DNA from: Desertivirga xinjiangensis
GTDB taxonomy: Bacteria; Bacteroidota; Bacteroidia; Sphingobacteriales; Sphingobacteriaceae
Length of the DNA: 64,000 bases
Reading direction: 5' to 3'
Assembly: GCF_024436435.1 (NCBI RefSeq)
Contig: NZ_JAFMZP010000003.1
Location: 248,001-312,000 of the forward strand
Shown: positions 1 to 64,000 of the stretch, piece by piece
Layout of the letters: every line of letters begins with the position of its first letter
How positions within the stretch are numbered: position 1 is the first letter of the stretch
Program-made: the position numbers and the translations under genes
The notes under the pieces: model-generated
What the model was told of the DNA's origin: nothing
What the model saw: the letters and a program-made list of their open reading frames with translations, nothing else
The model's database searches: none

Positions 1-781
1 TATATAATGAAACTGGTCTGTTAACGAAAATTTCCCTGGTTGAGATATTGAAATCAGGCTTTACAGGATAGATCCCATGTCTTTTACTATTGTTCATCAA
101 GTATACGGTAGCGATAAACGCAGGCACATAACTTTGCGTTTCGGCAGGCAAATATTGGCGTATTTCCCAATACGTAGTTGCCGATGGAGCCTTTTCCATT
201 GCCCAGCGTATATTGTTGCGTCCACAGTTGTATGAAGCAATGGCTAGCAACCAGTCTTTATACATCTCATAAGAATCTAAGAGATAACTAGCAGCAGCAT
301 TACAAGCTAAAACCGGGTCGCGGCGCTCATCTATAGTTTCATTAATCTGCAAACCGTATATTTTCCCAACGGGCTCTAAAAACTGCCACAAACCTCCGGC
401 CTGTGCTGATGACAAGGCAAATGGATTTAAAGCAGATTCAACAATAGACAGGTATTTAATTTCTTCAGGTACACCCCTTTCCTTAAATACCTTTTCATAA
501 ATCGGGAAATAATATTCAGACAGTCCAAGAACTTTGGAAAATTTAGCTTTGTGAGATGACGCGTAGTAATTGATCATCCTCTTAACCGGCTCATTATAGG
601 TTAAAGGAACTGTTTTCGTCAAGTCATCCAAAGTACGGCGGTACTCGGAAGGATCGATCAAAGCAGACGCTTTCACCGGATTTTTAACATTGACATCAAC
701 ATTCGCTTTAGTGGTCACCGGTGTACCTGCTAAAGCAAGCCCTAAAATAGTCAGGGCGAATACTCTTTTCCTTCTCATCAT
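1..781 (-). CDS. Lytic murein transglycosylase (MltD/SLT type), C-terminus cut by window edge
   Basis: The frame opens with two Met codons (781 and 778), a basic stretch and a hydrophobic signal segment (about residues 6-25), so the product is exported. An SLT fold follows: the motif SIVESALNP holds the likely catalytic glutamate at residue 115, followed by AQAGGLWQF and, about 40 residues on, the ASYNCGRNN motif of family 1 transglycosylases. These enzymes cleave the glycan strands of peptidoglycan to 1,6-anhydro products. The frame is still open at base 1, so about 260 residues are visible. MltD-type proteins normally continue into LysM repeats, which would lie outside the window. It follows gatA on the same strand after about 60 bases and may be co-transcribed. 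Confidence 0.85.
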   Translation of the reverse strand, partial: MMRRKRVFALTILGLALAGTPVTTKANVDVNVKNPVKASALIDPSEYRRTLDDLTKTVPLTYNEPVKRMINYYASSHKAKFSKVLGLSEYYFPIYEKVFKERGVPEEIKYLSIVESALNPFALSSAQAGGLWQFLEPVGKIYGLQINETIDERRDPVLACNAAASYLLDSYEMYKDWLLAIASYNCGRNNIRWAMEKAPSATTYWEIRQYLPAETQSYVPAFIATVYLMNNSKRHGIYPVKPDFNISTREIFVNRPVSLY

Positions 782-841
782 TTTTCAATATGGCTAAACA
801 GCCTCTGGTAATTGTTGGTAATTGTCTCCCTTTCTACCAAA

Positions 842-2275
842 TTAACGGCTTTTAGTTACATTTAAAATATATTTAGAAAAAGCTAATAATTCCGACTCAC
901 CAAACCGTTTCCCTATCAGCTGTATTCCTAAGGGTAAATTAGTCTTCGTTTCACCTAAAGGTAAGGAAATTGCTGGAATTCCTGCCAACGAAGCCTGAAC
1001 GGTAAATATATCTGCAAGATACATAGTAACCGGATCATCTGTCTTCTCTCCGATTCCAAAGGCCGGACCAGGGGTAGTAGGCAAAAGAATGAAATCATGA
1101 TCCTGCAGGATCTCATCGGTTTTCTCGCGAATTACGCGGCGAACTCTCTGAGCCTTTCCATAAAAAGCATCGTAATGACCAGCACTTAGCACGAATGATC
1201 CCAGCAAGATACGGCGTTTCACCTCTGCTCCAAATCCTTCAGAGCGTGATTTTTTGTAGGTCGATTCAAGGTCGGTAGCATTAGGACTTCTGTATCCGTA
1301 ATGCACCCCGTCATATCTTGCCAGATTCGACGAAGCCTCAGCCATCGTTAATATATAATAGGTTGGCACTACAAAATCAAGATAAGGAAAAGATATCGGT
1401 TCTACAGCGTGGCCGGCCTCCTGCAATTCTTTAATCGTTTTTTCGGTAAGAGCCTTCACTTCAGGATCTAGTCCTTCCGAGGTTAAAGTTTCGGGCAGAT
1501 AAGCAATTCTCTTTTTCCCGGAAAAGTCGAGCTGCTGAGTATAGGCAGGAACAGGGAGGGTTGAGGAAGTACTGTCATATTCGTCGTGACCGGCAATTAC
1601 TTCCAGTAGCAAAGCTGCGTCCTCTACAGAATTTGTTATCGGGCCAACCTGGTCAAAGGACGACGCATAGGCGATAACCCCATGTCTCGAAACCCTGCCA
1701 TAAGTAGGTTTTAAACCAACCACGCCACAAAAAGCCGCAGGTTGTCTCACAGATCCACCAGTATCCGTCCCTAATGAAGCCATGCATAAGCCCGCCTGAA
1801 CGGCAACCGCTGAACCTCCTGAAGATCCACCTGGTACACGGCTATTGTCTGCGTTATTTTTCACGGGACCGTGAAATGAATTTTCGTTAGAGCCACCCAT
1901 GGCAAACTCATCACAATTTTGACGGCCTATGATCACCGCATCTTCTGCCAAAAGGCGCTCTACAACGGTCGATGAAAAAACAGATCTATAATTATCAAGA
2001 ATCTTTGAACCTGCAGATACGATATGGTTTTGATAACATATCAAATCTTTGATGCCGATAACCATACCGGCCAGTTTGCCGGCAGTACCATCAAGCAACC
2101 TGGAATTTACAATTTCAGCCTGGCTTCTTGCTTCTTCAGCAAACACTTCAACGAAAGCATTTAAATGCTTGTTTTCTTCTATGCGCTGCAAGTAAGCTTC
2201 CACTAATTGGCGTAAATGCAGCTTGCTATCTTTTATATCCTGTTGTACGCTGCTTAACGTAGTGTACTTTTCCAT
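842..2275 (-). CDS. gatA: Aspartyl/glutamyl-tRNA(Asn/Gln) amidotransferase subunit A
   Basis: Amidase-signature protein of 477 residues. It releases ammonia from glutamine so that GatCAB can convert misacylated Glu-tRNA(Gln) or Asp-tRNA(Asn). The Ser-cisSer-Lys triad is visible: Lys in VIGIKDL, Ser in the GGSSGGSA loop, and Ser in DTGGSVRQPA. The motif GLKPTYGRVSRHG is typical of GatA rather than of other amidases. The frame is open further upstream to 2320, but the first 15 residues there are unlike the family, so the start is placed at the ATG at 2275 (MEKYTTL). gatB and gatC are not in the window. A terminator-like hairpin separates it from the tat genes upstream. Confidence 0.93.
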   Translation of the reverse strand: MEKYTTLSSVQQDIKDSKLHLRQLVEAYLQRIEENKHLNAFVEVFAEEARSQAEIVNSRLLDGTAGKLAGMVIGIKDLICYQNHIVSAGSKILDNYRSVFSSTVVERLLAEDAVIIGRQNCDEFAMGGSNENSFHGPVKNNADNSRVPGGSSGGSAVAVQAGLCMASLGTDTGGSVRQPAAFCGVVGLKPTYGRVSRHGVIAYASSFDQVGPITNSVEDAALLLEVIAGHDEYDSTSSTLPVPAYTQQLDFSGKKRIAYLPETLTSEGLDPEVKALTEKTIKELQEAGHAVEPISFPYLDFVVPTYYILTMAEASSNLARYDGVHYGYRSPNATDLESTYKKSRSEGFGAEVKRRILLGSFVLSAGHYDAFYGKAQRVRRVIREKTDEILQDHDFILLPTTPGPAFGIGEKTDDPVTMYLADIFTVQASLAGIPAISLPLGETKTNLPLGIQLIGKRFGESELLAFSKYILNVTKSR

Positions 2276-2389
2276 GCCGTGAAGGTACATATTTCTATGA
2301 AATGAAACCATTATGAACAATAATACCTGAAATTAATGCGGTAAATTTTCCAAAATCGGTCATACATTTGAGGTCTTGTTCCTGAAAAA

Positions 2390-2428
2390 CAAAAAACCTC
2401 ATATCTTGCTGTAAGCAAAACATGAGGT
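2390..2428 (-). terminator. Rho-independent terminator after the tatA pair
   Basis: Read on the minus strand, ACCTCAT (2428-2422) pairs with ATGAGGT (2402-2396). A second inner stem, TTGCT with AGCAA, sits in the loop, and a run of T follows (to about 2391). It lies between tatA and gatA and would end the tat transcript. Confidence 0.75.
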
Positions 2429-2451
2429 GATATTACATATTTTATAAAAGC

Positions 2452-2640
2452 CTAATATTCTCTGCGCTCCTTGGTTTCCGCTGGGTCACCATCTTTCGCG
2501 TCCTTAAACTCTTTTACGCCTTTACCCAATCCGCGCATCAGTTCAGGGATTTTTTTACCCCCGAATAATAGTAGCAACGCAACTACAATAAGAATAATTT
2601 CAGGAGCTCCTAGCGCCGCCAATAAAATTGAATTAACCAT
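2452..2640 (-). CDS. tatA: Twin-arginine translocase subunit TatA/E family
   Basis: Small protein of 62 residues with one N-terminal membrane helix (about residues 12-26, hydrophobic with [11 protein letters not shown]), the [16 protein letters not shown] hinge and amphipathic helix typical of TatA, and a short charged tail. TatA forms the pore that moves folded proteins bearing twin-arginine signals across the inner membrane. It starts 2 bases after the stop of the second TatA gene, so the two are co-transcribed. No tatC is visible here. TatB function may be carried by one of the two paralogues, as is known for species with minimal Tat systems. Confidence 0.88.
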
Positions 2641-2642
2641 GA

Positions 2643-2912
2643 TTATGAATTTGTTTGCGCCTGGTCGGCTTGTTTATTTTTGTTAGTATTACTATCTAAA
2701 TCTACGTTGAGGTCATCATTAACAGCATTGATGTTCCTGTGAATCTCACGCTTAACACCGTCTGAAGCATCTTTGAACTCGCGGATGCCTTTTCCCAGAC
2801 CACGAGCCAGTTCAGGCATCTTCTTCCCTCCAAACAATAATAATATTGCTCCTACTATCAACAACATTTCCGGGGTTCCTATATTCAGGAACAGTAAAGC
2901 AGCGTTTAACAT
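2643..2912 (-). CDS. tatA: Twin-arginine translocase subunit TatA/E family, longer paralogue
   Basis: Protein of 89 residues with the same plan as its downstream neighbour: short periplasmic N-terminus, one helix containing [16 protein letters not shown], the [17 protein letters not shown] amphipathic segment, then a longer polar tail ending in an Asn/Gln-rich stretch. It is the first gene of a two-gene unit. A TATATTTG box sits 16 bases upstream of the start. Two adjacent TatA-type genes without TatB is a common Bacteroidota arrangement. Which paralogue does which job cannot be told from sequence. Confidence 0.87.
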
Positions 2913-2928
2913 CCTATTAAGATTTATA

Positions 2929-2936
2929 CAAATATA
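2929..2936 (-). promoter_or_regulatory. Putative -7 box (TAnnTTTG) for the tatA pair
   Basis: On the minus strand the bases read TATATTTG, a full match to the Bacteroidota primary-sigma -7 consensus, 16 bases before the ATG at 2912. No clear TTTG -33 box was found. Confidence 0.45.
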
Positions 2937-2960
2937 AGTAAATATTATACTAATCGTTTT

Positions 2961-4232
2961 CTAATTTGCCAGCCAACTTTCAGGATTTAAAGGAGTTGAC
3001 CCTTTCCAAATTTTAAACTGCATCTCTGTTGTTCCATCCTCCGAGTCGGTTGAAACAACCCCGATGGTTTGTTTCACTGAAACTTTCTGGCCCCTTGAGA
3101 CACTTACTGATTTTAATCCGGAATAAACTGAGAAATACTCTCCATGACGAACCAGTATATATTGAACATTACTTGCAGGAATAGTCCCTACCTGGGCAAC
3201 GGTCCCCTCAAAAACTGCCCTGATTGCCGCTCCCTGATTCGTCCGGATAGTAACTCCATCATTATCAACGACCACACCTGCCCCTACAGTATGCCTGCCA
3301 AATCTTTCAGTGATCGACCCGTTTGCTACCGGCCATGGTAAACCACCGCGATTTCCCAGGAAATCTGATGAAAGCTTTGCTGCCTCAGGCGTTGAAGCAA
3401 GAACGCTGGATCCTCTTGACGCAGGCTTGGCCGGTGCAACCTCCCGATTTTCAGCTTTTGCTTTGGCTGCAGCAGCACGGGCCGCTTCTTCTTCCCTTCT
3501 TCTGGCCTCCGCAATTTCTCTGGCAATGGCGTTATTGATGGCCCTGTTTAAACTGGCAGCTTCGCGCTGCTTTTTAGACAATTCCTGCCGCAACTTCTTT
3601 TCTTGCTTTGAAAGCTTACTAAACTGCTGCGCTTTAGTATTCTTTTCTTTTCCGAGAGTGATCTTTTCATCCTCCTGATCGTGTAACAAATCGTTCTTTG
3701 ACCTTTTATTCCGGTCCAGCTGAACAATTTTAATCCCCAGCTCCTTAGAAGTCTGTTCGATGTATTTAGCCTGCTTCTTACGGTAATCTCCAAACTGCTG
3801 CAGATATTTTAAGCGTTTATAAGCCTGGTTGAAATCTTTAGAAGCGAAAACGAACATCAATTTGCTGTATGCGCTTTGATTTCTGAACGCAAAAAGCACC
3901 ATAGCAGCATATTCTTTTTTTAGCTTATTTAACTGGGATTGCAGCGAACGTACAGTACTTGTGTTTTCAGAGATCTCGTTATCCAGTAGCCTTACTTCCG
4001 AGTTGATCGTCTTAATCTTCTCCTCACGAAGTCTTATTTGTGCATTCAGGGCATTTATCTGTTTTAAAGATAGCCTCTTATTGCTTGCCACTTCGTTCTG
4101 AGAGCGCCTGAGCATTTCAATTTCGCGGGTTAATGCATCCTTACGGCGTTTCAGCTCAGCACTGCTTTGACCATAAGTATTGCCTACCACTAATATTAAC
4201 GCGAGAAAAAGAAACAGCCTTATAAAACTCAT
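2961..4232 (-). CDS. EnvC-like murein hydrolase activator with degenerate LytM/M23 domain
   Basis: Protein of 423 residues: signal peptide (residues 1-21, ending TYGQ), a long Lys/Glu/Gln-rich coiled coil (about 22-250), an Ala-rich linker and a C-terminal LytM fold (about 300-420) opening with LPWPVANGSITERFG. In active M23 enzymes zinc and catalysis need HxxxD, a lone His and HxH. Here those positions read Asn324, Thr328, Ser371, Glu403 and Gln405. The domain therefore looks catalytically dead, as in E. coli EnvC, which activates amidases instead. It is the last gene of a packed envelope operon, 17 bases after the DUF4292 gene. A role in daughter-cell separation is inferred from the family. 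Confidence 0.85.
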   Translation of the reverse strand: MSFIRLFLFLALILVVGNTYGQSSAELKRRKDALTREIEMLRRSQNEVASNKRLSLKQINALNAQIRLREEKIKTINSEVRLLDNEISENTSTVRSLQSQLNKLKKEYAAMVLFAFRNQSAYSKLMFVFASKDFNQAYKRLKYLQQFGDYRKKQAKYIEQTSKELGIKIVQLDRNKRSKNDLLHDQEDEKITLGKEKNTKAQQFSKLSKQEKKLRQELSKKQREAASLNRAINNAIAREIAEARRREEEAARAAAAKAKAENREVAPAKPASRGSSVLASTPEAAKLSSDFLGNRGGLPWPVANGSITERFGRHTVGAGVVVDNDGVTIRTNQGAAIRAVFEGTVAQVGTIPASNVQYILVRHGEYFSVYSGLKSVSVSRGQKVSVKQTIGVVSTDSEDGTTEMQFKIWKGSTPLNPESWLAN

Positions 4233-4249
4233 GCCGCAAATCTATCTAA

Positions 4250-5047
4250 TTAATTTTTTACCGTAAACCTTTTAGGCACATTGAATGGAAAATCTACCGC
4301 CTCGTTTACTATGATACTATTATAGTGAAGATCGATTTTCACACTTCTATTCTGAGCGTCCGAACGGATACTAACATCCTGAGGGAACTCTTTTCCTGAA
4401 ATATTCACAAAGTTGGCGTAGTTAACAAGAAGGTTTTTTCCGCTGCTACGGTCGGTCAGATTGCTCTGAACCAGATTATACCGGCTGTTAAACAGGAGCT
4501 TGTACAATAAACCTGATACATTGCCGCTAAGTACGGTCTGCGAATTCTCTTCTCCGACTGTTACCTCAGAGCCCGTAATGCCCTGCATCATAGTAGCTGT
4601 AAATAAAGATTGTACCGTATTAAAACTTACCTGCTTATTAGTGAACTGGTGTATATAATTGAAAGGTTTGGCCAGATATTCACTTTGTAAACGATTTAAC
4701 ACCTTTATACTGTCCGGTGTTATCAAAGCCCTGGCAACTTCAATTCCCGCGATGGCCGTGACTGACACCCAAATGGCTTCTCCATTCCTCATACGAATAT
4801 TCATGCTGACATCTTGGGTATTATTATTTATATTCAAGTCGGCTTTGGCTTTTACAGAAAGCGTAGTATAGGTTGGCTGCTTATCCTGGACATTTTTCAT
4901 GACGCTGCCTGAAGACAACCGTTCTTTCTCAAGGGGAGCAGGGGAAGCCGGCAAAGTAGCTTTCTTCGTTTTACAGGCAGAAGCTGCAAACAAGGTCAAA
5001 CCCGTCAGGACTACACACAGAACCTTATTCAGAATATTTTTTCTCAT
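4250..5047 (-). CDS. DUF4292 family lipoprotein
   Basis: Protein of 265 residues with a lipoprotein signal peptide (basic MRKN, hydrophobic core, lipobox AASAC with Cys25). The mature part is predicted as mostly beta strand, with patterns such as SVTAIAGIEVARALITPDSIKVLN and a C-terminal IDLHYNSIIVNEAVDFPFNVPKRF that I recognise as DUF4292. The family resembles the LolA/LolB lipoprotein-carrier fold, but its function is unknown. The start overlaps the end of the TPR gene by 23 bases, so translation is likely coupled. The context (TPR protein, flippase, EnvC-like protein) suggests an outer-envelope role. Confidence 0.75.
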   Translation of the reverse strand: MRKNILNKVLCVVLTGLTLFAASACKTKKATLPASPAPLEKERLSSGSVMKNVQDKQPTYTTLSVKAKADLNINNNTQDVSMNIRMRNGEAIWVSVTAIAGIEVARALITPDSIKVLNRLQSEYLAKPFNYIHQFTNKQVSFNTVQSLFTATMMQGITGSEVTVGEENSQTVLSGNVSGLLYKLLFNSRYNLVQSNLTDRSSGKNLLVNYANFVNISGKEFPQDVSIRSDAQNRSVKIDLHYNSIIVNEAVDFPFNVPKRFTVKN

Positions 5048-6743
5048 TTATTTTCTTATTTAAAACGTCTGAACTAGCGCCTTTTTCCCTGGCTGACTTC
5101 CACTGCTGCAGTGCCAGATCCTTTTCGCCAAGATGGTAAAGGATATCACCATAATGTTCAGCCAGGACTCCGCTGTTCTTGTTATTACTGATAGCTTTTT
5201 CAATCCAAATGCGGGCATCCGCATATTTTTTTTGCTTAAATAGTACCCACGCGTAGGTATCTTCAAATGATGAGTTTCCAGGCTGCAGTTTATTTGACCG
5301 TGCAGACATTTCCTCCGCTTTCCGAAGATTATTTCCCCGTAGGGATAGGTAGTAAGCATAATTGTTTAGTACATACGTATTATCGGGATTCAGAACGAGA
5401 GCTTTATTATAAGAGTCATCAGACTCGGAATATTTTTTTAGGGCATTATATGAATCGCCTAAAGAGGAATAGATCTGCGTCTGGAAATTCTTATCCTCAG
5501 GCTCAAAGTCGATCGCGGTGTTAAAATAGCTGATGGCTTTCGGGTGCTTGCCGCTCTGTGCATATGCAATAGCTGTATAAAAATACAGAGGCGCCTGGTT
5601 GGGAAATAAGCTTAAAGCTTCTTCTCCATCGGTAATAGCCGAAGCATAGTCCCTGGCACTGATATTTATTTTAATAAGTTGTTCCCAAACCTGATAAATC
5701 TGGCTATTGAGTTCAAGTGATTTTTTATAGGCTTGTTTTGCATCGTTCAACTTTTGCACCTGGAACAATACATCTCCGTAAAGAGAAAAGGCCTTCGCTT
5801 CTGCCGGGTGACTTTCTGTAACAAGCTTTGACAGTTTCAATGCCTGCTCTCTTACAGCAGCATCCTCAAACTTTTGAAACAAGGATAGTATGATCCCTAT
5901 CTTAGCATTTACATGTAATTCAGGCGAAGCAAAAGCTGTTTCTAGTTCGGCCGTTGCCTCTTCATTCTTTCCCCAATCCTTATAGATATCAGCGATACCC
6001 AAACTAATGAAGGGATTACGAATACCTTTGGATTTTGCTTTAAGAAGTATTTCTAATGCTTTGTCCCGCCTGCCTGATTTTATGTACAGATCACTTTGAT
6101 TTAGATAATTAGTTGCTTCGCCAGGATTCGCCCCTATAAGTTTATCTATTTCGAGAACAGCTTTTTCAGAATCTCCCCCTTGCTGGTAAGCACGCTGCCT
6201 TGCATTACTTAACTCTGTTGAACCGCCAAATTTTTCTTCTATGGAGCTGTAGATCATTTCTGCCTCTTTTGTCTTATTAGCTAAAACAAGAGAGCTCGCT
6301 TTATCGAAGTAATAATTATCATTATCCGGCTCCAGTCTTATCAGATCAGTATAAATTAAGCTGAGCTGATCGTAATTGCGATGCTTTTTATAAATATCAG
6401 CCAAAAGAAGCCAGTACCATTTATTACCCGAATTTACTGTGACGGCGTCGCGGGCATATTTCTCAGCCACAGCATCTTCGTCCTGTGAATGATATAAAGT
6501 GGCTAACTCGTATAAAGCTGCATGATTAGCAGGATCAGTTTGGACAATCTGTTTGAAATAGCCCTCCGATTCAGAAATTCGGTTTGATGTTTTTGCCTTT
6601 AACCCGCTGAAAAAATTTTCTCTGATAAGAACACTGTCTTCTTCATTGAGTACGCGTCCTACAACTACCACAGCAGCGTTTTTCTGCTGCGCAATACACA
6701 CCCCACAAGTAATACTCAAGAAAAAGGCAAACGTTCTAAACAT
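5025..6743 (-). CDS. Exported tetratricopeptide-repeat protein
   Basis: Protein of 572 residues with a signal peptide (MFRTFAFFLSITCGVCIAQ) followed by an almost continuous solenoid of TPR units, about a dozen. Examples are the NHAALYELATLYHSQDEDAV region and the late units around NTYVLNNYAYYLSLRGN and AEHYGDILYHLGEKDLALQ. TPR arrays are protein-binding scaffolds and carry no catalytic residues. It lies 2 bases after dut and overlaps the DUF4292 gene, inside a run of envelope genes. A scaffold for an assembly linking the inner and outer membrane is possible, but nothing in the sequence names the partner. Confidence 0.8.
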   Translation of the reverse strand: MFRTFAFFLSITCGVCIAQQKNAAVVVVGRVLNEEDSVLIRENFFSGLKAKTSNRISESEGYFKQIVQTDPANHAALYELATLYHSQDEDAVAEKYARDAVTVNSGNKWYWLLLADIYKKHRNYDQLSLIYTDLIRLEPDNDNYYFDKASSLVLANKTKEAEMIYSSIEEKFGGSTELSNARQRAYQQGGDSEKAVLEIDKLIGANPGEATNYLNQSDLYIKSGRRDKALEILLKAKSKGIRNPFISLGIADIYKDWGKNEEATAELETAFASPELHVNAKIGIILSLFQKFEDAAVREQALKLSKLVTESHPAEAKAFSLYGDVLFQVQKLNDAKQAYKKSLELNSQIYQVWEQLIKINISARDYASAITDGEEALSLFPNQAPLYFYTAIAYAQSGKHPKAISYFNTAIDFEPEDKNFQTQIYSSLGDSYNALKKYSESDDSYNKALVLNPDNTYVLNNYAYYLSLRGNNLRKAEEMSARSNKLQPGNSSFEDTYAWVLFKQKKYADARIWIEKAISNNKNSGVLAEHYGDILYHLGEKDLALQQWKSAREKGASSDVLNKKINEKKYSE

Positions 6744-6745
6744 AT

Positions 6746-7180
6746 TTAAATTCCTGTGTGGCCATATCCTCCGGCTCCTCTAACTGTATCTGTTAGAATT
6801 TCAACTTCACCCCAATCAATCTGTTCATACTTTGAAATAACCATTTGCGCCACCCTGTCTCCGTTTCTGACAACAAAATCTGTATCAGAAAGATTGATCA
6901 GCAGAATTTTAATTTCTCCCCTGTAATCGGCATCAATGGTACCAGGAGAATTCAACACTGTGATACCGTATTTATATGCAAGGCCACTTCGGGGCCTTAC
7001 CTGAGCTTCGAACCCCTTAGGCAATTCCATATATAGTCCCGTTGGAATGAGCACGCGCTGCAAAGGTTTAATTATAATCTCATTCTCCCGAATAAAAGCC
7101 CGTAAATCCATGCCGGCGGAAAGCTCCGTTTCATAAGCCGGAAGTGCATTGTCTGATTTATTTATTATGTTAACGATCAT
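6746..7180 (-). CDS. dut: dUTP diphosphatase
   Basis: Trimeric dUTPase of 144 residues that hydrolyses dUTP to dUMP, keeping uracil out of DNA and supplying dTMP synthesis. The five family motifs are in order: [10 protein letters not shown] (motif 1), RPRSGLAYK (motif 2), the uracil-binding [11 protein letters not shown] with catalytic Asp (motif 3), GDRVAQMV (motif 4), and the C-terminal [11 protein letters not shown]-loop-like motif 5. Length is normal. The first base of its stop region overlaps nothing downstream, while its start overlaps the flippase stop by 4 bases (ATGA), so the two are translationally coupled. Its presence in an envelope operon is probably a matter of operon history. 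Confidence 0.95.
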
Positions 7181-8667
7181 CTTCGAAGAATTAAGCGAAT
7201 ATTTTTCCTTTCAAAATATAGTGTAACCAAAACGAAGGCAAGTACTAAAGTATTGCCTGCAAATAAACTTCGGTTAAACACATTGAAAGATAAGAATACT
7301 ATTATGACAGAGGCAATTAAATAGGTCACTATTTTTTTCACATTATAGGGTATCGGATAATTTCTCTGCCCGAGAATATACGAAAGCACCATCATCGTGG
7401 AATAGGCTGTCAGTGAAATCCATGCAGATGCCATGTAGCTGTACCTGGGAATGAAAATTATATTCAACACAATGGTTAACAGCGCCCCAATCCCCGAGAT
7501 ATACAAACCATATTTAGTTTGATCAGACAGTTTATACCAAATAGATAAATTCATATAAATGCCCAGACTTACATACCCGAACAACAGCACAGGCACTACC
7601 TTTAATCCCGACCAAAAAACCTCCTTTTCGGCGTCACTTCCCTTGACAAAATATTTTAAGATTTCAATGTTAGCTACAAGGCTCACAAATATCAGGCAGA
7701 TTGCTATCACGAAATAATTCATTATGCTGGCATAGGTCTCACCTGAATTTTTGCTCTTGGCGTGGCTGAAAAAAAATGGCTCGGCCCCTAAACGAAAAGC
7801 CTGAATAAAAATACTCAGGAAAATGGCTATTTTACCAACAGCGCCATAGATTCCCACCTCCTCCGCTCCAAAATCACCATCCAAAAGTTTTTCAAGAAAG
7901 ATCTTATCTGAGTTTTCGTTTACGATGAAAGAAAGGTTCGCAATCAGTACGGGAAAACTGTAGTTAATCATCTCCTTCAACAGCCCTCTATCTAGCTTAT
8001 GACCCAATTTTAAAAGTTCCGGAAACAGCAGTATAAGTGTAAGAACACTTGCCATAAGGTTAGATACAAAAACATATCCTACCCAACCAGGTCTATACCA
8101 ACCAAATTCACTTCCGTTTTTAATAAGCCAGGGGATCACAAACAAAAAGATAAGATTCAGGGAAACGAAGCTGATTACATTAACAAGCTTAATAAGGGCA
8201 TATCTGCCAGGATGTCCTTCTGCTCGTATCTTCGCAAACGGAATTACTGAAATTGCATCTATCACCAGTATCCATATAAATAACCGGATAAATAACTTAT
8301 AGTCCTCAACACTAGTCACACTCCCATCATGCATCCAGATAGCTACTTTGCCTGCAAAGAATGAGCTGACTAATAAAAAGCTCAGCGCTATACACAGCAC
8401 AAAAAAGAAAGTAGTAGTGTATACCTTTCTTTTTTCCTCCAACCCTTCATACTTATTCAGGTATCTGAAAAAAGTTGTTTCCATTCCGAACGCCAGTACC
8501 GCATTCAGCATGGAAGCCCAAGCATACATAGTAGTGAAAATTCCATATACCCGGGCAGGGTAAATACTTACATAAATAGGGGTCAGTATAAAGTTAAGCA
8601 ACCTGGAAATGATAGTGCTTAATCCATAGACCACTGTCTGACCGGCAAACTTTTTTAGTGTTGACAA
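7177..8667 (-). CDS. Polysaccharide flippase of the MOP superfamily (Wzx/MurJ-like)
   Basis: Integral membrane protein of 496 residues with about 12-14 hydrophobic helices. It starts with the family-typical [27 protein letters not shown] pattern (amphipathic helix, then TM1 with a positively charged pore residue) and ends with a short basic tail. Such proteins flip lipid-linked saccharides across the inner membrane for O-antigen, capsule or peptidoglycan assembly. No glycosyltransferases or polymerase are nearby, so the substrate cannot be read from context. It heads the dut-TPR-DUF4292-EnvC run, 26 bases after the acylphosphatase gene. Confidence 0.85.
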
Positions 8668-8693
8668 TATTCGAGTGTTATTTTAACCCCCGC

Positions 8694-8975
8694 TCAGGGT
8701 GAGTTCTTTCTTACGACCTCAAAATTACGATAGTTTTTTATTTCGCCCTCTACATATTCTACACGCTCAACTTTTGCATGCTGAGGGCCTTCATTACACC
8801 ATTCTAAAAACGACTCCAAAGAAAAATCATCTCCTTCTACCTCGGCATACACAGAGCCATCATCCTTATTTTTTATGAAGCCTCTTACTCCGAGCTGATC
8901 TGCAACTGCCTTAGTAGCGGCCCGAAAAAAAACGCCCTGGACTTTACCGAAAACAGTAATATTTAAATGTTTCAT
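8694..8975 (-). CDS. acyP: Acylphosphatase
   Basis: Protein of 93 residues, the normal family size, that hydrolyses acyl phosphates such as acetyl phosphate or carbamoyl phosphate. Both signature regions are present: GKVQGVFFR, which contains the phosphate-binding Arg, and GFIKNKDDGSVYAEVEG, which contains the catalytic Asn. It lies 26 bases from both neighbours on the same strand and so is probably part of the long minus-strand transcript. It has no obvious functional tie to the flippase operon. Confidence 0.93.
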   Translation of the reverse strand: MKHLNITVFGKVQGVFFRAATKAVADQLGVRGFIKNKDDGSVYAEVEGDDFSLESFLEWCNEGPQHAKVERVEYVEGEIKNYRNFEVVRKNSP

Positions 8976-9001
8976 ACATCTCTTAAATTAAGCACTCCAG
9001 A

Positions 9002-9946
9002 TTAAAGCTCCAGGTCGGCTAAGCGTTTTTTCTCTGTTAAAAAATCGTTCCAGATATCATTTAATATCCTGGCTGCAGGCCTTATCCCATTCAACATAGC
9101 AGAAACCTGACCTATCTCCAATTCTCCCTCAAGCAGATCGCCTTCGAACATGCCTTTTCTTGAGCGCCCGCGACCCAGCAATTCTTCAAGCGCTTGTCTG
9201 TCGGCTCCCTTCATCTCTGCCTTTTCTACTTTATTAAAAAATTCATTTTTCAGCAACCTTACAGGAATCAACGTTTTGAGGCTTAGCTTGGTATCCCCTT
9301 CTTTTGCTTGCAAAACTGCCTCCTTAAAGTTGACATTCGCGGATGATTCCTCTGCAACGGCAAACGCTGAACCAATTTGAACGCCTTCCGCTCCCAGTGC
9401 CATAGCGGCCAGCATAGCCTTGCCATTGCCTATCCCTCCGGCTGCGATTACTGGTATAGAAACCGCTTCACATACCATCGGAATCAAGCACATGGTAGTT
9501 GTTTCCTCTCTTCCATTGTGTCCTCCGGCCTCAAAGCCTTCGGCTACGACAGCATCAACACCACTATCCTCTGCTTTCTTTGCGAACTTAGTATTCGCAA
9601 CGACATGAACAACGGTTACGCCCGCATCTTTTAATTTCGTCGTCCAGGTTGCTGGGTTACCGGCAGAAGTAAACACTACTTTAACACCTTCTTCCAGAAT
9701 TATATTGATATGTTCTTCAACAGCGGGATAAATCAAAGGAATATTAACACCAAAAGGCAATGAAGTGGCGGCCTGACATTTTTTTATATGGGATCGTAAT
9801 ATGTCGGGATACATTGAACCGGAGCCAATGAGACCCAAACCACCGCTATTGCTGACCGCGGAGGCCAGTTCCCAACCACTGCACCAAATCATGCCAGCTT
9901 GAATTATCGGGTAGTTAATACCTAATAAGCTTTTAATTCTGTTCAT
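9002..9946 (-). CDS. Nitronate monooxygenase / FabK-like flavin TIM-barrel oxidoreductase
   Basis: Protein of 314 residues with the 2-nitropropane dioxygenase fold. It shows the N-terminal YPIIQAGMIWCSGWELA, the FMN-binding GLGLIGSG loop, AGGHNG with the conserved His, VIAAGGIGNG and the C-terminal phosphate-binding ALGAEGVQIGSAF. Family members oxidise alkyl nitronates or reduce enoyl-ACP (FabK). The two roles are hard to separate without alignment. The His of AGGHNG supports nitronate monooxygenase class chemistry. It is 26 bases before the acylphosphatase and 38 bases after the amidohydrolase gene, and has no pathway neighbours. Confidence 0.82.
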   Translation of the reverse strand: MNRIKSLLGINYPIIQAGMIWCSGWELASAVSNSGGLGLIGSGSMYPDILRSHIKKCQAATSLPFGVNIPLIYPAVEEHINIILEEGVKVVFTSAGNPATWTTKLKDAGVTVVHVVANTKFAKKAEDSGVDAVVAEGFEAGGHNGREETTTMCLIPMVCEAVSIPVIAAGGIGNGKAMLAAMALGAEGVQIGSAFAVAEESSANVNFKEAVLQAKEGDTKLSLKTLIPVRLLKNEFFNKVEKAEMKGADRQALEELLGRGRSRKGMFEGDLLEGELEIGQVSAMLNGIRPAARILNDIWNDFLTEKKRLADLEL

Positions 9947-9984
9947 CGATGCAATTTGGCATTTATAGCAATAATGCCAAAAGA

Positions 9985-11160
9985 TTAAATAAGTTTTTTT
10001 ACTTCAGAATTAGCGGTTAGGCTTAAACCATTAACATTTGTGATGAGGTTTAGTCCTGGTTTTTTGCCAGGCTCCAGGCTCCCGAATTTTTCATCGATAC
10101 CTAAATATTTTGCACCATTTAAGGTAGCCCAAGCGATTGTGTCTTTTAATGCAAGCTCGGGGAAGTTCTTATGCAGGGTTTTCAGCTCAGAGAGTATGCA
10201 TAACTTTTGATTCGACGCCAGGCTATCTGTCCCTAGCGTAATATTCAGATCATCGAAAAGAAACATCTCAATCTTCGGCATCCTGTTCTCAATATACAAG
10301 TTTGCATTCGGGCAGAAGCAAATACTGATGTCCCTGTTGGTCCGTCGTATGAAATAAACATCCTTCATACTCGTGTAAGTATTGTGAACCAGCAGTATTT
10401 TCGCCTTTTTAGACATCAACGGAATACAACTTTGAAGGGAATTTCGAGCCTGAGGCTTAAAAAACTCTATATCAATGTTTAGATTTTTATAAAATTCTAA
10501 AAACCCGCCTAATTTATACCGGTATAATTTATTTTCTTCTTCGGTTTCCTGATTGTGTATCGAGAGCAATTCACCTGATTTGCCGCAAAACTTGTTAAGG
10601 TACCTGAAAAGCTCCTTACACACGGTATAGGGGGCATGGGGAACCAGAGAACTATTTAATGGGTCGAAATCTGTTAAGAGCTCTCCACCTGCCCTAAATA
10701 CATCTTTCGCCTTTTCCGGATCGAAACAAATCAATTCAATGAATGAGTGATAGTAGATCGAGCTAGCCAGTTTTGTTGGTTTCGTTGCCAGTGTATTACA
10801 AACATCACCTACTGCAACAACACCATTCTCATACATCTCTTTATCTGCGCTAATAATAGCATCGTCTATTTCCTGCTGATTTGAATGGCGATTTTTTATT
10901 ACGTTTTCAATGAATGGAATAAGGCCAGTGTCTTGTGGAATTTTTTTATGAAGATGAGATAGTTCCAGATGACAATGGCTGTTAACAAAGCCGGGCACAA
11001 GGATACCATCTAGTTTTTCTATGTTTTTTTTATCGATTTCAGGACTGCCGTCTTCGTATACATTAACTATCTCTCCCGATACGCCAACCGCAACAATCCC
11101 TCTTTTAACCGGTAAAGTGGAAACAGGGAGAACATAATCTGCGGAATAATATTTAATCAT
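9985..11160 (-). CDS. Metal-dependent amidohydrolase (COG0402-like deaminase), substrate unknown
   Basis: Protein of 391 residues of the amidohydrolase superfamily. Metal ligands are visible in order: HCH in GFVNSHCHLELSHL, His in LLSIHNQETEEE, His in LLVHNTYTS, and Asp in TLGTDSLASN. The Glu of QETEEE fits the family's proton-shuttle position. The layout is that of the cytosine/guanine/aminodeoxyfutalosine deaminase branch. The HLELSHL motif recalls aminodeoxyfutalosine deaminases, but no menaquinone gene is nearby to support that role. It is the first gene of the minus-strand run and is divergent from rlmN across 128 bases. Confidence 0.75.
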   Translation of the reverse strand: MIKYYSADYVLPVSTLPVKRGIVAVGVSGEIVNVYEDGSPEIDKKNIEKLDGILVPGFVNSHCHLELSHLHKKIPQDTGLIPFIENVIKNRHSNQQEIDDAIISADKEMYENGVVAVGDVCNTLATKPTKLASSIYYHSFIELICFDPEKAKDVFRAGGELLTDFDPLNSSLVPHAPYTVCKELFRYLNKFCGKSGELLSIHNQETEEENKLYRYKLGGFLEFYKNLNIDIEFFKPQARNSLQSCIPLMSKKAKILLVHNTYTSMKDVYFIRRTNRDISICFCPNANLYIENRMPKIEMFLFDDLNITLGTDSLASNQKLCILSELKTLHKNFPELALKDTIAWATLNGAKYLGIDEKFGSLEPGKKPGLNLITNVNGLSLTANSEVKKLI

Positions 11161-11276
11161 AAAACTTTATACTAACCCACCGCACAATCCATTCACACTT
11201 TTGCTGTTACAACAACAATAATAGGAAAAATTTTCATCATCGCTTTTTTTTCAAGATAAATATCTGAAATAATAAG

Positions 11277-11284
11277 TAAATTTG
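11277..11284 (+). promoter_or_regulatory. Putative -7 box (TAnnTTTG) of rlmN
   Basis: TAAATTTG ends only 4 bases before the GTG start of rlmN at 11289. If used, transcription would begin at or next to the start codon, giving an essentially leaderless mRNA. No strong -33 box is seen. Confidence 0.4.
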
Positions 11285-11288
11285 CGCT

Positions 11289-12338
11289 GTGAATGAGGCT
11301 GTTGTAAAAAGAGATATTCGTAACATATCATCTGCTGATTTAAAAGTATTTTTAACGCAAGCTGGCGAGCCGGCTTTCCGTGCTAAGCAAATTTCTGACT
11401 GGCTGTGGGTTAAGTCTGCAAGGAATTTTGATGAGATGAGCAATCTTTCAAAGTCTCTTAGGGAAAAGCTTAAGGAAAAATTTGCTATAAACGTCGCCTC
11501 CATTCACCAATCTCAGTTCAGTTCCGACCGTACCATCAAAAATACCTTTAAGCTATTCGATGAAAATATCATTGAAGGAGTTTTGATACCAACTTCAGAT
11601 CGTATGACGGCCTGCGTCAGCTCTCAGGTTGGCTGCAGCCTCACTTGTAAGTTCTGCGCAACAGGTTACATGGACCGTAAGCGCAATCTAGATGCTGGCG
11701 AAATCTATGACCAGGTTGTTTTAATTGACAAGCAGGCCAGGGAAAACTACAATATTCCTTTATCGAACATTGTTTATATGGGCATGGGAGAACCCCTGTT
11801 AAACTATGCCAATGTTCTTAAATCAATTGATCGTCTAACTTCGGAAGACGGTTTAAATATGGCCGCAAAACGAATTACCGTTTCAACTGCTGGCATTGCC
11901 AAAATGATTAAAAAATTGGGTGATGATCAGGTTAAGTTCAATCTTGCTCTTTCTTTGCATGCGGCCAACGATAAAAAGCGTAATGAAATTATGCCGATTA
12001 ACGAGCAAAACTCTCTAAAAGCGCTAGCAGAAGCCCTAAAGTATTATTTCTTAAAGACCAAAAATCCGGTTACCTACGAGTATATCATCTTCAATGACTT
12101 TAACGATAGTATCGAAGACGCCATGGAACTTGCCAAATTTTGCAAGCACCTTCCCTGCAAAGTTAATATCATTGAGTACAATCCTATCTCATTTGCTTCA
12201 TTCCTTAATGCAGAGGAAGATAAAACCGAGGCTTTTGCGAATTACTTAAAGAAACAAGGGATTACTACAAACATTCGTCGCAGTAGGGGCAAAGACATCG
12301 ATGCTGCCTGTGGCCAGCTTGCCGTTAAAGAACAATAA
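11289..12338 (+). CDS. rlmN: 23S rRNA (adenine(2503)-C(2))-methyltransferase, dual-specificity RlmN
   Basis: Radical-SAM enzyme of 349 residues that methylates C2 of A2503 in 23S rRNA and of A37 in some tRNAs. The cluster motif is CSLTCKFCATG. MGMGEPLLNY, the ISVSTAGI-like segment and the C-terminal RGKDIDAACGQL, which carries the methyl-carrying Cys, are all present. The start is GTG at 11289. The nearest ATG is out of frame and the next in-frame Met comes more than 50 residues later, inside the N-terminal helical domain. The full length matches the family. Confidence 0.94.
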   Translation: MNEAVVKRDIRNISSADLKVFLTQAGEPAFRAKQISDWLWVKSARNFDEMSNLSKSLREKLKEKFAINVASIHQSQFSSDRTIKNTFKLFDENIIEGVLIPTSDRMTACVSSQVGCSLTCKFCATGYMDRKRNLDAGEIYDQVVLIDKQARENYNIPLSNIVYMGMGEPLLNYANVLKSIDRLTSEDGLNMAAKRITVSTAGIAKMIKKLGDDQVKFNLALSLHAANDKKRNEIMPINEQNSLKALAEALKYYFLKTKNPVTYEYIIFNDFNDSIEDAMELAKFCKHLPCKVNIIEYNPISFASFLNAEEDKTEAFANYLKKQGITTNIRRSRGKDIDAACGQLAVKEQ

Positions 12339-12373
12339 TTTTGTGTGAAATGCTTTTTTTGTAAATTGTAGCG

Positions 12374-13072
12374 ATGAATGCGGTTTACAGGCATCTTAGC
12401 GACTTTGTCTCTTTATTTTTCCCTGAAGTCTGTGCAGGCTGCGGTGCAAGTCTGGTCAGTCAGGAATCGGTATTATGCTCCGGATGTATTTTCCATTTAC
12501 CTTACACAAACTTTCATCTTGATAAAAGCAACCGGGTAGCAAGGCAATTCTGGGGACGGGTCACTTTCAGGCAGTGCAGTGCGTACCTTTATTTCTCAAA
12601 GGGCTCAAAGGTTCAAAACCTCATGCATCAGCTCAAGTATAATAATCGTCCTGAGGTAGGTTTTAAACTCGGTGACATGTATGGCAAGGATCTGAAAGAG
12701 GCTTCGGGGTTTGAAAAACCAGATCTGATCATTCCTGTTCCGCTGCATCCGGCGCGTCAGCGAAAGCGTGGTTATAACCAAAGTGACTACTTTGCTGAGG
12801 GGCTTTCTAAACAGTTAGCTTGCCCTTTTAACAACCGCTCATTAAAACGCGGCCATTTTACAGAGTCGCAGACCAGAAAGTCCCGTTTTGTTCGATATGA
12901 AAACATGAAAGACGTCTTCATGGTAAATGAACCAGAGCTGCTTAAAGACAAACATATATTATTGGTAGACGATATCATTACTACAGGCGCAACTATTGAA
13001 AGTTGTGCAAATGCCCTTCTAACTATTTCTAACACAAAAATCAGCATAGCCTCCATTGCCTTTACCGAATAA
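12374..13072 (+). CDS. comF: ComF family phosphoribosyltransferase-like protein
   Basis: Protein of 232 residues. It has an N-terminal four-cysteine zinc site (CAGCGASL then LCSGC), a middle YxxxVQNLMHQLKYNN segment, and a C-terminal type I phosphoribosyltransferase fold with PVPLHPARQRKRGYNQS and the PRPP loop ILLVDDIITTGAT. In transformable bacteria ComF aids uptake of single-stranded DNA, and in others its role is unclear. It follows rlmN by 35 bases and its stop is 3 bases before the beta-helix lipoprotein, so these three genes probably form one transcript. Confidence 0.88.
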   Translation: MNAVYRHLSDFVSLFFPEVCAGCGASLVSQESVLCSGCIFHLPYTNFHLDKSNRVARQFWGRVTFRQCSAYLYFSKGSKVQNLMHQLKYNNRPEVGFKLGDMYGKDLKEASGFEKPDLIIPVPLHPARQRKRGYNQSDYFAEGLSKQLACPFNNRSLKRGHFTESQTRKSRFVRYENMKDVFMVNEPELLKDKHILLVDDIITTGATIESCANALLTISNTKISIASIAFTE

Positions 13073-13075
13073 AAT

Positions 13076-14449
13076 ATGAGATCACTTTTTTTTTCTATCT
13101 TCATTATAGTATTATCCTGTTTGGGATGCCGTAAAGAAGATGATTATTACGTAGACCCACGGAATCCTCTTGAATTTTCAGAAGACAGTATTTCATTTGA
13201 CACCGTGTTTACAACAACGGGATCTACGTACAGACGGGTAAAAGTGTTTAACCGCAGCAATAAAAAGATAAAGATATCAGAGATCAAACTTATGGGCGGA
13301 GAGTCTTCGTCCTACCAGATTAATATAAATGGACAGGCGTCTAGCCTGCTGACAGATTTTGAATTACGGGGACGCGATTCTATAAATATGTTCATTAAAG
13401 TCACTATAAATCCTAATGCTGAAAATCAACCTTTTATTGTAACCGATTCTGTGCAGTTTATAACTGAAGGAAACATACAGCAATTACATCTACGTGCTTT
13501 TGGACAGAATGCGCACTTTGTTAAAGACCTCGTAATAGACGAAAACACGGTCTGGGATAACTCTTTGCCTTACGTTGTCTACAACTTTGTTAAAGTAAAT
13601 GAAGGAAAAACCTTGATAATTCCGAAAGGGAGCCGGATCTATTTCCATAAAGGTGGAAAACTTGAGGTTGCCGGAACCTTGCGTATAGAAGGAGAAGCAG
13701 ATGATTCAGTTACCATTGCCAGCGACAGACTTGAACGGCTACCTTATGCCGAAGAAAAGGGCCAATGGGATGGTATACGATTTTTGGAGAGCAGCAGGGA
13801 TAATTTTATAAATCATGCAACTATAAAAAACGCACTTATAGGTTTACAAACGGGCACAAGTTCTGCCACATCAAGCGTAAACCTATTTATCGCAAATTCC
13901 ATAGTCAAAAACATGGAAATTGCAGGCATTACAGGATATAAATCCTCCATCACTGCCTTTAATAATCTTTTTGCGAATTGTGGCCGCTACCTGATATATT
14001 GTCCGAATGGCGGCAACTTCAACTTCAAACAAAATACCTTTGTTAACCTGTCTTCAAGGACTACGCCCTCACTGTATTTTAGTGATATCCTGTCTGAGAG
14101 CACAACCGGGCCTCTGCAGGTTACCCTAATCAATAATATCATTTGGGGTGCCCTGCAAGATGAACTTATAGTTGAAAAAAAGGGTAACGATTTTTCCCAG
14201 ACCATCCGGAGCAATTTGATCAAATCAACGGACAGGAACATTGCCAGCTTCGGAAATATTGTTAATGAGAACCCTTCGTTTGTTGCAAACAGCATTACTT
14301 ATTATCTAATGCCTGGCAGTACGGCCGAAAATAAAGGTGAAGACTTATCCTCTGATCCAAATTTCCTTTTGTGGCTATCGTCCGACAAAAACAACAAGAC
14401 AAGAATATTCCCCTCTGAATTAGGTTGTTATGAAATAATCCAAAATTAA
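13076..14449 (+). CDS. Lipoprotein with right-handed beta-helix domain, function unknown
   Basis: Protein of 457 residues with a lipoprotein signal (hydrophobic FFSIFIIVLSCLGC, Cys at residue 18). The first 150 residues resemble an Ig-like region (FDTVFTTTGSTYRRVKVFN, then a strand-rich stretch). After this comes a parallel beta-helix-like solenoid: GKTLIIPKGSRIYFHKGGKLEVAGTL, INHATIKNALIGLQTG, and repeated short turns such as NNIIWG. Bacteroidota carry many such surface or periplasmic lipoproteins. No catalytic residue set is visible. It is the last gene of the rlmN-comF unit and is followed by a strong terminator. Confidence 0.78.
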   Translation: MRSLFFSIFIIVLSCLGCRKEDDYYVDPRNPLEFSEDSISFDTVFTTTGSTYRRVKVFNRSNKKIKISEIKLMGGESSSYQININGQASSLLTDFELRGRDSINMFIKVTINPNAENQPFIVTDSVQFITEGNIQQLHLRAFGQNAHFVKDLVIDENTVWDNSLPYVVYNFVKVNEGKTLIIPKGSRIYFHKGGKLEVAGTLRIEGEADDSVTIASDRLERLPYAEEKGQWDGIRFLESSRDNFINHATIKNALIGLQTGTSSATSSVNLFIANSIVKNMEIAGITGYKSSITAFNNLFANCGRYLIYCPNGGNFNFKQNTFVNLSSRTTPSLYFSDILSESTTGPLQVTLINNIIWGALQDELIVEKKGNDFSQTIRSNLIKSTDRNIASFGNIVNENPSFVANSITYYLMPGSTAENKGEDLSSDPNFLLWLSSDKNNKTRIFPSELGCYEIIQN

Positions 14450-14505
14450 AGGTAACCTTTACAGTATCCTACGGTATAATACCCCGAGAGCGTTAATTTA
14501 GAATG

Positions 14506-14539
14506 AAAAAGCTGGAAGCCATCAGGCAACCAGCTTTTT
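14506..14539 (+). terminator. Rho-independent terminator after the beta-helix lipoprotein
   Basis: Perfect 10-bp stem AAAAAGCTGG / CCAGCTTTTT with a 14-base loop and a T-rich end, 57 bases after the lipoprotein stop. The A-tract on the left arm means it can also work on the opposite strand. Confidence 0.85.
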
Positions 14540-14577
14540 CTATTTTATACTAATGTGTTGCTTAGCCGGCTGAAATG

Positions 14578-14612
14578 AAAAGGTCTTCAAACGGGGAGAA
14601 TGAAGACCTTTT
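14578..14612 (+). terminator. Second terminator-like hairpin
   Basis: Perfect 12-bp stem AAAAGGTCTTCA (14578-14589) / TGAAGACCTTTT (14601-14612) around an 11-base loop, 38 bases beyond the first terminator. It may be a backup terminator, or the end of a short unannotated transcript in this gap. Confidence 0.6.
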
Positions 14613-14793
14613 ACTAACCAATTATAAACCGGTTCAAAAGTAGTTCTTTTATACTTTGGCAAACTGTTTTTAACATTTTTTAACAAGTCGCCAATGTGCC
14701 CGGTCCAGTTTTATCACATTCTGGTCCGCTTCAACACCCTCCTTATTCATATAATGTTCAATTTGAACGAATGTCAATAAGCATATTTTATAG

Positions 14794-14826
14794 ACCGTGA
14801 CTAAACCGTGATTAAGCCGTGACAAG
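14794..14826 (+). repeat. Three tandem 11-bp iterons
   Basis: Units at 14794, 14805 and 14816 read accgtgactaa, accgtgattaa and gccgtgacaag. The exact 11-bp period places the units on nearly the same face of the helix, as in binding sites for a multimeric regulator. Confidence 0.5.
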
Positions 14827-14914
14827 ACGGTAAAAACGACAGTCTTGGTACTGCGGAAACACCTTCATGGATCAAGCTTGTACAGAAGCCGTTAAAAGCA
14901 CATTAGGAACCGTA

Positions 14915-14941
14915 TGCTGGCGCACGCGTACCGTGTGTGCC
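14915..14941 (+). repeat. GC-rich hairpin related to the palindrome at 28023-28084
   Basis: The 19 bases at 14915-14933 match 28064-28082 at 17 positions. Bases 14919-14941 fold on themselves into a 10-bp stem (two G-T pairs) with a 3-base loop. It is a possible member of a dispersed palindromic repeat family. Confidence 0.45.
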
Positions 14942-15554
14942 AAGAAATCCGATACAGGAAGAAGAACTTTTTTTTACGTCGTCCCCACAACTTTCACGCT
15001 TGATTCGCTAAAGGCTTAATCCGCATCAAGGGGGAAGAATGACCTTTAATTAAAAAGCCCGCATCGGATGATGCAGGCTTAAAGACTATATTTGGTTAGT
15101 TGAGTCCCCAAATATAACTACAATTATGATACTCGCAAATCTATATTCAAAAAATATTAAAAAATTATGAATTTAATAGTCATTCCATTTGATATTCACG
15201 TTTCATTTAATTTTTCGGTCGGTAATATCCATTTCTTCCACAACAATAAATAACATGTTTAAAACATTTTTAATAAAAACAAGTTATTGACTTTTGGTGT
15301 CGCGGAGGAGTGTTACTCTTCAGTGATCAGACCAAATAATCAAAGAGAGAACAAATTTAGAAAAGCGTATGAATGAAATTTACTCTGTTAAAAAACCAGT
15401 TTTTTCCATTGTACTCTGTGCTTAACATCTTTACTTAAGTTTATACTCAATTACCGGCTCAGTTCCATTTTGGGGTAATATATACGGAACTGCTGATCGT
15501 AAAATCTTCTACCTTGAAGTTCGTTACTATATTGACTTATAGATTCATTTATAT

Positions 15555-18500
15555 ATGGAACAGGTTATACTGGAGAGGGATGTAAAAAAAGCCCCTAAAC
15601 CTACGACTACGGACGATTCTCTTGACTTAAAGGAATTGTTAAACGTACTGTCACAAGTAAAAAATGGAAAGCTGGATGCACGTATGCCCGTGACACAAGC
15701 TGGTATTAATGGCAAGATCTGCGAGGTGCTGAACGAGATCATCGATATGAACGAGCAGTTTGTAAACGAGATCTGCACTGCAGAAAAAATAATAGGAAAA
15801 AAGGGGAATTTATCAAAGAGGGTAGAGCTCCCGGATGCCAGGGGTGGCTGGGCCATTGGCATAAAGTCATTGAACAATCTAATCACAGATTTAACTTTCC
15901 CTACGCTGGAAATTGCCGGGATGATTAATTCTGTTGCCAATGGTAACTTATCACGGCAAATACCCTTGGAAATAAACGGTCAACCATTAAAGGGCGAATT
16001 CTTACGCATAGCAAAAGAATCAAATCAAATGGTTGCTCAGTTAAGGCTTTTTACCATGGAGGTAACCCGCGTTGCCAGACAGGTGGGTTCGGAAGGAAAA
16101 CTGGGAGAGCAGGCTAAAATTAAAGGCGTTGCTGGTGTTTGGGAAGAACTTACCGATTCGGTAAACCAGATGGCTGGTAACCTTACAGCCCAGGTACGAA
16201 ATATTGCAACTGTAACTACTGCGGTGGCCAAGGGCGATCTTTCCCGGAAAATCACGGTTGAAGCCAAAGGAGAGATCCTTGAATTAAAAAACACCATTAA
16301 TACCATGGTGGATCAGCTTAACTCGTTCTCTTCGGAGGTAACCCGGGTGGCGCTTGAAGTAGGTACCGAGGGTAAACTTGGTGGACAAGCGAAGGTAACG
16401 GGGGTTGCCGGAACCTGGAAAGATCTAACTGACTCAGTAAACCGCATGGCAGGTAACTTAACCTCGCAGGTGCGGAACATTGCCGGTGTAACTACTGCCG
16501 TGGCCAATGGAGACCTTTCAAAGAAAATCACGGTTGACGTAAAAGGGGAAATGCTTGAATTGAAGAAGACCATCAACACCATGGTGGATCAGCTGAATTC
16601 ATTTGCATCTGAGGTAACCAGGGTGGCGCTTGAAGTAGGTACCGAGGGTAAACTTGGAGGACAGGCAAAGGTTAAGGGAGTCGGCGGGGTGTGGAAGGAT
16701 CTGACCGATTCGGTAAACCAGATGGGAAGTAATCTGACCGATCAGGTACGAAATATTGCCGACGTAACCACCGCTGTAGCAAAAGGCGATCTTTCACGAA
16801 AAATCACGGCAGATGCCAAGGGAGAACTCTTGCAGCTAAAAAACACCATCAACACCATGGTGGATCAGCTGAACTCATTCTCATCTGAGGTAACCCGGGT
16901 GGCCAGGGAAGTAGGTTCTGAAGGTCAGTTGGGGGGACAGGCAAATGTACCTGGTGTAGGCGGTACCTGGAAGGATTTGACAGACTCTGTAAATCAAATG
17001 GCGGGAAACCTGACAGGCCAGGTGCGAAATATTGCTGAAGTGACGACAGCCGTGGCTAAGGGTGACCTTTCCAAAAAGATCACGGTTGACGTAAAAGGGG
17101 AAATGCTGGAACTTAAGGTGACTATCAATACGATGGTGGATCAGCTGAACTCTTTTGGTTCAGAGGTAACGCGGGTGGCCCGGGAGGTAGGATCTGAAGG
17201 GCAGCTGGGTGGTCAGGCAAACGTGCCTGGCGTAGGTGGTACCTGGAAGGATTTAACCGATTCAGTAAATAAAATGGCCGACAACCTTACCTCTCAGGTA
17301 CGGAATATAGCAGAGGTAACTACTGCAGTTGCAAAAGGTGACCTTTCCCGGAAAATTACAGTAAATGCCAAAGGAGAGCTTTTGGAGCTGAAGGATACGA
17401 TCAATACGATGGTGGATCAGCTTAGAGGATTTGCTTCGGAGGTAACCAGGGTGGCCAGGGAAGTAGGATCTGAAGGACAGTTAGGCGGCCAGGCAAATGT
17501 TCCGGGGGTTGATGGAACCTGGAAAGACTTAACAGATAGTGTAAACAAAATGGCCGGTAATCTTACCGCCCAGTTGAGAAATATAGCAGATGTATCCATA
17601 GCGGTGGCTAATGGTGACTTATCTAAAAAGATCACTGTAGACGTTCGGGGAGAGATCCTTCAGCTTAAAGAAACTATTAATACGATGGTGGATCAGCTGA
17701 GGGGATTTGCTTCGGAAGTAACCCGGGTAGCTCGTGAGGTAGGTACCGACGGTAACTTAGGAGGACAAGCCTTTGTACCGGGCGTTGCCGGCACATGGAA
17801 GGACTTAACGGATTCAGTAAACCAGATGTCGTCAAACCTTACATCGCAGGTACGTAACATCGCAGAGGTAACGAAAGCGGTGGCAAGTGGTGACCTTTCG
17901 AAGACTGTGGTAATCGACGTAAAAGGGGAAATGATGGACCTGAAGAATACCATCAACACGATGGTGGATCAGTTAAACTCATTTGCGTCTGAAGTAACAC
18001 GTGTAGCCAGGGAGGTTGGTACTGAAGGTAAACTAGGGGGACAAGCACACGTAAAAGGTGTAGGCGGTACATGGAAGGATTTAACGGATTCGGTAAATCA
18101 GATGGCGTCCAACCTGACTGGTCAGATCCGGGGGATTTCGAAAGTAGCAACCGGAATTGCAAAGGGAAACCTGAAGCAGCGCTTATCGATCAATGCTCTT
18201 GGCGAGGTTGCGCAGCTAACGGATACAATTAATGAAATGATCGACACGCTGGCCGTGTTTGCAGACCAGGTAACGACGGTGGCCCGGGAGGTAGGTGTTC
18301 AGGGCCGCTTAGGCGGTCAGGCAAGTGTACCTGGTGCATCCGGAACCTGGAAAGACTTAACAGAAAACGTAAATCAGCTGGCTCAGAACTTGACGGTTCA
18401 GGTACGGTCAATTTCTGAAGTAGCATCGGCGGTAACCAAAGGGGATTTAACCCGGACCATACGGGTGGATGCCAAAGGAGAACTTGAGGCTTTGAAGGAC

Positions 18501-21254
18501 ACCATCAACCAGATGATTGCCAATCTTAAAGGTACTACCTTGAGGAACCATGAACAGGATTGGCTGAAATCCAACCTTGCGAAGTTTGCTCAAATGCTTC
18601 AGGGACAACGAGACAGGAACGCGGTTGCTAATAAGGTACTTTCAGAACTTGCGGAGCTTGTGAATGCACGTTACGGAGCCTTTTATATCCTGGAGCAGCC
18701 CGATGACGTTACAGAGGAGCCGAAATTGAAACTATTTGCCGGCTATGCGCAGAGCAGGCACAAGGTGATAAATTCTGAATTTACACTTAGCGAAGGTCTG
18801 GTTGGGCAGTGCGCTATTGATAAAGAGCGTATTTTGATAACCAATATTCCAGGGAATTATCTCCAGATCAACTCTGGAATCGGGGCAGCAACACCATCTG
18901 CACTGGTTATTCTGCCAGTACTATTCGAGAATAATACTAAGGCGGTAATTGAACTTGCCTCGTTTGATACATTCAGTCCTACACACCTCGACTTTTTAGA
19001 TCAGCTGACAGAAAGTATTGGTATCGTATTAAATAACATTGAAACAAATACCAGAACAGAGGAGCTTCTATCACAGTCGCAATCACTAGCCGGAGAATTA
19101 AAGGCTCAACAGGAAGAGTTGCGAAGAGCTAATGATGAGCTTCATGATAAGGCACAGCTGCTTGAAAAACAGAAAGAAGAAGTGGAGCAGATCAATAAAG
19201 AGGTCGAAGAAGCACGTCGATCTTTGGAAGAAAAGGCAGAACAGCTAACCCTTACCTCAAAATACAAATCGGAGTTCCTTGCAAACATGTCGCATGAGCT
19301 GCGTACTCCATTAAACAGCTTGCTTATCCTGGCTCAACAACTGTTTGAAAACCACGATGGAAACCTAAGCGAAAAACAGATAAGGTATGCAAGAACCATT
19401 CATTCATGTGGGTATGATCTTATCCAGTTGATTAATGACATCCTGGATCTTTCTAAGATTGAATCTGGAGTTATTTCTGCAGACATTATGCCTGTGAGCT
19501 TCAGAGAAATAGCTTCTTTCGTCGAAACCACGTTTAAACCAATATCCGAGGCTAAAAACCTTAATTTCGAAATCAACATCGAAGAAGAATTGCCTGAAAT
19601 AATGGAAACGGACATTCAGCGTTTGAATCAGATCTTGAAAAACCTTCTTTCCAATGCATTTAAATTCACTGAAAAAGGAAGCGTAAAACTCAGCATCAAG
19701 CGTCCGAACGGGGCACTTCGAAATCCTCTCAGCGGCTCTGATCATGTAATAGCCTTTTCGATTGAGGATACAGGTATAGGGATATCAAAGAAAACGCAGG
19801 GCATAATATTCGAGGCCTTCCAACAGGCAGAAGGATCAACCAGCAGAAAATACGGGGGTACAGGTTTAGGGCTTTCTATCAGTAAGGGTTTTGCCGAACT
19901 TCTCGGAGGAACAATTATTGTGGAAAGCGAACTCGGGAAAGGCAGTTCCTTCACTCTCTTCCTCCCGCTGAAGTATAAAGAAGGGACGAAACAAATAGGA
20001 GAATACTCTAGCGCCTACCCTGTAGCAAAACCTGCACCTGAAGTTAAGGAGTCAATAATTGAAGATGACAAGCACAACATTCACCCGGGCGATAAAGTTA
20101 TCCTGGTGATTGAGGACGACGTGCGCTTTACAAAAATCATGATTGACAAAGCACATGACTTTGGACTTAAAGCGGTTGTGGCTGTAAATTACATTGAAAT
20201 TTTTGATGTGATTCAAAGTTACAACCCGATAGCGATTACGCTTGATGTAAACCTGCCTGAATCAAATGGCTGGAAAATTCTGAAATTGTTGAAAAACGAT
20301 TATTCCTTGAGGCATATTCCGGTACATTTAATTTCAGGTGAAGATAACCGGGCACTGGCGCTTAAATACGGCGCCAAGAGCTTTCATTTAAAACCTCTTT
20401 CCAACAAATCTTTAGACGAACTAATATCCAGCGTTATCAATTACAATGATCGAAAGCTTAAAAAAGTGTTGATTGTTGAGGAAAACAAGAAGGACGCAGA
20501 AAACTTGATTTCGCTGTTGCAAACAGAAAGTATTCAAACCGCTATAGTCAATAATGCCAAGAAAGCCCTCTCCTTATTAAAAGAGGATGTTTTTGACTGT
20601 ATTGTCTTGGATTTCAGCAAACCTGAAGCCGAACTCATTGCCAACTATCTTAACGTAAATAAACAGTTCCAAACGTCAGTAATTATTTACTCTAAGGAAG
20701 AATTCAACCCGGATCAGCTGATCCATTTAAAACGACTGGATCATAAGTCTATTTCCAAAGCTGAGGAGTCGGAAATACTTGTCCTGAATGAAGTTTTAAG
20801 GATGTTACATATTGATTTAAAAGAACTTCCAGAAGTTAATGCAAAAGAAATCAATAAACTAAAAGACGGCACAGACATCCTGGATAATAAAAAAGTACTT
20901 GTTGTTGATGACGATGTGAGAAACCTTTTTGCACTAACTGCCGCATTTGAACGTTCTAACTTGGAAGTGATCACAGCAGAGAGCGGAAGGGAAGCACTGG
21001 AATTACTTAATGAAAACAAGGATATCGATATCGTATTAATGGATATTATGATGCCTGAAATGGACGGTTATGAGACTATTCAATGGATTAGAAAAGAACC
21101 CAAAAATAAGCAACTGCCTATTATTGCGGTAACAGCAAAAGCAATGATTGGAGACAGGCAAAAATGTATCGCTTCGGGAGCTTCGGATTATATAACAAAA
21201 CCGGTAAAAACCGATCAGCTTTTATCGCTGATGCGGGTTTGGCTATATCAATAA
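15555..21254 (+). CDS. Cytoplasmic poly-HAMP hybrid histidine kinase with GAF and three receiver domains
   Basis: Protein of 1,899 residues. Residues 1-168 are divergent HAMP-like helices. Residues 169-996 are nine tandem 92-residue HAMP repeats (each [10 protein letters not shown]...[10 protein letters not shown]...NTMVDQL). A GAF domain (about 1010-1165) and a coiled coil (about 1172-1240) follow. Then come HisKA with His1247 in [11 protein letters not shown], HATPase_c ([26 protein letters not shown]), and three receivers with phospho-acceptor Asp at about 1564, 1686 and 1830. The second receiver lacks the usual KP signature and may be degenerate. There is no signal peptide or membrane helix. 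The layout recalls fungal group III (Nik1/Os1) osmosensing kinases. It leads a four-gene phosphorelay island. Confidence 0.9.
16059..18542 (+). repeat. Nine tandem 276-bp repeats encoding HAMP units
   Basis: Nine in-frame 276-bp units (residues 169-996 of the hybrid kinase) run without interruption. Units 2-7 are the most alike. Units 8 and 9 diverge in their second halves ([17 protein letters not shown] and [14 protein letters not shown]). This much near-identity at DNA level makes copy-number change by recombination, and assembly error, likely. Confidence 0.92.
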
Positions 21255-21260
21255 CCTTCT

Positions 21261-21306
21261 AATATTGTATATCAAAGCAAAATATATAGCTTTGGTATAC
21301 AATATT
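21261..21306 (+). repeat. 18-bp inverted repeat between two signalling genes
   Basis: AATATTGTATATCAAAGC (21261-21278) faces GCTTTGGTATACAATATT (21289-21306), an 18-bp arm pair with one T-G mismatch and a 10-base AT loop. It begins 6 bases after the hybrid kinase stop. It has no T-tract, so it could be an operator, an mRNA processing stem or a weak terminator. Confidence 0.7.
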
Positions 21307-21332
21307 CATATTCACGCTAAATAAGAGAGATA

Positions 21333-22547
21333 GTGATTTCTGACACAATAAAAATTTTATTGGTTGACGACCGCGAAGACAACTTAATGTCAATGGAGGT
21401 GGTACTTGAAAAGGAAGGTTATTCCTTTTCGAAAGCAACTTCGGGCAAGGATGCTTTGAAGATTCTTCTTAAAGAAGAAGATTTCTCCTTAATTCTATTA
21501 GACGTTAAGATGCCGATCATGGACGGATATGAGACAGCGGAACTTATTTATCAGCGGGAGAAGCTTCAGAACATTCCGATAATCTTCATTACAGGACAAG
21601 ACTATGAAGAGAAAGCTGTGTTTAAAGGATACCAGGCGGGAGCAGTTGACTACATCCGAAAGCCTTTTAATCCTCAGATATTAAGATCAAAAGTTGCCGT
21701 CTTCGCGGAATTGTACAAGAAAAATCAGCTTTTAAAAACAGCTGAAGAAGAACTTCGCCAAAAAAACGATGACCTGATTAAATTGAATCAGCAACTCGAA
21801 AGCAGGGTTAAAGAACGCACACTTGAGTTGGAAAAATTAAACGATGAGCTTCAGGAACTAAATCTTTCCAAAGACAAAATACTGTCGGTAATATCTCACG
21901 ACCTTCGCAATCCATTTACTGCTCTATTGGCCTCTTCTGAAAAGTTGAACAGAGACTGTTCGAAACTGAGCACCTCAGAAGTTGCAAGTTTTTCGCAGAT
22001 CATATACCGTACTTCAAAAAAAATCCTGGGTCAACTAAACGAACTTGTCGATTGGGCCAAGAACCAACGTGAAAAAAATAGTTTTAACCCTACCAAGTTT
22101 CAATTGGTGAAAGGGATGAAAGAATCTTTTGAGCTGTTGAAGAACAATGCTGCTCATAAAGATATCCTTTTAAAGAGCAAAGTCAGGGACAATATTTTTG
22201 TCAATGCAGACGCTCTTATGCTGAGGTCCATACTCCAGAATCTGATAACAAATGCCATTAAATTTACTCCGCATGGGGGCTCAGTGGTGGTTAGTGCAGA
22301 ACCCAATGAAAAAATGATTGAAGTTTGTGTTCAGGATACTGGGATTGGAATGGATAAGGACATGAAGGAGAAAATTTTTATTGAAGCAGCTCATTCTATT
22401 TCAGGAACTAACAATGAGCCTGGCTCAGGACTTGGCCTTCTGCTAGTAAGAGATTTCGTGATGCAGCACGGCGGAACCATCCAGATTGAAAGCGAAATTG
22501 GAAAAGGCACCTGCTTTAAATTTACGGTTCCTGCAGTTCAAAATTAA
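21333..22547 (+). CDS. Receiver-histidine kinase (Rec-HisKA-HATPase), soluble
   Basis: Protein of 404 residues. An N-terminal receiver (1-120, phospho-acceptor Asp57 in LILLDVKMP, KP motif in YIRKPFNPQ) is joined by a coiled coil (about 125-175) to HisKA (His189 in VISHDLRNP) and HATPase_c (NLITNAIKFT, DTGIGMD, GSGLGLLLV). There is no membrane segment. Proteins of this design receive a phosphoryl group from another kinase and control their own kinase activity. The start is GTG at 21333, preceded by AAGAGAGATA. It lies 78 bases after the hybrid kinase and 23 bases before the CHASE3 kinase. Confidence 0.88.
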   Translation: MISDTIKILLVDDREDNLMSMEVVLEKEGYSFSKATSGKDALKILLKEEDFSLILLDVKMPIMDGYETAELIYQREKLQNIPIIFITGQDYEEKAVFKGYQAGAVDYIRKPFNPQILRSKVAVFAELYKKNQLLKTAEEELRQKNDDLIKLNQQLESRVKERTLELEKLNDELQELNLSKDKILSVISHDLRNPFTALLASSEKLNRDCSKLSTSEVASFSQIIYRTSKKILGQLNELVDWAKNQREKNSFNPTKFQLVKGMKESFELLKNNAAHKDILLKSKVRDNIFVNADALMLRSILQNLITNAIKFTPHGGSVVVSAEPNEKMIEVCVQDTGIGMDKDMKEKIFIEAAHSISGTNNEPGSGLGLLLVRDFVMQHGGTIQIESEIGKGTCFKFTVPAVQN

Positions 22548-22570
22548 TTTTCATCCCGGCAAGGAAATAA

Positions 22571-24034
22571 ATGAAGTTATCAACGCTCATATTTTTAGGA
22601 TTTTCAGTAGTTATCGGCTTATCCCTTTTAGACTCTTATGTAAACAACCTACTATCTAACAAAGTAAATCAGAATACCCTGTTCCTTACGAATTCAGAAG
22701 CAGTGATACGAAATTCCAGCAAACTTCATAAGGGAATTATCGAGATGCAAAGTGCATTCAGAGGGTTTTTGCTTACCGACGAAAGAAACTTTCTCAGCGA
22801 ATATTATGTAGGACTAAAAGCTATCCCTGCGTTAATTCGCGAACAACATGGACTTATCCGAGGTTCTGAAATACAAAAGACGAGACTGGATTCAATTTCT
22901 GAACTTCATGCACAATGGATCAATTACGCAGATTCGCTGATAATTGCCAAGCAGAATGCTCTTACAAATAAAAACACGACCGCGCGGTACAACTACCTCT
23001 TTGAAAACAAACTAAGGAAGCAGGTAGGAAAAAGGTTAAACGACAAGATCTCCGAAATTTTCCGGGCATTCGACCGCTCAGAATATAAGGTTAGGGCGGT
23101 ACGTCGCGCCTTATTGTCTGCATCTATACAAAAGACAAAAACTTATTCACTGATCTTTATAATCCTCACTGTTGGTGTCGGATTGGTATCCAGCGTCTAT
23201 ATTGTTAAGCTCATCTCGAGAAGAATCACTTCGATGGTTAACCTGGCCCAGAGCATCTCAAAAGGACACTTTACCGTTTTAAACGACAATAAGAATGATG
23301 AGCTGACCAGCCTTTCTACCTCGCTTAATATCATGTCTACCACGCTGAGCACTAATTTTAGGCAGCTCGAAAAAAGGAACAGCGAACTTAATCAGTTTGC
23401 CTATGTCGTTTCACACGACTTAAAGGCTCCTATCAGAGGCATTTACAATGTGATTCAGTGGATTGAAGAAGACCTGGAGAACGAAATGTCTCCGCAGATG
23501 CGAAAATATCTTAGTATCATCCCGCAGAGGATAAACCGTATGGAGGATTTGATTCATGGATTGCTGGATTACGCACGAATAAGCAGAGACAAACCATTGA
23601 AGGAAACCGTCGATGTGGGTATACTTCTGAAAGATGTAACAGAATTACTGGTGCCAAAAAACTTCAAAGTAACCATTGGAAAGATGCCTGTCTTACACAC
23701 AGAAAAGATAAGGCTGGAGCAAGTATTCAGCAACCTGATAAGTAATGCTGTTAAATATACCAAACACCCCGACGGTGAGATTTCTGTTAACTGCAGGGAT
23801 ATCGGCGAAGTCTATGAGTTTGCTGTAAGCGATAATGGAATTGGTATCGATCCAAAATACAACAGCAAAATATTTGAAATTTTTCAAACTTTGCGTGAAA
23901 AGCACGACAAAGAAAGTACAGGGATTGGCTTAGCTATAGTGAAAAGAATTATTGACGACCAGCATGGTACTATAAAGGTGCTGTCTGCACCCGGCAAAGG
24001 CGCAGCATTTTTATTCACGTGGGCTAAGACATAA
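22571..24034 (+). CDS. CHASE3-domain membrane sensor histidine kinase
   Basis: Protein of 487 residues: TM1 (about 5-24), an extracytoplasmic CHASE3 helical sensor (about 28-180) with the family's SSKLHKGIIEMQSAFRGFLLTD pattern, TM2 (about 191-213), HAMP (to about 265), HisKA with His282 in VSHDLKAPIRG, and HATPase_c (NLISNAVKYT, DNGIGID, GIGLAIV). The kinase half resembles those of bacteriophytochrome-type kinases that pair with small Rcp1-like regulators, which fits the gene 12 bases downstream. The ligand of CHASE3 is unknown. Confidence 0.9.
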   Translation: MKLSTLIFLGFSVVIGLSLLDSYVNNLLSNKVNQNTLFLTNSEAVIRNSSKLHKGIIEMQSAFRGFLLTDERNFLSEYYVGLKAIPALIREQHGLIRGSEIQKTRLDSISELHAQWINYADSLIIAKQNALTNKNTTARYNYLFENKLRKQVGKRLNDKISEIFRAFDRSEYKVRAVRRALLSASIQKTKTYSLIFIILTVGVGLVSSVYIVKLISRRITSMVNLAQSISKGHFTVLNDNKNDELTSLSTSLNIMSTTLSTNFRQLEKRNSELNQFAYVVSHDLKAPIRGIYNVIQWIEEDLENEMSPQMRKYLSIIPQRINRMEDLIHGLLDYARISRDKPLKETVDVGILLKDVTELLVPKNFKVTIGKMPVLHTEKIRLEQVFSNLISNAVKYTKHPDGEISVNCRDIGEVYEFAVSDNGIGIDPKYNSKIFEIFQTLREKHDKESTGIGLAIVKRIIDDQHGTIKVLSAPGKGAAFLFTWAKT

Positions 24035-24046
24035 TATAATAATTTA

Positions 24047-24475
24047 ATGAACAATAAACACATTTTATTAGTAGAAGACGACGAACTGGATGTAATCAGT
24101 GTACAGCGATCATTAAGAAAAATAGATCAGCAATATGAGTTATTTACGGCTTATAACGGAATTGAAGCTTTGGAAATGTTGCACAATGCTTTAGAAAAGG
24201 AAACTCCCCTGCCTGATGTGATTCTTCTTGACTTAAATATGCCAAAAATGAATGGTGTTGAATTCCTGAAGGCTCTAAGAAAAGACGATGCGTTGAAACA
24301 TATTAAGGTCTTTGTAATGACCACTTCGGGAGATGAGTCTGACCGGAAGACGACCGAGCAGCTGGGGGTTTCGGGGTATCTGATCAAACCTTTGAATTTC
24401 AACAATAATGATAAACGGACTGACTCAATGGATGGCTTTTTCCAATTCCACCTGAGAAAGATCTTTATTAGCTAG
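24047..24475 (+). CDS. Rcp1-like single-domain response regulator
   Basis: Receiver-only protein of 142 residues. The acidic pocket is VEDDELD, the phospho-acceptor Asp62 is in VILLDLNMPKMNG, and the switch Thr/Ser is in VMTTSGDES. The conserved Lys-Pro is in GYLIKPLNF. There is no output domain, so it acts as a phosphate shuttle or by protein binding, as known for Rcp1/CheY-like regulators. It lies 12 bases after the CHASE3 kinase, which is the likely phosphodonor. Confidence 0.9.
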   Translation: MNNKHILLVEDDELDVISVQRSLRKIDQQYELFTAYNGIEALEMLHNALEKETPLPDVILLDLNMPKMNGVEFLKALRKDDALKHIKVFVMTTSGDESDRKTTEQLGVSGYLIKPLNFNNNDKRTDSMDGFFQFHLRKIFIS

Positions 24476-24523
24476 TAATCCACTTTACATTAATTTTTTT
24501 GTTACTTTGAAGAAAAACTGTTT

Positions 24524-24970
24524 ATGTACCCGATCTTGTTAGACATTCACTCCATCGTTCGTTTCGTAATCCTTCTTGCGATTGTTGTTTCCATTTTACT
24601 GGCATTTACAGGTTGGTTTGGCAAAAAGGAATATACCAAGGGCAACAAAGCCATAAATTTAATTACCCTGATATCTGCACATACTCAACTTGTTTTAGGT
24701 TTAATACTTTATTTTGTGAGTCCTTTTGCTTCCACTGGTAATATGGGCGCAGCTATGAAAGATCCCATTTTGCGCTACTGGACAGTTGAACACAGTGCAA
24801 TGATGATTGTTGCCATTGTCTTTATAACGATTGGGTATTCTAAATCTAAGAAGGCTCTGAGTTCCACTGAAAAACATCGTTTAATTGCTGTTTTTTATAC
24901 CATTGCTGCATTAATCGTAGTAGTTGCCATCAGTATGAGCGGACGTCCTCTCCTGGAGATGAGCAGATAA
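24524..24970 (+). CDS. Small four-helix membrane protein (cytochrome b-like family), function unknown
   Basis: Protein of 148 residues with four hydrophobic helices (about residues 10-30, 45-67, 85-107, 122-140). Conserved-looking His residues are in or next to helices (LLDIHSIVRF, ISAHTQLVLG, TVEHSAMMI), a spacing that could bind heme, and similar proteins are often labelled cytochrome B. It starts 48 bases after the response regulator and is followed by the trp leader region. No partner gene is evident. Heme binding is inference. Confidence 0.65.
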   Translation: MYPILLDIHSIVRFVILLAIVVSILLAFTGWFGKKEYTKGNKAINLITLISAHTQLVLGLILYFVSPFASTGNMGAAMKDPILRYWTVEHSAMMIVAIVFITIGYSKSKKALSSTEKHRLIAVFYTIAALIVVVAISMSGRPLLEMSR

Positions 24971-25018
24971 AATTTAAAAAATTTGCGATTGTAAAATTCT
25001 TTGCATTTTTTTGTACCA

Positions 25019-25078
25019 ATGTTAAAAGTGATACATACTAAAAACTGGTGGTGGCAAGCAATAGCTTGTGCCGGGTAA
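25019..25078 (+). CDS. trpL: trp operon leader peptide (19 residues, WWW)
   Basis: Short frame MLKVIHTKNWWWQAIACAG with three consecutive Trp codons (25046-25054) and a TAA stop at 25076-25078. It lies 71 bases before trpE and just upstream of a strong terminator. Three tandem Trp codons are very unlikely by chance, and the placement is exactly that of an attenuation leader that senses charged tRNA-Trp through ribosome stalling. Confidence 0.85.
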   Translation: MLKVIHTKNWWWQAIACAG

Positions 25079-25149
25079 AGTATGTTTAGTATTAAAATCG
25101 TAATCCGATCTAAATAGATATAACCCGACGCACTCCGTCGGGTTTTTTT
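25034..25149 (+). promoter_or_regulatory. trp transcription attenuator
   Basis: Three alternative structures can be drawn. A 1:2 hairpin joins GGCAAGC (25053-25059) with GCTTG..GCC (25064-25072). CGGGT (25072-25076), which overlaps the leader stop codon, can pair with ACCCG (25123-25127) in the left arm of the terminator, giving a candidate antiterminator. The terminator itself is at 25122-25149. ATACTAAA (25035-25042) also matches TTTAGTAT (25085-25092). A ribosome at the stop would cover CGGGT and allow termination; one stalled on the Trp codons would leave it free. The mechanism is inference from these pairings. Confidence 0.7.
25122..25149 (+). terminator. Attenuator terminator before trpE
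   Basis: Perfect 9-bp stem AACCCGACG (25122-25130) / CGTCGGGTT (25136-25144), loop CACTC, and seven T (25143-25149). The T-run directly touches the trpE ATG at 25150. Confidence 0.9.
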
Positions 25150-26592
25150 ATGTCAAAAAGAAATATAATGAAGAAATTTAACTTACACTCCTCTTATAAA
25201 AAATTACTTGCAGATACCACTACGCCGGTGAGTATTTATCTCCGCTTAAGGGATGTTTTCCCCAACAGCTTATTGCTTGAAAGCTCTGATTATCACAGCC
25301 GGGAAAACAGTATAAGTTATGTTTGCTGCGACCCTATTGCAGGAATAGTATTAGAGAACGACACATTCAGCACGTTCTATCCTGATGGATCAAAAGCGAT
25401 TTCAAGCTCATCTGATATGCACCAGCAGGTGACCGACTTTCGTAACAGCTTTCAATCCTCCCTTGAAGACAAGTTTAAATTTATCTCCAATGGACTGTTT
25501 GGTTATTTCGCCTATGAAACGATCGAACTCTTTGAAGATATCAAATTACAAACGGAACGGAATGGCGAACGGAACATTCCTTTATTACAATATCATGTTT
25601 ACAGATACGTAATAGCCATCGACCACTTCAAAAACGAACTTTACATTTTTGAACACAGGCCCAGCGAAGAAGAAACTTCCGGCCTTGAACGTATACAGTT
25701 CCTTATTCAAAATAAAAACTTTCCGGAATATCCATTTGAAACCACCGGAGAAGAAACATCTAACTTTACCGACGAAGAGTTTATAGATGTTGTCGAAAAA
25801 TTGAAGCTCCATATTTACCGGGGGGATGTTTTCCAGATAGTTCCTTCGAGGGCTTTTTCGAAACCATTTTTAGGTGATGAATTTAACGTATACAGGGCTC
25901 TGCGATCGATCAACCCCTCTCCGTACCTGTTCTATTTCGATTATGGCAACTTCAAGATATTCGGATCGTCGCCCGAAGCGCAGCTAACCATAAAAAATGG
26001 TGAAGCGACCATATATCCAATTGCCGGTACATTCAGAAGGACAGGTAACGATGTTCTGGATGCTGAACTGGCAGCCAAACTAGAAAATGACCCAAAAGAA
26101 AGTGCCGAACATGTTATGCTGGTTGACCTGGCTCGCAACGACCTAAGCAGGCATTGTGATGAAGTGCAGGTAAAAGCTTTCAAAGAGGTGCAATACTATT
26201 CTCATCTCATACACCTCGTTTCAAAGGTGACGGGTAAGCTGCAGAAAAATGCCCATCCGTTTTATGTGGTTGGTGATACATTTCCTGCAGGAACACTTAG
26301 CGGAGCTCCTAAATACATGGCTATGACCCTTATTGATAAATATGAAAAAGGTCAGAGAGGATTCTATAGCGGAGCAATTGGCTACATGGGATTTAACGGC
26401 GATTTCAATCATGCCATTATGATCCGCTCTTTTATGAGCCGCAATAACGTATTACACTACCAGGCGGGTGCCGGCATAGTGGCCGATTCCGATCCTCAAA
26501 GTGAATTAAACGAAGTTAATAATAAAATCGCTGCATTACGGAATGCCCTTGAGATGGCAGGCAGCATTGTCCCACAAGTTGAAAAGATATAA
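25150..26592 (+). CDS. trpE: Anthranilate synthase component I
   Basis: Protein of 480 residues that converts chorismate and ammonia to anthranilate. The N-terminal part carries an LLESSDYHSRENS-type segment corresponding to the Trp feedback site. The chorismate-binding domain has VFQIVPSRAFSKPF, GSSPEAQL, IAGTFRRTG, HVMLVDLARNDLSR, FPAGTLSGAPK and the C-terminal AGAGIVADSDPQSE. All are standard. Two starts are possible: ATG at 25150, which abuts the terminator T-run, or ATG at 25168 (MKKFNLHSSY), which follows an A-rich stretch. The latter is better placed for translation. trpG follows after 1 base. Confidence 0.95.
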   Translation: MSKRNIMKKFNLHSSYKKLLADTTTPVSIYLRLRDVFPNSLLLESSDYHSRENSISYVCCDPIAGIVLENDTFSTFYPDGSKAISSSSDMHQQVTDFRNSFQSSLEDKFKFISNGLFGYFAYETIELFEDIKLQTERNGERNIPLLQYHVYRYVIAIDHFKNELYIFEHRPSEEETSGLERIQFLIQNKNFPEYPFETTGEETSNFTDEEFIDVVEKLKLHIYRGDVFQIVPSRAFSKPFLGDEFNVYRALRSINPSPYLFYFDYGNFKIFGSSPEAQLTIKNGEATIYPIAGTFRRTGNDVLDAELAAKLENDPKESAEHVMLVDLARNDLSRHCDEVQVKAFKEVQYYSHLIHLVSKVTGKLQKNAHPFYVVGDTFPAGTLSGAPKYMAMTLIDKYEKGQRGFYSGAIGYMGFNGDFNHAIMIRSFMSRNNVLHYQAGAGIVADSDPQSELNEVNNKIAALRNALEMAGSIVPQVEKI

Positions 26593-26593
26593 G

Positions 26594-27178
26594 ATGAAGA
26601 TATTAGTTGTTGATAATTACGATTCGTTTACATTTAACCTTGTTCACCTTTTACATGAATGCGGGTTCGAACCTACGGTTTGGAGGAATGATAAATTCGA
26701 GATCTCAGATGTTGAGCAGTTTGATAAGATCCTTTTATCGCCTGGACCAGGTATCCCCTCTGAAGCAGGTTTATTATTAGATGTGATTAAGACTTACGCT
26801 CCTTCAAAAAGTATTTTGGGGGTTTGTTTAGGCATGCAGGCAATGGCCGAGGTTTTTGGGGGCAATCTTTATAATCTTTCATATCCGGTACATGGCAGAG
26901 CCACAGCGATGCAGGTCCTGGACGATTCTGAAAAGCTATTTAATATGCTGCCACAAACATTTAATGTTGGCCGTTATCATTCCTGGGCAGTAAGCCGGGA
27001 AGGCTTGCCTGATGATGTTAAAATTACCGCTAAAGACACCGAAGGAGTGATCATGGCGCTTCGCCACCTGCACTACGATGTTAGGGGCGTTCAATTTCAT
27101 CCGGAATCAGTTCTTACAGAACACGGAAAACAAATGATAAAAAACTGGCTGACAGCACCCGCCTCGGAAGAGGCATAA
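26594..27178 (+). CDS. trpG: Anthranilate synthase component II (glutamine amidotransferase)
   Basis: Class I glutamine amidotransferase of 194 residues that supplies ammonia to TrpE. The triad is visible: the nucleophile Cys in GVCLGMQAMAE, and His and Glu in VQFHPESVLTEHG. The start LVVDNYDSFTFNLVH and LLSPGPGIPSE are typical of TrpG/PabA. The ATG at 26594 gives the normal family N-terminus. The open frame upstream to 26543 lies inside trpE and is not used. It lies 1 base after trpE and 9 bases before trpC. With trpE and trpC here, TrpG is the likelier identity, although dual TrpG/PabA use is possible. Confidence 0.93.
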   Translation: MKILVVDNYDSFTFNLVHLLHECGFEPTVWRNDKFEISDVEQFDKILLSPGPGIPSEAGLLLDVIKTYAPSKSILGVCLGMQAMAEVFGGNLYNLSYPVHGRATAMQVLDDSEKLFNMLPQTFNVGRYHSWAVSREGLPDDVKITAKDTEGVIMALRHLHYDVRGVQFHPESVLTEHGKQMIKNWLTAPASEEA

Positions 27179-27187
27179 AGGATAAAA

Positions 27188-28009
27188 ATGACACAGAAAC
27201 GCAGTGTAATTAAAGGAGAAGGATCTACTATTCTGGACAAGATAGTGATCCGGAAACGAAAAGAAGTTGAACTTGCACGCTCCAGAACATCTATTATACA
27301 ATTGGAAGAGGGAGAGCTGTTCCACAGGGAGTGCTACTCGATGCGTGATTTTATTCTTTCTCCGGACAGAACAGGGATCATAGCCGAATTCAAACGGGCA
27401 TCCCCATCGAAGGGTATAATTAACGATAAGGTCTTTGTACAGGATATTACACAAGCCTACGGAAACGCAGGAGCATCTGCACTTTCGATACTTACTGATC
27501 CATCTTTTTTTGGAGGCAGTGTAAACGATGTACTGCAGGCCCGCCAGGTGAATCAAATTCCGATTTTGAGGAAAGAGTTTATTCTCGATGAATACCAGAT
27601 TATTGAAGCCAAGGCAATTGGTGCAGATATCATTCTTCTAATTGCCGCCATTTTAACAGCCGAACAGATCCGGACCTTTGCAAAACTTGCAAAAGACCTG
27701 GGATTAAGTGTATTGATGGAAGTACATGACCAGCGCGAACTTGAAGATTGTTTATGCACTGAATTAGATGCAGTTGGCGTGAACAACCGCAACCTGGCAG
27801 ATTTTTCTGTTTCTCTACAGCATTCCTACGATCTGGCCGATCAAATTCCTGATCAGTTTCTAAAGATTTCAGAGAGCGGAATTAGTAGTCCGGCTACTAT
27901 CAAAGACTTGAAACTTGCGGGATTCAATGGGTTTTTGATAGGTGAAAACTTCATGAAGGAAGAAGATCCAGGAAAAGCCATAAAGGAGTTTACGGACCAG
28001 CTAAGATAA
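27188..28009 (+). CDS. trpC: Indole-3-glycerol phosphate synthase
   Basis: TIM-barrel enzyme of 273 residues that closes the indole ring of CdRP. Motifs: GIIAEFKRASPSKG with catalytic Lys, ALSILTDPSFFGGS, ILRKEFILDEYQI, GADIILLIAAIL, VGVNNRNLADF, and ISESGISSPATI followed by GFLIGENFM. It lies 9 bases after trpG. In most Bacteroidota trpD sits between trpG and trpC and trpF, trpB and trpA follow. None is here, so the operon is shortened and the other genes must be elsewhere or absent. A large palindrome follows the stop after 13 bases. Confidence 0.95.
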   Translation: MTQKRSVIKGEGSTILDKIVIRKRKEVELARSRTSIIQLEEGELFHRECYSMRDFILSPDRTGIIAEFKRASPSKGIINDKVFVQDITQAYGNAGASALSILTDPSFFGGSVNDVLQARQVNQIPILRKEFILDEYQIIEAKAIGADIILLIAAILTAEQIRTFAKLAKDLGLSVLMEVHDQRELEDCLCTELDAVGVNNRNLADFSVSLQHSYDLADQIPDQFLKISESGISSPATIKDLKLAGFNGFLIGENFMKEEDPGKAIKEFTDQLR

Positions 28010-28022
28010 TGATAAGAACACA

Positions 28023-28084
28023 CTCGGCAAACGTGCGCTAGCATAAGCAAGTATGTACTAGCCTGCTAGCGCACGCGTGCCGAG
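28023..28084. repeat. Large GC-rich palindrome between convergent trpC and the DinB-like gene
   Basis: CTCGGCA (28023-28029) pairs with TGCCGAG (28078-28084). After a 2x2 internal mismatch, CGTGCGCTAGCA (28032-28043) pairs with TGCTAGCGCACG (28064-28075), and the loop is 20 bases. This gives 19 bp of stem. It includes the last codons and stop (28066) of the DinB-like gene. It could end both convergent transcripts, though neither side has a T-tract. The right arm recurs at 14915-14933. Confidence 0.75.
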
Positions 28085-28608
28085 GGCTCTACTTTTCGGG
28101 CACTACGAATCCGGTTCAGCTGTTTTATATGATGTTTGGTGTGAATGATCATAAAACGCAACCATTCAGACCTATTCAGCATCCCTAACCTGGGATGCTT
28201 GACCTGGCTCCTGGATGTTGATTTGGCAATCTTCGGCAAGGCTTCTGTCAATCTTTGAATAAACTTTATCAGATCATTTCGGGCTTCCTCTCTACTCATC
28301 TTCTTAACAATAGATCCGATATTAGCTGGAGATTTATGCCTTCCCGGAGGTAGCTTCCCAAAAAAAAGGATCAATCGTGTTACAAAGGAAGGTGAAGTAA
28401 GTGTTGAGGTTTCCTTACCATGCATACATTTCTCAATGGCAAGCAATGACCGGGTATTCACCTGGATGATATGACAGTAAACTTCAGAAAGCGACCAGCT
28501 GCCATCTTCAGGCGACCAAACAAATTCATCTTCCGATAGACCTTTGAGTAAATCCTGGTAATACCCGAGATGCATTAAAAGTTCTTTTCCGGATTCGTTG
28601 TCACTCAT
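28066..28608 (-). CDS. DinB/YfiT-like metal-binding four-helix protein
   Basis: Protein of 180 residues. Its pattern fits the DinB superfamily: an early helix with LLKGLSEDEFVWSPEDGSWSLSEVYCHIIQVN (one metal His in YCHI) and a last helix with HTKHHIKQLNRI (the HxxxH pair). Such proteins bind a divalent metal, and some are thiol transferases. No function can be named for this one. The ATG at 28608 overlaps the stop of the HAD gene (ATGA), so the two are coupled; longer upstream readings are not used. The last codons (PSARVR) lie inside the large palindrome and look like an addition to the family C-terminus. Confidence 0.72.
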   Translation of the reverse strand: MSDNESGKELLMHLGYYQDLLKGLSEDEFVWSPEDGSWSLSEVYCHIIQVNTRSLLAIEKCMHGKETSTLTSPSFVTRLILFFGKLPPGRHKSPANIGSIVKKMSREEARNDLIKFIQRLTEALPKIAKSTSRSQVKHPRLGMLNRSEWLRFMIIHTKHHIKQLNRIRSARKVEPSARVR

Positions 28609-29297
28609 AACATATGCCGTAATTCGCTTAATCGTGAGATTTGCTTCCTGATATCTTCGGGCGTCTCCTTTCCGCAAGGATTGAAGTATATAGCATCCAT
28701 TCCGAAATTTAACGCACCCCGAATGTCAGCCTCAAGGCTATCTCCAATCATTATACTCTCTTGTTTTACAGCAGCAGCACCATTCAAGGCAAACTCAAAG
28801 ATGGCTTTGTCCGGTTTATTAATGCCCACTATATCAGAAATCACAATAGTGGTAAAATACTTTTTCAAGCCGGTCAGCTCAATCTTCATCTCCGTCGATT
28901 CTTTAAAGCCGTTAGAAATGAGGTGTAAAGAATATTTACCGCTTAGATATTCAAGTGTTTCATGGGCATCCGGAAACAGATTAGTCTTGGTTGGGCAAAT
29001 GCGTACATAATCGTCTTCAAATTGCAAAGGGACAGCATCCACAACAACTCCCAGATCCAGAAACGTCTTTCTAAAGCGGGTTTGTCTCAATTCTTCTTTG
29101 CTGATACAACCAGAATGATATGATGCCCAGAGCTCATGATTATTTTGAGTATAAGTTTCGATAAAATTGTATGGGCAGGAAACACCTATTTGTTCCAGCT
29201 GATAGGTCTTATATAGTTCATGCAGAGTTTCCTCAGCATTTCTGTCGAAATCCCAGATGGTATGATCAAGATCGAAAAAAATATGACGGTAGGACAT
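28605..29297 (-). CDS. HAD hydrolase, YjjG-type pyrimidine nucleotidase
   Basis: Protein of 230 residues. HAD motif I is FFDLDHTIWDFDRN with the nucleophile Asp and the acid Asp two residues later. A helical cap follows (about 17-90). Motif II is LHLISNGFKE, motif III Lys is in GINKPDKAIF, and motif IV is MIGDSLEADIRGA. DHTIWDFDRNAEETL is characteristic of the YjjG family, which removes phosphate from non-canonical pyrimidine nucleotides such as 5-substituted dUMP. The start at 29297 is preceded by AGGA; an upstream in-frame ATG adds seven residues unlike the family. It is coupled to the DinB-like gene. Confidence 0.87.
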   Translation of the reverse strand: MSYRHIFFDLDHTIWDFDRNAEETLHELYKTYQLEQIGVSCPYNFIETYTQNNHELWASYHSGCISKEELRQTRFRKTFLDLGVVVDAVPLQFEDDYVRICPTKTNLFPDAHETLEYLSGKYSLHLISNGFKESTEMKIELTGLKKYFTTIVISDIVGINKPDKAIFEFALNGAAAVKQESIMIGDSLEADIRGALNFGMDAIYFNPCGKETPEDIRKQISRLSELRHML

Positions 29298-29367
29298 TCC
29301 TGATATGTTCGTTATCAATTTTAATAAAAGTGCAATACTTATAACGTGTAAGCCAAAATTTTAATAT

Positions 29368-30024
29368 TTAAATCTGGACATTATCCTCTTTCGCTCCAAA
29401 AGCTAGATCTCCTGCATCCCCCAGACCAGGGACAATGTATGCTTTCGTAGTCATTTCTTCGTCTATATCCCCGATCCAAAGCTTTGCTCTTGGCAGGTTC
29501 GCTTTAACATGTTCAACGCCTTCAACGCTTGCAATTATGGAAACAACATGTATTTGCTTTATATCGTATTGTTCGAGTAATTCGCGGCAACTTAATACCA
29601 TACTTTTACCTGTGGCCAGCATAGGATCGGAAACAATCACAATCTTACCATTGAGATCCGGACTCGATACATATTCCTTTTGAATCGTAAATCCTCCTCC
29701 TTTGGTAGTTTGACGGTACGCAGCTATAAATGCGGAGTCGGATTTATCAAAGAAGTTTAACAGACCCTGATGTAAAGGCAAACCGGCCCTTAGGATTGTT
29801 GCAAGTACCGGATGTTGCTGTATAACCGGAATAATTGCCGTACCCAATGGGGTTTCAAATTCCATGTCTGTATAACTAAGAGTTTTACTAATTTCGTAAG
29901 CGAATATTTCACCCAAACGTTCCAGGTTTCTGCGAAAGCGCATGCTGTCGGTTTGAATTTGCGCATCGCGCAGCTCAGCTAAAAAATTGTTAGCGATGGA
30001 AGATGTTTGGCTTAGTATGAACAT
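29368..30024 (-). CDS. upp: Uracil phosphoribosyltransferase
   Basis: Protein of 218 residues that joins uracil and PRPP to make UMP in pyrimidine salvage. The PRPP site reads IVSDPMLATGKSM, the flexible region has ILRAGLPLHQGLL, and the uracil-binding C-terminus has IVPGLGDAGDLAFG, as in UPRTases. The start MFILSQTSS and the length are normal. It is divergent from uvrB, and their starts are 162 bases apart. It is followed after about 70 bases by the HAD nucleotidase on the same strand; both act on pyrimidine nucleotides, so a shared transcript would make sense. Confidence 0.93.
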   Translation of the reverse strand: MFILSQTSSIANNFLAELRDAQIQTDSMRFRRNLERLGEIFAYEISKTLSYTDMEFETPLGTAIIPVIQQHPVLATILRAGLPLHQGLLNFFDKSDSAFIAAYRQTTKGGGFTIQKEYVSSPDLNGKIVIVSDPMLATGKSMVLSCRELLEQYDIKQIHVVSIIASVEGVEHVKANLPRAKLWIGDIDEEMTTKAYIVPGLGDAGDLAFGAKEDNVQI

Positions 30025-30172
30025 GTTAGTATAAAATTAATGATTAATCTTATTTAATCATTTAAAAAACAAACTTATTATTAGATCAGACCGTTCAATA
30101 TAGGGAAATAAGGGATACGCCGGGGTTACATGTTTCACACTGAACTAACCAAAATTAAAGAATCAATATTTC

Positions 30173-30180
30173 TATCTTTG
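30173..30180 (+). promoter_or_regulatory. Putative -7 box (TAnnTTTG) of uvrB
   Basis: TATCTTTG ends 6 bases before the uvrB ATG at 30187, so the predicted transcript start falls at or very near the start codon. Confidence 0.42.
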
Positions 30181-30186
30181 ATCTGA

Positions 30187-32229
30187 ATGGATTTTAAATT
30201 ATCATCAGAATATGAACCTGCGGGAGATCAGCCGGAGGCAATCAGACAATTGGTTGAGGGAGTAAATGCTAATGAGCATTACCAAACCCTTTTAGGTGTA
30301 ACCGGATCTGGAAAAACCTATTCGATAGCAAATGTTATTCAGCAAACAAATAAGCCTACCTTAGTTTTAAGCCATAATAAAACCCTGGCAGCTCAGCTTT
30401 ACGGTGAATTTAAGCAATTTTTTCCGGAAAATTCTGTCAATTATTTTGTGTCTTATTACGATTACTATCAGCCGGAAGCTTATATAGCAACCACTAATAC
30501 TTATATCGAAAAGGACCTTCAGATAAATGAAGAAATAGAAAAGTTGCGACTTCGCACAACATCTTCACTGATGTCAGGGAGGAGGGATATTATTGTTGTT
30601 TCGTCCATTTCCTGTATTTACGGTATGGGAAACCCGGAAGACTTCTCAAATTCTGTATTTAAGTTTGCCGTAGGGACGCGAATAAGCCGGAATGCGTTTC
30701 TGCATCGCCTGGTTGAAATATTATATTCAAGAACTACCGCTGATTTCAGAAGGGGAACGTTCAGGGTTAAAGGCGATACCGTGGATATTTACCCGGCTTA
30801 TATGGATTACGCATACCGCGTTTCATTTTTTGGAGATGATATAGAAGAATTAAGTACTATTGATCCATCTACAGGAAAAACCATCGAAAAAACAACTCAC
30901 ATGGCGGTTTATCCGGCGAACCTCTTTGTTACTCCAAAGGAACGTTTTACCCAGTCGGTTTGGGCGATACAAGAGGAACTTGAAGTCAGAAAACAGCAGT
31001 TTATAAAAGAACAGCGCTTTTTGGAGGCCAAGCGGCTGGAAGAGCGGGTGAACTATGATCTTGAAATGATGCGTGAATTAGGTTACTGTAGCGGCATTGA
31101 AAATTATTCAAGGTTTTTCGATGGAAGGCTGCCTGGTATGCGCCCTTTTTGCTTACTTGATTATTTTCCTGATGATTATCTGATGGTTATTGACGAGAGT
31201 CACGTTACCGTTCCACAGATCCGGGCAATGTATGGGGGCGACCGATCCAGGAAATTATCCCTGGTAGATTACGGATTCAGATTGCCTGCCGCCCTGGATA
31301 ACCGCCCGCTTAACTTCGAAGAATTTGAGCGATTGGCACCGCAGACAATCTATGTAAGTGCAACTCCCGGCGATTATGAACTAGAAAAGACCGGAGGCGT
31401 TTTCGTTGAACAGGTCATACGTCCAACGGGATTATTAGATCCGCCTATAGAAGTACGACCGGTCACTAATCAGGTGGATGACCTTTTGGACGAAGTTGAA
31501 AAAACCGTTAAACAAGGTGACCGGGTACTGGTTACAACGCTTACCAAGCGCATGTCGGAAGAACTTACGAAGTATATGGATCGTTTAGGCATCCGCGTAC
31601 GCTATATTCACTCTGAGGTTAAAACCCTTGAACGGGTTGAAATACTTCGGGGATTACGACTGGGAGAATTTGATGTTTTAGTTGGCATTAACTTACTGAG
31701 AGAGGGTTTAGATTTACCCGAAGTGTCTCTTGTAGCTATTCTTGACGCTGATAAGGAAGGCTTCCTTCGCTCTGAACGTTCTTTGATCCAAACCATCGGA
31801 CGGGCTGCGCGAAATGACCGCGGACGGGTGATCATGTATGCAGACAAGATTACAGACAGTATGCGTATCACCATCGACGAAACGAACCGCCGCAGGGAAA
31901 AGCAAATGCGCTATAACGAGGAACATGGAATTATACCACGTACAGTGGGTAAATCTAAAGAGGCTATTATGGAGCAGACTTCTGTAGTTGACTTTAAAGG
32001 AGGCGTACAAAAGGTCTATACCGGAGGGGAGGAAACGGCTCAATCTATTGCGGCTGATCCTATTGTTCAATATATGAGCAAGCCCGAGCTTCAAAAATCC
32101 ATTGATAAAACGAAAAAAGAAATGCTGGCAGCTGCAAAAGATATGGACTTCCTGCAGGCTGCGAAACTTAGGGACGAAATGTTTGCCCTCGAAAAAATGA
32201 TGGAAGACAGATTTGGAGGCAAGAAATAA
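30187..32229 (+). CDS. uvrB: UvrABC excinuclease subunit B
   Basis: Protein of 680 residues, the damage-verifying helicase of nucleotide excision repair. Walker A is LLGVTGSGKTYS (about residue 36), and the damage-probing beta-hairpin is YYDYYQPEAY. Walker B is MVIDESHVTVPQ. The late helicase motifs EGLDLPEVSLVAILDADKEG and QTIGRAARN are present. The C-terminal UVR domain that binds UvrC spans about residues 632-668. Length is normal. It lies 13 bases before the YwbE gene, and uvrA and uvrC are not in the window. Confidence 0.97.
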   Translation: MDFKLSSEYEPAGDQPEAIRQLVEGVNANEHYQTLLGVTGSGKTYSIANVIQQTNKPTLVLSHNKTLAAQLYGEFKQFFPENSVNYFVSYYDYYQPEAYIATTNTYIEKDLQINEEIEKLRLRTTSSLMSGRRDIIVVSSISCIYGMGNPEDFSNSVFKFAVGTRISRNAFLHRLVEILYSRTTADFRRGTFRVKGDTVDIYPAYMDYAYRVSFFGDDIEELSTIDPSTGKTIEKTTHMAVYPANLFVTPKERFTQSVWAIQEELEVRKQQFIKEQRFLEAKRLEERVNYDLEMMRELGYCSGIENYSRFFDGRLPGMRPFCLLDYFPDDYLMVIDESHVTVPQIRAMYGGDRSRKLSLVDYGFRLPAALDNRPLNFEEFERLAPQTIYVSATPGDYELEKTGGVFVEQVIRPTGLLDPPIEVRPVTNQVDDLLDEVEKTVKQGDRVLVTTLTKRMSEELTKYMDRLGIRVRYIHSEVKTLERVEILRGLRLGEFDVLVGINLLREGLDLPEVSLVAILDADKEGFLRSERSLIQTIGRAARNDRGRVIMYADKITDSMRITIDETNRRREKQMRYNEEHGIIPRTVGKSKEAIMEQTSVVDFKGGVQKVYTGGEETAQSIAADPIVQYMSKPELQKSIDKTKKEMLAAAKDMDFLQAAKLRDEMFALEKMMEDRFGGKK

Positions 32230-32242
32230 AACGGATATAATA

Positions 32243-32443
32243 ATGAACGGACAAAATAGAAAAGACGTCTACCCTGGCCTCGAAGTCGACATAATTCTAA
32301 AAAAGGATCAGCGTAGCGGCAAATTGACCCGCGGAATAGTAAAAAATCTCTTGACGAGCGCATCTTTTCATTCGAGGGGCATAAAAGTGCGATTAGAGGA
32401 TGGCCAGATTGGAAGGGTAGCAAATATTATCGAGGAAGGTTAA
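32243..32443 (+). CDS. YwbE family protein (DUF2196)
   Basis: Protein of 66 residues matching the YwbE pattern: VYPGLEVDIILKKDQRSGKLTRGIVKNLLT, FHSRGIKVRLEDGQIGRVANI. It is a small beta-rich fold of unknown function. The ATG at 32243 gives the family N-terminus (MNGQNRKDVYPG). The frame extends upstream to 32213 inside uvrB, which is not the likely start. It lies 13 bases after uvrB and is probably on the same transcript. Confidence 0.85.
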   Translation: MNGQNRKDVYPGLEVDIILKKDQRSGKLTRGIVKNLLTSASFHSRGIKVRLEDGQIGRVANIIEEG

Positions 32444-32539
32444 CTTTGAATTTTAATTAATTATCATTAAAATGTAACGATAATATTGACCCTGAAACAG
32501 TCGGACAATTTTATCGTCATATTTGCATTAATTATACTA

Positions 32540-32803
32540 ATGACATTACTTAAATTTCTTTTTATTACGATACTGGTTCTCTATTTATTGAAGATGATAG
32601 CCAGATTGCTTCTACCCCTTTTATTTCAAAAGGTGGTTAACAAAGCGCAGCAAAACTTTAATAATCAGTACCGGGGACAGCAGCAACACCAGCAGCAACG
32701 TCCGGCGGGAAAACTTAATGTTGATTATATTCCTCCTAAAGAGAAGGAAGCGCGTGCGGCTGATAAAGCCGGCGACTTTATCGACTTTGAAGAAATAAAA
32801 TAG
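32540..32803 (+). CDS. DUF4834 family small membrane protein
   Basis: Protein of 87 residues: an N-terminal membrane helix (about residues 3-30, LLKFLFITILVLYLLKMIARLLLPLL), a Gln-rich linker (QQHQQQR) and an acidic C-terminal motif (GDFIDFEEIK) typical of DUF4834 proteins of Bacteroidota. Function unknown. The open frame runs back to TTG at 32486, but the ATG at 32540 gives the family start. It ends 134 bases before the YfhO gene with a hairpin in between. Confidence 0.72.
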   Translation: MTLLKFLFITILVLYLLKMIARLLLPLLFQKVVNKAQQNFNNQYRGQQQHQQQRPAGKLNVDYIPPKEKEARAADKAGDFIDFEEIK

Positions 32804-32822
32804 GCCTTTTAGTGTCAGATGC

Positions 32823-32855
32823 TGCAGGTTTACCGGTCTAATCGATAAACCTGCA
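32823..32855 (+). terminator. Hairpin after DUF4834 gene
   Basis: Perfect 10-bp stem TGCAGGTTTA (32823-32832) / TAAACCTGCA (32846-32855), 13-base loop. There is no T-tract after it, so it is either a weak terminator or a 3'-end stabilising stem. Confidence 0.5.
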
Positions 32856-32936
32856 ACACATTGCTTTGCTTCTCCTGAAAATATCTCCTTGTACATCTCT
32901 CCTTTTTTCTATTTTTGGTTTCCAACAATTTAAATA

Positions 32937-35411
32937 ATGACGAACTGGTTTAAGAGAAACGGTATCCACTTTGCTATAGCTGCACTGTTTATTGTGATAT
33001 GTTTTATTTATTTCAGCCCAGCCATCCAGGGCAAGGTACTTTATCAGCAGGATGTGCTACAGGCAAAGGCAATGCAAAAGGAAATAATGGAGTACAAGGC
33101 TAAAGATGGCACTGCGCCACTTTGGACTAATCAGATGTTCGGAGGCATGCCTGCTTATCAGATCTGGGCTCAGTTTCCTAAAAACCTTACCACTTATATC
33201 GTTTCTGCATTAAACCTGGTGTTTCCAAATCCAATAGGCACTGTCTTCCTATACCTTTTAGGAGCTTACTTTCTTTTTTGTGTACTAAAAATTAAACCCT
33301 GGCTGGCAGCAGCCGGAGCCATTGCATTTGCATTTTCTTCTTATAACTTCATTATAATTGAGGCAGGACACAGTAATAAAGCTGTTGCGATAGCTTATTT
33401 TGCACCTATTATAGCAGGCATACTTTTAACCTTTAGAGGAAAATATCTTCTTGGCGCGGCTTTAACGGCCCTGTTTCTTGCTCTGGAAATAAGGTCGAAT
33501 CATATTCAGATGACCTACTATTTGTTCTTGACACTACTTATACTTGCAGGAATAGAATTATACCACGCAATAAAGAACAAAACAATCAGAGACTTTTTTA
33601 AAGCAGCCGGTGCTTTAGGTGTCGCTATTATTTTGGCGGCAGCAGTTAACACAAGCATGTTATGGACTACTTACGAATATGGCAAAGAGACCATTCGTGG
33701 AAAATCTAACCTTAAAACTGAAGGCACCGGAAAACCTTCCAATGGCTTGGACAAAGAATACGCTTACCAGTGGAGCCAGGGAGTAGCTGAGAACATCACC
33801 TTCCTGGTGCCTAATGCCTATGGAGGTTCGTCCGGCTCAGGCGCTTTGGGTGAAGATTCAGAAGTGGCTAAAATTGTGTCTCAAAAAGGAGTGCCTACAG
33901 ACCAGGCTGTAGGCTTTGCCAAACAGATGCCTACTTATTGGGGTGAAAAGCCTTTTACTTCCGGCCCTTACTACTTCGGAGCAATTACTTGCTTCCTTTT
34001 TATTTTCGGCTTATTTGTAGTGAAAAACCGGATTAAGTGGTGGATTGTAGGCGCAACTATCCTGACCCTCTTTTTATCCTTTGGTAAAAACTTCCCTTTA
34101 ATTTCGGATTTGTTTTTCGATTACTTTCCCTTATACAATAAATTCCGGGCGGTTGAATCTGTTCTGGCTGTCACTGGCTTATTGTTTCCAATTTTGGCAA
34201 TACTGGCTGTGCAAGAAGTTACTTCGGGAAAGCATGATGAGAAGCAGATATTAAAGAAGCTGCAATATTCTTTATACATTATAGGTGGGCTGTTGCTGAT
34301 CATTATAATTGTTCCAACCCTCCTGTTTAGCTTCAGATCGGCCACACATCAGGATTTCATCGGCCAATTGAGCCAGGCCATTGGCGGAGATCAAAACTTC
34401 GCTAACTCTATTGCAAATGCCCTCGTTGAAGACAGGGCAAATTTAGCACGTATAGACGCTCTGCGCTCCCTGATATTTGTCTTGATAGGTGCAGCACTGA
34501 CCTGGGCTTTGATTAAAAAGAAAATGAAGGCCGAACTGACCTTTATATTATTCGCTGGAGCTATCTTAATTGATATGTGGGCTATTGACCGCCGGTATTT
34601 AAATAATGAAAAGTTTGTTGAGCAGAACCAGGTAGATCAAACTTTTCAACCGCGCCAGGTTGATGAACTAATTATGCGTGACCCAAGCCTGAATTACCGC
34701 GTATTGGATCTGACATCGCCTCAAACTTTTTCAAGTGCAACTGCGTCATACTTCCATAAAACCATAGGTGGATACCATGCTGCGAAGCTGAAACGCTACC
34801 AGGAAGTTATTGAAAAACAGTTTAGTGCGTCTATAAATGAGGATGTTCTCGACATGCTTAATACCAAGTATGTGATCACTGCAGGGGAGGGGGAATCGCA
34901 GCGAATTCAAAACCGCGAAACCGCCTGCGGCAATGCCTGGTTTGTTACCAACGTCTTGTACGTAAAAAATGCAGACGAAGAAATGACGGCTATCAATAGC
35001 TTTGATCCGAAAAAAGAAGCTATAGTTAGCGAGGAGTTTAAATCACTTATTGACGAAAAGAAATTAGGAACGACTACTAACGCTGACATAAAACTGAGTA
35101 ATTACCATCCGGATCATTTAACATATGAGTATTCGGCACCAAATGACGTTATCGCAGTATTCGCAGAGATTTGGTATGATAAAGGTTGGAATGCTTATGT
35201 GGATGGCGTTAAAATCCCTTATTTCAGGGCCAACTATATATTAAGAGCAGCGCAATTACCTGGGGGAAACCACAAACTTGAATTCAAGTTTGAACCTGCT
35301 TCTTATTACGTTGGTGAAAAAATATCACTCACCGCATCTATTTTACTAATTGCAGGCCTGGGTCTTGTAGGTTTTAGAGAGGCTAGAAGGAAAAAGGAAG
35401 CGAAAGCTTAG
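32937..35411 (+). CDS. YfhO family polytopic membrane protein
   Basis: Protein of 824 residues with about a dozen membrane helices in the first 520 residues and one near the C-terminus (about 796-813), separated by a soluble region of about 250 residues. The start WFKRNGIHFAIAALFIVICFIYFSPAIQGKVLYQQDVLQ, the NQMFGGMPAYQIWAQFP loop and the C-terminal EIWYDKGWNAYVDG motif are typical of YfhO. The fold is related to GT-C glycosyltransferases that use lipid-linked sugars. In Gram-positives YfhO helps glycosylate teichoic acids, and the role in Bacteroidota is unknown. It appears to be a single-gene unit closed by a strong terminator. Confidence 0.87.
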   Translation: MTNWFKRNGIHFAIAALFIVICFIYFSPAIQGKVLYQQDVLQAKAMQKEIMEYKAKDGTAPLWTNQMFGGMPAYQIWAQFPKNLTTYIVSALNLVFPNPIGTVFLYLLGAYFLFCVLKIKPWLAAAGAIAFAFSSYNFIIIEAGHSNKAVAIAYFAPIIAGILLTFRGKYLLGAALTALFLALEIRSNHIQMTYYLFLTLLILAGIELYHAIKNKTIRDFFKAAGALGVAIILAAAVNTSMLWTTYEYGKETIRGKSNLKTEGTGKPSNGLDKEYAYQWSQGVAENITFLVPNAYGGSSGSGALGEDSEVAKIVSQKGVPTDQAVGFAKQMPTYWGEKPFTSGPYYFGAITCFLFIFGLFVVKNRIKWWIVGATILTLFLSFGKNFPLISDLFFDYFPLYNKFRAVESVLAVTGLLFPILAILAVQEVTSGKHDEKQILKKLQYSLYIIGGLLLIIIIVPTLLFSFRSATHQDFIGQLSQAIGGDQNFANSIANALVEDRANLARIDALRSLIFVLIGAALTWALIKKKMKAELTFILFAGAILIDMWAIDRRYLNNEKFVEQNQVDQTFQPRQVDELIMRDPSLNYRVLDLTSPQTFSSATASYFHKTIGGYHAAKLKRYQEVIEKQFSASINEDVLDMLNTKYVITAGEGESQRIQNRETACGNAWFVTNVLYVKNADEEMTAINSFDPKKEAIVSEEFKSLIDEKKLGTTTNADIKLSNYHPDHLTYEYSAPNDVIAVFAEIWYDKGWNAYVDGVKIPYFRANYILRAAQLPGGNHKLEFKFEPASYYVGEKISLTASILLIAGLGLVGFREARRKKEAKA

Positions 35412-35432
35412 AATATAAAGGACAATTTTTCT

Positions 35433-35459
35433 AAAGCCCGGAAACCATCCGGGCTTTTT
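35433..35459 (+). terminator. Rho-independent terminator after the YfhO gene
   Basis: Stem AAAGCCCGGA / TCCGGGCTTT (10 bp), loop AACCA, and a T-run, 22 bases after the stop. Confidence 0.9.
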
Positions 35460-35524
35460 AATTGGCAGCATATTTGTCAAAAAATACGTTATAAATAAAT
35501 ACTTTTACAAATTGTTATAAGTAC

Positions 35525-36733
35525 ATGGCAAGACAAAAATTTCATGATACCGCAATTAAGCCTGAGCGGGCTGTTCTTGTGGGGGTAATAACTCCGGACG
35601 AAAGTGAGGAAAAGGAACGCGAGTATCTTGAAGAACTTGAGTTTCTAGTGGACACTGCCGGAGGTATTACTGAAAAAACGTTTACTCAAAAATTAAGCAG
35701 GGCTGACAGGGCAACCTTTGTGGGTACTGGAAAGCTTGAAGAAATAAGCGCTTATGTAAAATCTGAGGAGATTGACATCGTGGTATTTGACGATGAACTT
35801 TCACCGTCACAACTAAGGAATATAGAACGGGAGCTTCAGGTAAAAATTCTGGACAGAAGTAACCTGATTCTCGACATCTTTGCCCGGCGAGCTCAAACTG
35901 CACAGGCTAAAACCCAGGTTGAACTTGCCCAGCTGCAGTATCTTCTCCCCCGTTTAACTCGCCTTTGGACTCACCTCGAAAGACAGAAAGGAGGGATAGG
36001 AATGCGCGGTCCAGGGGAAAGTCAAATAGAAACTGACCGCCGTATTATCCAGGACAAAATTGCCCTGCTTAAAGAGAGGCTTAAAATTATCGATAAACAA
36101 AACGCTACTCAACGCAAAAACCGGGGACAGCTTGTGAGAACGGCGCTTGTTGGATATACCAATGTCGGGAAATCCACTATCATGAACATGATCTCTAAAT
36201 CAGACGTATTTGCGGAGAACAAGCTTTTTGCTACGCTGGATACTACTGTCAGGAAAGTGGTGGTAGAAAACTTGCCTTTCCTCCTTTCAGACACTGTTGG
36301 ATTTATACGTAAACTTCCGCATCACCTTGTTGAATGCTTTAAATCAACCCTGGATGAGGTTCGTGAAGCGGATATCCTGATCCATGTGGTCGATATTTCA
36401 CATCCAACCTTCGAAGACCATATCAAGACTGTTAACGACACCTTGAAAGATCTGGGCGCTATTGATAAGGAGGTGATTACTGTATTTAATAAGATCGATG
36501 CTTATAAGCCGGAGGGCGACCATGATGGCAGAACAGTAACACTCGAAGAGTTTAAGAACACCTGGATGAGTAAACACATAAGTCCTGCGGTATTCATTTC
36601 AGCACTTGAGAAAGATAATGTAGATGAGTTCAGGCAACTGCTGTACGATAAAGTAAAAGCGATACATCAAGAGCGTTACCCATATGATGCCTTGTTATAT
36701 CCGGACATTGAGGAATATCCGGATGAATCATAA
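35525..36733 (+). CDS. hflX: Ribosome-associated GTPase HflX
   Basis: Protein of 402 residues that splits stalled ribosomes. The N-terminal HflX domain holds FVGTGKLEEI and VFDDELSPSQLRNIER, and the hinge is GGIGMRGPGESQIETDRR. The G domain has G1 GYTNVGKST, G3 DTVGFI, G4 NKID and G5 SALEK. The C-terminal extension is short. Length is normal. It is the first gene of a possible unit with rbfA (27 bases downstream), and both proteins act on ribosomes. Confidence 0.96.
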   Translation: MARQKFHDTAIKPERAVLVGVITPDESEEKEREYLEELEFLVDTAGGITEKTFTQKLSRADRATFVGTGKLEEISAYVKSEEIDIVVFDDELSPSQLRNIERELQVKILDRSNLILDIFARRAQTAQAKTQVELAQLQYLLPRLTRLWTHLERQKGGIGMRGPGESQIETDRRIIQDKIALLKERLKIIDKQNATQRKNRGQLVRTALVGYTNVGKSTIMNMISKSDVFAENKLFATLDTTVRKVVVENLPFLLSDTVGFIRKLPHHLVECFKSTLDEVREADILIHVVDISHPTFEDHIKTVNDTLKDLGAIDKEVITVFNKIDAYKPEGDHDGRTVTLEEFKNTWMSKHISPAVFISALEKDNVDEFRQLLYDKVKAIHQERYPYDALLYPDIEEYPDES

Positions 36734-36760
36734 TACCTAAATATTTAAAAATTCTGTATC

Positions 36761-37138
36761 ATGGAATCAAAACGTCAGCAAAAATTCGCTGGAGTAATCC
36801 AAAAGGATCTTGCAGCTATCTTTCAGCGCGAAGGGATGCACTACTTGCCTAACACTTTGGTCACTATAACAAAAGTTAGGGTTACGCCAGATTTGGCGAT
36901 CGCTCGTATTTTTTTAAGTTTTTTCAACAACCAGAATACTACTCTGGCATTAAATACTATCAAATCTCACGCAAACGAGATAAGATATAAGTTAGGCAGC
37001 CGGATTAAAGACCAGGCCCGTATAGTACCTCAGCTCGAATTCTTTGTGGATGACACCAATGAATACGTAGAGCGAATGGACAAAATCTTTGATAAAATTA
37101 GTAAAGAACCGCGGCAACCTGAAACTGACGAGGATTAA
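36761..37138 (+). CDS. rbfA: Ribosome-binding factor A
   Basis: Protein of 125 residues with a KH-like fold that matures the 30S subunit and supports 16S rRNA 5'-end processing. It shows the family start SKRQQKFAGVIQKDLAAIFQ, LVTITKVRVTPDLAIARIF with central strands, the loop IRYKLGSRI, and the C-terminal VPQLEFFVDDTNEYVERMDKI. It lies 27 bases after hflX, a sensible pairing of ribosome genes. Its stop overlaps a TAAATTTG promoter-like box for the next gene. Confidence 0.92.
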   Translation: MESKRQQKFAGVIQKDLAAIFQREGMHYLPNTLVTITKVRVTPDLAIARIFLSFFNNQNTTLALNTIKSHANEIRYKLGSRIKDQARIVPQLEFFVDDTNEYVERMDKIFDKISKEPRQPETDED

Positions 37139-37143
37139 ATTTG
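37136..37143 (+). promoter_or_regulatory. Putative -7 box for the TonB-C protein gene
   Basis: TAAATTTG overlaps the rbfA stop codon and lies 33 bases upstream of the ATG at 37177. It may be chance overlap with a TAA-rich end. Confidence 0.3.
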
Positions 37144-37176
37144 CTTTTGCAGAGACTTAAGACTTAATATTTCGAT

Positions 37177-37851
37177 ATGCTTTTAAACTATCTAACCTTT
37201 ATTTTTAGTCTTTTCCTTAGCTACGTTAACCTACAGGATAGGCCGGCATTCAAAGGAGGGAAATCCAGGTTAGATAGTTTTATCGCCAACACGATCATTT
37301 ATCCTGAATATTCAAAATTCAACTGTTTGCAAGGGTCTGTGCTTATCAGTTTCCAGCTGGACCATACAGGCAGGATATTCAATTCAGGAGTAGAAAAAGG
37401 ATTTGGCCTTGATTTGGACGATGAAGCTTTAAGAGTTATCAGACTTACCTCAGGAAAGTGGATTGTCCCGGCAAGCTTTGATACTACACAATTTTTGTCA
37501 ATCCCCATTAATTTTTCATTGCGTGAATACGATTGTGAATCGCGCAGCAAAGAAGAAATTAAGGAAGCTATTAATGCATATAAAGCACGTGAAGAGCTCT
37601 CAAACGCCGTCATCAATTTTTACAGCCAGAAAGATACCTCAAAAACCCGGGAAGGGGAGCTGCGGATACTTGAACTTAAAGAACAACTAGGTTATAATGA
37701 TACCTTTATAGAGCGGGTAATACGTCAGGCAAACCAGAAATTAAAACAGGGAGACAAGGAAAGCGCATGTGAAGACTTCCTTTTCATCAGACGGATTGGA
37801 AGCGACAAGGCAGACAAGCTGCTGGCATTGCACTGTCAGATCAGAAAATGA
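37177..37851 (+). CDS. Exported protein with TonB C-terminal-like domain
   Basis: Protein of 224 residues. An N-terminal hydrophobic segment (residues 2-18) acts as signal or anchor. Residues about 22-117 match the TonB-C pattern: PAFKGGKSRLDSFIANTIIYPEY, GSVLISFQLDHTGRI, and LDDEALRVIRLTSGKW. The rest (about 125-224) is helical and charged, with KEEIKEAINAYKAREEL and LKQGDKESACEDFLFIRR, somewhat TPR-like. It lacks the proline-rich spacer of true TonB, so it probably does not energise receptors itself. Function unknown. Confidence 0.7.
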   Translation: MLLNYLTFIFSLFLSYVNLQDRPAFKGGKSRLDSFIANTIIYPEYSKFNCLQGSVLISFQLDHTGRIFNSGVEKGFGLDLDDEALRVIRLTSGKWIVPASFDTTQFLSIPINFSLREYDCESRSKEEIKEAINAYKAREELSNAVINFYSQKDTSKTREGELRILELKEQLGYNDTFIERVIRQANQKLKQGDKESACEDFLFIRRIGSDKADKLLALHCQIRK

Positions 37852-37893
37852 CAAGTTCCACAAGGAACATTTATATTTATAATAATTTTAACC

Positions 37894-38544
37894 GTGATTT
37901 TTCGCCTGCATCCCGACTCCTGTGAATTTCCACCCGCCGAACTTGCCGAAGAAGATGGACTGCTAGCAATTGAAGGAGATCTGTCAACCCAAAGATTATT
38001 AAGAGCGTATAGCCAGGGAATTTTCCCCTGGTACTCAGAAGACACTCCTATATTGTGGTACTCCCCACATGAACGGTTCGTTCTCTTCCCGGATGAAATA
38101 AAAATCAGCAAAAGTATGCGCCAGGTTATTAGATCCGGAAAATTTTCTGTTACCGAGGATAAAGCTTTTGAACGTGTAATTAAGGCTTGCGCAAGCGCTG
38201 CAAGAAAAAATCAGCCCGGCACCTGGATACTTGATGAGATACAGGAAGCATATATAAATCTTCATGAACTCGGACACGCTCATTCTATTGAGGTATGGTT
38301 TGACAATGAATTAGCAGGAGGCCTCTATGGGGTAAAACATAATAATGTGTTTTGCGGCGAAAGTATGTTCAGTACTATTAGCAACGCTTCAAAGACCGCT
38401 CTTGCCTGGCTTTGTTTAAACAAAGGATACCAGCTCATCGACTGCCAGGTGCATACTGAACATTTGGAAAGCATGGGAGCCCGGTTTATTTCAAGAGCGG
38501 AATATATGCAGCATCTTAATAAATTACCTGAATTGCTTTCTTGA
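37894..38544 (+). CDS. aat: Leucyl/phenylalanyl-tRNA-protein transferase
   Basis: Protein of 216 residues that adds Leu or Phe to proteins with N-terminal Lys or Arg, marking them for ClpAP. Motifs: FPPAELAEEDGLLAIEGDLS, LLRAYSQGIFPWYSEDTPILWYSPHERFVLF, GTWILDEIQEAYINLHELGHAHSIEVW, LAGGLYGVKHNNVFCGESMFS and the C-terminal LIDCQVHTEHLESMGARFISR. It starts with GTG at 37894, which gives the typical N-terminus (MIFRLHPD). It is convergent with the SNF2 helicase, with 11 bases between the stops. Confidence 0.95.
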   Translation: MIFRLHPDSCEFPPAELAEEDGLLAIEGDLSTQRLLRAYSQGIFPWYSEDTPILWYSPHERFVLFPDEIKISKSMRQVIRSGKFSVTEDKAFERVIKACASAARKNQPGTWILDEIQEAYINLHELGHAHSIEVWFDNELAGGLYGVKHNNVFCGESMFSTISNASKTALAWLCLNKGYQLIDCQVHTEHLESMGARFISRAEYMQHLNKLPELLS

Positions 38545-38555
38545 TTGCCTGCGAT

Positions 38556-41462
38556 CTAACCCAGTATTTCCCTTATATCTTCTGCTGTCAAAGATTTGAC
38601 GAAGCTCTCTTCGGTGGTTATTAAAGACTCTGCCACAGATCTTTTCCTGTTTTGCAATGCAAGGATTTTCTCCTCTACAGAATCTTTAGTGATAAACTTA
38701 TAAATAAACACATTTTTTGTCTGCCCGATGCGATGCGTACGGTCAACGGCCTGCTGTTCAACTGCAGGATTCCACCATGGATCAAGCAGGAACACATAAT
38801 CGGCTTCAGTAAGGTTCAAACCCACCCCTCCGGCCTTTAGGGAGATGAGAAAAATTTTAATGGTTTTTTCATTCTGAAACTCCTTCACTACATCGCCTCT
38901 ATTTTGGGTGGCTCCGTCTAAATACGAATACGCAATCCCTTCTTTGTCCAGATATGCCCTGTAAATTTCAAGTTGTTTAACAAACTGCGAGAAGATCAGC
39001 ACTTTGTGGTCTTCTGCTAACACATTTTTTAAAGTGTGGATTACGTTTTCGAACTTTCCGGATTCCCCTTCATAATCTCTGTCGATCATTTCCGGATGAT
39101 TTGCTATTTGGCGCAGCTTAGTCAGCCCCTGAAGCACTTGAACCTGTGACTTAACAAAAGTGCCGTCTTCCAGCGCTTTTAACAAATCATTTCTGTATTC
39201 AGATTTTACTTGTTCGTAATATTCTGCCTGCTCATCACTCATCTTGCAATAAAACAACTGTTCTGTTTTTGGCGGCAATTCAGTTGCTACCTGATCCTTA
39301 GTGCGCCGGAGGATAAAAGGTTTTATCAGTGCCTGCAGCTTTTTTGCCTTCTCTTCATCCTTCTTCTTTTCAATAGGAGTAACAAAGTCGTTCTGAAAAA
39401 AACTTTGACTTCCAAGTAGCCCAGGATTTATAAAAGACATCTGAGCCCACAGGTCATTCACTGTATTTTCCACCGGAGTTCCGCTCAATATCAGCTTGTA
39501 CCGCGACTTAAGCTGCTTTATTGCCTTATAGGCTTTAGATGAAGGATTTTTGATATTCTGACTTTCATCAAGGATAACATAATGAAAGTGTAACGTGTTC
39601 AACAAATCAATGTCTACACGGGTAATGCCATATGTGGTAAATACAACATCATACTGCATAAAACGATCTACATTCTTATTTCTTAAACTTCCTGTATGCA
39701 CATGAATGTTAAGGCAGGGGGCAAACTTGGCGGCTTCATTCAGCCAGTTATAGATCAAAGACGTAGGCATTATGATCAGGGAGGTGGATGGGGTCCTGTT
39801 TTCCTCGCATTCCTCCTTTATTTTTTGAAGCAATGCCAGGGTCTGCACCGTTTTCCCTAAACCCATATCATCAGCCAGGCATCCCCCAAAATTGTATTTC
39901 CTCAAAAAATGAAACCAGTTGTATCCTGCCTTCTGATACTCCCGAAGAGTTCCATTGAAATGTACAGGCGATAACTCATCATCGATTTCCTCAAAACTGG
40001 TCAACTTTTGAAGCTTTCTGTCTAATGTAATACTTGCAAGCTCACTGTTAGCAAAATCTGAAATAAGACCTATATGATGTTTTTTAAGTTTTAAGCATGA
40101 ATCGCCTTTTTCGGTGAAGCTTAAAAGACCCCCATATTGAGAAAACCATTTCTCAGGAATGACCGCAATTTCACCGGAAGGTAAGGTATACTCGCGAATA
40201 CGGTGCAAAATGTGATGTCTCAGATCTATAAATGGCACCTGGTATGGCCCAAAGTAAACAATGGCATTCAGATCAAACCAATCATTGTTCTCAACTATTT
40301 CGAGGTTAATCTTATTACTTCCGAACAAGAATCGCCTGTTACCATCGGGCTGTTCTATAGTAAATCCGAGCTCCACTAAGTGATCATGATTCTCATTCAG
40401 CCAATCTATTACCGTGAATGCAGCATCTTCATTCTCCATAAAGTCCTGATCGGGCTCCAAGCTGTTGAACAGTGATCCGGTAGTTTTAAGACCCAGACTT
40501 TTTAACTCGGCAAGTTTATTATTTTCCCAGTTCGATGATCGTCTGATCCGATGAAAAATATAATTATCACCTTGTTTTTCCATCCGCACAGATACCTTGT
40601 TTTCACTGCCTGCAGCAAAGATATAGTTGGCATATTTAAAATATAGCTGCAACTGCGATACCCCGGCAGGAACATAAATGACCTTTAGAATAGGAGATGC
40701 ATCAAACTTTTCTGTGTTAATTTCAAACCCCTCGGCGTAAACATGATGCTTTTCAATAAGCGGAGCAACAAACTTCTCGAAGTAGGTTTTTTCAGACGCT
40801 TTTGGAATCGAAATAAATCGCTTGTTTAAGAAAGGCTGCAGTTTTTTACCTTCAATATCTCCTTCAAAATGATATATTACATCATCGAGAAGAAGCCTGG
40901 CGGGTTGATTGCAGATGATTTGAGCATCACGGAACATAAACTCAATACGAATCCCTTGATATTTTATAGTTGGAAAGTAGCGCGTTTCCATCTCGTTCCT
41001 TCTGAAATGAAACAACACTGAGGCTGGCTCTGAAGCCATTGTGACTTTCTTTTCTACCGGCCATCCTTCCTTGCTCATCATGTAGACACCCTTATCTCGT
41101 AATAAGCCAAGTGCCTCAATCAACCGTTTTTCAATCTTTGGCCTGATTACCGAAAATAACTTGTCATCGAAAACTTTACTGAAATACTCGACCGGCCTGA
41201 TTGGCTTTTTGTAATAACGCTTGATAATACTACCCTGTTCTGTCTCTTCAAGAAGCTTTATCAGCCTGATATCCGTATCATCCAGCAAAAAATTAAACTC
41301 TTTCGCAGTGGTAGAAAATAACCTTTGATACGTTAATGAAAACCCACCGTCTGAATTTAACTGAACAATATGTGGCTCGATCAGATAACCCAGATAATCG
41401 TGCAGGCATAATGAATAAACTAATTTACAAGGCTTTGTACTGTCAACACGCAACATCGGCAA
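38556..41462 (-). CDS. SNF2-family DNA-dependent ATPase/helicase
   Basis: Protein of 968 residues. The C-terminal half is a complete SNF2 engine: motif I DDMGLGKTVQ, motif II LDESQNIKN, motif III LSGTPVENT, the second RecA lobe with VLIFSQFVKQLEIY, AGGVGLNLTEADYVF and motif VI DRTHRIGQ. The first 450 residues are a beta-rich region I do not recognise. They lack the CxC-type SWIM zinc motif usually found in bacterial Snf2 proteins. Such ATPases move along DNA and displace proteins or RNA polymerase. No methylase or nuclease is adjacent, so a defence role is not supported. A likely role is transcription-coupled DNA maintenance. Confidence 0.9.
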   Translation of the reverse strand: MPMLRVDSTKPCKLVYSLCLHDYLGYLIEPHIVQLNSDGGFSLTYQRLFSTTAKEFNFLLDDTDIRLIKLLEETEQGSIIKRYYKKPIRPVEYFSKVFDDKLFSVIRPKIEKRLIEALGLLRDKGVYMMSKEGWPVEKKVTMASEPASVLFHFRRNEMETRYFPTIKYQGIRIEFMFRDAQIICNQPARLLLDDVIYHFEGDIEGKKLQPFLNKRFISIPKASEKTYFEKFVAPLIEKHHVYAEGFEINTEKFDASPILKVIYVPAGVSQLQLYFKYANYIFAAGSENKVSVRMEKQGDNYIFHRIRRSSNWENNKLAELKSLGLKTTGSLFNSLEPDQDFMENEDAAFTVIDWLNENHDHLVELGFTIEQPDGNRRFLFGSNKINLEIVENNDWFDLNAIVYFGPYQVPFIDLRHHILHRIREYTLPSGEIAVIPEKWFSQYGGLLSFTEKGDSCLKLKKHHIGLISDFANSELASITLDRKLQKLTSFEEIDDELSPVHFNGTLREYQKAGYNWFHFLRKYNFGGCLADDMGLGKTVQTLALLQKIKEECEENRTPSTSLIIMPTSLIYNWLNEAAKFAPCLNIHVHTGSLRNKNVDRFMQYDVVFTTYGITRVDIDLLNTLHFHYVILDESQNIKNPSSKAYKAIKQLKSRYKLILSGTPVENTVNDLWAQMSFINPGLLGSQSFFQNDFVTPIEKKKDEEKAKKLQALIKPFILRRTKDQVATELPPKTEQLFYCKMSDEQAEYYEQVKSEYRNDLLKALEDGTFVKSQVQVLQGLTKLRQIANHPEMIDRDYEGESGKFENVIHTLKNVLAEDHKVLIFSQFVKQLEIYRAYLDKEGIAYSYLDGATQNRGDVVKEFQNEKTIKIFLISLKAGGVGLNLTEADYVFLLDPWWNPAVEQQAVDRTHRIGQTKNVFIYKFITKDSVEEKILALQNRKRSVAESLITTEESFVKSLTAEDIREILG

Positions 41463-41547
41463 ATGCTAAAAAATATCTTGGAATTTAGCATTCTAAAAAT
41501 GTTAAACATAAAGAGAATAATAAGAAAATCAAACTCTAAATTTTATT

Positions 41548-42432
41548 TTACAGATTATTACCTACCGGCTTCTCAATAAAATACTCTTTCTGATAGGTGA
41601 GAGGACTTTTTCCCGTAATAGACTTAAACCATTTATGGAAACTCGCAAAATTATTAAACCCGCTTTCAAAACATACCTGCTTAATGTTCAGGCGATTTTC
41701 AATCAGCAGCCGGCAGGCCTGACCGACCCTGACCTCATTTAAAAAGCTGGAATAAGTTTTCCGCGTTCGGGATTTAAAAAACCGGCAAAAAGAATGCGGA
41801 CTGATCTTAGCCACTGCGGCAATTTCTTCCAGAGAGATCTTCCGGGTGGAGTTCGCCAGCGAGTAGTTATAGATGTCATTCATTTTATCGTTCTCCTTCT
41901 CTTCAAAATTGTATTTGAAGCCAACCGAAGACAAAATTTCCACTTCATTCGACCTGGAGATCTCTAGCAGGGCCTGGATAAGGAAAACTATTCTTTCAGG
42001 CCCTTCCGAATGGAGCATGCCCTTGATATAGTTGGCTATCCTGTCTGTATTTCCTTCCGAAACTTTTATTCCTCGCCGCCCTTTTTCCAAAAGGGATTTT
42101 ATAACCTTATTTTCCGGTAAGCTCCAAAAAGCCTCCCCACAAAAGTTCTCATTAAAGTGAACAACCCTTATGTCGGCAGCAGCTTCCTTGTTAAAGTAGC
42201 ACTCATCAAAGCGCCAGTAATGAGGAAGGTTTGGCCCAACCAAAACTATATCTCCCGTTTTAAAACGCTTAATACTGTCACCTATAAATTGAGTTCCTTC
42301 CCCTTTCTCAAAATGAATCAACTCCACTTCCGGATGGTAATGCCATTTGCTATTTATATCCGGAAGAAGATCCTGACGCGCACTAAAGGAGTGAGTTGGA
42401 CCCGAAGCTACTTTAAGTAATTGTGGTTTCAT
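41548..42432 (-). CDS. AraC-family transcriptional regulator with cupin domain
   Basis: Protein of 294 residues. The N-terminal cupin (about 20-100) has SKWHYHPEVELIHFEKGEG and GDIVLVGPNLPHYWR, suggesting small-molecule sensing. The C-terminal pair of helix-turn-helix motifs (about 190-285) contains ISLEEIAAVAKISPHSFCRFFKSRTRKTYSSFLNEVRV and IKQVCFESGFNNFASFHKWFKSITGKSP. The target is unknown; it is not next to an enzyme operon. A short inverted repeat, CGTTCG-ttt-CGAACG, lies just upstream (42441-42455). Confidence 0.9.
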   Translation of the reverse strand: MKPQLLKVASGPTHSFSARQDLLPDINSKWHYHPEVELIHFEKGEGTQFIGDSIKRFKTGDIVLVGPNLPHYWRFDECYFNKEAAADIRVVHFNENFCGEAFWSLPENKVIKSLLEKGRRGIKVSEGNTDRIANYIKGMLHSEGPERIVFLIQALLEISRSNEVEILSSVGFKYNFEEKENDKMNDIYNYSLANSTRKISLEEIAAVAKISPHSFCRFFKSRTRKTYSSFLNEVRVGQACRLLIENRLNIKQVCFESGFNNFASFHKWFKSITGKSPLTYQKEYFIEKPVGNNL

Positions 42433-42500
42433 GGGGTTTGCGTTCGTTTCGAACGAGCGTACTACTCACACACAGCTCAAAATCGAATCAAGCCCTAAAT

Positions 42501-44069
42501 TTAAAGTTTATCCTTGGCTTTTGAATAAAGACTATCATTTTTACACTTAAGACCTTCGGTTGTCATTATCCACTCAGTACGCGTATCTGAGTCAGTATCA
42601 TCCAGCCCGCAATCATTTAAGTTATAGCCATGAAGGTGCGACCGCATTGTTCCATCTATAATCAGACGGGTATCAACTGGGATTTTAAGCGTTACATTTA
42701 CTTTTTGATCCCGGTAAAGAGCATTATCTGATAGGTATAGGTATTTGTCGAAGATAAGCGTGGAATCAGTTTGTAAGAACTGATACTGCGTTTTTTGAGC
42801 AGTCTTCAATGCCGATTCAAAGGTCTTTCCCTGAGCCTTAAACTCCTTAAATACCATAGATCCGGCTTCATCACTTTTTTCAATATGCAGGTCAAACTCA
42901 GTCAAGCGGTCGAAGTCATCGTGGTCATCAATCAGTATGTTACCATTGAAACCAGCGATATTTAGTTTCAAGCTATCTTCATGCGTTAGTAAGCGATTCG
43001 GATTTAACTTAAGATAGTACACCGGATAGCTTAGCAGGTCTGAACGTTGTTCAAACCGTGCCTCCTCTTTGAATTCAGATGCAATCTTAGATCCGTAATA
43101 TACTCCCATACCCAATCCGGTTAACCAAAGAACAAGCATGGCAAACGAGCCGGTTCTCGAAATCAGCTTGCGATTGAAGATCACCCTGACGGCAAACAAA
43201 ATTAATGCAATTAACGGTATCACCGACAACAGGAAGGCACTTATATAGACAGACGACCTGTATTCCGGATTAATTGCAATAAAAGGCAACACGTTCAATT
43301 CTTCATTATTCCAAAATCCTAAAAAGAATAATAAAGAACCGATCAAGCCAAGCAAGGCCATCCCACCGGCAAAGATGATCAGTGCACCGATCGCCTTTAT
43401 GCAGATTTTTATACCTTTTGTGATCAGTTCAAACAAGTTATTAACAAAATCGCCAATAGTATCAGCAGATTTCTGAAACCCCGGTTTATTGAAATTTCCT
43501 TTAAAAGCTTCGACTTCATCGTCAAAACTCTTCTTAAAGTTTTGCAAATTCAAAGGCTCACCTTTCATCGCCATTCTTTCCTGCCTTGTTTTTGCTTCAG
43601 GTATTACCAACCATAAAATCCCATATATTATCAACCCTGAACCCGATAAGAAGATCGATAAGATTGCAAGTATTCGTACCCACTTAACCTCTATGTCAAA
43701 ATAATGAGCCACACCAGAACATACACCCGCTATCGTCTTGTCATCCGGATCCCGGTATAACCTTTTTTCAGAGAAAATTGCAGAATCCTCCGGCTGACCA
43801 TCAATATCTTCAAAGTCATTTACGCTGCCCATTTGCGCTGTTATTTCAATAACATCCTGGATTACAATAACCTGCTTGCTCTGCGCAGCCAAACGCTCAG
43901 TGAACATCTCCGCAAGCCGGTTTTCAATATCTGTAATTATTTCATCACTGTCCGAAGAGTAAGCGAAATGCCGTTTTACCTCGGTCATGTAAGTTTTAAG
44001 GAGTTCATAGGCATCCTCTTCTATATGAAACACAATGCCATTGATATTTATAATTATCGTCTTATTCAT
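42501..44069 (-). CDS. PspC-domain membrane protein
   Basis: Protein of 522 residues. Residues 1-95 form a small domain common to Bacteroidota PspC proteins (NGIVFHIEEDAYELLKTYM, SDEIITDIENRLAEMF). The PspC domain follows (about 108-165): KRLYRDPDDKTIAGVCSGVAHYFDIEVKWVRIL with a membrane helix. Three more helices lie at about 225-255, 270-300 and 310-330. The C-terminal 180 residues are a beta-rich extracytoplasmic domain. PspC in E. coli is a membrane partner of the phage-shock response, and here the family seems to be used with a PadR regulator instead. It starts 17 bases after padR on the same transcript. Confidence 0.87.
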   Translation of the reverse strand: MNKTIIININGIVFHIEEDAYELLKTYMTEVKRHFAYSSDSDEIITDIENRLAEMFTERLAAQSKQVIVIQDVIEITAQMGSVNDFEDIDGQPEDSAIFSEKRLYRDPDDKTIAGVCSGVAHYFDIEVKWVRILAILSIFLSGSGLIIYGILWLVIPEAKTRQERMAMKGEPLNLQNFKKSFDDEVEAFKGNFNKPGFQKSADTIGDFVNNLFELITKGIKICIKAIGALIIFAGGMALLGLIGSLLFFLGFWNNEELNVLPFIAINPEYRSSVYISAFLLSVIPLIALILFAVRVIFNRKLISRTGSFAMLVLWLTGLGMGVYYGSKIASEFKEEARFEQRSDLLSYPVYYLKLNPNRLLTHEDSLKLNIAGFNGNILIDDHDDFDRLTEFDLHIEKSDEAGSMVFKEFKAQGKTFESALKTAQKTQYQFLQTDSTLIFDKYLYLSDNALYRDQKVNVTLKIPVDTRLIIDGTMRSHLHGYNLNDCGLDDTDSDTRTEWIMTTEGLKCKNDSLYSKAKDKL

Positions 44070-44086
44070 GATGTATAGATTAAAGG

Positions 44087-44428
44087 TTATTTGTCAGTTT
44101 CTCTTCCTTCCAGCGCTGTATTCACAGAATAAACCAGCTCTGTCCAGGTTGCGTCGAGTTGTTTAAGGACCTGCTTTCCCGAGTTAGTCAAAGTATAATA
44201 TTTTCGCGGTGGTCCGGAACTTGACTCTATCCAATTATAACTCAACAAACCATTGTTTTTCAGGCGTGTAAGCAGCGGATACAAAGTTCCTTCAACCACC
44301 AAAAGCTGGGCTTTTTTAAGTTCGTTAATAATGTCGGATGCGTAAATCTCTCCACGCGAAATAATCGAAAGAATACAATATTCAAGTATTCCCTTCCTCA
44401 TTTGAATCTGTGTATTTTCAACTATCAT
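44087..44428 (-). CDS. PadR-family transcriptional regulator
   Basis: Protein of 113 residues: a winged helix-turn-helix with RKGILEYCILSIISRGEIYASDII, the recognition segment LLVVEGTLYPLLTRLKNNGLLSYNW, the wing ESSSGPPRKYYTLT, and a short C-terminal dimer helix. PadR proteins are small repressors that usually control their own operon and an adjacent membrane protein. The PspC gene 17 bases downstream fits this pattern. Direct repeats in its upstream region may be its operator. Confidence 0.93.
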   Translation of the reverse strand: MIVENTQIQMRKGILEYCILSIISRGEIYASDIINELKKAQLLVVEGTLYPLLTRLKNNGLLSYNWIESSSGPPRKYYTLTNSGKQVLKQLDATWTELVYSVNTALEGRETDK

Positions 44429-44435
44429 AGCAATA

Positions 44436-44443
44436 CAAAGTTA
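44436..44443 (-). promoter_or_regulatory. Putative -7 box (TAnnTTTG) of the padR-pspC operon
   Basis: Minus-strand bases read TAACTTTG and end 7 bases before the padR ATG at 44428, giving a predicted mRNA start almost at the ATG. Confidence 0.42.
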
Positions 44444-44458
44444 TATGTTTTATTTAGT

Positions 44459-44486
44459 ACTATGTATAACAAACTACTATGTTATA
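44459..44486 (-). promoter_or_regulatory. Candidate PadR operator (direct repeats)
   Basis: Two related sites, ACTATGTATA (44459-44468) and ACTATGTTATA (44476-44486), start 17 bp apart just upstream of the padR -7 box. The PadR autoregulation role is inferred from family behaviour. Confidence 0.4.
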
Positions 44487-44581
44487 TATTTTTTATAAAT
44501 CCTTAATAATGGCTTGCAATTGCTGATTTATTTTTAAAATATGGCGGTTAAAGTCGGCGGTTTTTCAAAAATTTCACAAAT

Positions 44582-44589
44582 TAAATTTG
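44582..44589 (+). promoter_or_regulatory. Putative -7 box (TAnnTTTG) for the first SusC
   Basis: TAAATTTG, 48 bases upstream of the susC ATG at 44638, a leader length usual for susC genes. No -33 box is recognised. Confidence 0.35.
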
Positions 44590-44637
44590 ATATAGTTAAA
44601 TAAAGACAACATTTTTATAGCTTAATTAAAACTATAT

Positions 44638-47600
44638 ATGAAGCAAGTTTTTGCTGCTTTATGCTTTTCACTTATTCCTTTTATAAATTGCTTAGCCCAA
44701 GAGCATCTTGTTAAAGGAAAAGTCAGTGAGGAACATAGTGGTAGGCCATTACAGGGTGTAAGAGTTAATATAAAAGACAGTAAACATTCAGCCTTAACAG
44801 ATCTCGGAGGCAATTATCAATTACTGGTACCAAATGAGAATTCAGTATTAATATATTCCTCGATAGGTTATGAAAAGCAGGAGGTGAGTTTAAGAGGGCG
44901 GTCAATACTTGATGTATTCCTTAAACAAAGCAATCAAACCCTCGATGAAGTAATGGTAGTTGCTTATGGAACTGTAAGAAAAGAAAGTTTTACAGGTTCT
45001 GTATCGGAAGTAAGATCAGAGACTTTTGAAAACCGGCCCATTACTTCTTTTGAAAAAGCTTTACAAGGTGCTGCATCCGGAGTTCAGGTTACAAGCGTTT
45101 CTGGTCAGCCAGGATCAAGCTCGACAGTAAGAATAAGAGGAGTAGGTTCATTCAACGCCTCTAGCACTCCATTATATGTTTTAGATGGTGTTGCAATCAC
45201 CAATGGAAATATGAGTTACATGGCGCAGTCTGACGTTACATATACCGGAGATGTTCTGTCCTCTTTGAATCCAAATGACATTGAATCTGTAACTGTTTTA
45301 AAAGACGCATCTGCTTCTGCAATTTATGGTTCAAGGGCAGCAAATGGTGTTATTCTAATAAATACCAAGAAGGGAAAAGCTGGAAAAACAAACTTCTCCG
45401 CCAGATCCAATGCTGGATATTCATCTGAAGCGGTGTCCAAACACGCTGTCTTAAATGGCGCCGAGTATTACAAACTTTATTGGGACTATTATTATAAACA
45501 ACGCAGGGCGCTCAACGATTCTGAAACTGACGCGGTAAGTTTTGCGAACAAGCAAACCAATAAAACGTTATTCGGATCGGAAACTAAAAGCAACTACAAC
45601 ACTACTAGTCCATATGTAGCGAATGGTGTACTAGCAGAAAATGCACGTTTATATTATGACACTGATTGGCGCAAGGAAGTGCTGAGAAGGGGACTCACAA
45701 AGAACATTGATATATCGGCTGAAGGCGGAGCTGAAAAAATTAAGTTTTTTGTTTCAGGAGGATATTTTAGTCAGGATGGAATTGTACTTGGCTCAGATTT
45801 TAAGAGATACTCGGGAAGATTCAACATATCCAATGATGTTTCTGATAACTTTACTGTGGGAATAACCAACCATCTTTCCTATACAGATCAAAATACCCCT
45901 GCAGGCGGAACCGGAGCTGCTAATCCAGTCAGATTTGGGGACCTTGTTTCCAATATTTATCCATTATATGCCCTTGATTCAAATGGAGAACCCCTTATAA
46001 ATTCTATAACAGGACAAAGGGAGTATAATTACAGCAATCCTTTAACAAATGATTATAACCCGCTTGCTTTAAACGAACTCGATGAATATAACACCAGAAC
46101 GGCACGGGTAATTACAAGTCCATTCGCTGAATTAAAGATATTAAAGACCCTCAAAGCTCGTTCTACTGTCGGCATTGACTATATCGCAAATAGAGAGAGA
46201 CAATTTTATAACATGCAGCATGGCAATGGAACTGGAGTGCGCGGTCGCGGTTATCGTTTTTCAAGGGAAGATATTACACTAACATTTATTAATACCCTAA
46301 ACTATAACAAAACGTTTGGTGAACACAGCGTTGACGTCTTACTTGGTCAAGAAGCTTATAAAACAAAAAGAGATAACACCTATAGTCAGGCTACCAACTT
46401 TGCTTTCCCTGGTGCAGATGAACTAATTGGTGCCTCCATTCCTTCTATTGCCCGCTCTTTCTTGTCAGAGCAAAAATTTGAATCTTACTTTACAAGGCTC
46501 AACTATAGTTACAAAAATAGATATTACATTTCGGGAAGCTTTCGAAGAGATGGTTCTTCAGTTTTTGGTCCCGGCTTCAAATTTGGAAACTTTTACTCCA
46601 TCGGTGGAGCCTGGCGTCTTAGCCAGGAAAACTTCTTAAGCGAGATAGAATTTCTTGACGAGCTAAAATTGAAGGCGAGTTATGGCGTATCGGGGAATGA
46701 TCGACTTGGAGTTGATAACAACCGCAGCCTCGAAAATCGTTATGCATGGCAGGCGCTTTATAGCCTCGGTAAGAACTATGAAGGTCAAACAGGGATGAAC
46801 TTCTCTCAACTCGAAAACAGAGACTTGCATTGGGAAAAAACCAGATCTACAGATATAGGTCTGGAAGTTTCTTTCCTGAAAAATAGAATTAGCGCAGAGA
46901 TTTCATATTATAACCGCGGATCAGATGAACTGCTATTTCAAAAGCCATTGTCGAAACTTACTGGTTTCGACTACATTAATAGTAATCTCGGCGCAATGGA
47001 TAATCGTGGCTTTGAAATATTCTTAAAATCCAAGCCACTAGGATCAAAAGAGCTCGACTGGACTACATCATTCAATCTCACGTCTAACAAGAATACAATA
47101 AGGAGGATGACTCAAAACGAGATTATTGAAAACGGGACATCTAAACGCTGGACAGTTGGAGAGGATCGCTATCAGTGGTATATCAGAGAATACGCGGGCA
47201 TAGATCCACAGACAGGCAGACCATTATGGTACGTAGACGAACTTGGTACAGACGGCAAGCCCAATGGAAACCGGTTAACGACCAGTAACCCAAGTTTAGC
47301 AACACAGTACGGAGGGCAGGGGTCCTCACTTCCTAAGGTCACTGGCGGATTTAATAATACTTTCAGATATGAAAACTTCGATCTAAACATCTTTACATAT
47401 TTTTCGGCAGGAAATAAAATCTATGATAGCTTGTACAGCCTTCTCATGCATGGTGGGGAAACTTCTGGAACACAAATGTCCCGGGACATACTGAATGCCT
47501 GGAAAAATCCCGGGGATATCACTGATGTTCCAAGATTTGCTGTTACTAATACGGATCTTGGAAATTATACCTCGTCCAGATTCCTGGTAGATGGATCTTA

Positions 47601-47817
47601 CATCCGCGTCAAAAACCTCACCTTAGGATATTCTCTTAATCAACGACTATTGAGATCGGCGAAGTTGTCTTCTGCACGAATCTATTTGATGGCCGAAAAC
47701 CCGTTTACCCTGGCTAAACATAAAGGGATGGATCCGGAGATCGAAAACTCTGGCATCAGCAGCAGTGATGTTCCTAACATTAAAACCATATCATTAGGCA
47801 TTAACATTGGATTATAA
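44638..47817 (+). CDS. SusC/RagA-family TonB-dependent outer-membrane receptor (unit 1)
   Basis: Protein of 1,059 residues. Signal peptide (1-20, ending NCLAQ), carboxypeptidase-like regulatory domain (about 25-100, VKGKVSEEHSGRPLQGVRVNIKDS), plug domain (about 115-230) with the SusC signatures RIRGVGSFNASSTPLYVLDGV and LKDASASAIYGSRAANGVILI, then a large beta-barrel. It imports a nutrient captured by the partner SusD-like lipoprotein, powered by TonB. There is no STN domain, so it is not wired to a sigma/anti-sigma pair. No degradative enzyme is nearby, so the substrate is unknown. Confidence 0.95.
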   Translation: MKQVFAALCFSLIPFINCLAQEHLVKGKVSEEHSGRPLQGVRVNIKDSKHSALTDLGGNYQLLVPNENSVLIYSSIGYEKQEVSLRGRSILDVFLKQSNQTLDEVMVVAYGTVRKESFTGSVSEVRSETFENRPITSFEKALQGAASGVQVTSVSGQPGSSSTVRIRGVGSFNASSTPLYVLDGVAITNGNMSYMAQSDVTYTGDVLSSLNPNDIESVTVLKDASASAIYGSRAANGVILINTKKGKAGKTNFSARSNAGYSSEAVSKHAVLNGAEYYKLYWDYYYKQRRALNDSETDAVSFANKQTNKTLFGSETKSNYNTTSPYVANGVLAENARLYYDTDWRKEVLRRGLTKNIDISAEGGAEKIKFFVSGGYFSQDGIVLGSDFKRYSGRFNISNDVSDNFTVGITNHLSYTDQNTPAGGTGAANPVRFGDLVSNIYPLYALDSNGEPLINSITGQREYNYSNPLTNDYNPLALNELDEYNTRTARVITSPFAELKILKTLKARSTVGIDYIANRERQFYNMQHGNGTGVRGRGYRFSREDITLTFINTLNYNKTFGEHSVDVLLGQEAYKTKRDNTYSQATNFAFPGADELIGASIPSIARSFLSEQKFESYFTRLNYSYKNRYYISGSFRRDGSSVFGPGFKFGNFYSIGGAWRLSQENFLSEIEFLDELKLKASYGVSGNDRLGVDNNRSLENRYAWQALYSLGKNYEGQTGMNFSQLENRDLHWEKTRSTDIGLEVSFLKNRISAEISYYNRGSDELLFQKPLSKLTGFDYINSNLGAMDNRGFEIFLKSKPLGSKELDWTTSFNLTSNKNTIRRMTQNEIIENGTSKRWTVGEDRYQWYIREYAGIDPQTGRPLWYVDELGTDGKPNGNRLTTSNPSLATQYGGQGSSLPKVTGGFNNTFRYENFDLNIFTYFSAGNKIYDSLYSLLMHGGETSGTQMSRDILNAWKNPGDITDVPRFAVTNTDLGNYTSSRFLVDGSYIRVKNLTLGYSLNQRLLRSAKLSSARIYLMAENPFTLAKHKGMDPEIENSGISSSDVPNIKTISLGINIGL

Positions 47818-47824
47818 AAAGGAA

Positions 47825-49276
47825 ATGAGCTTTAAAAATAGAAATAGTATCAAATGTATTATATTGATCCTTCTGGCTAGCATTTTAGGCTGCAAGAAAG
47901 ATTTTTTAGATACTTCGCCAACCGAGCAGGTAGATGCAGATGAAGTTTTCAAAAGCTTGGAAAAGATACAAATTGCTATGACAGGCATTTATGATCTTAC
48001 CACTACTGCCTCAAACACCTCTGCCTATTCGCACAACATGATCCTTAACGCAGATGTTAAAGGTGGTGATGTTCTCATTGTAAGTACTGGCAACTACGGT
48101 CGCTTTACTAACGGCTATCAATTTGTTGAAACAGTTACATCTTATGAACCTACCGAATATTGGGCGACATCCTATCAGATAATCGCAAACACAAACGAGT
48201 TTGTAGATAAGATACCGTCCTCTCCTTTAAATGAATCACAAAAAAAGCGCTACCTAGCCGAGGCGAGAGCGCTTAGGGCAGAGGCTTATTTCTGGTTGAT
48301 AAGATGGTTTGCAAAACCCTACTCATTAGATCCTGAGGCAGCTGGCGTTCCAATTATCAGTAAGCCCTTAGGCCAATATGATACCCCTCCTGCCAGAAGT
48401 AAAGTGAAAGAAGTGTATGCCTTCATACTAGAGGATTTGAAATTTGCAGAACAAAACCTGGGAGAACAGAATAGCATCTATCGAATGAACATTCCTGCTA
48501 TTCAAGGATTCCTCGCACGAGTTTATCTTACCATGGAAAATTGGCCGGAAGCGGTTAAGTACGCGAAACTTGCAAGAGCCAACAAACCATTAAGTCCGGC
48601 AAACGACCTTCTTAAAGGGTTTTTTAGTCCTACATCGGAATGGATTTACGCTATGAACGTTCGAACAGATGATAATCAGGGACTATTAGGAGTGCATTCA
48701 TTCTATGAACCATATGATGTTGGTTATTCGACCTTCAGAGCCACCACCGAGTTTTTTAATTCATTTGCTGAAGCTGACATCCGTAAAAAACAGTTTCTCG
48801 TAAAAAGCTCAGTAAACGCCGATGCCAATACCGCTATCTATAGAATGAAAGGTGAGGGATACTTAATTAACAAATTCGATTACACCACCACTACTGCTAG
48901 AAATCAGGTTCTGATTCGATCTGCCGAGATGTGGCTGATAGAGGCAGAAGCGGAGGCTCGCCAGGGAATAACCCATGAGACCGAAGCCAAACTCGCTCTT
49001 CTTGAAATACAACGAAGAGCAGGAGTAGCAACCACGGTATCACCAAACACAGGAGATGCTTTGATTGAGGAGATAATGACAGAGCGATCAAAGGAATTAT
49101 ATGGCGAAGGACATAAATTTTTCGATTTGCTGAGAACGAAATCTCCGGTTAACCGGACCGGCTCAACAAGCCACTGGAAAATTGTTAACTACCTCCCTGG
49201 AGACAAAAAGTTAGTTTTACCTATTCCGCAGGATGAAATCAACGCAAATCCTAATATTGAACCGAACCCATTGTAA
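47825..49276 (+). CDS. SusD/RagB-family nutrient-binding lipoprotein (unit 1)
   Basis: Protein of 483 residues with a lipoprotein signal (lipobox ILGC) followed by KKDFLDTSPTEQV, the standard SusD mature start. TPR-like helices include LAEARALRAEAYFWLIRWF and FLARVYLTMENWPEAVKYAK. The C-terminal ITERSKELYGEGHKFFDLLR-type block (here MTERSKELYGEGHKFFDLLR) is typical. The chosen ATG is at 47825; the frame runs back to 47807, overlapping the susC stop, so the two are coupled. It forms the lid of the SusC transporter on the cell surface. Confidence 0.94.
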   Translation: MSFKNRNSIKCIILILLASILGCKKDFLDTSPTEQVDADEVFKSLEKIQIAMTGIYDLTTTASNTSAYSHNMILNADVKGGDVLIVSTGNYGRFTNGYQFVETVTSYEPTEYWATSYQIIANTNEFVDKIPSSPLNESQKKRYLAEARALRAEAYFWLIRWFAKPYSLDPEAAGVPIISKPLGQYDTPPARSKVKEVYAFILEDLKFAEQNLGEQNSIYRMNIPAIQGFLARVYLTMENWPEAVKYAKLARANKPLSPANDLLKGFFSPTSEWIYAMNVRTDDNQGLLGVHSFYEPYDVGYSTFRATTEFFNSFAEADIRKKQFLVKSSVNADANTAIYRMKGEGYLINKFDYTTTTARNQVLIRSAEMWLIEAEAEARQGITHETEAKLALLEIQRRAGVATTVSPNTGDALIEEIMTERSKELYGEGHKFFDLLRTKSPVNRTGSTSHWKIVNYLPGDKKLVLPIPQDEINANPNIEPNPL

Positions 49277-49639
49277 ATTCATTTTAAATTTAGGTGAGAA
49301 GGCTCCGAAGATATTCGGGGCCTTTTTTATGAGATTAACCTTCGGTTTTTCAGTTGATGTAACATCAATTAGTGAAAACATTCACAATTCGCAAGCGTTG
49401 TTTGTATATATGCACTGTATCTACCAATCAAGAGCATATACCAGATAAAAACCTTTGTATTTGCGAGGAACTTCACCACTTAATGGCTGAAACTTTACTT
49501 GAAAACTTAAAACAGAAAGGACCAGACAGCGAAATCAACCGGTTTTTTTAGAAAAAAACCAATAAATGACTTAAATCATTTAAACATTCACAGAATTTTT
49601 GTGTATTTATTATTAATTGATCATTAATTAAAAAGAGGT
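49277..49639. other. 363-base gap between the two SusCD units
   Basis: Contains the terminator at 49299-49328 and otherwise no recognisable gene. A 22-residue frame at 49483-49551 is probably chance. A weak A/T-only hairpin lies at 49541-49560. The last 80 bases are strongly AT-rich and presumably contain the promoter of the second susC. Confidence 0.65.
49299..49328 (+). terminator. Rho-independent terminator after SusD unit 1
   Basis: Stem AAGGCTCCGAA (49299-49309) / TTCGGGGCCTT (49314-49324), 11 pairs with one G-T, loop GATA, then a T-run. It separates the two SusCD units transcriptionally. Confidence 0.85.
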
Positions 49640-52600
49640 ATGAGAAAAAAATCGACATTTTTTTCTCTCTTGCTACTATGTGCAATAAATATATTTGCGC
49701 AAGAGCGTACTGTCACAGGTACGGTAACAGCGAGAGAGGACGGCCTGCCACTTCCCGGAGTAAGTGTCAGAATCAAGGGTGCTACTGTAGGCACCCAAAC
49801 TAACGCTAACGGCGTCTATTCAATAAACGTGCCAGACCAGGGTGCCACTCTTGTATTTATCTACATTGGCTACGCAAACCAGGAAATTAGTGTGGGAACC
49901 AGAACTTCGATAGACGTTGTTATGGAAACAGATGCCACGCAGCTAGGAGAGGTTGTAGTAACAGCTCTAGGGATGTCAAGGCAACAGCGAACCATTGGCT
50001 ATGCAGCCACAACGGTTAAATCGGAAGATATAACCCAGGCAAGAAATGCTAACGTAATGAGCGGTATCCAGGGTAAAGTTGCAGGCGTCACGATATCAAA
50101 TAGCGGGGGGCCCGGAGCGTCAACCAAAGTCATTATCCGGGGAGTCTCATCATTTTCAGGTGGCAATAATCCTCTATACGTTATAGATGGAGTACCAATC
50201 AACAACAACACCGCCGACAATGGTTTCGCCAGTGATCCAACCACTCAAACAGTTGACCGGGTTAATCGCTCGGTTGATTTTGGAAACCAGGCTAATGACA
50301 TTAACCCTGAGGACGTTGAATCTGTTACTATACTAAAAGGAGCATCTGCAACTGCCCTTTATGGTTCAAGAGCTTCACATGGAGTAATCATGATCACAAC
50401 CAAAAAAGGCCAGTTAAATCAGAAGCTGAACGTAACTTATACCGGATCGGCAAACTTCACTAATGTTTTAAGGGTGCCCCAAACGCAGAATGTATTTGGT
50501 CAGGGTTGGCCCTATTTTGCCACCGAAGAAAACGGCTCATGGGGACCAAAGCTAAACGGCCAGATTAAAAGTTGGGGAGCTGAAGTTAATGGACAAAGCA
50601 GGGAAAAACCTTTTTCCTATGTAAAGAACAATGTCCGAGACTTTTATGATACCGGCTCAGATTTTCAAAATGCAGTTTCTATATCCGGAGGGGGCGAGCA
50701 TAATTCTGTTCTCTTTTCTTACTCAAACACAGCGCAAAATGGAGTCGTACCAAATAACGCTGACAAATTTTCGAGAAATAATTTTTCCTTAAGAGGAACT
50801 TCAAAATACGGAAAGTTTGATGCTAACTACAGCTTAAATTACATTCGCAGGGATGTCAGTGCAGTTGCTGCAGGACAGGGCACAACCGACGGTGGATCAA
50901 CGCTTTACCAGGAACTTTTAGCCATACCTGTCGATATTCCCATTAGCCAGTTGAAAGATTATAACAATATCTATAACAATGTTGACAACTACTTCACTGT
51001 ATATGCAGACAACCCCTATTTCGTTATTAATGAAAATGGATCCAGACTTCAGGACGATCGGGTTTTTGGTAAGTTGGAATTAGGTTATGAAGTATTTAAT
51101 GGAACCCGAGCTATTGGACGACTGGGGGGAGATTTTAATAATGCCAGGACTCATGATTGGGGAGCTATTGTCAATTTCAGTCCAGGATCCTATTCGGAAG
51201 AATGGGGAAAAGCGCCTACCGTAGGACGGTATGGCGAAACCTTTAGAAAAGATGGCCAGATCGACTTAAACCTCATGCTCCAGGGGGATTACAAAATAAA
51301 TAATGATATTAGATTGGGTGGTACAATTGGTTATAATTACAATCAAAGAAGGTTCAACTATCTCAATTCTTACATAACCGGTTTAAATGTTCCCAAATGG
51401 TACAGTTTGGAAAATAAAACAACATCAGAGCCAATATCTTCATCCATTCTCAATCTACGTCGCCTAATGGCTGCATATGCAAATATTGACTTTGGGTTTA
51501 GAGACTATTGGTTTGTAAATGTATCGATGCGGAACGACTGGTCTTCAACATTACCAACCAACAACAGAAGCTATTTCTATGGTGGCGTAAATTCAGCGCT
51601 GGTTCTGACTGATATGTTTTCAGAAATTCAATCCGAAAAACTCAATTATCTCAAAGTAAGGGCCGCATGGGGTCAAACTGGTAACGATGCTGCCCCTTAT
51701 CGAGTTGGAACTCCTTTTGTGCCCTCAAGACCGCGGCTAGCTTTCGGAGATTTATATCTTCCACTAAACGGGATCTTGGGATTAACGGAGTTGAATAACA
51801 AGGGGAACGAAAATCTCAAGCCAGAAATCACCACAGAATGGGAGTTGGGATTTGATACCAGATGGTTTGATAACCGAGTTGGCCTGGATTTCTCCTATTA
51901 CAACCGAAAAACAGTAGACCAAATTGTGCGTGCAAGCGTACCGGCAGAAACTGGTTACACTACACAGACTTTGAATATTGGCAATATTGCTAACAGAGGG
52001 GTAGAAGCTCGCTTATCATTGATTCCCGTTAGAACTAATGATTTTAGATGGGACCTTGGCGCTAATTTCACAAAAAATGTGAGCAAAGTACTCAAGCTCT
52101 ATGGCGACGCTCAGGAAATCCTGATTGAAGATGCCTATTCAGTTGACTTTGTTGCACGAGTAGGGGAACCACTGGGTATATTCCGTGTACCATCTGTTAG
52201 AAGAGTGCCCTCCGGTCCGGATGCCGGTAAAATAATTGTCAACACCTTAGGATATGAACAAATAGACGCAAGTGCTAAGGACGATGTAGGATCCTCAAAC
52301 CCAGACTTTATTTTGGGTATAACAAATGGGTTAACTTATAAAAATTTTTCTTTAAATGCAGTAGTAGACTGGCGAAAAGGAGGCAAATTTTACTCCTATA
52401 CTAAGCAACTAAGCGCATTTGTGGGAAACAATATGGAAACCACCTTCAACGAACGTCAACCATTTGTTGTTCCAAATTCAGTAAGGGAAATTGTGGCCGA
52501 AGATGGCACGGTAAGTTATGTCGAGAATAATATTCAGATTAACAATACCGATATGTATAACTATTGGTATGGAAACACTAATCCCTATCGCTGGAGAGAT

Positions 52601-52864
52601 TATGTTCTCGACAGAGACTACTTAAAGTTACGGGAAGTGGTATTAACTTACACATTACCTAAGTCGGTCCTTACAAGATCAAAGCTATCTAAGGTTGATG
52701 TGAGTCTGATTGGAAGAAATTTGTTACTCTTTACCCCTAAATCCAACACGTTCGTCGACCCGGAAGCTACAAGTTATGGAAATGATATCATTTCAGAAAT
52801 TGGAGAATTCGCTGCCGGGCCGTCAATGCGCAGCTTCGGAGCGAGTGTAAGGGTCACATTTTAA
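49640..52864 (+). CDS. SusC/RagA-family TonB-dependent outer-membrane receptor (unit 2)
   Basis: Protein of 1,074 residues. Signal peptide ends INIFAQ (about 20). The regulatory domain (about 24-100) reads VTGTVTAREDGLPLPGVSVRIKGA. The plug has GEVVVTALGMSRQQRTIGYA, IIRGVSSFSGGNNPLYVIDGVP and ILKGASATALYGSRASHGVIM, and the barrel follows. It shares the SusC plan with unit 1, but the plug sequences differ clearly, so the two are not a recent duplication. It is preceded by AAAAAGAGGT just before the ATG. Partner SusD starts 11 bases later. Confidence 0.95.
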   Translation: MRKKSTFFSLLLLCAINIFAQERTVTGTVTAREDGLPLPGVSVRIKGATVGTQTNANGVYSINVPDQGATLVFIYIGYANQEISVGTRTSIDVVMETDATQLGEVVVTALGMSRQQRTIGYAATTVKSEDITQARNANVMSGIQGKVAGVTISNSGGPGASTKVIIRGVSSFSGGNNPLYVIDGVPINNNTADNGFASDPTTQTVDRVNRSVDFGNQANDINPEDVESVTILKGASATALYGSRASHGVIMITTKKGQLNQKLNVTYTGSANFTNVLRVPQTQNVFGQGWPYFATEENGSWGPKLNGQIKSWGAEVNGQSREKPFSYVKNNVRDFYDTGSDFQNAVSISGGGEHNSVLFSYSNTAQNGVVPNNADKFSRNNFSLRGTSKYGKFDANYSLNYIRRDVSAVAAGQGTTDGGSTLYQELLAIPVDIPISQLKDYNNIYNNVDNYFTVYADNPYFVINENGSRLQDDRVFGKLELGYEVFNGTRAIGRLGGDFNNARTHDWGAIVNFSPGSYSEEWGKAPTVGRYGETFRKDGQIDLNLMLQGDYKINNDIRLGGTIGYNYNQRRFNYLNSYITGLNVPKWYSLENKTTSEPISSSILNLRRLMAAYANIDFGFRDYWFVNVSMRNDWSSTLPTNNRSYFYGGVNSALVLTDMFSEIQSEKLNYLKVRAAWGQTGNDAAPYRVGTPFVPSRPRLAFGDLYLPLNGILGLTELNNKGNENLKPEITTEWELGFDTRWFDNRVGLDFSYYNRKTVDQIVRASVPAETGYTTQTLNIGNIANRGVEARLSLIPVRTNDFRWDLGANFTKNVSKVLKLYGDAQEILIEDAYSVDFVARVGEPLGIFRVPSVRRVPSGPDAGKIIVNTLGYEQIDASAKDDVGSSNPDFILGITNGLTYKNFSLNAVVDWRKGGKFYSYTKQLSAFVGNNMETTFNERQPFVVPNSVREIVAEDGTVSYVENNIQINNTDMYNYWYGNTNPYRWRDYVLDRDYLKLREVVLTYTLPKSVLTRSKLSKVDVSLIGRNLLLFTPKSNTFVDPEATSYGNDIISEIGEFAAGPSMRSFGASVRVTF

Positions 52865-52875
52865 ATTATTTTGAC

Positions 52876-54375
52876 ATGAAAAAACTTAAAATATTAGCCG
52901 CATTGCTTGTTTTGATCACCACTTATTCAGCGTGCAAAAAGGCTCTAGATATAAACGAGGATCCTAATTATCAGACAGATACAGGCGCAAAGTTCTTGTT
53001 ACCGTCTGGAATTGCATTCTCAGCATCTCGCATAGGTGGAGATTACCAGTTAATAGGCAGTCTATGGGCTCAACAATATGCTCAACACAATAATTCAAGT
53101 CAGTATAGGACCACTGACAATTATAATCTCACAAACGCTAGCTACAATGCAGCATGGGATAATATGTGGGCCGGGGCTCTAAAAGACCTTAGGCTGGCCA
53201 TGGCTAAAGCTGAAGCAGCTGGCGAATGGCATTATTATATTGCTGCCGAAGTAATGTCGGCATTCGACTACCACATTCTAAATGACTTCTATGGAGCAAT
53301 TCCAATTTCAGAAGGGCTAAACTATCAAACTGTCCCGCAGCCAGCGTTCATAGAAAACAAAGCTGCAAATGGAATAATAATTTCAATGCTGGACGATGCG
53401 ATTTCTAAAGAAAGCCAGGCTGCAGCTCTAAGCCCAATGGGAGGAGAAGATTTTGTTTTTGAAGGAAGTATTGAAAATTGGATCCGCTTTGCAAAGTCGT
53501 TAAAATTAAAGATTTTGATGCGAGATTTTGAAGTGAATAGAGTTGCTATTCAAGCTTTACTAAATGAAAATGATCTTCTAACAGTCGATGCAAAAGTGGA
53601 TATTTTTATCGATGCAGAAAACAAATCAAATCCACTTTTTGAACAAGACAGGCGCAAACTAAATACAGCGCAAAATTTGCGGGCAAGCAACACCTTATTA
53701 TCTTATCTGTTGGAAAATGACGATCCCAGGGTTGCAGCCTTTTATGAGACAACTAGCTATGAACCAGAGGATGAAGCCGATGAGGAATGGCCTCTCTATT
53801 TCGGCTTAGAACAAGGGTATTACAATACTCCTGAAAGGTACGAGAACTCACAGACATCAAGAGCTATTATAGAGCCAACTGATCCGGTGTTCTTTATGTC
53901 TGCGGCAGAAGTTGCTTTTCTTAAAGCCGAAGCTAATGCCCGACTAGGAAATTCAACCTCAGCTAAAACGAACTATGATCAGGGAGTTACTCTTGCTTTC
54001 CAAAGGTGGAATTCGGCTGACCTCCCTCTTAATGCAGCAGCGTTTATCTCCCCTGGAGGTGAGTATGCATTCAATACAGCAGCCGGCACAGAAGGTATGA
54101 TCCAGCAGATCATCACTCAAAAATGGATAGCTTCAACCCGTTCACAATCGTGGGATGCATTTTTTGATCAGAACAGAACAGGTTATCCGCCTATCAGCAC
54201 TGTAACTTCAAATGATCCAGCATATGTTCCCGGATCCTTTACTATTTCCAGAACCTCTGTATTACCAGCCGAACAAACACCCCGAAGACTGCTCTTTCCA
54301 AAGAGTTCAAGTGACTACAATCCTAACACCCCAACTGTTGTACCTATATATACAAAAATGTGGTGGCATAAATAA
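52876..54375 (+). CDS. SusD/RagB-like lipoprotein (unit 2, SusD-like_2 type)
   Basis: Protein of 499 residues with lipoprotein signal (lipobox YSAC, Cys20) and KKALDINEDPNYQTD, the start of the second SusD subfamily, which often begins DINxxPN. Helical TPR-like body: ALKDLRLAMAKAEAAGEWHYYIAAEVMSAFDYHILNDFYGAIPISEGL; later EVAFLKAEANARLG and a C-terminal block with IITQKWIASTRSQSWDAFFDQNRTGYPP. This subfamily usually pairs with SusC proteins for small or peptide-like ligands; the ligand here is unknown. Confidence 0.92.
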   Translation: MKKLKILAALLVLITTYSACKKALDINEDPNYQTDTGAKFLLPSGIAFSASRIGGDYQLIGSLWAQQYAQHNNSSQYRTTDNYNLTNASYNAAWDNMWAGALKDLRLAMAKAEAAGEWHYYIAAEVMSAFDYHILNDFYGAIPISEGLNYQTVPQPAFIENKAANGIIISMLDDAISKESQAAALSPMGGEDFVFEGSIENWIRFAKSLKLKILMRDFEVNRVAIQALLNENDLLTVDAKVDIFIDAENKSNPLFEQDRRKLNTAQNLRASNTLLSYLLENDDPRVAAFYETTSYEPEDEADEEWPLYFGLEQGYYNTPERYENSQTSRAIIEPTDPVFFMSAAEVAFLKAEANARLGNSTSAKTNYDQGVTLAFQRWNSADLPLNAAAFISPGGEYAFNTAAGTEGMIQQIITQKWIASTRSQSWDAFFDQNRTGYPPISTVTSNDPAYVPGSFTISRTSVLPAEQTPRRLLFPKSSSDYNPNTPTVVPIYTKMWWHK

Positions 54376-54399
54376 CCGTCGATTTTTAACATTAGCAAG

Positions 54400-54912
54400 A
54401 TGAACATGAAAAAATTTAGAAATATAATCCTGTCACTATTCATAACTGCTTTGATAAGTTGTGAAACCTACCCCGATCAGGAGGTAGAACATTCGCCAAT
54501 ATGGCCTATGGCCGGAGAATGGCTTACCTATGCATATACTCAGGATGGAACCCCGTTCGGAGCGACTACTGCCAACCAACGTGGTACCCGATTGACTCTT
54601 CGAACGTATAACACAGCAGCAAACAGTAGTGACCAAGCATGGATACGCATGGGGACAAACACCCAGGCTCCTGCTATTTGGGGGAAAATCAGTGTAAATG
54701 TTAATGAGAAAACCTTTGCCGGAAGAGATATACCTAACGATCTATTTCCAGGTAAGACATTCAGTTTAAATGAGGCTAAGGTTCTTTTACAAGCAACAAC
54801 AACTCCCTCTGGTGCTGTTGCTGACAGTATTTATATAAACTATATAGCCTCTGACGGAATAACTTACACGCTAAGAGGCCATCGGAGAACCGCATGGACG
54901 CCAACGGAGTAA
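54400..54912 (+). CDS. SusCD-linked lipoprotein (lipid-binding-hydrolase-like family)
   Basis: Protein of 170 residues with a lipoprotein signal (Cys21 in ALISCETYP). The mature part is beta-rich, beginning PIWPMAGEWLTYAYTQDGTPFG and continuing with DQAWIRMG, IWGKISVNVNEKTFAG and DSIYINYIASDGITYTLRGHRRT. This resembles the small lipocalin-like lipoproteins (PF12888-like) commonly encoded after SusD genes of this type. No active-site residues are evident despite the family's hydrolase label. It lies 24 bases after SusD and ends unit 2 at a strong terminator. It is probably a surface accessory that helps capture the ligand. Confidence 0.7.
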   Translation: MNMKKFRNIILSLFITALISCETYPDQEVEHSPIWPMAGEWLTYAYTQDGTPFGATTANQRGTRLTLRTYNTAANSSDQAWIRMGTNTQAPAIWGKISVNVNEKTFAGRDIPNDLFPGKTFSLNEAKVLLQATTTPSGAVADSIYINYIASDGITYTLRGHRRTAWTPTE

Positions 54913-54915
54913 TTT

Positions 54916-54958
54916 AAAAAGCGGTCGTTTACTGTTCAATGTAAACGACCGCTTTTTT
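54916..54958. terminator. Bidirectional terminator between convergent genes
   Basis: Stem of about 17 bp, AAAAAGCGGTCGTTTAC (54916-54932) with GTAAACGACCGCTTTTT (54941-54957), loop TGTTCAAT, T-run on the plus strand and A-run on the left. It serves SusCD unit 2 (plus) and the OmpA-family gene (minus). Confidence 0.92.
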
Positions 54959-56144
54959 ATTTCCCCTCCAACAATACCTCTACCCTTAAATTTTTCAAGT
55001 TCTCTAACGGGTTTTTCGAAACTATTATAGGATTTTTACCTCCAACTCCTATACAAGATAATCGTTTTTCACTGATTCCCATATTGACCAAATTCTTTTT
55101 AATAGCAAGGGCTCTTTTGAAGGAAAGTTGCTGCAAGTAACTATTCTCGGCGAATGGATTATTATTCGTGTGACCGATTATCCTGGCATCAAAACCACCA
55201 TGCTCTTTAAGAAAGTTTGCCAGTCGAACAAGGTCGGGCGTGGCATTCATCATAATAAGATCCTTATCAGGAGAAAAATGGATGTTAAACAACAAAAGCT
55301 TTTTGCCGTCAGCCGGAGGCTCCAGGTAAAAGTCAAGAGTATCCAGGTTTCTGGACAAGCTAATATCTTCAGTTTTAAAAATAAACCCAGGATGTTGCGC
55401 TGTTACATTTATTGCCCTTCCTAGCGGCACAGCCAGGGAATATTCTCCATTTTGATTTGCATAGGTTTCAGACAAAGCCACGCCAGTCAAATCATCTTCA
55501 CACACTATCCGGGCGGCGGGCAAAGAATCCTGCTTCTCACTATTAAATACTTTGCCGGTAACCCGTGCTACCAGCGGATATGATGGCTTAAGTTTACTAA
55601 CAAAGGAAAAACCCGCACCCCCATCATAAATGTTATCAATGATGATCGCAAGCGAATCGCCCGCTTTCACGTCCAGCGGTTTTGAAAAGCTTTTTCCAGG
55701 ACCCGCATTTGCATATGAATTTATGTACCCTTCAGCCAACCCGGTACGGCTTTTTATCTGCAAGTCATTTCGTGAAATATTAGACCGAACTGGTAGGATG
55801 TTGTTCCTCGCAATAGCACTTGCTAAATCCTGATTGTAACGATACAGCATCCAGTCGTAATCATCAGAAAGCTGTTTCGGCTTTATCTCAAAGCTTAGGA
55901 TACCATCGTAAGGTATTCCCAGCTTCAGCCAGATGGTATTCCGCTCAATTTTGAAGATGACCGGAGAGCGTCGCTTGTTTATCTTGAACTCCTGGACTTT
56001 TCCATAACCCACAGGGCTTCTTGAAAATACATACGTTGTATTTACCTGGAGAGATTTCGCGTACTTTAAATCCCCGGCATTTTCCTGAGCATTCAAAGAA
56101 ATTGAATGTAAAAGAACCAGCATGTAGAGAACAAGAAAGCGCAT
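54957..56144 (-). CDS. OmpA-family outer-membrane protein with carboxypeptidase-like domain
   Basis: Protein of 395 residues. Signal peptide (1-19, ending SLNAQ), a beta-rich N-terminal region (about 25-185), a carboxypeptidase-regulatory-like domain (about 190-270: VTGKVFNSEKQDSLPAARIVCEDD), and a C-terminal OmpA domain (about 285-390) with DARIIGHTNNNP and the LSFKRALAIKKNLVNMGISEKRLSCIGVG peptidoglycan-binding motif. OmpA domains hold the outer membrane to peptidoglycan. The canonical Asp and Arg ligands of the diaminopimelate site seem only partly kept. It is followed downstream by the bidirectional terminator. Confidence 0.88.
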   Translation of the reverse strand: MRFLVLYMLVLLHSISLNAQENAGDLKYAKSLQVNTTYVFSRSPVGYGKVQEFKINKRRSPVIFKIERNTIWLKLGIPYDGILSFEIKPKQLSDDYDWMLYRYNQDLASAIARNNILPVRSNISRNDLQIKSRTGLAEGYINSYANAGPGKSFSKPLDVKAGDSLAIIIDNIYDGGAGFSFVSKLKPSYPLVARVTGKVFNSEKQDSLPAARIVCEDDLTGVALSETYANQNGEYSLAVPLGRAINVTAQHPGFIFKTEDISLSRNLDTLDFYLEPPADGKKLLLFNIHFSPDKDLIMMNATPDLVRLANFLKEHGGFDARIIGHTNNNPFAENSYLQQLSFKRALAIKKNLVNMGISEKRLSCIGVGGKNPIIVSKNPLENLKNLRVEVLLEGK

Positions 56145-56167
56145 TCAGATAGATCCAAATAAAAAAA

Positions 56168-57076
56168 TCACATAAATTCAACCTTTACATCACGATCATT
56201 AACTACTAAAGTAACTGTTTTTCCCAAAATAATCGCATGGTTATCAGAAACATGCCCGGCCGGAAAACTGAAGCACACCGGATAGTTGTATTCTTTTACA
56301 TGATTGATAATAATTTCTTCAACAGACTCGCCAAAAGGGATATCATTATCTTTTAAATCCGTGAACCCTCCTACAATTAAGCCTTTTAACTTCGCTAGCT
56401 TGTTTGCCCTCTTCAAGCACCACATCATACGATCAATCGAGTATAAATACTCTCCCACATCTTCTATGAAAAGGATCTTCCCATTATAATCCATATCAGA
56501 GTCTGAGCCATTTAACATTGCCAGAAGCGTAAGATTTCCTCCAATTACCGGAGCTTTTGCAATTCCATGAATATTGCTGCGCACTGCAGGAAACGCATAT
56601 TTTAAGGGCTCCCCAAACAACGCTTTACGTAACGAATTTAAAGATGGCTTTGTTGCATCAGGAACATTTAGAGGCATCTGTCCATGAATAGTCTGGATAC
56701 CCATACCGGCGTGAATGTGACTGTGTAATACTGTGATGTCACTGAAGCCTGCCAGCCATTTGGGGCTCTTTTGAAACTTTTTAAAGTCAAGCTGATCTAT
56801 AATACGAATGGTACCATAACCACCCCGGGCTGCAATTATTGCTTTTACCGATTGGTCATCCAAAAACCGCTGTAAGTCCTTTCGGCGAAATTCGTCATCA
56901 CCGGCAAACTGCCTGTAAGATGCATATACTGTTTCCCCTAAAACTACTTCGAGACCCCAGCCTTCAAGCAAAGCTATCGCTGAACTAATATCATGTGGCA
57001 ATTTCTTAGCCGGACAGGTTATAGCAATTTTATCACCTTTTTTCAAATAAGCAGGAGCAATAGATTCAGTTTGCAT
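56168..57076 (-). CDS. LD-carboxypeptidase (peptidase S66 / MccF-LdcA family)
   Basis: Protein of 302 residues. Serine peptidase S66: nucleophile Ser in AGFSDITVLH, Glu in FIEDVGEYLYSIDRM, and His in GHVSDNHAI. Also IAITCPAKKLP near the N-terminus and AARGGYGTIRIID. The family trims the terminal D-alanine from murein tetrapeptides during recycling (LdcA) or cleaves microcin C (MccF). Start at 57076 (MQTESIAPAYLKKGDKIAI) fits the family, and an upstream in-frame reading to 57139 runs into the metG promoter region. It is divergent from metG. Confidence 0.9.
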   Translation of the reverse strand: MQTESIAPAYLKKGDKIAITCPAKKLPHDISSAIALLEGWGLEVVLGETVYASYRQFAGDDEFRRKDLQRFLDDQSVKAIIAARGGYGTIRIIDQLDFKKFQKSPKWLAGFSDITVLHSHIHAGMGIQTIHGQMPLNVPDATKPSLNSLRKALFGEPLKYAFPAVRSNIHGIAKAPVIGGNLTLLAMLNGSDSDMDYNGKILFIEDVGEYLYSIDRMMWCLKRANKLAKLKGLIVGGFTDLKDNDIPFGESVEEIIINHVKEYNYPVCFSFPAGHVSDNHAIILGKTVTLVVNDRDVKVEFM

Positions 57077-57126
57077 AATTCGGTCTACAAATATGCAAAT
57101 TTGATCTTTACACATTCGCAAATGGT

Positions 57127-57134
57127 TATCTTTG
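57127..57134 (+). promoter_or_regulatory. Putative promoter of metG
   Basis: TATCTTTG (-7 box) lies 19 bases before the ATG at 57154. A TTTG at 57100-57103, 23 bases upstream, fits the -33 element spacing seen in Bacteroidota. Confidence 0.5.
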
Positions 57135-57153
57135 CTCAATTTAATTAAAATTG

Positions 57154-59217
57154 ATGTCTGAATTAGATAAATTTAAAAGATATACTGTTACATCCGCTTT
57201 ACCTTATGCTAACGGTCCCTTACATATCGGACATTTGGCGGGGGCATACTTGCCAGCTGACACCTTTGTGAGACACCTTCGCCTTAAAAGAAAGGACGTC
57301 GTTTATATTTGCGGATCTGATGAACATGGCGCTGCCATCACTATAAAAGCAAAGAAGGAAGGCACTACTCCACAGGAAATCATTGATAAATACCATAACC
57401 AAATTAAAAAGAGTTTTGGAGATTTTGGCATAGGATTTAACATTTATCACCGGACCTCTTCTCCAATACATCACGATCTTTCCCAGGAATTTTTTCTGAA
57501 CCTCTATGAAAAGGGGGAATTTATCGAAAAAGAGTCAGAACAGTATTATGATGAAGAGTTCGATCAGTTTCTCGCTGACCGTTATATTATCGGAACCTGT
57601 CCGAATTGCAAAAATGACGGCGCATATGGCGACCAGTGCGAAAAATGCGGGACGTCTTTAAGCCCAACAGATTTAATTAACCCCAAATCAACATTAAGCG
57701 GAAAAGAACCGATCCTTAGATTAACGAAGCATTGGTACTTACCTCTCGATAAATATCAACCCTGGCTTGAAGACTGGTTGCTGGAAGGCAAAAAAAACAA
57801 ATGGAAATCAAACGTGTACGGCCAATGTAGTTCCTGGTTAAAATCGGGATTGCAGCCCCGTTCTATGACCCGGGACCTGGATTGGGGGATTGATGTACCA
57901 TTAGAAGAAGCTAAGGGGAAGAAATTATACGTATGGATGGACGCGCCAATAGGGTATATTTCGGCAACTAAACAATGGGCTATCGACAATGGTAAAGACT
58001 GGAAACTTTACTGGAAAAATCAGGAGAAGGAAGAAGACAACTCCTGCTTACTGCATTTCATCGGAAAAGATAACATTGTGTTCCATTGTATTACTTTCCC
58101 ATCAATCCTCCATGCACACGGAGAATACATCCTGCCTCAAAATGTTCCTGCAAATGAATTCTTAAATTTAGAAGGGGACAAACTATCGACTTCAAGAAAT
58201 CATGCAGTTTGGCTTCATGAATATCTGGACGAATTCCCTGGAAAACAGGATGAACTCCGCTTTGTACTAACGTCGATCCTGCCAGAAACCTCTGACAGTG
58301 AGTTTACCTGGAAGGATTACCAGGCAAGAATTAACAATGAACTTGTTGCTATACTAGGGAACTTTGTAAATAGGGTAATGATACTTATGCACAAGTATTA
58401 CGATGGTATACTTGAGCAGAGCACACTTAACGATGTAGACCTGAGTAACCAGGTAGGAAACACCTACTCTGAAATGGACGAGAACCTGCAAAGCTTCAAG
58501 TTCCGCCAGGGTCTGTCCTCTGTGATAGATCTTGCTAGGACAGGTAATAGATATCTTACAGAGAAGGAGCCGTGGAAAACCTTTAAAACTGACCCTGAAA
58601 ATACTCGAGTCGTACTTGAAAATTGTGTTCAACTAATAGGTCATTTGGGTGTCCTCATGCAACCCTTTTTACCGAATGCTTCCAAAAAACTCTTTCAATT
58701 GTTAAACCTGGAAAACGATACTGTGTACTATGATGAGGCGCTTGATCTTAAGAAAGGGCACCAGCTAAATAAGCCAGAACTATTGTTTGAGAAGGTAGAG
58801 GATGAGGTTATTGAAAGACAATTGGAAAAACTAAAGCAAAAAACGCAGGCGGCTGCACCTGAAAAAACACCGAATATTTCTGAGGCAAAAGAAAACATTT
58901 CTTTTGAGCAATTTGCAGCTATGGACATCCGGACTGGAACAATCTTAGAAGCAGAAAAAGTTGCTAAAACAAAAAAACTTCTAAAACTTAAAATAGATAC
59001 CGGTATAGACCAACGCACGGTTGTCTCAGGTATTGCTGAATTCTTTGAGCCGGAGTCAATCATTGGTAAGAAGGTGAGCATACTAGTTAATCTTGAACCA
59101 AGAGAGATCAAGGGTATCCAATCGCAAGGTATGATCCTGATGGCGGAAAACCTCGATGGCAAGTTAAGTTTTGTTTCACCGGGAGATGAAACCAACAATG
59201 GTTCCACGGTGCGTTGA
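57154..59217 (+). CDS. metG: Methionyl-tRNA synthetase
   Basis: Class I synthetase of 687 residues, charging tRNA-Met. The signature ANGPLHIGHLAGAY is HIGH-like, and the KMSKS loop reads DKLSTSRNHAVW. A zinc knuckle (CPNCKNDGAYGDQCEKCG) lies in the connective domain. The anticodon-binding helical domain is about 390-540. A C-terminal tRNA-binding (EMAP/Trbp111-like) domain (about 585-687) is present, as is usual in Bacteroidota. The start is the ATG at 57154; the TTG at 57151 is in frame but not needed. tRNA-Arg follows. Confidence 0.97.
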   Translation: MSELDKFKRYTVTSALPYANGPLHIGHLAGAYLPADTFVRHLRLKRKDVVYICGSDEHGAAITIKAKKEGTTPQEIIDKYHNQIKKSFGDFGIGFNIYHRTSSPIHHDLSQEFFLNLYEKGEFIEKESEQYYDEEFDQFLADRYIIGTCPNCKNDGAYGDQCEKCGTSLSPTDLINPKSTLSGKEPILRLTKHWYLPLDKYQPWLEDWLLEGKKNKWKSNVYGQCSSWLKSGLQPRSMTRDLDWGIDVPLEEAKGKKLYVWMDAPIGYISATKQWAIDNGKDWKLYWKNQEKEEDNSCLLHFIGKDNIVFHCITFPSILHAHGEYILPQNVPANEFLNLEGDKLSTSRNHAVWLHEYLDEFPGKQDELRFVLTSILPETSDSEFTWKDYQARINNELVAILGNFVNRVMILMHKYYDGILEQSTLNDVDLSNQVGNTYSEMDENLQSFKFRQGLSSVIDLARTGNRYLTEKEPWKTFKTDPENTRVVLENCVQLIGHLGVLMQPFLPNASKKLFQLLNLENDTVYYDEALDLKKGHQLNKPELLFEKVEDEVIERQLEKLKQKTQAAAPEKTPNISEAKENISFEQFAAMDIRTGTILEAEKVAKTKKLLKLKIDTGIDQRTVVSGIAEFFEPESIIGKKVSILVNLEPREIKGIQSQGMILMAENLDGKLSFVSPGDETNNGSTVR

Positions 59218-59290
59218 TGTGTTTAAATTTGAAATTCGACTTAATTTTTTAATTTTAAATCTGCACATTTGCACATCTTATATTATCATC

Positions 59291-59362
59291 GGCCCTGTAG
59301 TTCAACGGATAGAATAGGCGTTTCCTAAACTCTAGATGTGGGTTCGATTCCCGCCGGGGCTA
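59291..59362 (+). tRNA. tRNA-Arg (anticodon CCT)
   Basis: Full 72-base cloverleaf without encoded CCA: acceptor 59291-59297 / 59355-59361, D arm 59300-59315, anticodon stem-loop 59317-59333 with CCT at 59324-59326, variable loop AGAT, T arm 59338-59354 with TTCGATT, and discriminator A59362. The anticodon stem has a C-T mismatch at its middle pair (59319/59331) and a G-T closing pair. A terminator follows. Confidence 0.93.
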
Positions 59363-59366
59363 CGTG

Positions 59367-59399
59367 ACGGGAAAAGTTCAATTCACGAACTTTTCCCGT
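59367..59399 (+). terminator. Terminator after tRNA-Arg
   Basis: Perfect 13-bp stem ACGGGAAAAGTTC (59367-59379) / GAACTTTTCCCGT (59387-59399), 7-base loop, followed by TTTATTTA. Confidence 0.8.
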
Positions 59400-59528
59400 T
59401 TATTTACTTTCCCGCCAAACTATAAGTGCCATAATGAGATAAACTCCAATCCCTGAAATTTGACGGCTCTGGAATCCCCTTTTTAAATTTAACATCTAGT
59501 TAATAAGCAAATTGTTTCTTTGTATTCG

Positions 59529-60086
59529 ATGTTGAAAAACGAGGCTCGTGCTCAAGAGGATTTGCTCATTGCCTATGAGCAATATTGGGAAATGCTTTTT
59601 GATATTGCTTTTTTCAAGACAGGTGATACGGAAGTAGCAAAAGACATTGTCCAGGATGTGTTTATCGGTCTCTGGAACAACATATCTAGCATTCGTTTAG
59701 ATGAAATCAAGTTTTACTTGCTTAGATCATTAAGAAACCGTGTAATCAACTACTATCGGAATGCGGGCGTCCGTCATAAGCATATGGATCTTTACTTACA
59801 AACCCTAAGTGAAGCCGAAGAACAAACTTTTGGGAATTTAACTGCAAAAGAGCTTCAGAAACTTATTGATACAGAGATTAGACTGTTGCCTGAAAAGATG
59901 GGCGAAATTGTTAGATTGAGTTGTATTGAAGATTATTCGCATACAGAGATTGCAGATATGTTATCCCTGTCTACACAGACAGTTAAAAACCAGTTAAGTT
60001 CTGGTCGCAAGCGTTTAAAGGACGCCCTATCTCAATACCCCCTGGATTATCACCTCCCCATATTGACATTCTTTCTCAATTTGTAA
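59529..60086 (+). CDS. ECF-type RNA polymerase sigma factor (FecI-like)
   Basis: Protein of 185 residues. Region 2 holds DIAFFKTGDTEVAKDIVQDVFIGLWNN. Region 4 holds LSCIEDYSHTEIADMLSLSTQTVKNQLSSGRKRLKDAL. This is the two-region layout of extracytoplasmic-function sigma factors. The frame reaches back to TTG at 59520, but the ATG at 59529 is the likely start. The FecR-like anti-sigma and STN-TonB receptor that follow on the same strand make it the output of a surface-signalling cascade. It starts after the tRNA-Arg terminator. Confidence 0.92.
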   Translation: MLKNEARAQEDLLIAYEQYWEMLFDIAFFKTGDTEVAKDIVQDVFIGLWNNISSIRLDEIKFYLLRSLRNRVINYYRNAGVRHKHMDLYLQTLSEAEEQTFGNLTAKELQKLIDTEIRLLPEKMGEIVRLSCIEDYSHTEIADMLSLSTQTVKNQLSSGRKRLKDALSQYPLDYHLPILTFFLNL

Positions 60087-60140
60087 AAAAAAATTGATCT
60101 GCCTAGTACGCTTTAAATCTATAGGTGTATAAAAGAGTAG

Positions 60141-61103
60141 ATGAAAGACGAATCAAAGGATCTACAAAGGCTAATAGAGAAATTTCATAAAGGTGAATGT
60201 TCGCCCGAAGAAGAATTAATGTTAACAATTTGGGTGAATCGTTTGAACGAACATTCGTCGGCACATAAAGATGTTGATAAACCAGCAATCAAAGAGAAGA
60301 TGCTGGAAGCTATTACAAGTGCTGCGGGAGCACCAGCTAACCGGAAAATAAACAATTTTACACTCCCCCTGAAAAGGTGGACTACCATCGCAGCGGCTGT
60401 GCTGATTGCATGTTTGTCAATACTCTTATCATACAACAGCAATCAAAAGGCGGATACCAATATCGTCTATATAACGCATTATGCAGGAGAGGGTAAGATG
60501 TTGCATCTCTCCTTGCCTGACAGCAGTTTGATTTACCTTAGTGCAGGAAGTAGCATCCGCTTCCCTAAACAATTTGCCAGGCTAAGCCGGGAGGTACATT
60601 TGAATGGTGAGGCATTTTTTAAGGTTACCCGTCACACCGATAAACCATTTATCGTCCATGCGGGTCCTGTAAGCACTCGTGTATTGGGTACGCAATTCAA
60701 GGTAAATTCTTTTCTGTCTCTTCAAAGTATCAACATCGAAGTAGAGGAAGGAAAAGTACAAGTCAGCAATGATACAAAAGTGTTAAGTAGCCTCACAAAC
60801 CATCAAACCCTACTTTATGACAGGAAGACAGGCGAATTTGCAACGGGGGTGAACAAAACCATTCATCTGGAGGATTTTGCTAAAGGCCATATCATTTTTA
60901 AAAATGCCTCGTTTGAGGAACTCGCACTTCGCGTTAAAAACCAGTATGGATATAACCTGATTTTTCAAGATTCCGCTCTTAAAGCAAACAGGTTCACTGC
61001 TGACTTTTATATAACACAGCCGATTAATATCTTCCTAAGTAAGTTCTGTTCAGTATACGGAAAAAGTTTTACCATTAAAGGAAAGGAGATTTTTATACGA
61101 TAA
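60141..61103 (+). CDS. FecR-family anti-sigma regulator
   Basis: Protein of 320 residues. A cytoplasmic N-terminus (about 1-75, ESKDLQRLIEKFHKGECSPEEELMLTIWVN) would hold the sigma factor. One membrane helix follows (about 76-96). The periplasmic FecR domain (about 110-230) contains LPDSSLIYLSAGSSIRFP and VHLNGEAFFKVTRHTDKPFIV. The C-terminal DUF4974 domain (about 255-320) contains NASFEELALRVKNQYGYNLIF. It passes a signal from the receptor STN domain to the ECF sigma. It lies 54 bases after the sigma gene. Confidence 0.93.
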   Translation: MKDESKDLQRLIEKFHKGECSPEEELMLTIWVNRLNEHSSAHKDVDKPAIKEKMLEAITSAAGAPANRKINNFTLPLKRWTTIAAAVLIACLSILLSYNSNQKADTNIVYITHYAGEGKMLHLSLPDSSLIYLSAGSSIRFPKQFARLSREVHLNGEAFFKVTRHTDKPFIVHAGPVSTRVLGTQFKVNSFLSLQSINIEVEEGKVQVSNDTKVLSSLTNHQTLLYDRKTGEFATGVNKTIHLEDFAKGHIIFKNASFEELALRVKNQYGYNLIFQDSALKANRFTADFYITQPINIFLSKFCSVYGKSFTIKGKEIFIR

Positions 61104-61120
61104 GATTACCTACAAAAAGA

Positions 61121-61171
61121 GCTGCCAGCCAAGCAAGGCCGGCAGCACAGCTTTCGGTACGCCAATACCGA
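61121..61171 (+). terminator. Two hairpins between fecR and the TonB receptor
   Basis: GCTGCC-GCC pairs with GGC-GGCAGC (61121-61146, one mismatch), and TCGGTA pairs with TACCGA (61154-61171). There is no T-tract. They could partly terminate or modulate read-through so that regulator and receptor levels differ. Confidence 0.45.
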
Positions 61172-61217
61172 TAGACTGTAATTGCGTCTTTGCTCACTAA
61201 AACAAAAACATTCAAAT

Positions 61218-64000
61218 ATGACAAATAAAACAGTTCATGTCTGCATATTATTCATGAAACTATCCTTTTTATCTTTATTTTTTATCACTCTACTATCTAC
61301 AACGATGTTGGCAGGTAACGTCGGCGGACAAATCCTGAACAGTAAGGTCTCAGTAACTATCGGTCAAACTAGTGCGGACAAAGCCATCGAGAAAATAGCC
61401 AATTCTACCGGAATTAGCTTCTTTTATGATGTAACAACTCTGACCCAGATAAAAACCGTCGCTCGAACTTACAGGAATCAACCTTTAGCCTTAGTGCTGA
61501 CTGACTTATTTAACCATTCTTCACTAGGTTTTAAAGAGGAGCGAAACAGCGTTATTCTCTTTAAAAAACCAGCACCTGCCGCTCCGCAAAAAGGGCCGCG
61601 CGGCAGTATTCAAGGTACGTTACGGGACGCTAAAACAAATGAAACGCTAATTGGAGCCTCGGTAAGAGTGCGAGGACTAAATAATGGCACATCTACCGAT
61701 GTTGAAGGTAAATTCAGGATCAGCAACCTTGAAGCGGGAGTGTATACTCTCGTTTTTTCTTCACTCGGTTACAAGCTCGCCACGGTAACGAACGTGGAAG
61801 TTCAGGCCGGAACTATTACAAAAGTAGATTTTAAGCTGGTTCCAGATGAGGGACAATTAAGCGAAGTTGTTGTTCGGGCTGATATTAAGTTGGAGAACAC
61901 CACAGAGCGGGGCATTATTAAGGAAATTTTCGAGTCCCGCGGTGTCATATCCGGTATTTCTACCGAACAGATCAACAAAAGCCTTGATCGTGACGCATCT
62001 GATGTAGTACGCAGGGTTTCCTCTGCAACTATCATCAACGACCGCTTTGTGTTACTACGGGGCCTCGACCCCCGCTACACACTTACCATGATCAACGACT
62101 TTATTGCGCCAAGTTCTGAGACGGATAGTCGGGATTTTTCGTTCGACATGCTTCAGACAAACACGATCGATCATATTTCAATATACAAATCTCCGGTTCC
62201 TGAGTTGCCCGCCGATTATGTAGGAGGGGTAGTGAAAGTAACAACAAAGAACACTGCTAATTCTCGCCAGATACAGTTTCAAACTTCCACTCAGTTCAGA
62301 CCAGGCAGCAGCTTTCAGGACTTTTATACCTACAAGGGCAGCAAGACCGACTGGCTGGGCTTCGATAGGTCTTACCGGGCCTTCCCTAAAGATGTGCCGG
62401 GATTTTTCGAGCTGCCGGCCCAACGCAACCAGGCCCCTTATTACGGCTCCCGAGGATTATTTGAGGCAACAAATAAAGCTTCCTGGAACCTGCAGCGAGA
62501 AAAGGCAAATGTAGACAAACGCTTCAATCTCAGCTATTATGATTCCTGGAAATTGCGGGGCGAGCAGGTGCTGAACAACCTCAGTTCCGTTGCCTATACT
62601 ACCACCAGGCAGAACCAGTATCTGAAGGGAGCCTACATTCCTGGTCCCTTCGTTGACAGCTACCGGATAGACACCACGAGCACCGAGGCAGTTCGTATTT
62701 CATTGATGGAAAACCTTACCTGGGTGATCAATAAGAATAACTCGGTAAGTTTTAACAATTTCCTTAATCAGATGTCTGATGATAATACCTTAGTGCGCCA
62801 TGGTGGGGGTGATGGGGAATTTGCGAACTCAGAGTATGCCAAAGCCGTACAGTTCCGCTACCGCAGTCGCACGCTGTATACTGGCCAGATTAATGGCAAG
62901 CATCAACTCGGCAAGCAACAGTTGCAATGGCGGGCGGGCTACGGCTATACAGCTGAACAACTCCCCAACTACCGCGGGCTTGGCCTGGGACGACAATTAG
63001 GCACTGATTCTGTTATGTTTTTTGGCCGTAATGGCTTTGGCGAAACAAGTGGGGCTTTTAACTATTGGCAAAATTTGAATGAGCATACCTATACTGCTGC
63101 AGCTGATTATGAGATCCCTTTATACAAGAAAATAACGCTTCGTACAGGCTTTTTTGGAGAGCTAAAAAAGAGGAGCTTTCTGCCGAGGAACTTCGGAAAT
63201 GGCGCCCTGGTGGAAGGCTGGTTCTCAGGAGACATCTTCAACCGCTTAGATGACTTCTTCACACCGGGAAGCTACGGGTCTACCCAGCCAGGAGCCGAAC
63301 CTGCCCGGTACGACTTCCAATACGATGACCGTACTATTTTAACGGTTGGGACTTCAGGATACAAAGCAGAAAACAGGCAGGCCGCCTGGTACGGAGCTTT
63401 AAATATTCCCCTGTTTAAAGAAAAACTATTGATCTATGGAGGCCTGAGGGCCGAATATAATAACCAGCGTCTCACTGCCCAAACTGGTTATGTTGATGCC
63501 GACAATAACCCAGTGTATCAGGAATCAAAACGTGATTCTGTGGGCCTTGACTTTTTGCCTTCAGTAAACCTTACCTATAAAATGACCAGGAAAATGCAGC
63601 TCCGCGCGGGATATGGTCTTACGGTAAACCGACCAGTTTTCCGCGAAGTTGCTCCTTTCAATTTTGCTGACCTGGTGAGCAATAATTTCTTTAAAGGTAA
63701 TACCGGTTTATATCAATCCACGGCTGCCAATGCTGATCTTCGCTGGGAATGGTACCTTTCAGACCGGGAACTAATCAGTATCGGTGGTTTTTACAAGTAT
63801 ATCATTGATCCAATTGAGCGCTATACCCTTGGCGGCCTGGTAATACCTGTCAATTCCATTGATGCCAAGGTACTGGGAGCTGAGCTGGAGATCCGGAAGA
63901 ACCTTGAATTTCTTGGCAGCCGTTTCCTGAAACGCTTCTCCATGATCGGTAATTTCTCCTATTTAAGAACCCGGACCCGGATAGCAGAGAACACGCTAGG
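61218..64000 (+). CDS. TonB-dependent receptor with STN signalling domain, C-terminus cut by window edge
   Basis: The frame stays open to the right edge, giving about 927 residues. Signal peptide after ATG at 61218 or in-frame ATG at 61254 (MKLSFLSLFFITLL). The STN domain (about 45-115) has VSVTIGQTSADKAIEKIANSTGISFFYD. A carboxypeptidase-like regulatory domain (about 130-215) reads IQGTLRDAKTNETLIGASVRV. The plug starts about 225, with DASDVVRRVSSATIINDRF and a VLLRGLDPRY motif. A beta-barrel follows. STN domains signal to FecR, and the gene follows sigma and FecR directly. There is no SusD partner in view; the substrate is unknown. Confidence 0.9.
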   Translation, partial: MTNKTVHVCILFMKLSFLSLFFITLLSTTMLAGNVGGQILNSKVSVTIGQTSADKAIEKIANSTGISFFYDVTTLTQIKTVARTYRNQPLALVLTDLFNHSSLGFKEERNSVILFKKPAPAAPQKGPRGSIQGTLRDAKTNETLIGASVRVRGLNNGTSTDVEGKFRISNLEAGVYTLVFSSLGYKLATVTNVEVQAGTITKVDFKLVPDEGQLSEVVVRADIKLENTTERGIIKEIFESRGVISGISTEQINKSLDRDASDVVRRVSSATIINDRFVLLRGLDPRYTLTMINDFIAPSSETDSRDFSFDMLQTNTIDHISIYKSPVPELPADYVGGVVKVTTKNTANSRQIQFQTSTQFRPGSSFQDFYTYKGSKTDWLGFDRSYRAFPKDVPGFFELPAQRNQAPYYGSRGLFEATNKASWNLQREKANVDKRFNLSYYDSWKLRGEQVLNNLSSVAYTTTRQNQYLKGAYIPGPFVDSYRIDTTSTEAVRISLMENLTWVINKNNSVSFNNFLNQMSDDNTLVRHGGGDGEFANSEYAKAVQFRYRSRTLYTGQINGKHQLGKQQLQWRAGYGYTAEQLPNYRGLGLGRQLGTDSVMFFGRNGFGETSGAFNYWQNLNEHTYTAAADYEIPLYKKITLRTGFFGELKKRSFLPRNFGNGALVEGWFSGDIFNRLDDFFTPGSYGSTQPGAEPARYDFQYDDRTILTVGTSGYKAENRQAAWYGALNIPLFKEKLLIYGGLRAEYNNQRLTAQTGYVDADNNPVYQESKRDSVGLDFLPSVNLTYKMTRKMQLRAGYGLTVNRPVFREVAPFNFADLVSNNFFKGNTGLYQSTAANADLRWEWYLSDRELISIGGFYKYIIDPIERYTLGGLVIPVNSIDAKVLGAELEIRKNLEFLGSRFLKRFSMIGNFSYLRTRTRIAENTL

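Follow-up and report, generated by a model that had tools for sequence, protein, structure and literature searches.

The trpEGC operon of Desertivirga xinjiangensis (Sphingobacteriaceae) is very probably controlled by a classical four-region, ribosome-mediated transcription attenuator, as judged from sequence comparison and modelled folding. Trp attenuation of this kind is textbook knowledge, and its characteristic parts are found upstream of trpE: a short ORF with tandem Trp codons and an intrinsic terminator (a Trp-containing short ORF plus terminator is present in 100 of 101 family loci), and, by comparison and folding, an antiterminator that is freed by ribosome stalling and a protector helix between regions 1 and 2, the latter weak in the model of the locus described here. 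This locus lies at positions 25019-25149 of the window, by which we mean the whole 64,000-nt stretch of DNA that was analysed; the operon and its leader are on the plus strand throughout. A first-pass annotation had proposed classical attenuation, and the comparison strongly supports that logic, all four of these parts being recovered.

The leader peptide ORF, MLKVIHTKNWWWQAIACAG (19 aa), runs from the ATG at 25019 to the TAA at 25076-25078 and is recognised from its sequence and from related leaders; codons 10-12 (25046-25054) form a WWW run. The intrinsic terminator (25124-25149), likewise identified from sequence and relatives, is a perfect 7-bp hairpin with CCCGACG (25124-25130) and CGTCGGG (25136-25142) flanking a CACTC loop (25131-25135), followed by seven Ts (25143-25149). 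CGGGT (25072-25076), whose final T opens the stop codon, is the reverse complement of ACCCG (25123-25127). The 19-residue leader with three tandem Trp codons, the perfect terminator with its T-run and the CGGGT/ACCCG complementarity had all been claimed at first pass, and all are in the sequence. RNA folding had been proposed as a check: RNA from 25019 to 25160 folds at -39.8 kcal/mol (z = -4.16), which none of 200 dinucleotide shuffles equalled.

Region 1 (25033-25049), placed by the minimum-energy fold and by the cognate-versus-permuted test described below, consists of ACAUACU (25033-25039) and of CUGGU (25045-25049), which spans the first Trp codon, and pairs with region 2. Region 2 (25068-25089), placed by folds and pairing tests, consists of GUGCCGGGU (25068-25076), AGUAUGU (25079-25085) and UGUUUAG (25083-25089), and has two alternative partners, region 1 in the protector and region 3 in the antiterminator. 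Region 3 (25110-25133), with CUAAAUA (25110-25116), ACCCG (25123-25127) and GCAC (25130-25133), includes the 5′ arm of the terminator. It was placed by the fold with a stalled ribosome covering the Trp codons, in which the antiterminator comprises GUGC/GCAC, CGGGU/ACCCG and UGUUUAG/CUAAAUA and reaches -17.9 kcal/mol. The earlier parts list was right as to CGGGU/ACCCG, but had overlooked the protector helix between regions 1 and 2, the full length of the antiterminator and a predicted promoter lying against the leader ATG.

Downstream of the terminator are trpE, encoding anthranilate synthase component I (25168-26592; Pfam PF04715 and PF00425), trpG, encoding the glutamine amidotransferase subunit (26594-27178; PF00117 on 26597-27175), and trpC, encoding indole-3-glycerol phosphate synthase (27188-28009; PF00218). 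The T-run abuts an ATG at 25150, which had been read as trpE touching the T-run with no spacing. Although the abutting ATG is real, trpE most likely starts at the ATG at 25168, 18 nt past the T-run, because the closest relative (L002; TrpE 85% identical) has an in-frame stop 12 nt 5′ of the ATG that aligns with 25168, and because, of the 22 ATGs that abut the T-run among 100 leaders, just nine share the trpE frame, approximately the chance level. We therefore rejected 25150 as the start, and with it the one part of the original observation, zero spacing to trpE, that did not hold alongside the leader, the terminator and CGGGT/ACCCG. The TrpE query began at the chosen 25168, so that the starts of the matches are themselves no evidence for the start; elsewhere in the family, 9-141 nt separate the terminator stem from the TrpE match. 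The named genomes with the most similar TrpE are those of Pedobacter sp. SYSU D00535 (84% identity), Desertivirga arenae (82%) and Paradesertivirga mongoliensis (80%). Elsewhere in the window, at 15555-21254, we noted a 1899-aa ORF that resembles a hybrid kinase and carries an extended series of almost identical repeats, with more regulator-like and kinase-like ORFs as its neighbours (all named by eye).

To set the leader against its relatives we used 110 trpE loci, 30 from 60 genomes (59 with a match) and 80 more, reduced to 101 by dropping duplicates that shared the initial 300 nt of the trpE match; some same-genome pairs with differing match starts were kept (e.g. L014/L055 and L017/L067). 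A Trp-containing short ORF followed by a terminator precedes trpE in 100 of these 101 loci, with the 5′ arm of the terminator beginning 60-83 nt past the last Trp codon; the sole exception lacking the pair upstream of trpE is L099 (Pedobacter sp. KBW06). Under a stricter rule, an ORF of 10-35 codons within 300 nt of trpE that contains WW or WxW was found in 95 of 101 upstreams, as compared to a mean of 2.05 and a maximum of 5 in shuffles, and a WWW ORF in 45, as compared to none in shuffles. Among 39 control upstreams of hisG and ilvD, there was one ORF with WW or WxW and none with WWW. The WWW frame, whose conservation had been put forward as a test, is present in just under half of these loci and its relaxed form in nearly all of them. 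Beyond the family, 30 of 39 class-level loci (two of them, L162 and L168, with unclear coordinates) have a WW or WxW ORF, with differing terminators; in one (L121), the leader is followed by GAACAGCA, opposite which stands UGCUGUUC at the terminator. For the pairing, folding and promoter analyses, the 100 leaders with a terminator were dereplicated by shared 8-mers to a set of 60.

Immediately upstream of the leader ATG we found a predicted sigma-ABfr-type promoter, in which a -33 element TTTG (24982-24985) is separated by a 20-nt spacer from a -7 element, TTTTTTTG (25006-25013), that carries five of the six fixed bases of TAnnTTTG and is without the A. Sites of the form TTTG-N17-20-TAnnTTTG scoring at least 8 of 10 fixed bases are present in 59 of the 60 leaders, 40 of which score 10; the spacer is 18 nt in 39 of the 59, and the end of the promoter lies 4-9 nt from the leader start codon in 58 and 10 nt from it in one. 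In the remaining leader (L009), by eye, a promoter would fit with a GTG start. The published spacing rule (PMC6847099 and PMC9723704) places the start site 4 or 5 nt from the -7 element, with G at -5. Together, promoter position and spacing rule predict a transcript start at 25018 or 25019 in the window, with a 5′ UTR of 0-1 nt, and 5′ UTRs of approximately 0-6 nt in the family. Such short 5′ UTRs are uncommon elsewhere in the phylum: approximately 3.7% of 5′ UTRs are under 10 nt in Bacteroides thetaiotaomicron (PMC7366714), 5.5% of mRNAs are leaderless in Flavobacterium psychrophilum (PMC9723704) and 87% of 5′ UTRs are longer than 10 nt in F. johnsoniae.

If the element next to the ATG were idle and transcription began further upstream, the locus would be a real Trp attenuator with an ordinary leader. 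We consider this unlikely. Promoter-like elements are common in AT-rich DNA, and among shuffled upstreams a mean of 28.8 of 60 scored 8 or more; however, 27% of those shuffled sites fell within 3-9 nt of the start, as compared to 58 of 59 real ones at 4-9 nt. The missing A in the window and the looser spacing outside the family speak for an idle element: among the 30 class-level leaders (counted by eye on the top-scoring ORF of each WW or WxW locus), a -7 element that keeps 5 or 6 of 6 fixed bases lies at ≤14 nt in 21 but not in the other nine. Against it, the exact pattern TTTGN17-20TAnnTTTGN3-9ATG is rare in the genome, with 24 matches, near the control rate of 15 for the reversed pattern, indicating that placing a promoter against an ATG is no general habit of this genome; the window leader is itself outside the 24 because its -7 element is without the A. 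Further evidence comes from the his operon. Counted by eye, eight of 17 family hisG loci have 29-38 nt between the full -7 element and the His leader (32 nt in the window genome), so that the leader peptides of the family are not all at the RNA 5′ end. In one further locus (L203) the full element lies at 13 nt, and the other eight lack either a His ORF or a full element close to the picked ORF.

We assessed the proposed pairings by comparing each region 2 with its own and with permuted partners. For the 2:3 duplex, the mean energy across the 60 leaders was -10.3 kcal/mol with the leader's own partner, -9.0 with permuted partners and -6.1 with shuffled region 2; for the 1:2 duplex, the corresponding values were -16.2, -13.0 and -10.8 kcal/mol. 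In neither case did any of 5000 permutations do as well, which answers favourably the covariation check suggested at first pass, with the reservation that the permutation test leaves residual relatedness among the 60 leaders. Compensatory cases point the same way. Terminators with GCUUGUCGC (L028 and L029) are accompanied by GCGACAAGGC or GCGACCUGGC in region 2, the former in L028, and a CCCGAUG arm is matched by CAUCGGG in seven leaders, two of them within the set of 60; among the leaders listed, six with this match are from Sphingobacterium. Tabulated as A/G against U/C for the 52 of 60 leaders that hold the core, with 6 others left out, the terminator-antiterminator pairs were A-U 19, A-C 13, G-U 1 and G-C 13 (Fisher p = 0.001). 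The plain CC.G/CGG core pair is absent from 21 of 100 leaders (8 of the 60) and mismatches occur, including C against A in the window. In many family leaders a AAUCAACC-type motif recurs between the leader stop and the terminator, and in several duplexes of the 1:2 test it pairs with the first bases of the leader; the RNA 5′ end may take part in the fold in this way.

When the last Trp codon occupies the A site, the ribosome should cover approximately 10 nt beyond that codon, and we used this footprint as a mask. Across the 60 leaders, the first paired base of the antiterminator lies 11-23 nt from the last Trp codon (median 17, sd 2.8); in the window, region 2 begins at 25068, 13 nt past it. 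Given the footprint, this spacing means that the antiterminator should begin right where the RNA emerges from a Trp-stalled ribosome. The leader stop is far less constrained, at 12-48 nt from the last Trp codon (sd 10.4). It overlaps the antiterminator in five of the 60 leaders; in 49 it comes after the antiterminator and in six before it. The masking of the antiterminator by a ribosome at the stop codon had been singled out as distinctive; with overlap in 5 of 60 we reject it as a conserved rule and regard it as a local detail. The constant spacing fits Trp stalling as the signal, and the conserved quantity is the start of the antiterminator just outside the Trp-stalled ribosome rather than the position of the leader stop.

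We then folded the RNA of all 60 leaders as made up to the terminator loop, before the 3′ arm, with the ribosome as a mask. The mean pairing probability of the terminator 5′ arm was 0.69 with a stalled ribosome, 0.44 with a ribosome at the stop codon and 0.47 with no ribosome. The stalled value exceeded the stop value in 55 leaders and the ribosome-free value in 52, by more than 0.2 in 33 and 28, respectively, and a difference of more than 0.2 in the opposite direction was never seen. With shuffled region 2, the stalled value fell to 0.43 and the difference was gone. In the window the values were 0.72 (stalled), 0.63 (no ribosome) and 0.20 (stop); since the ribosome-free value is close to the stalled one, the protector helix of the window is weak by this measure. 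In late-stop clades, a modelled ribosome parked at the stop fails to free the terminator arm, and the antiterminator stays free; in L064, for example, where the stop is 45 nt past the Trp codons, the value was 0.89 with the ribosome at the stop and 0.77 with it stalled on the last Trp codon. In such leaders, masking of the region presumably occurs in passage.

The tandem Trp codons and an antiterminator just past the stalled ribosome also make it highly improbable that tryptophan is sensed by a protein or a tRNA (TRAP, a T-box or a repressor) rather than through translation of a leader peptide. Consistent with this, a search of the whole 64-kb window with Rfam gave a tRNA at 59291 as its sole match at gathering score, and no T-box; between 24900 and 25300 there were 22 matches up to E = 10, all under their gathering scores. 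That the hairpin merely ends the upstream gene (24524-24970), which is on the same strand and ends approximately 150 nt before it, with the WWW ORF arising by chance, is scarcely credible and already contradicted by conservation, given that Trp ORF and terminator are similarly spaced in 100 of 101 trpE upstreams, that the stricter rule finds 95 where 2 are expected, that regions 1 and 2 are complementary, and that a promoter-like site lies between the upstream gene and the leader.

The comparison supports the parts of the attenuator, their pairings and their spacing, and from these we infer the transcript start, the ribosome movements and the response to tryptophan, as follows. From the position of the promoter, RNA polymerase would begin transcription at the leader AUG itself or about one base from it at most, and a ribosome would load on the 5′-terminal AUG once it is exposed. 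When Trp-tRNA is scarce, the ribosome would stall on the Trp codons and cover region 1; region 2, left free, would pair with region 3 and remove the 5′ arm from the terminator, such that trpEGC is transcribed. When Trp-tRNA is plentiful, the ribosome would move on and cover region 2, and the terminator would form. Without a translating ribosome, region 1 could pair with region 2, which would likewise favour the terminator.

The rest of the pathway is encoded in a separate operon, with trpD and trpA identified by Pfam and the genes between them named trpF and trpB from their sequence. In the same genome, trpD is preceded by a Trp leader, MILKTVNTAKWWHFD, with a 1:2 helix of its own and a GGUUGC/GCAACC terminator; from sequence, the trpDFBA leader is placed at approximately 2610 down to 2485 on the minus strand of L251, in L253, and near 178.8 kb of G000:C24. 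Among 30 trpD loci of relatives, a Trp ORF was found by rule in 22 and none in five, while three had unclear orientation; three ORFs (L275, L281 and L282) were judged to be chance, and 19 leaders were kept. In these 19 the spacing is similarly short, with 5-14 nt between the end of the -7 element (5/6 fixed bases) and the start codon, and 10-13 nt in 15 of them. The cognate test was positive for the 1:2 pairing (0 of 5000 permutations as good) but negative for 2:3 (z = -0.4, 1683 of 5000 as good), even though 2:3 pairing beats shuffles (-9.05 as compared to -5.95). We put this failure down to the terminators being nearly alike. In the 18 genomes that carry both operons, the arm of its own operon was the better partner for region 2 in 13 cases for trpE and 16 for trpD.

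Leaders for other amino acids were also seen. His-rich leaders precede hisG (L204 and others among L186-L207), e.g. MTSVFTHHMHFHHRH; many of them are followed by a conserved TATGTTTCTACGTG-like stretch with no obvious GC-rich terminator, and these possibly use another mechanism. Of 19 ilvD loci, five were viewed and one leader was read by eye: in L242, approximately 330-220 nt upstream of the ilvD match, an ORF rich in branched-chain residues, MNPRLRRRLSITVTSLVPVINVIVVLLIASHSKVS (translated by eye), precedes GCGCCTTC..GGAGGCGC, with a T-run between these and ilvD.

Escherichia coli trpL has a tandem-Trp leader peptide and four regions that form protector, antiterminator and terminator, and the present locus resembles it in all of these. 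In the present locus, unlike E. coli trpL, region 1 lies for the most part 5′ of the Trp codons and a nearly leaderless mRNA is predicted; by Rfam, the locus scores 17.2 bits with RF00513 (Trp_leader), under the gathering threshold of 41. Leaderless short-ORF attenuators with poly-Cys runs have reportedly been described in mycobacteria by Canestrari et al. 2020; going by the title, these share with our leaders the short ORF, predicted here to be leaderless, and the run of codons for the sensed residue, but concern cysteine and mycobacteria. Among the papers listed by literature searches, which covered few subscription journals, we recognised no description of a Bacteroidota Trp leader or of a leaderless leader peptide in that phylum. 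Lopatovskaya et al. 2010 may already have predicted attenuators in Bacteroidota. In Sinorhizobium meliloti, according to PMC7298713, the 5′ end of the trpL/rnTrpL RNA is the ATG of trpL, before trpE(G). That system is like ours in having a Trp leader peptide before trpE, with the start here only predicted, but S. meliloti belongs to the Alphaproteobacteria, and we infer that the two arrangements are of independent origin. Within the phylum, attenuation by leader peptides has been proposed for amino-acid operons of F. psychrophilum (PMC9723704), in a main text from which the word tryptophan is absent, and for sORFs of B. thetaiotaomicron (PMC7366714).

We conclude that the switch itself is of an ordinary kind and that its predicted start is what makes it interesting, a reading we regard as sound. 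As a Trp attenuator from the Bacteroidota, the locus is broadly backed by comparison and has exactly defined parts. Bacteroidota ribosomes ignore Shine-Dalgarno sequences, and mRNAs in the phylum mostly have leaders. On balance, the sequences favour a picture in which Sphingobacteriaceae, and probably other Bacteroidia families, make Trp leader peptides from leaderless or nearly leaderless mRNAs that start at the AUG or within a few bases of it, in which two attenuators (trpEGC and trpDFBA) keep the split pathway in step, and in which his leaders, in several of these genomes, retain a normal 5′ UTR. If initiation does occur at a 5′-terminal AUG, the first ribosome would follow close behind RNA polymerase and would need no ribosome-binding site. 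These leaders would then lend themselves to the study of transcription-translation coupling and of 5′-AUG initiation without Shine-Dalgarno sequences, with the leadered his leaders as an internal contrast.
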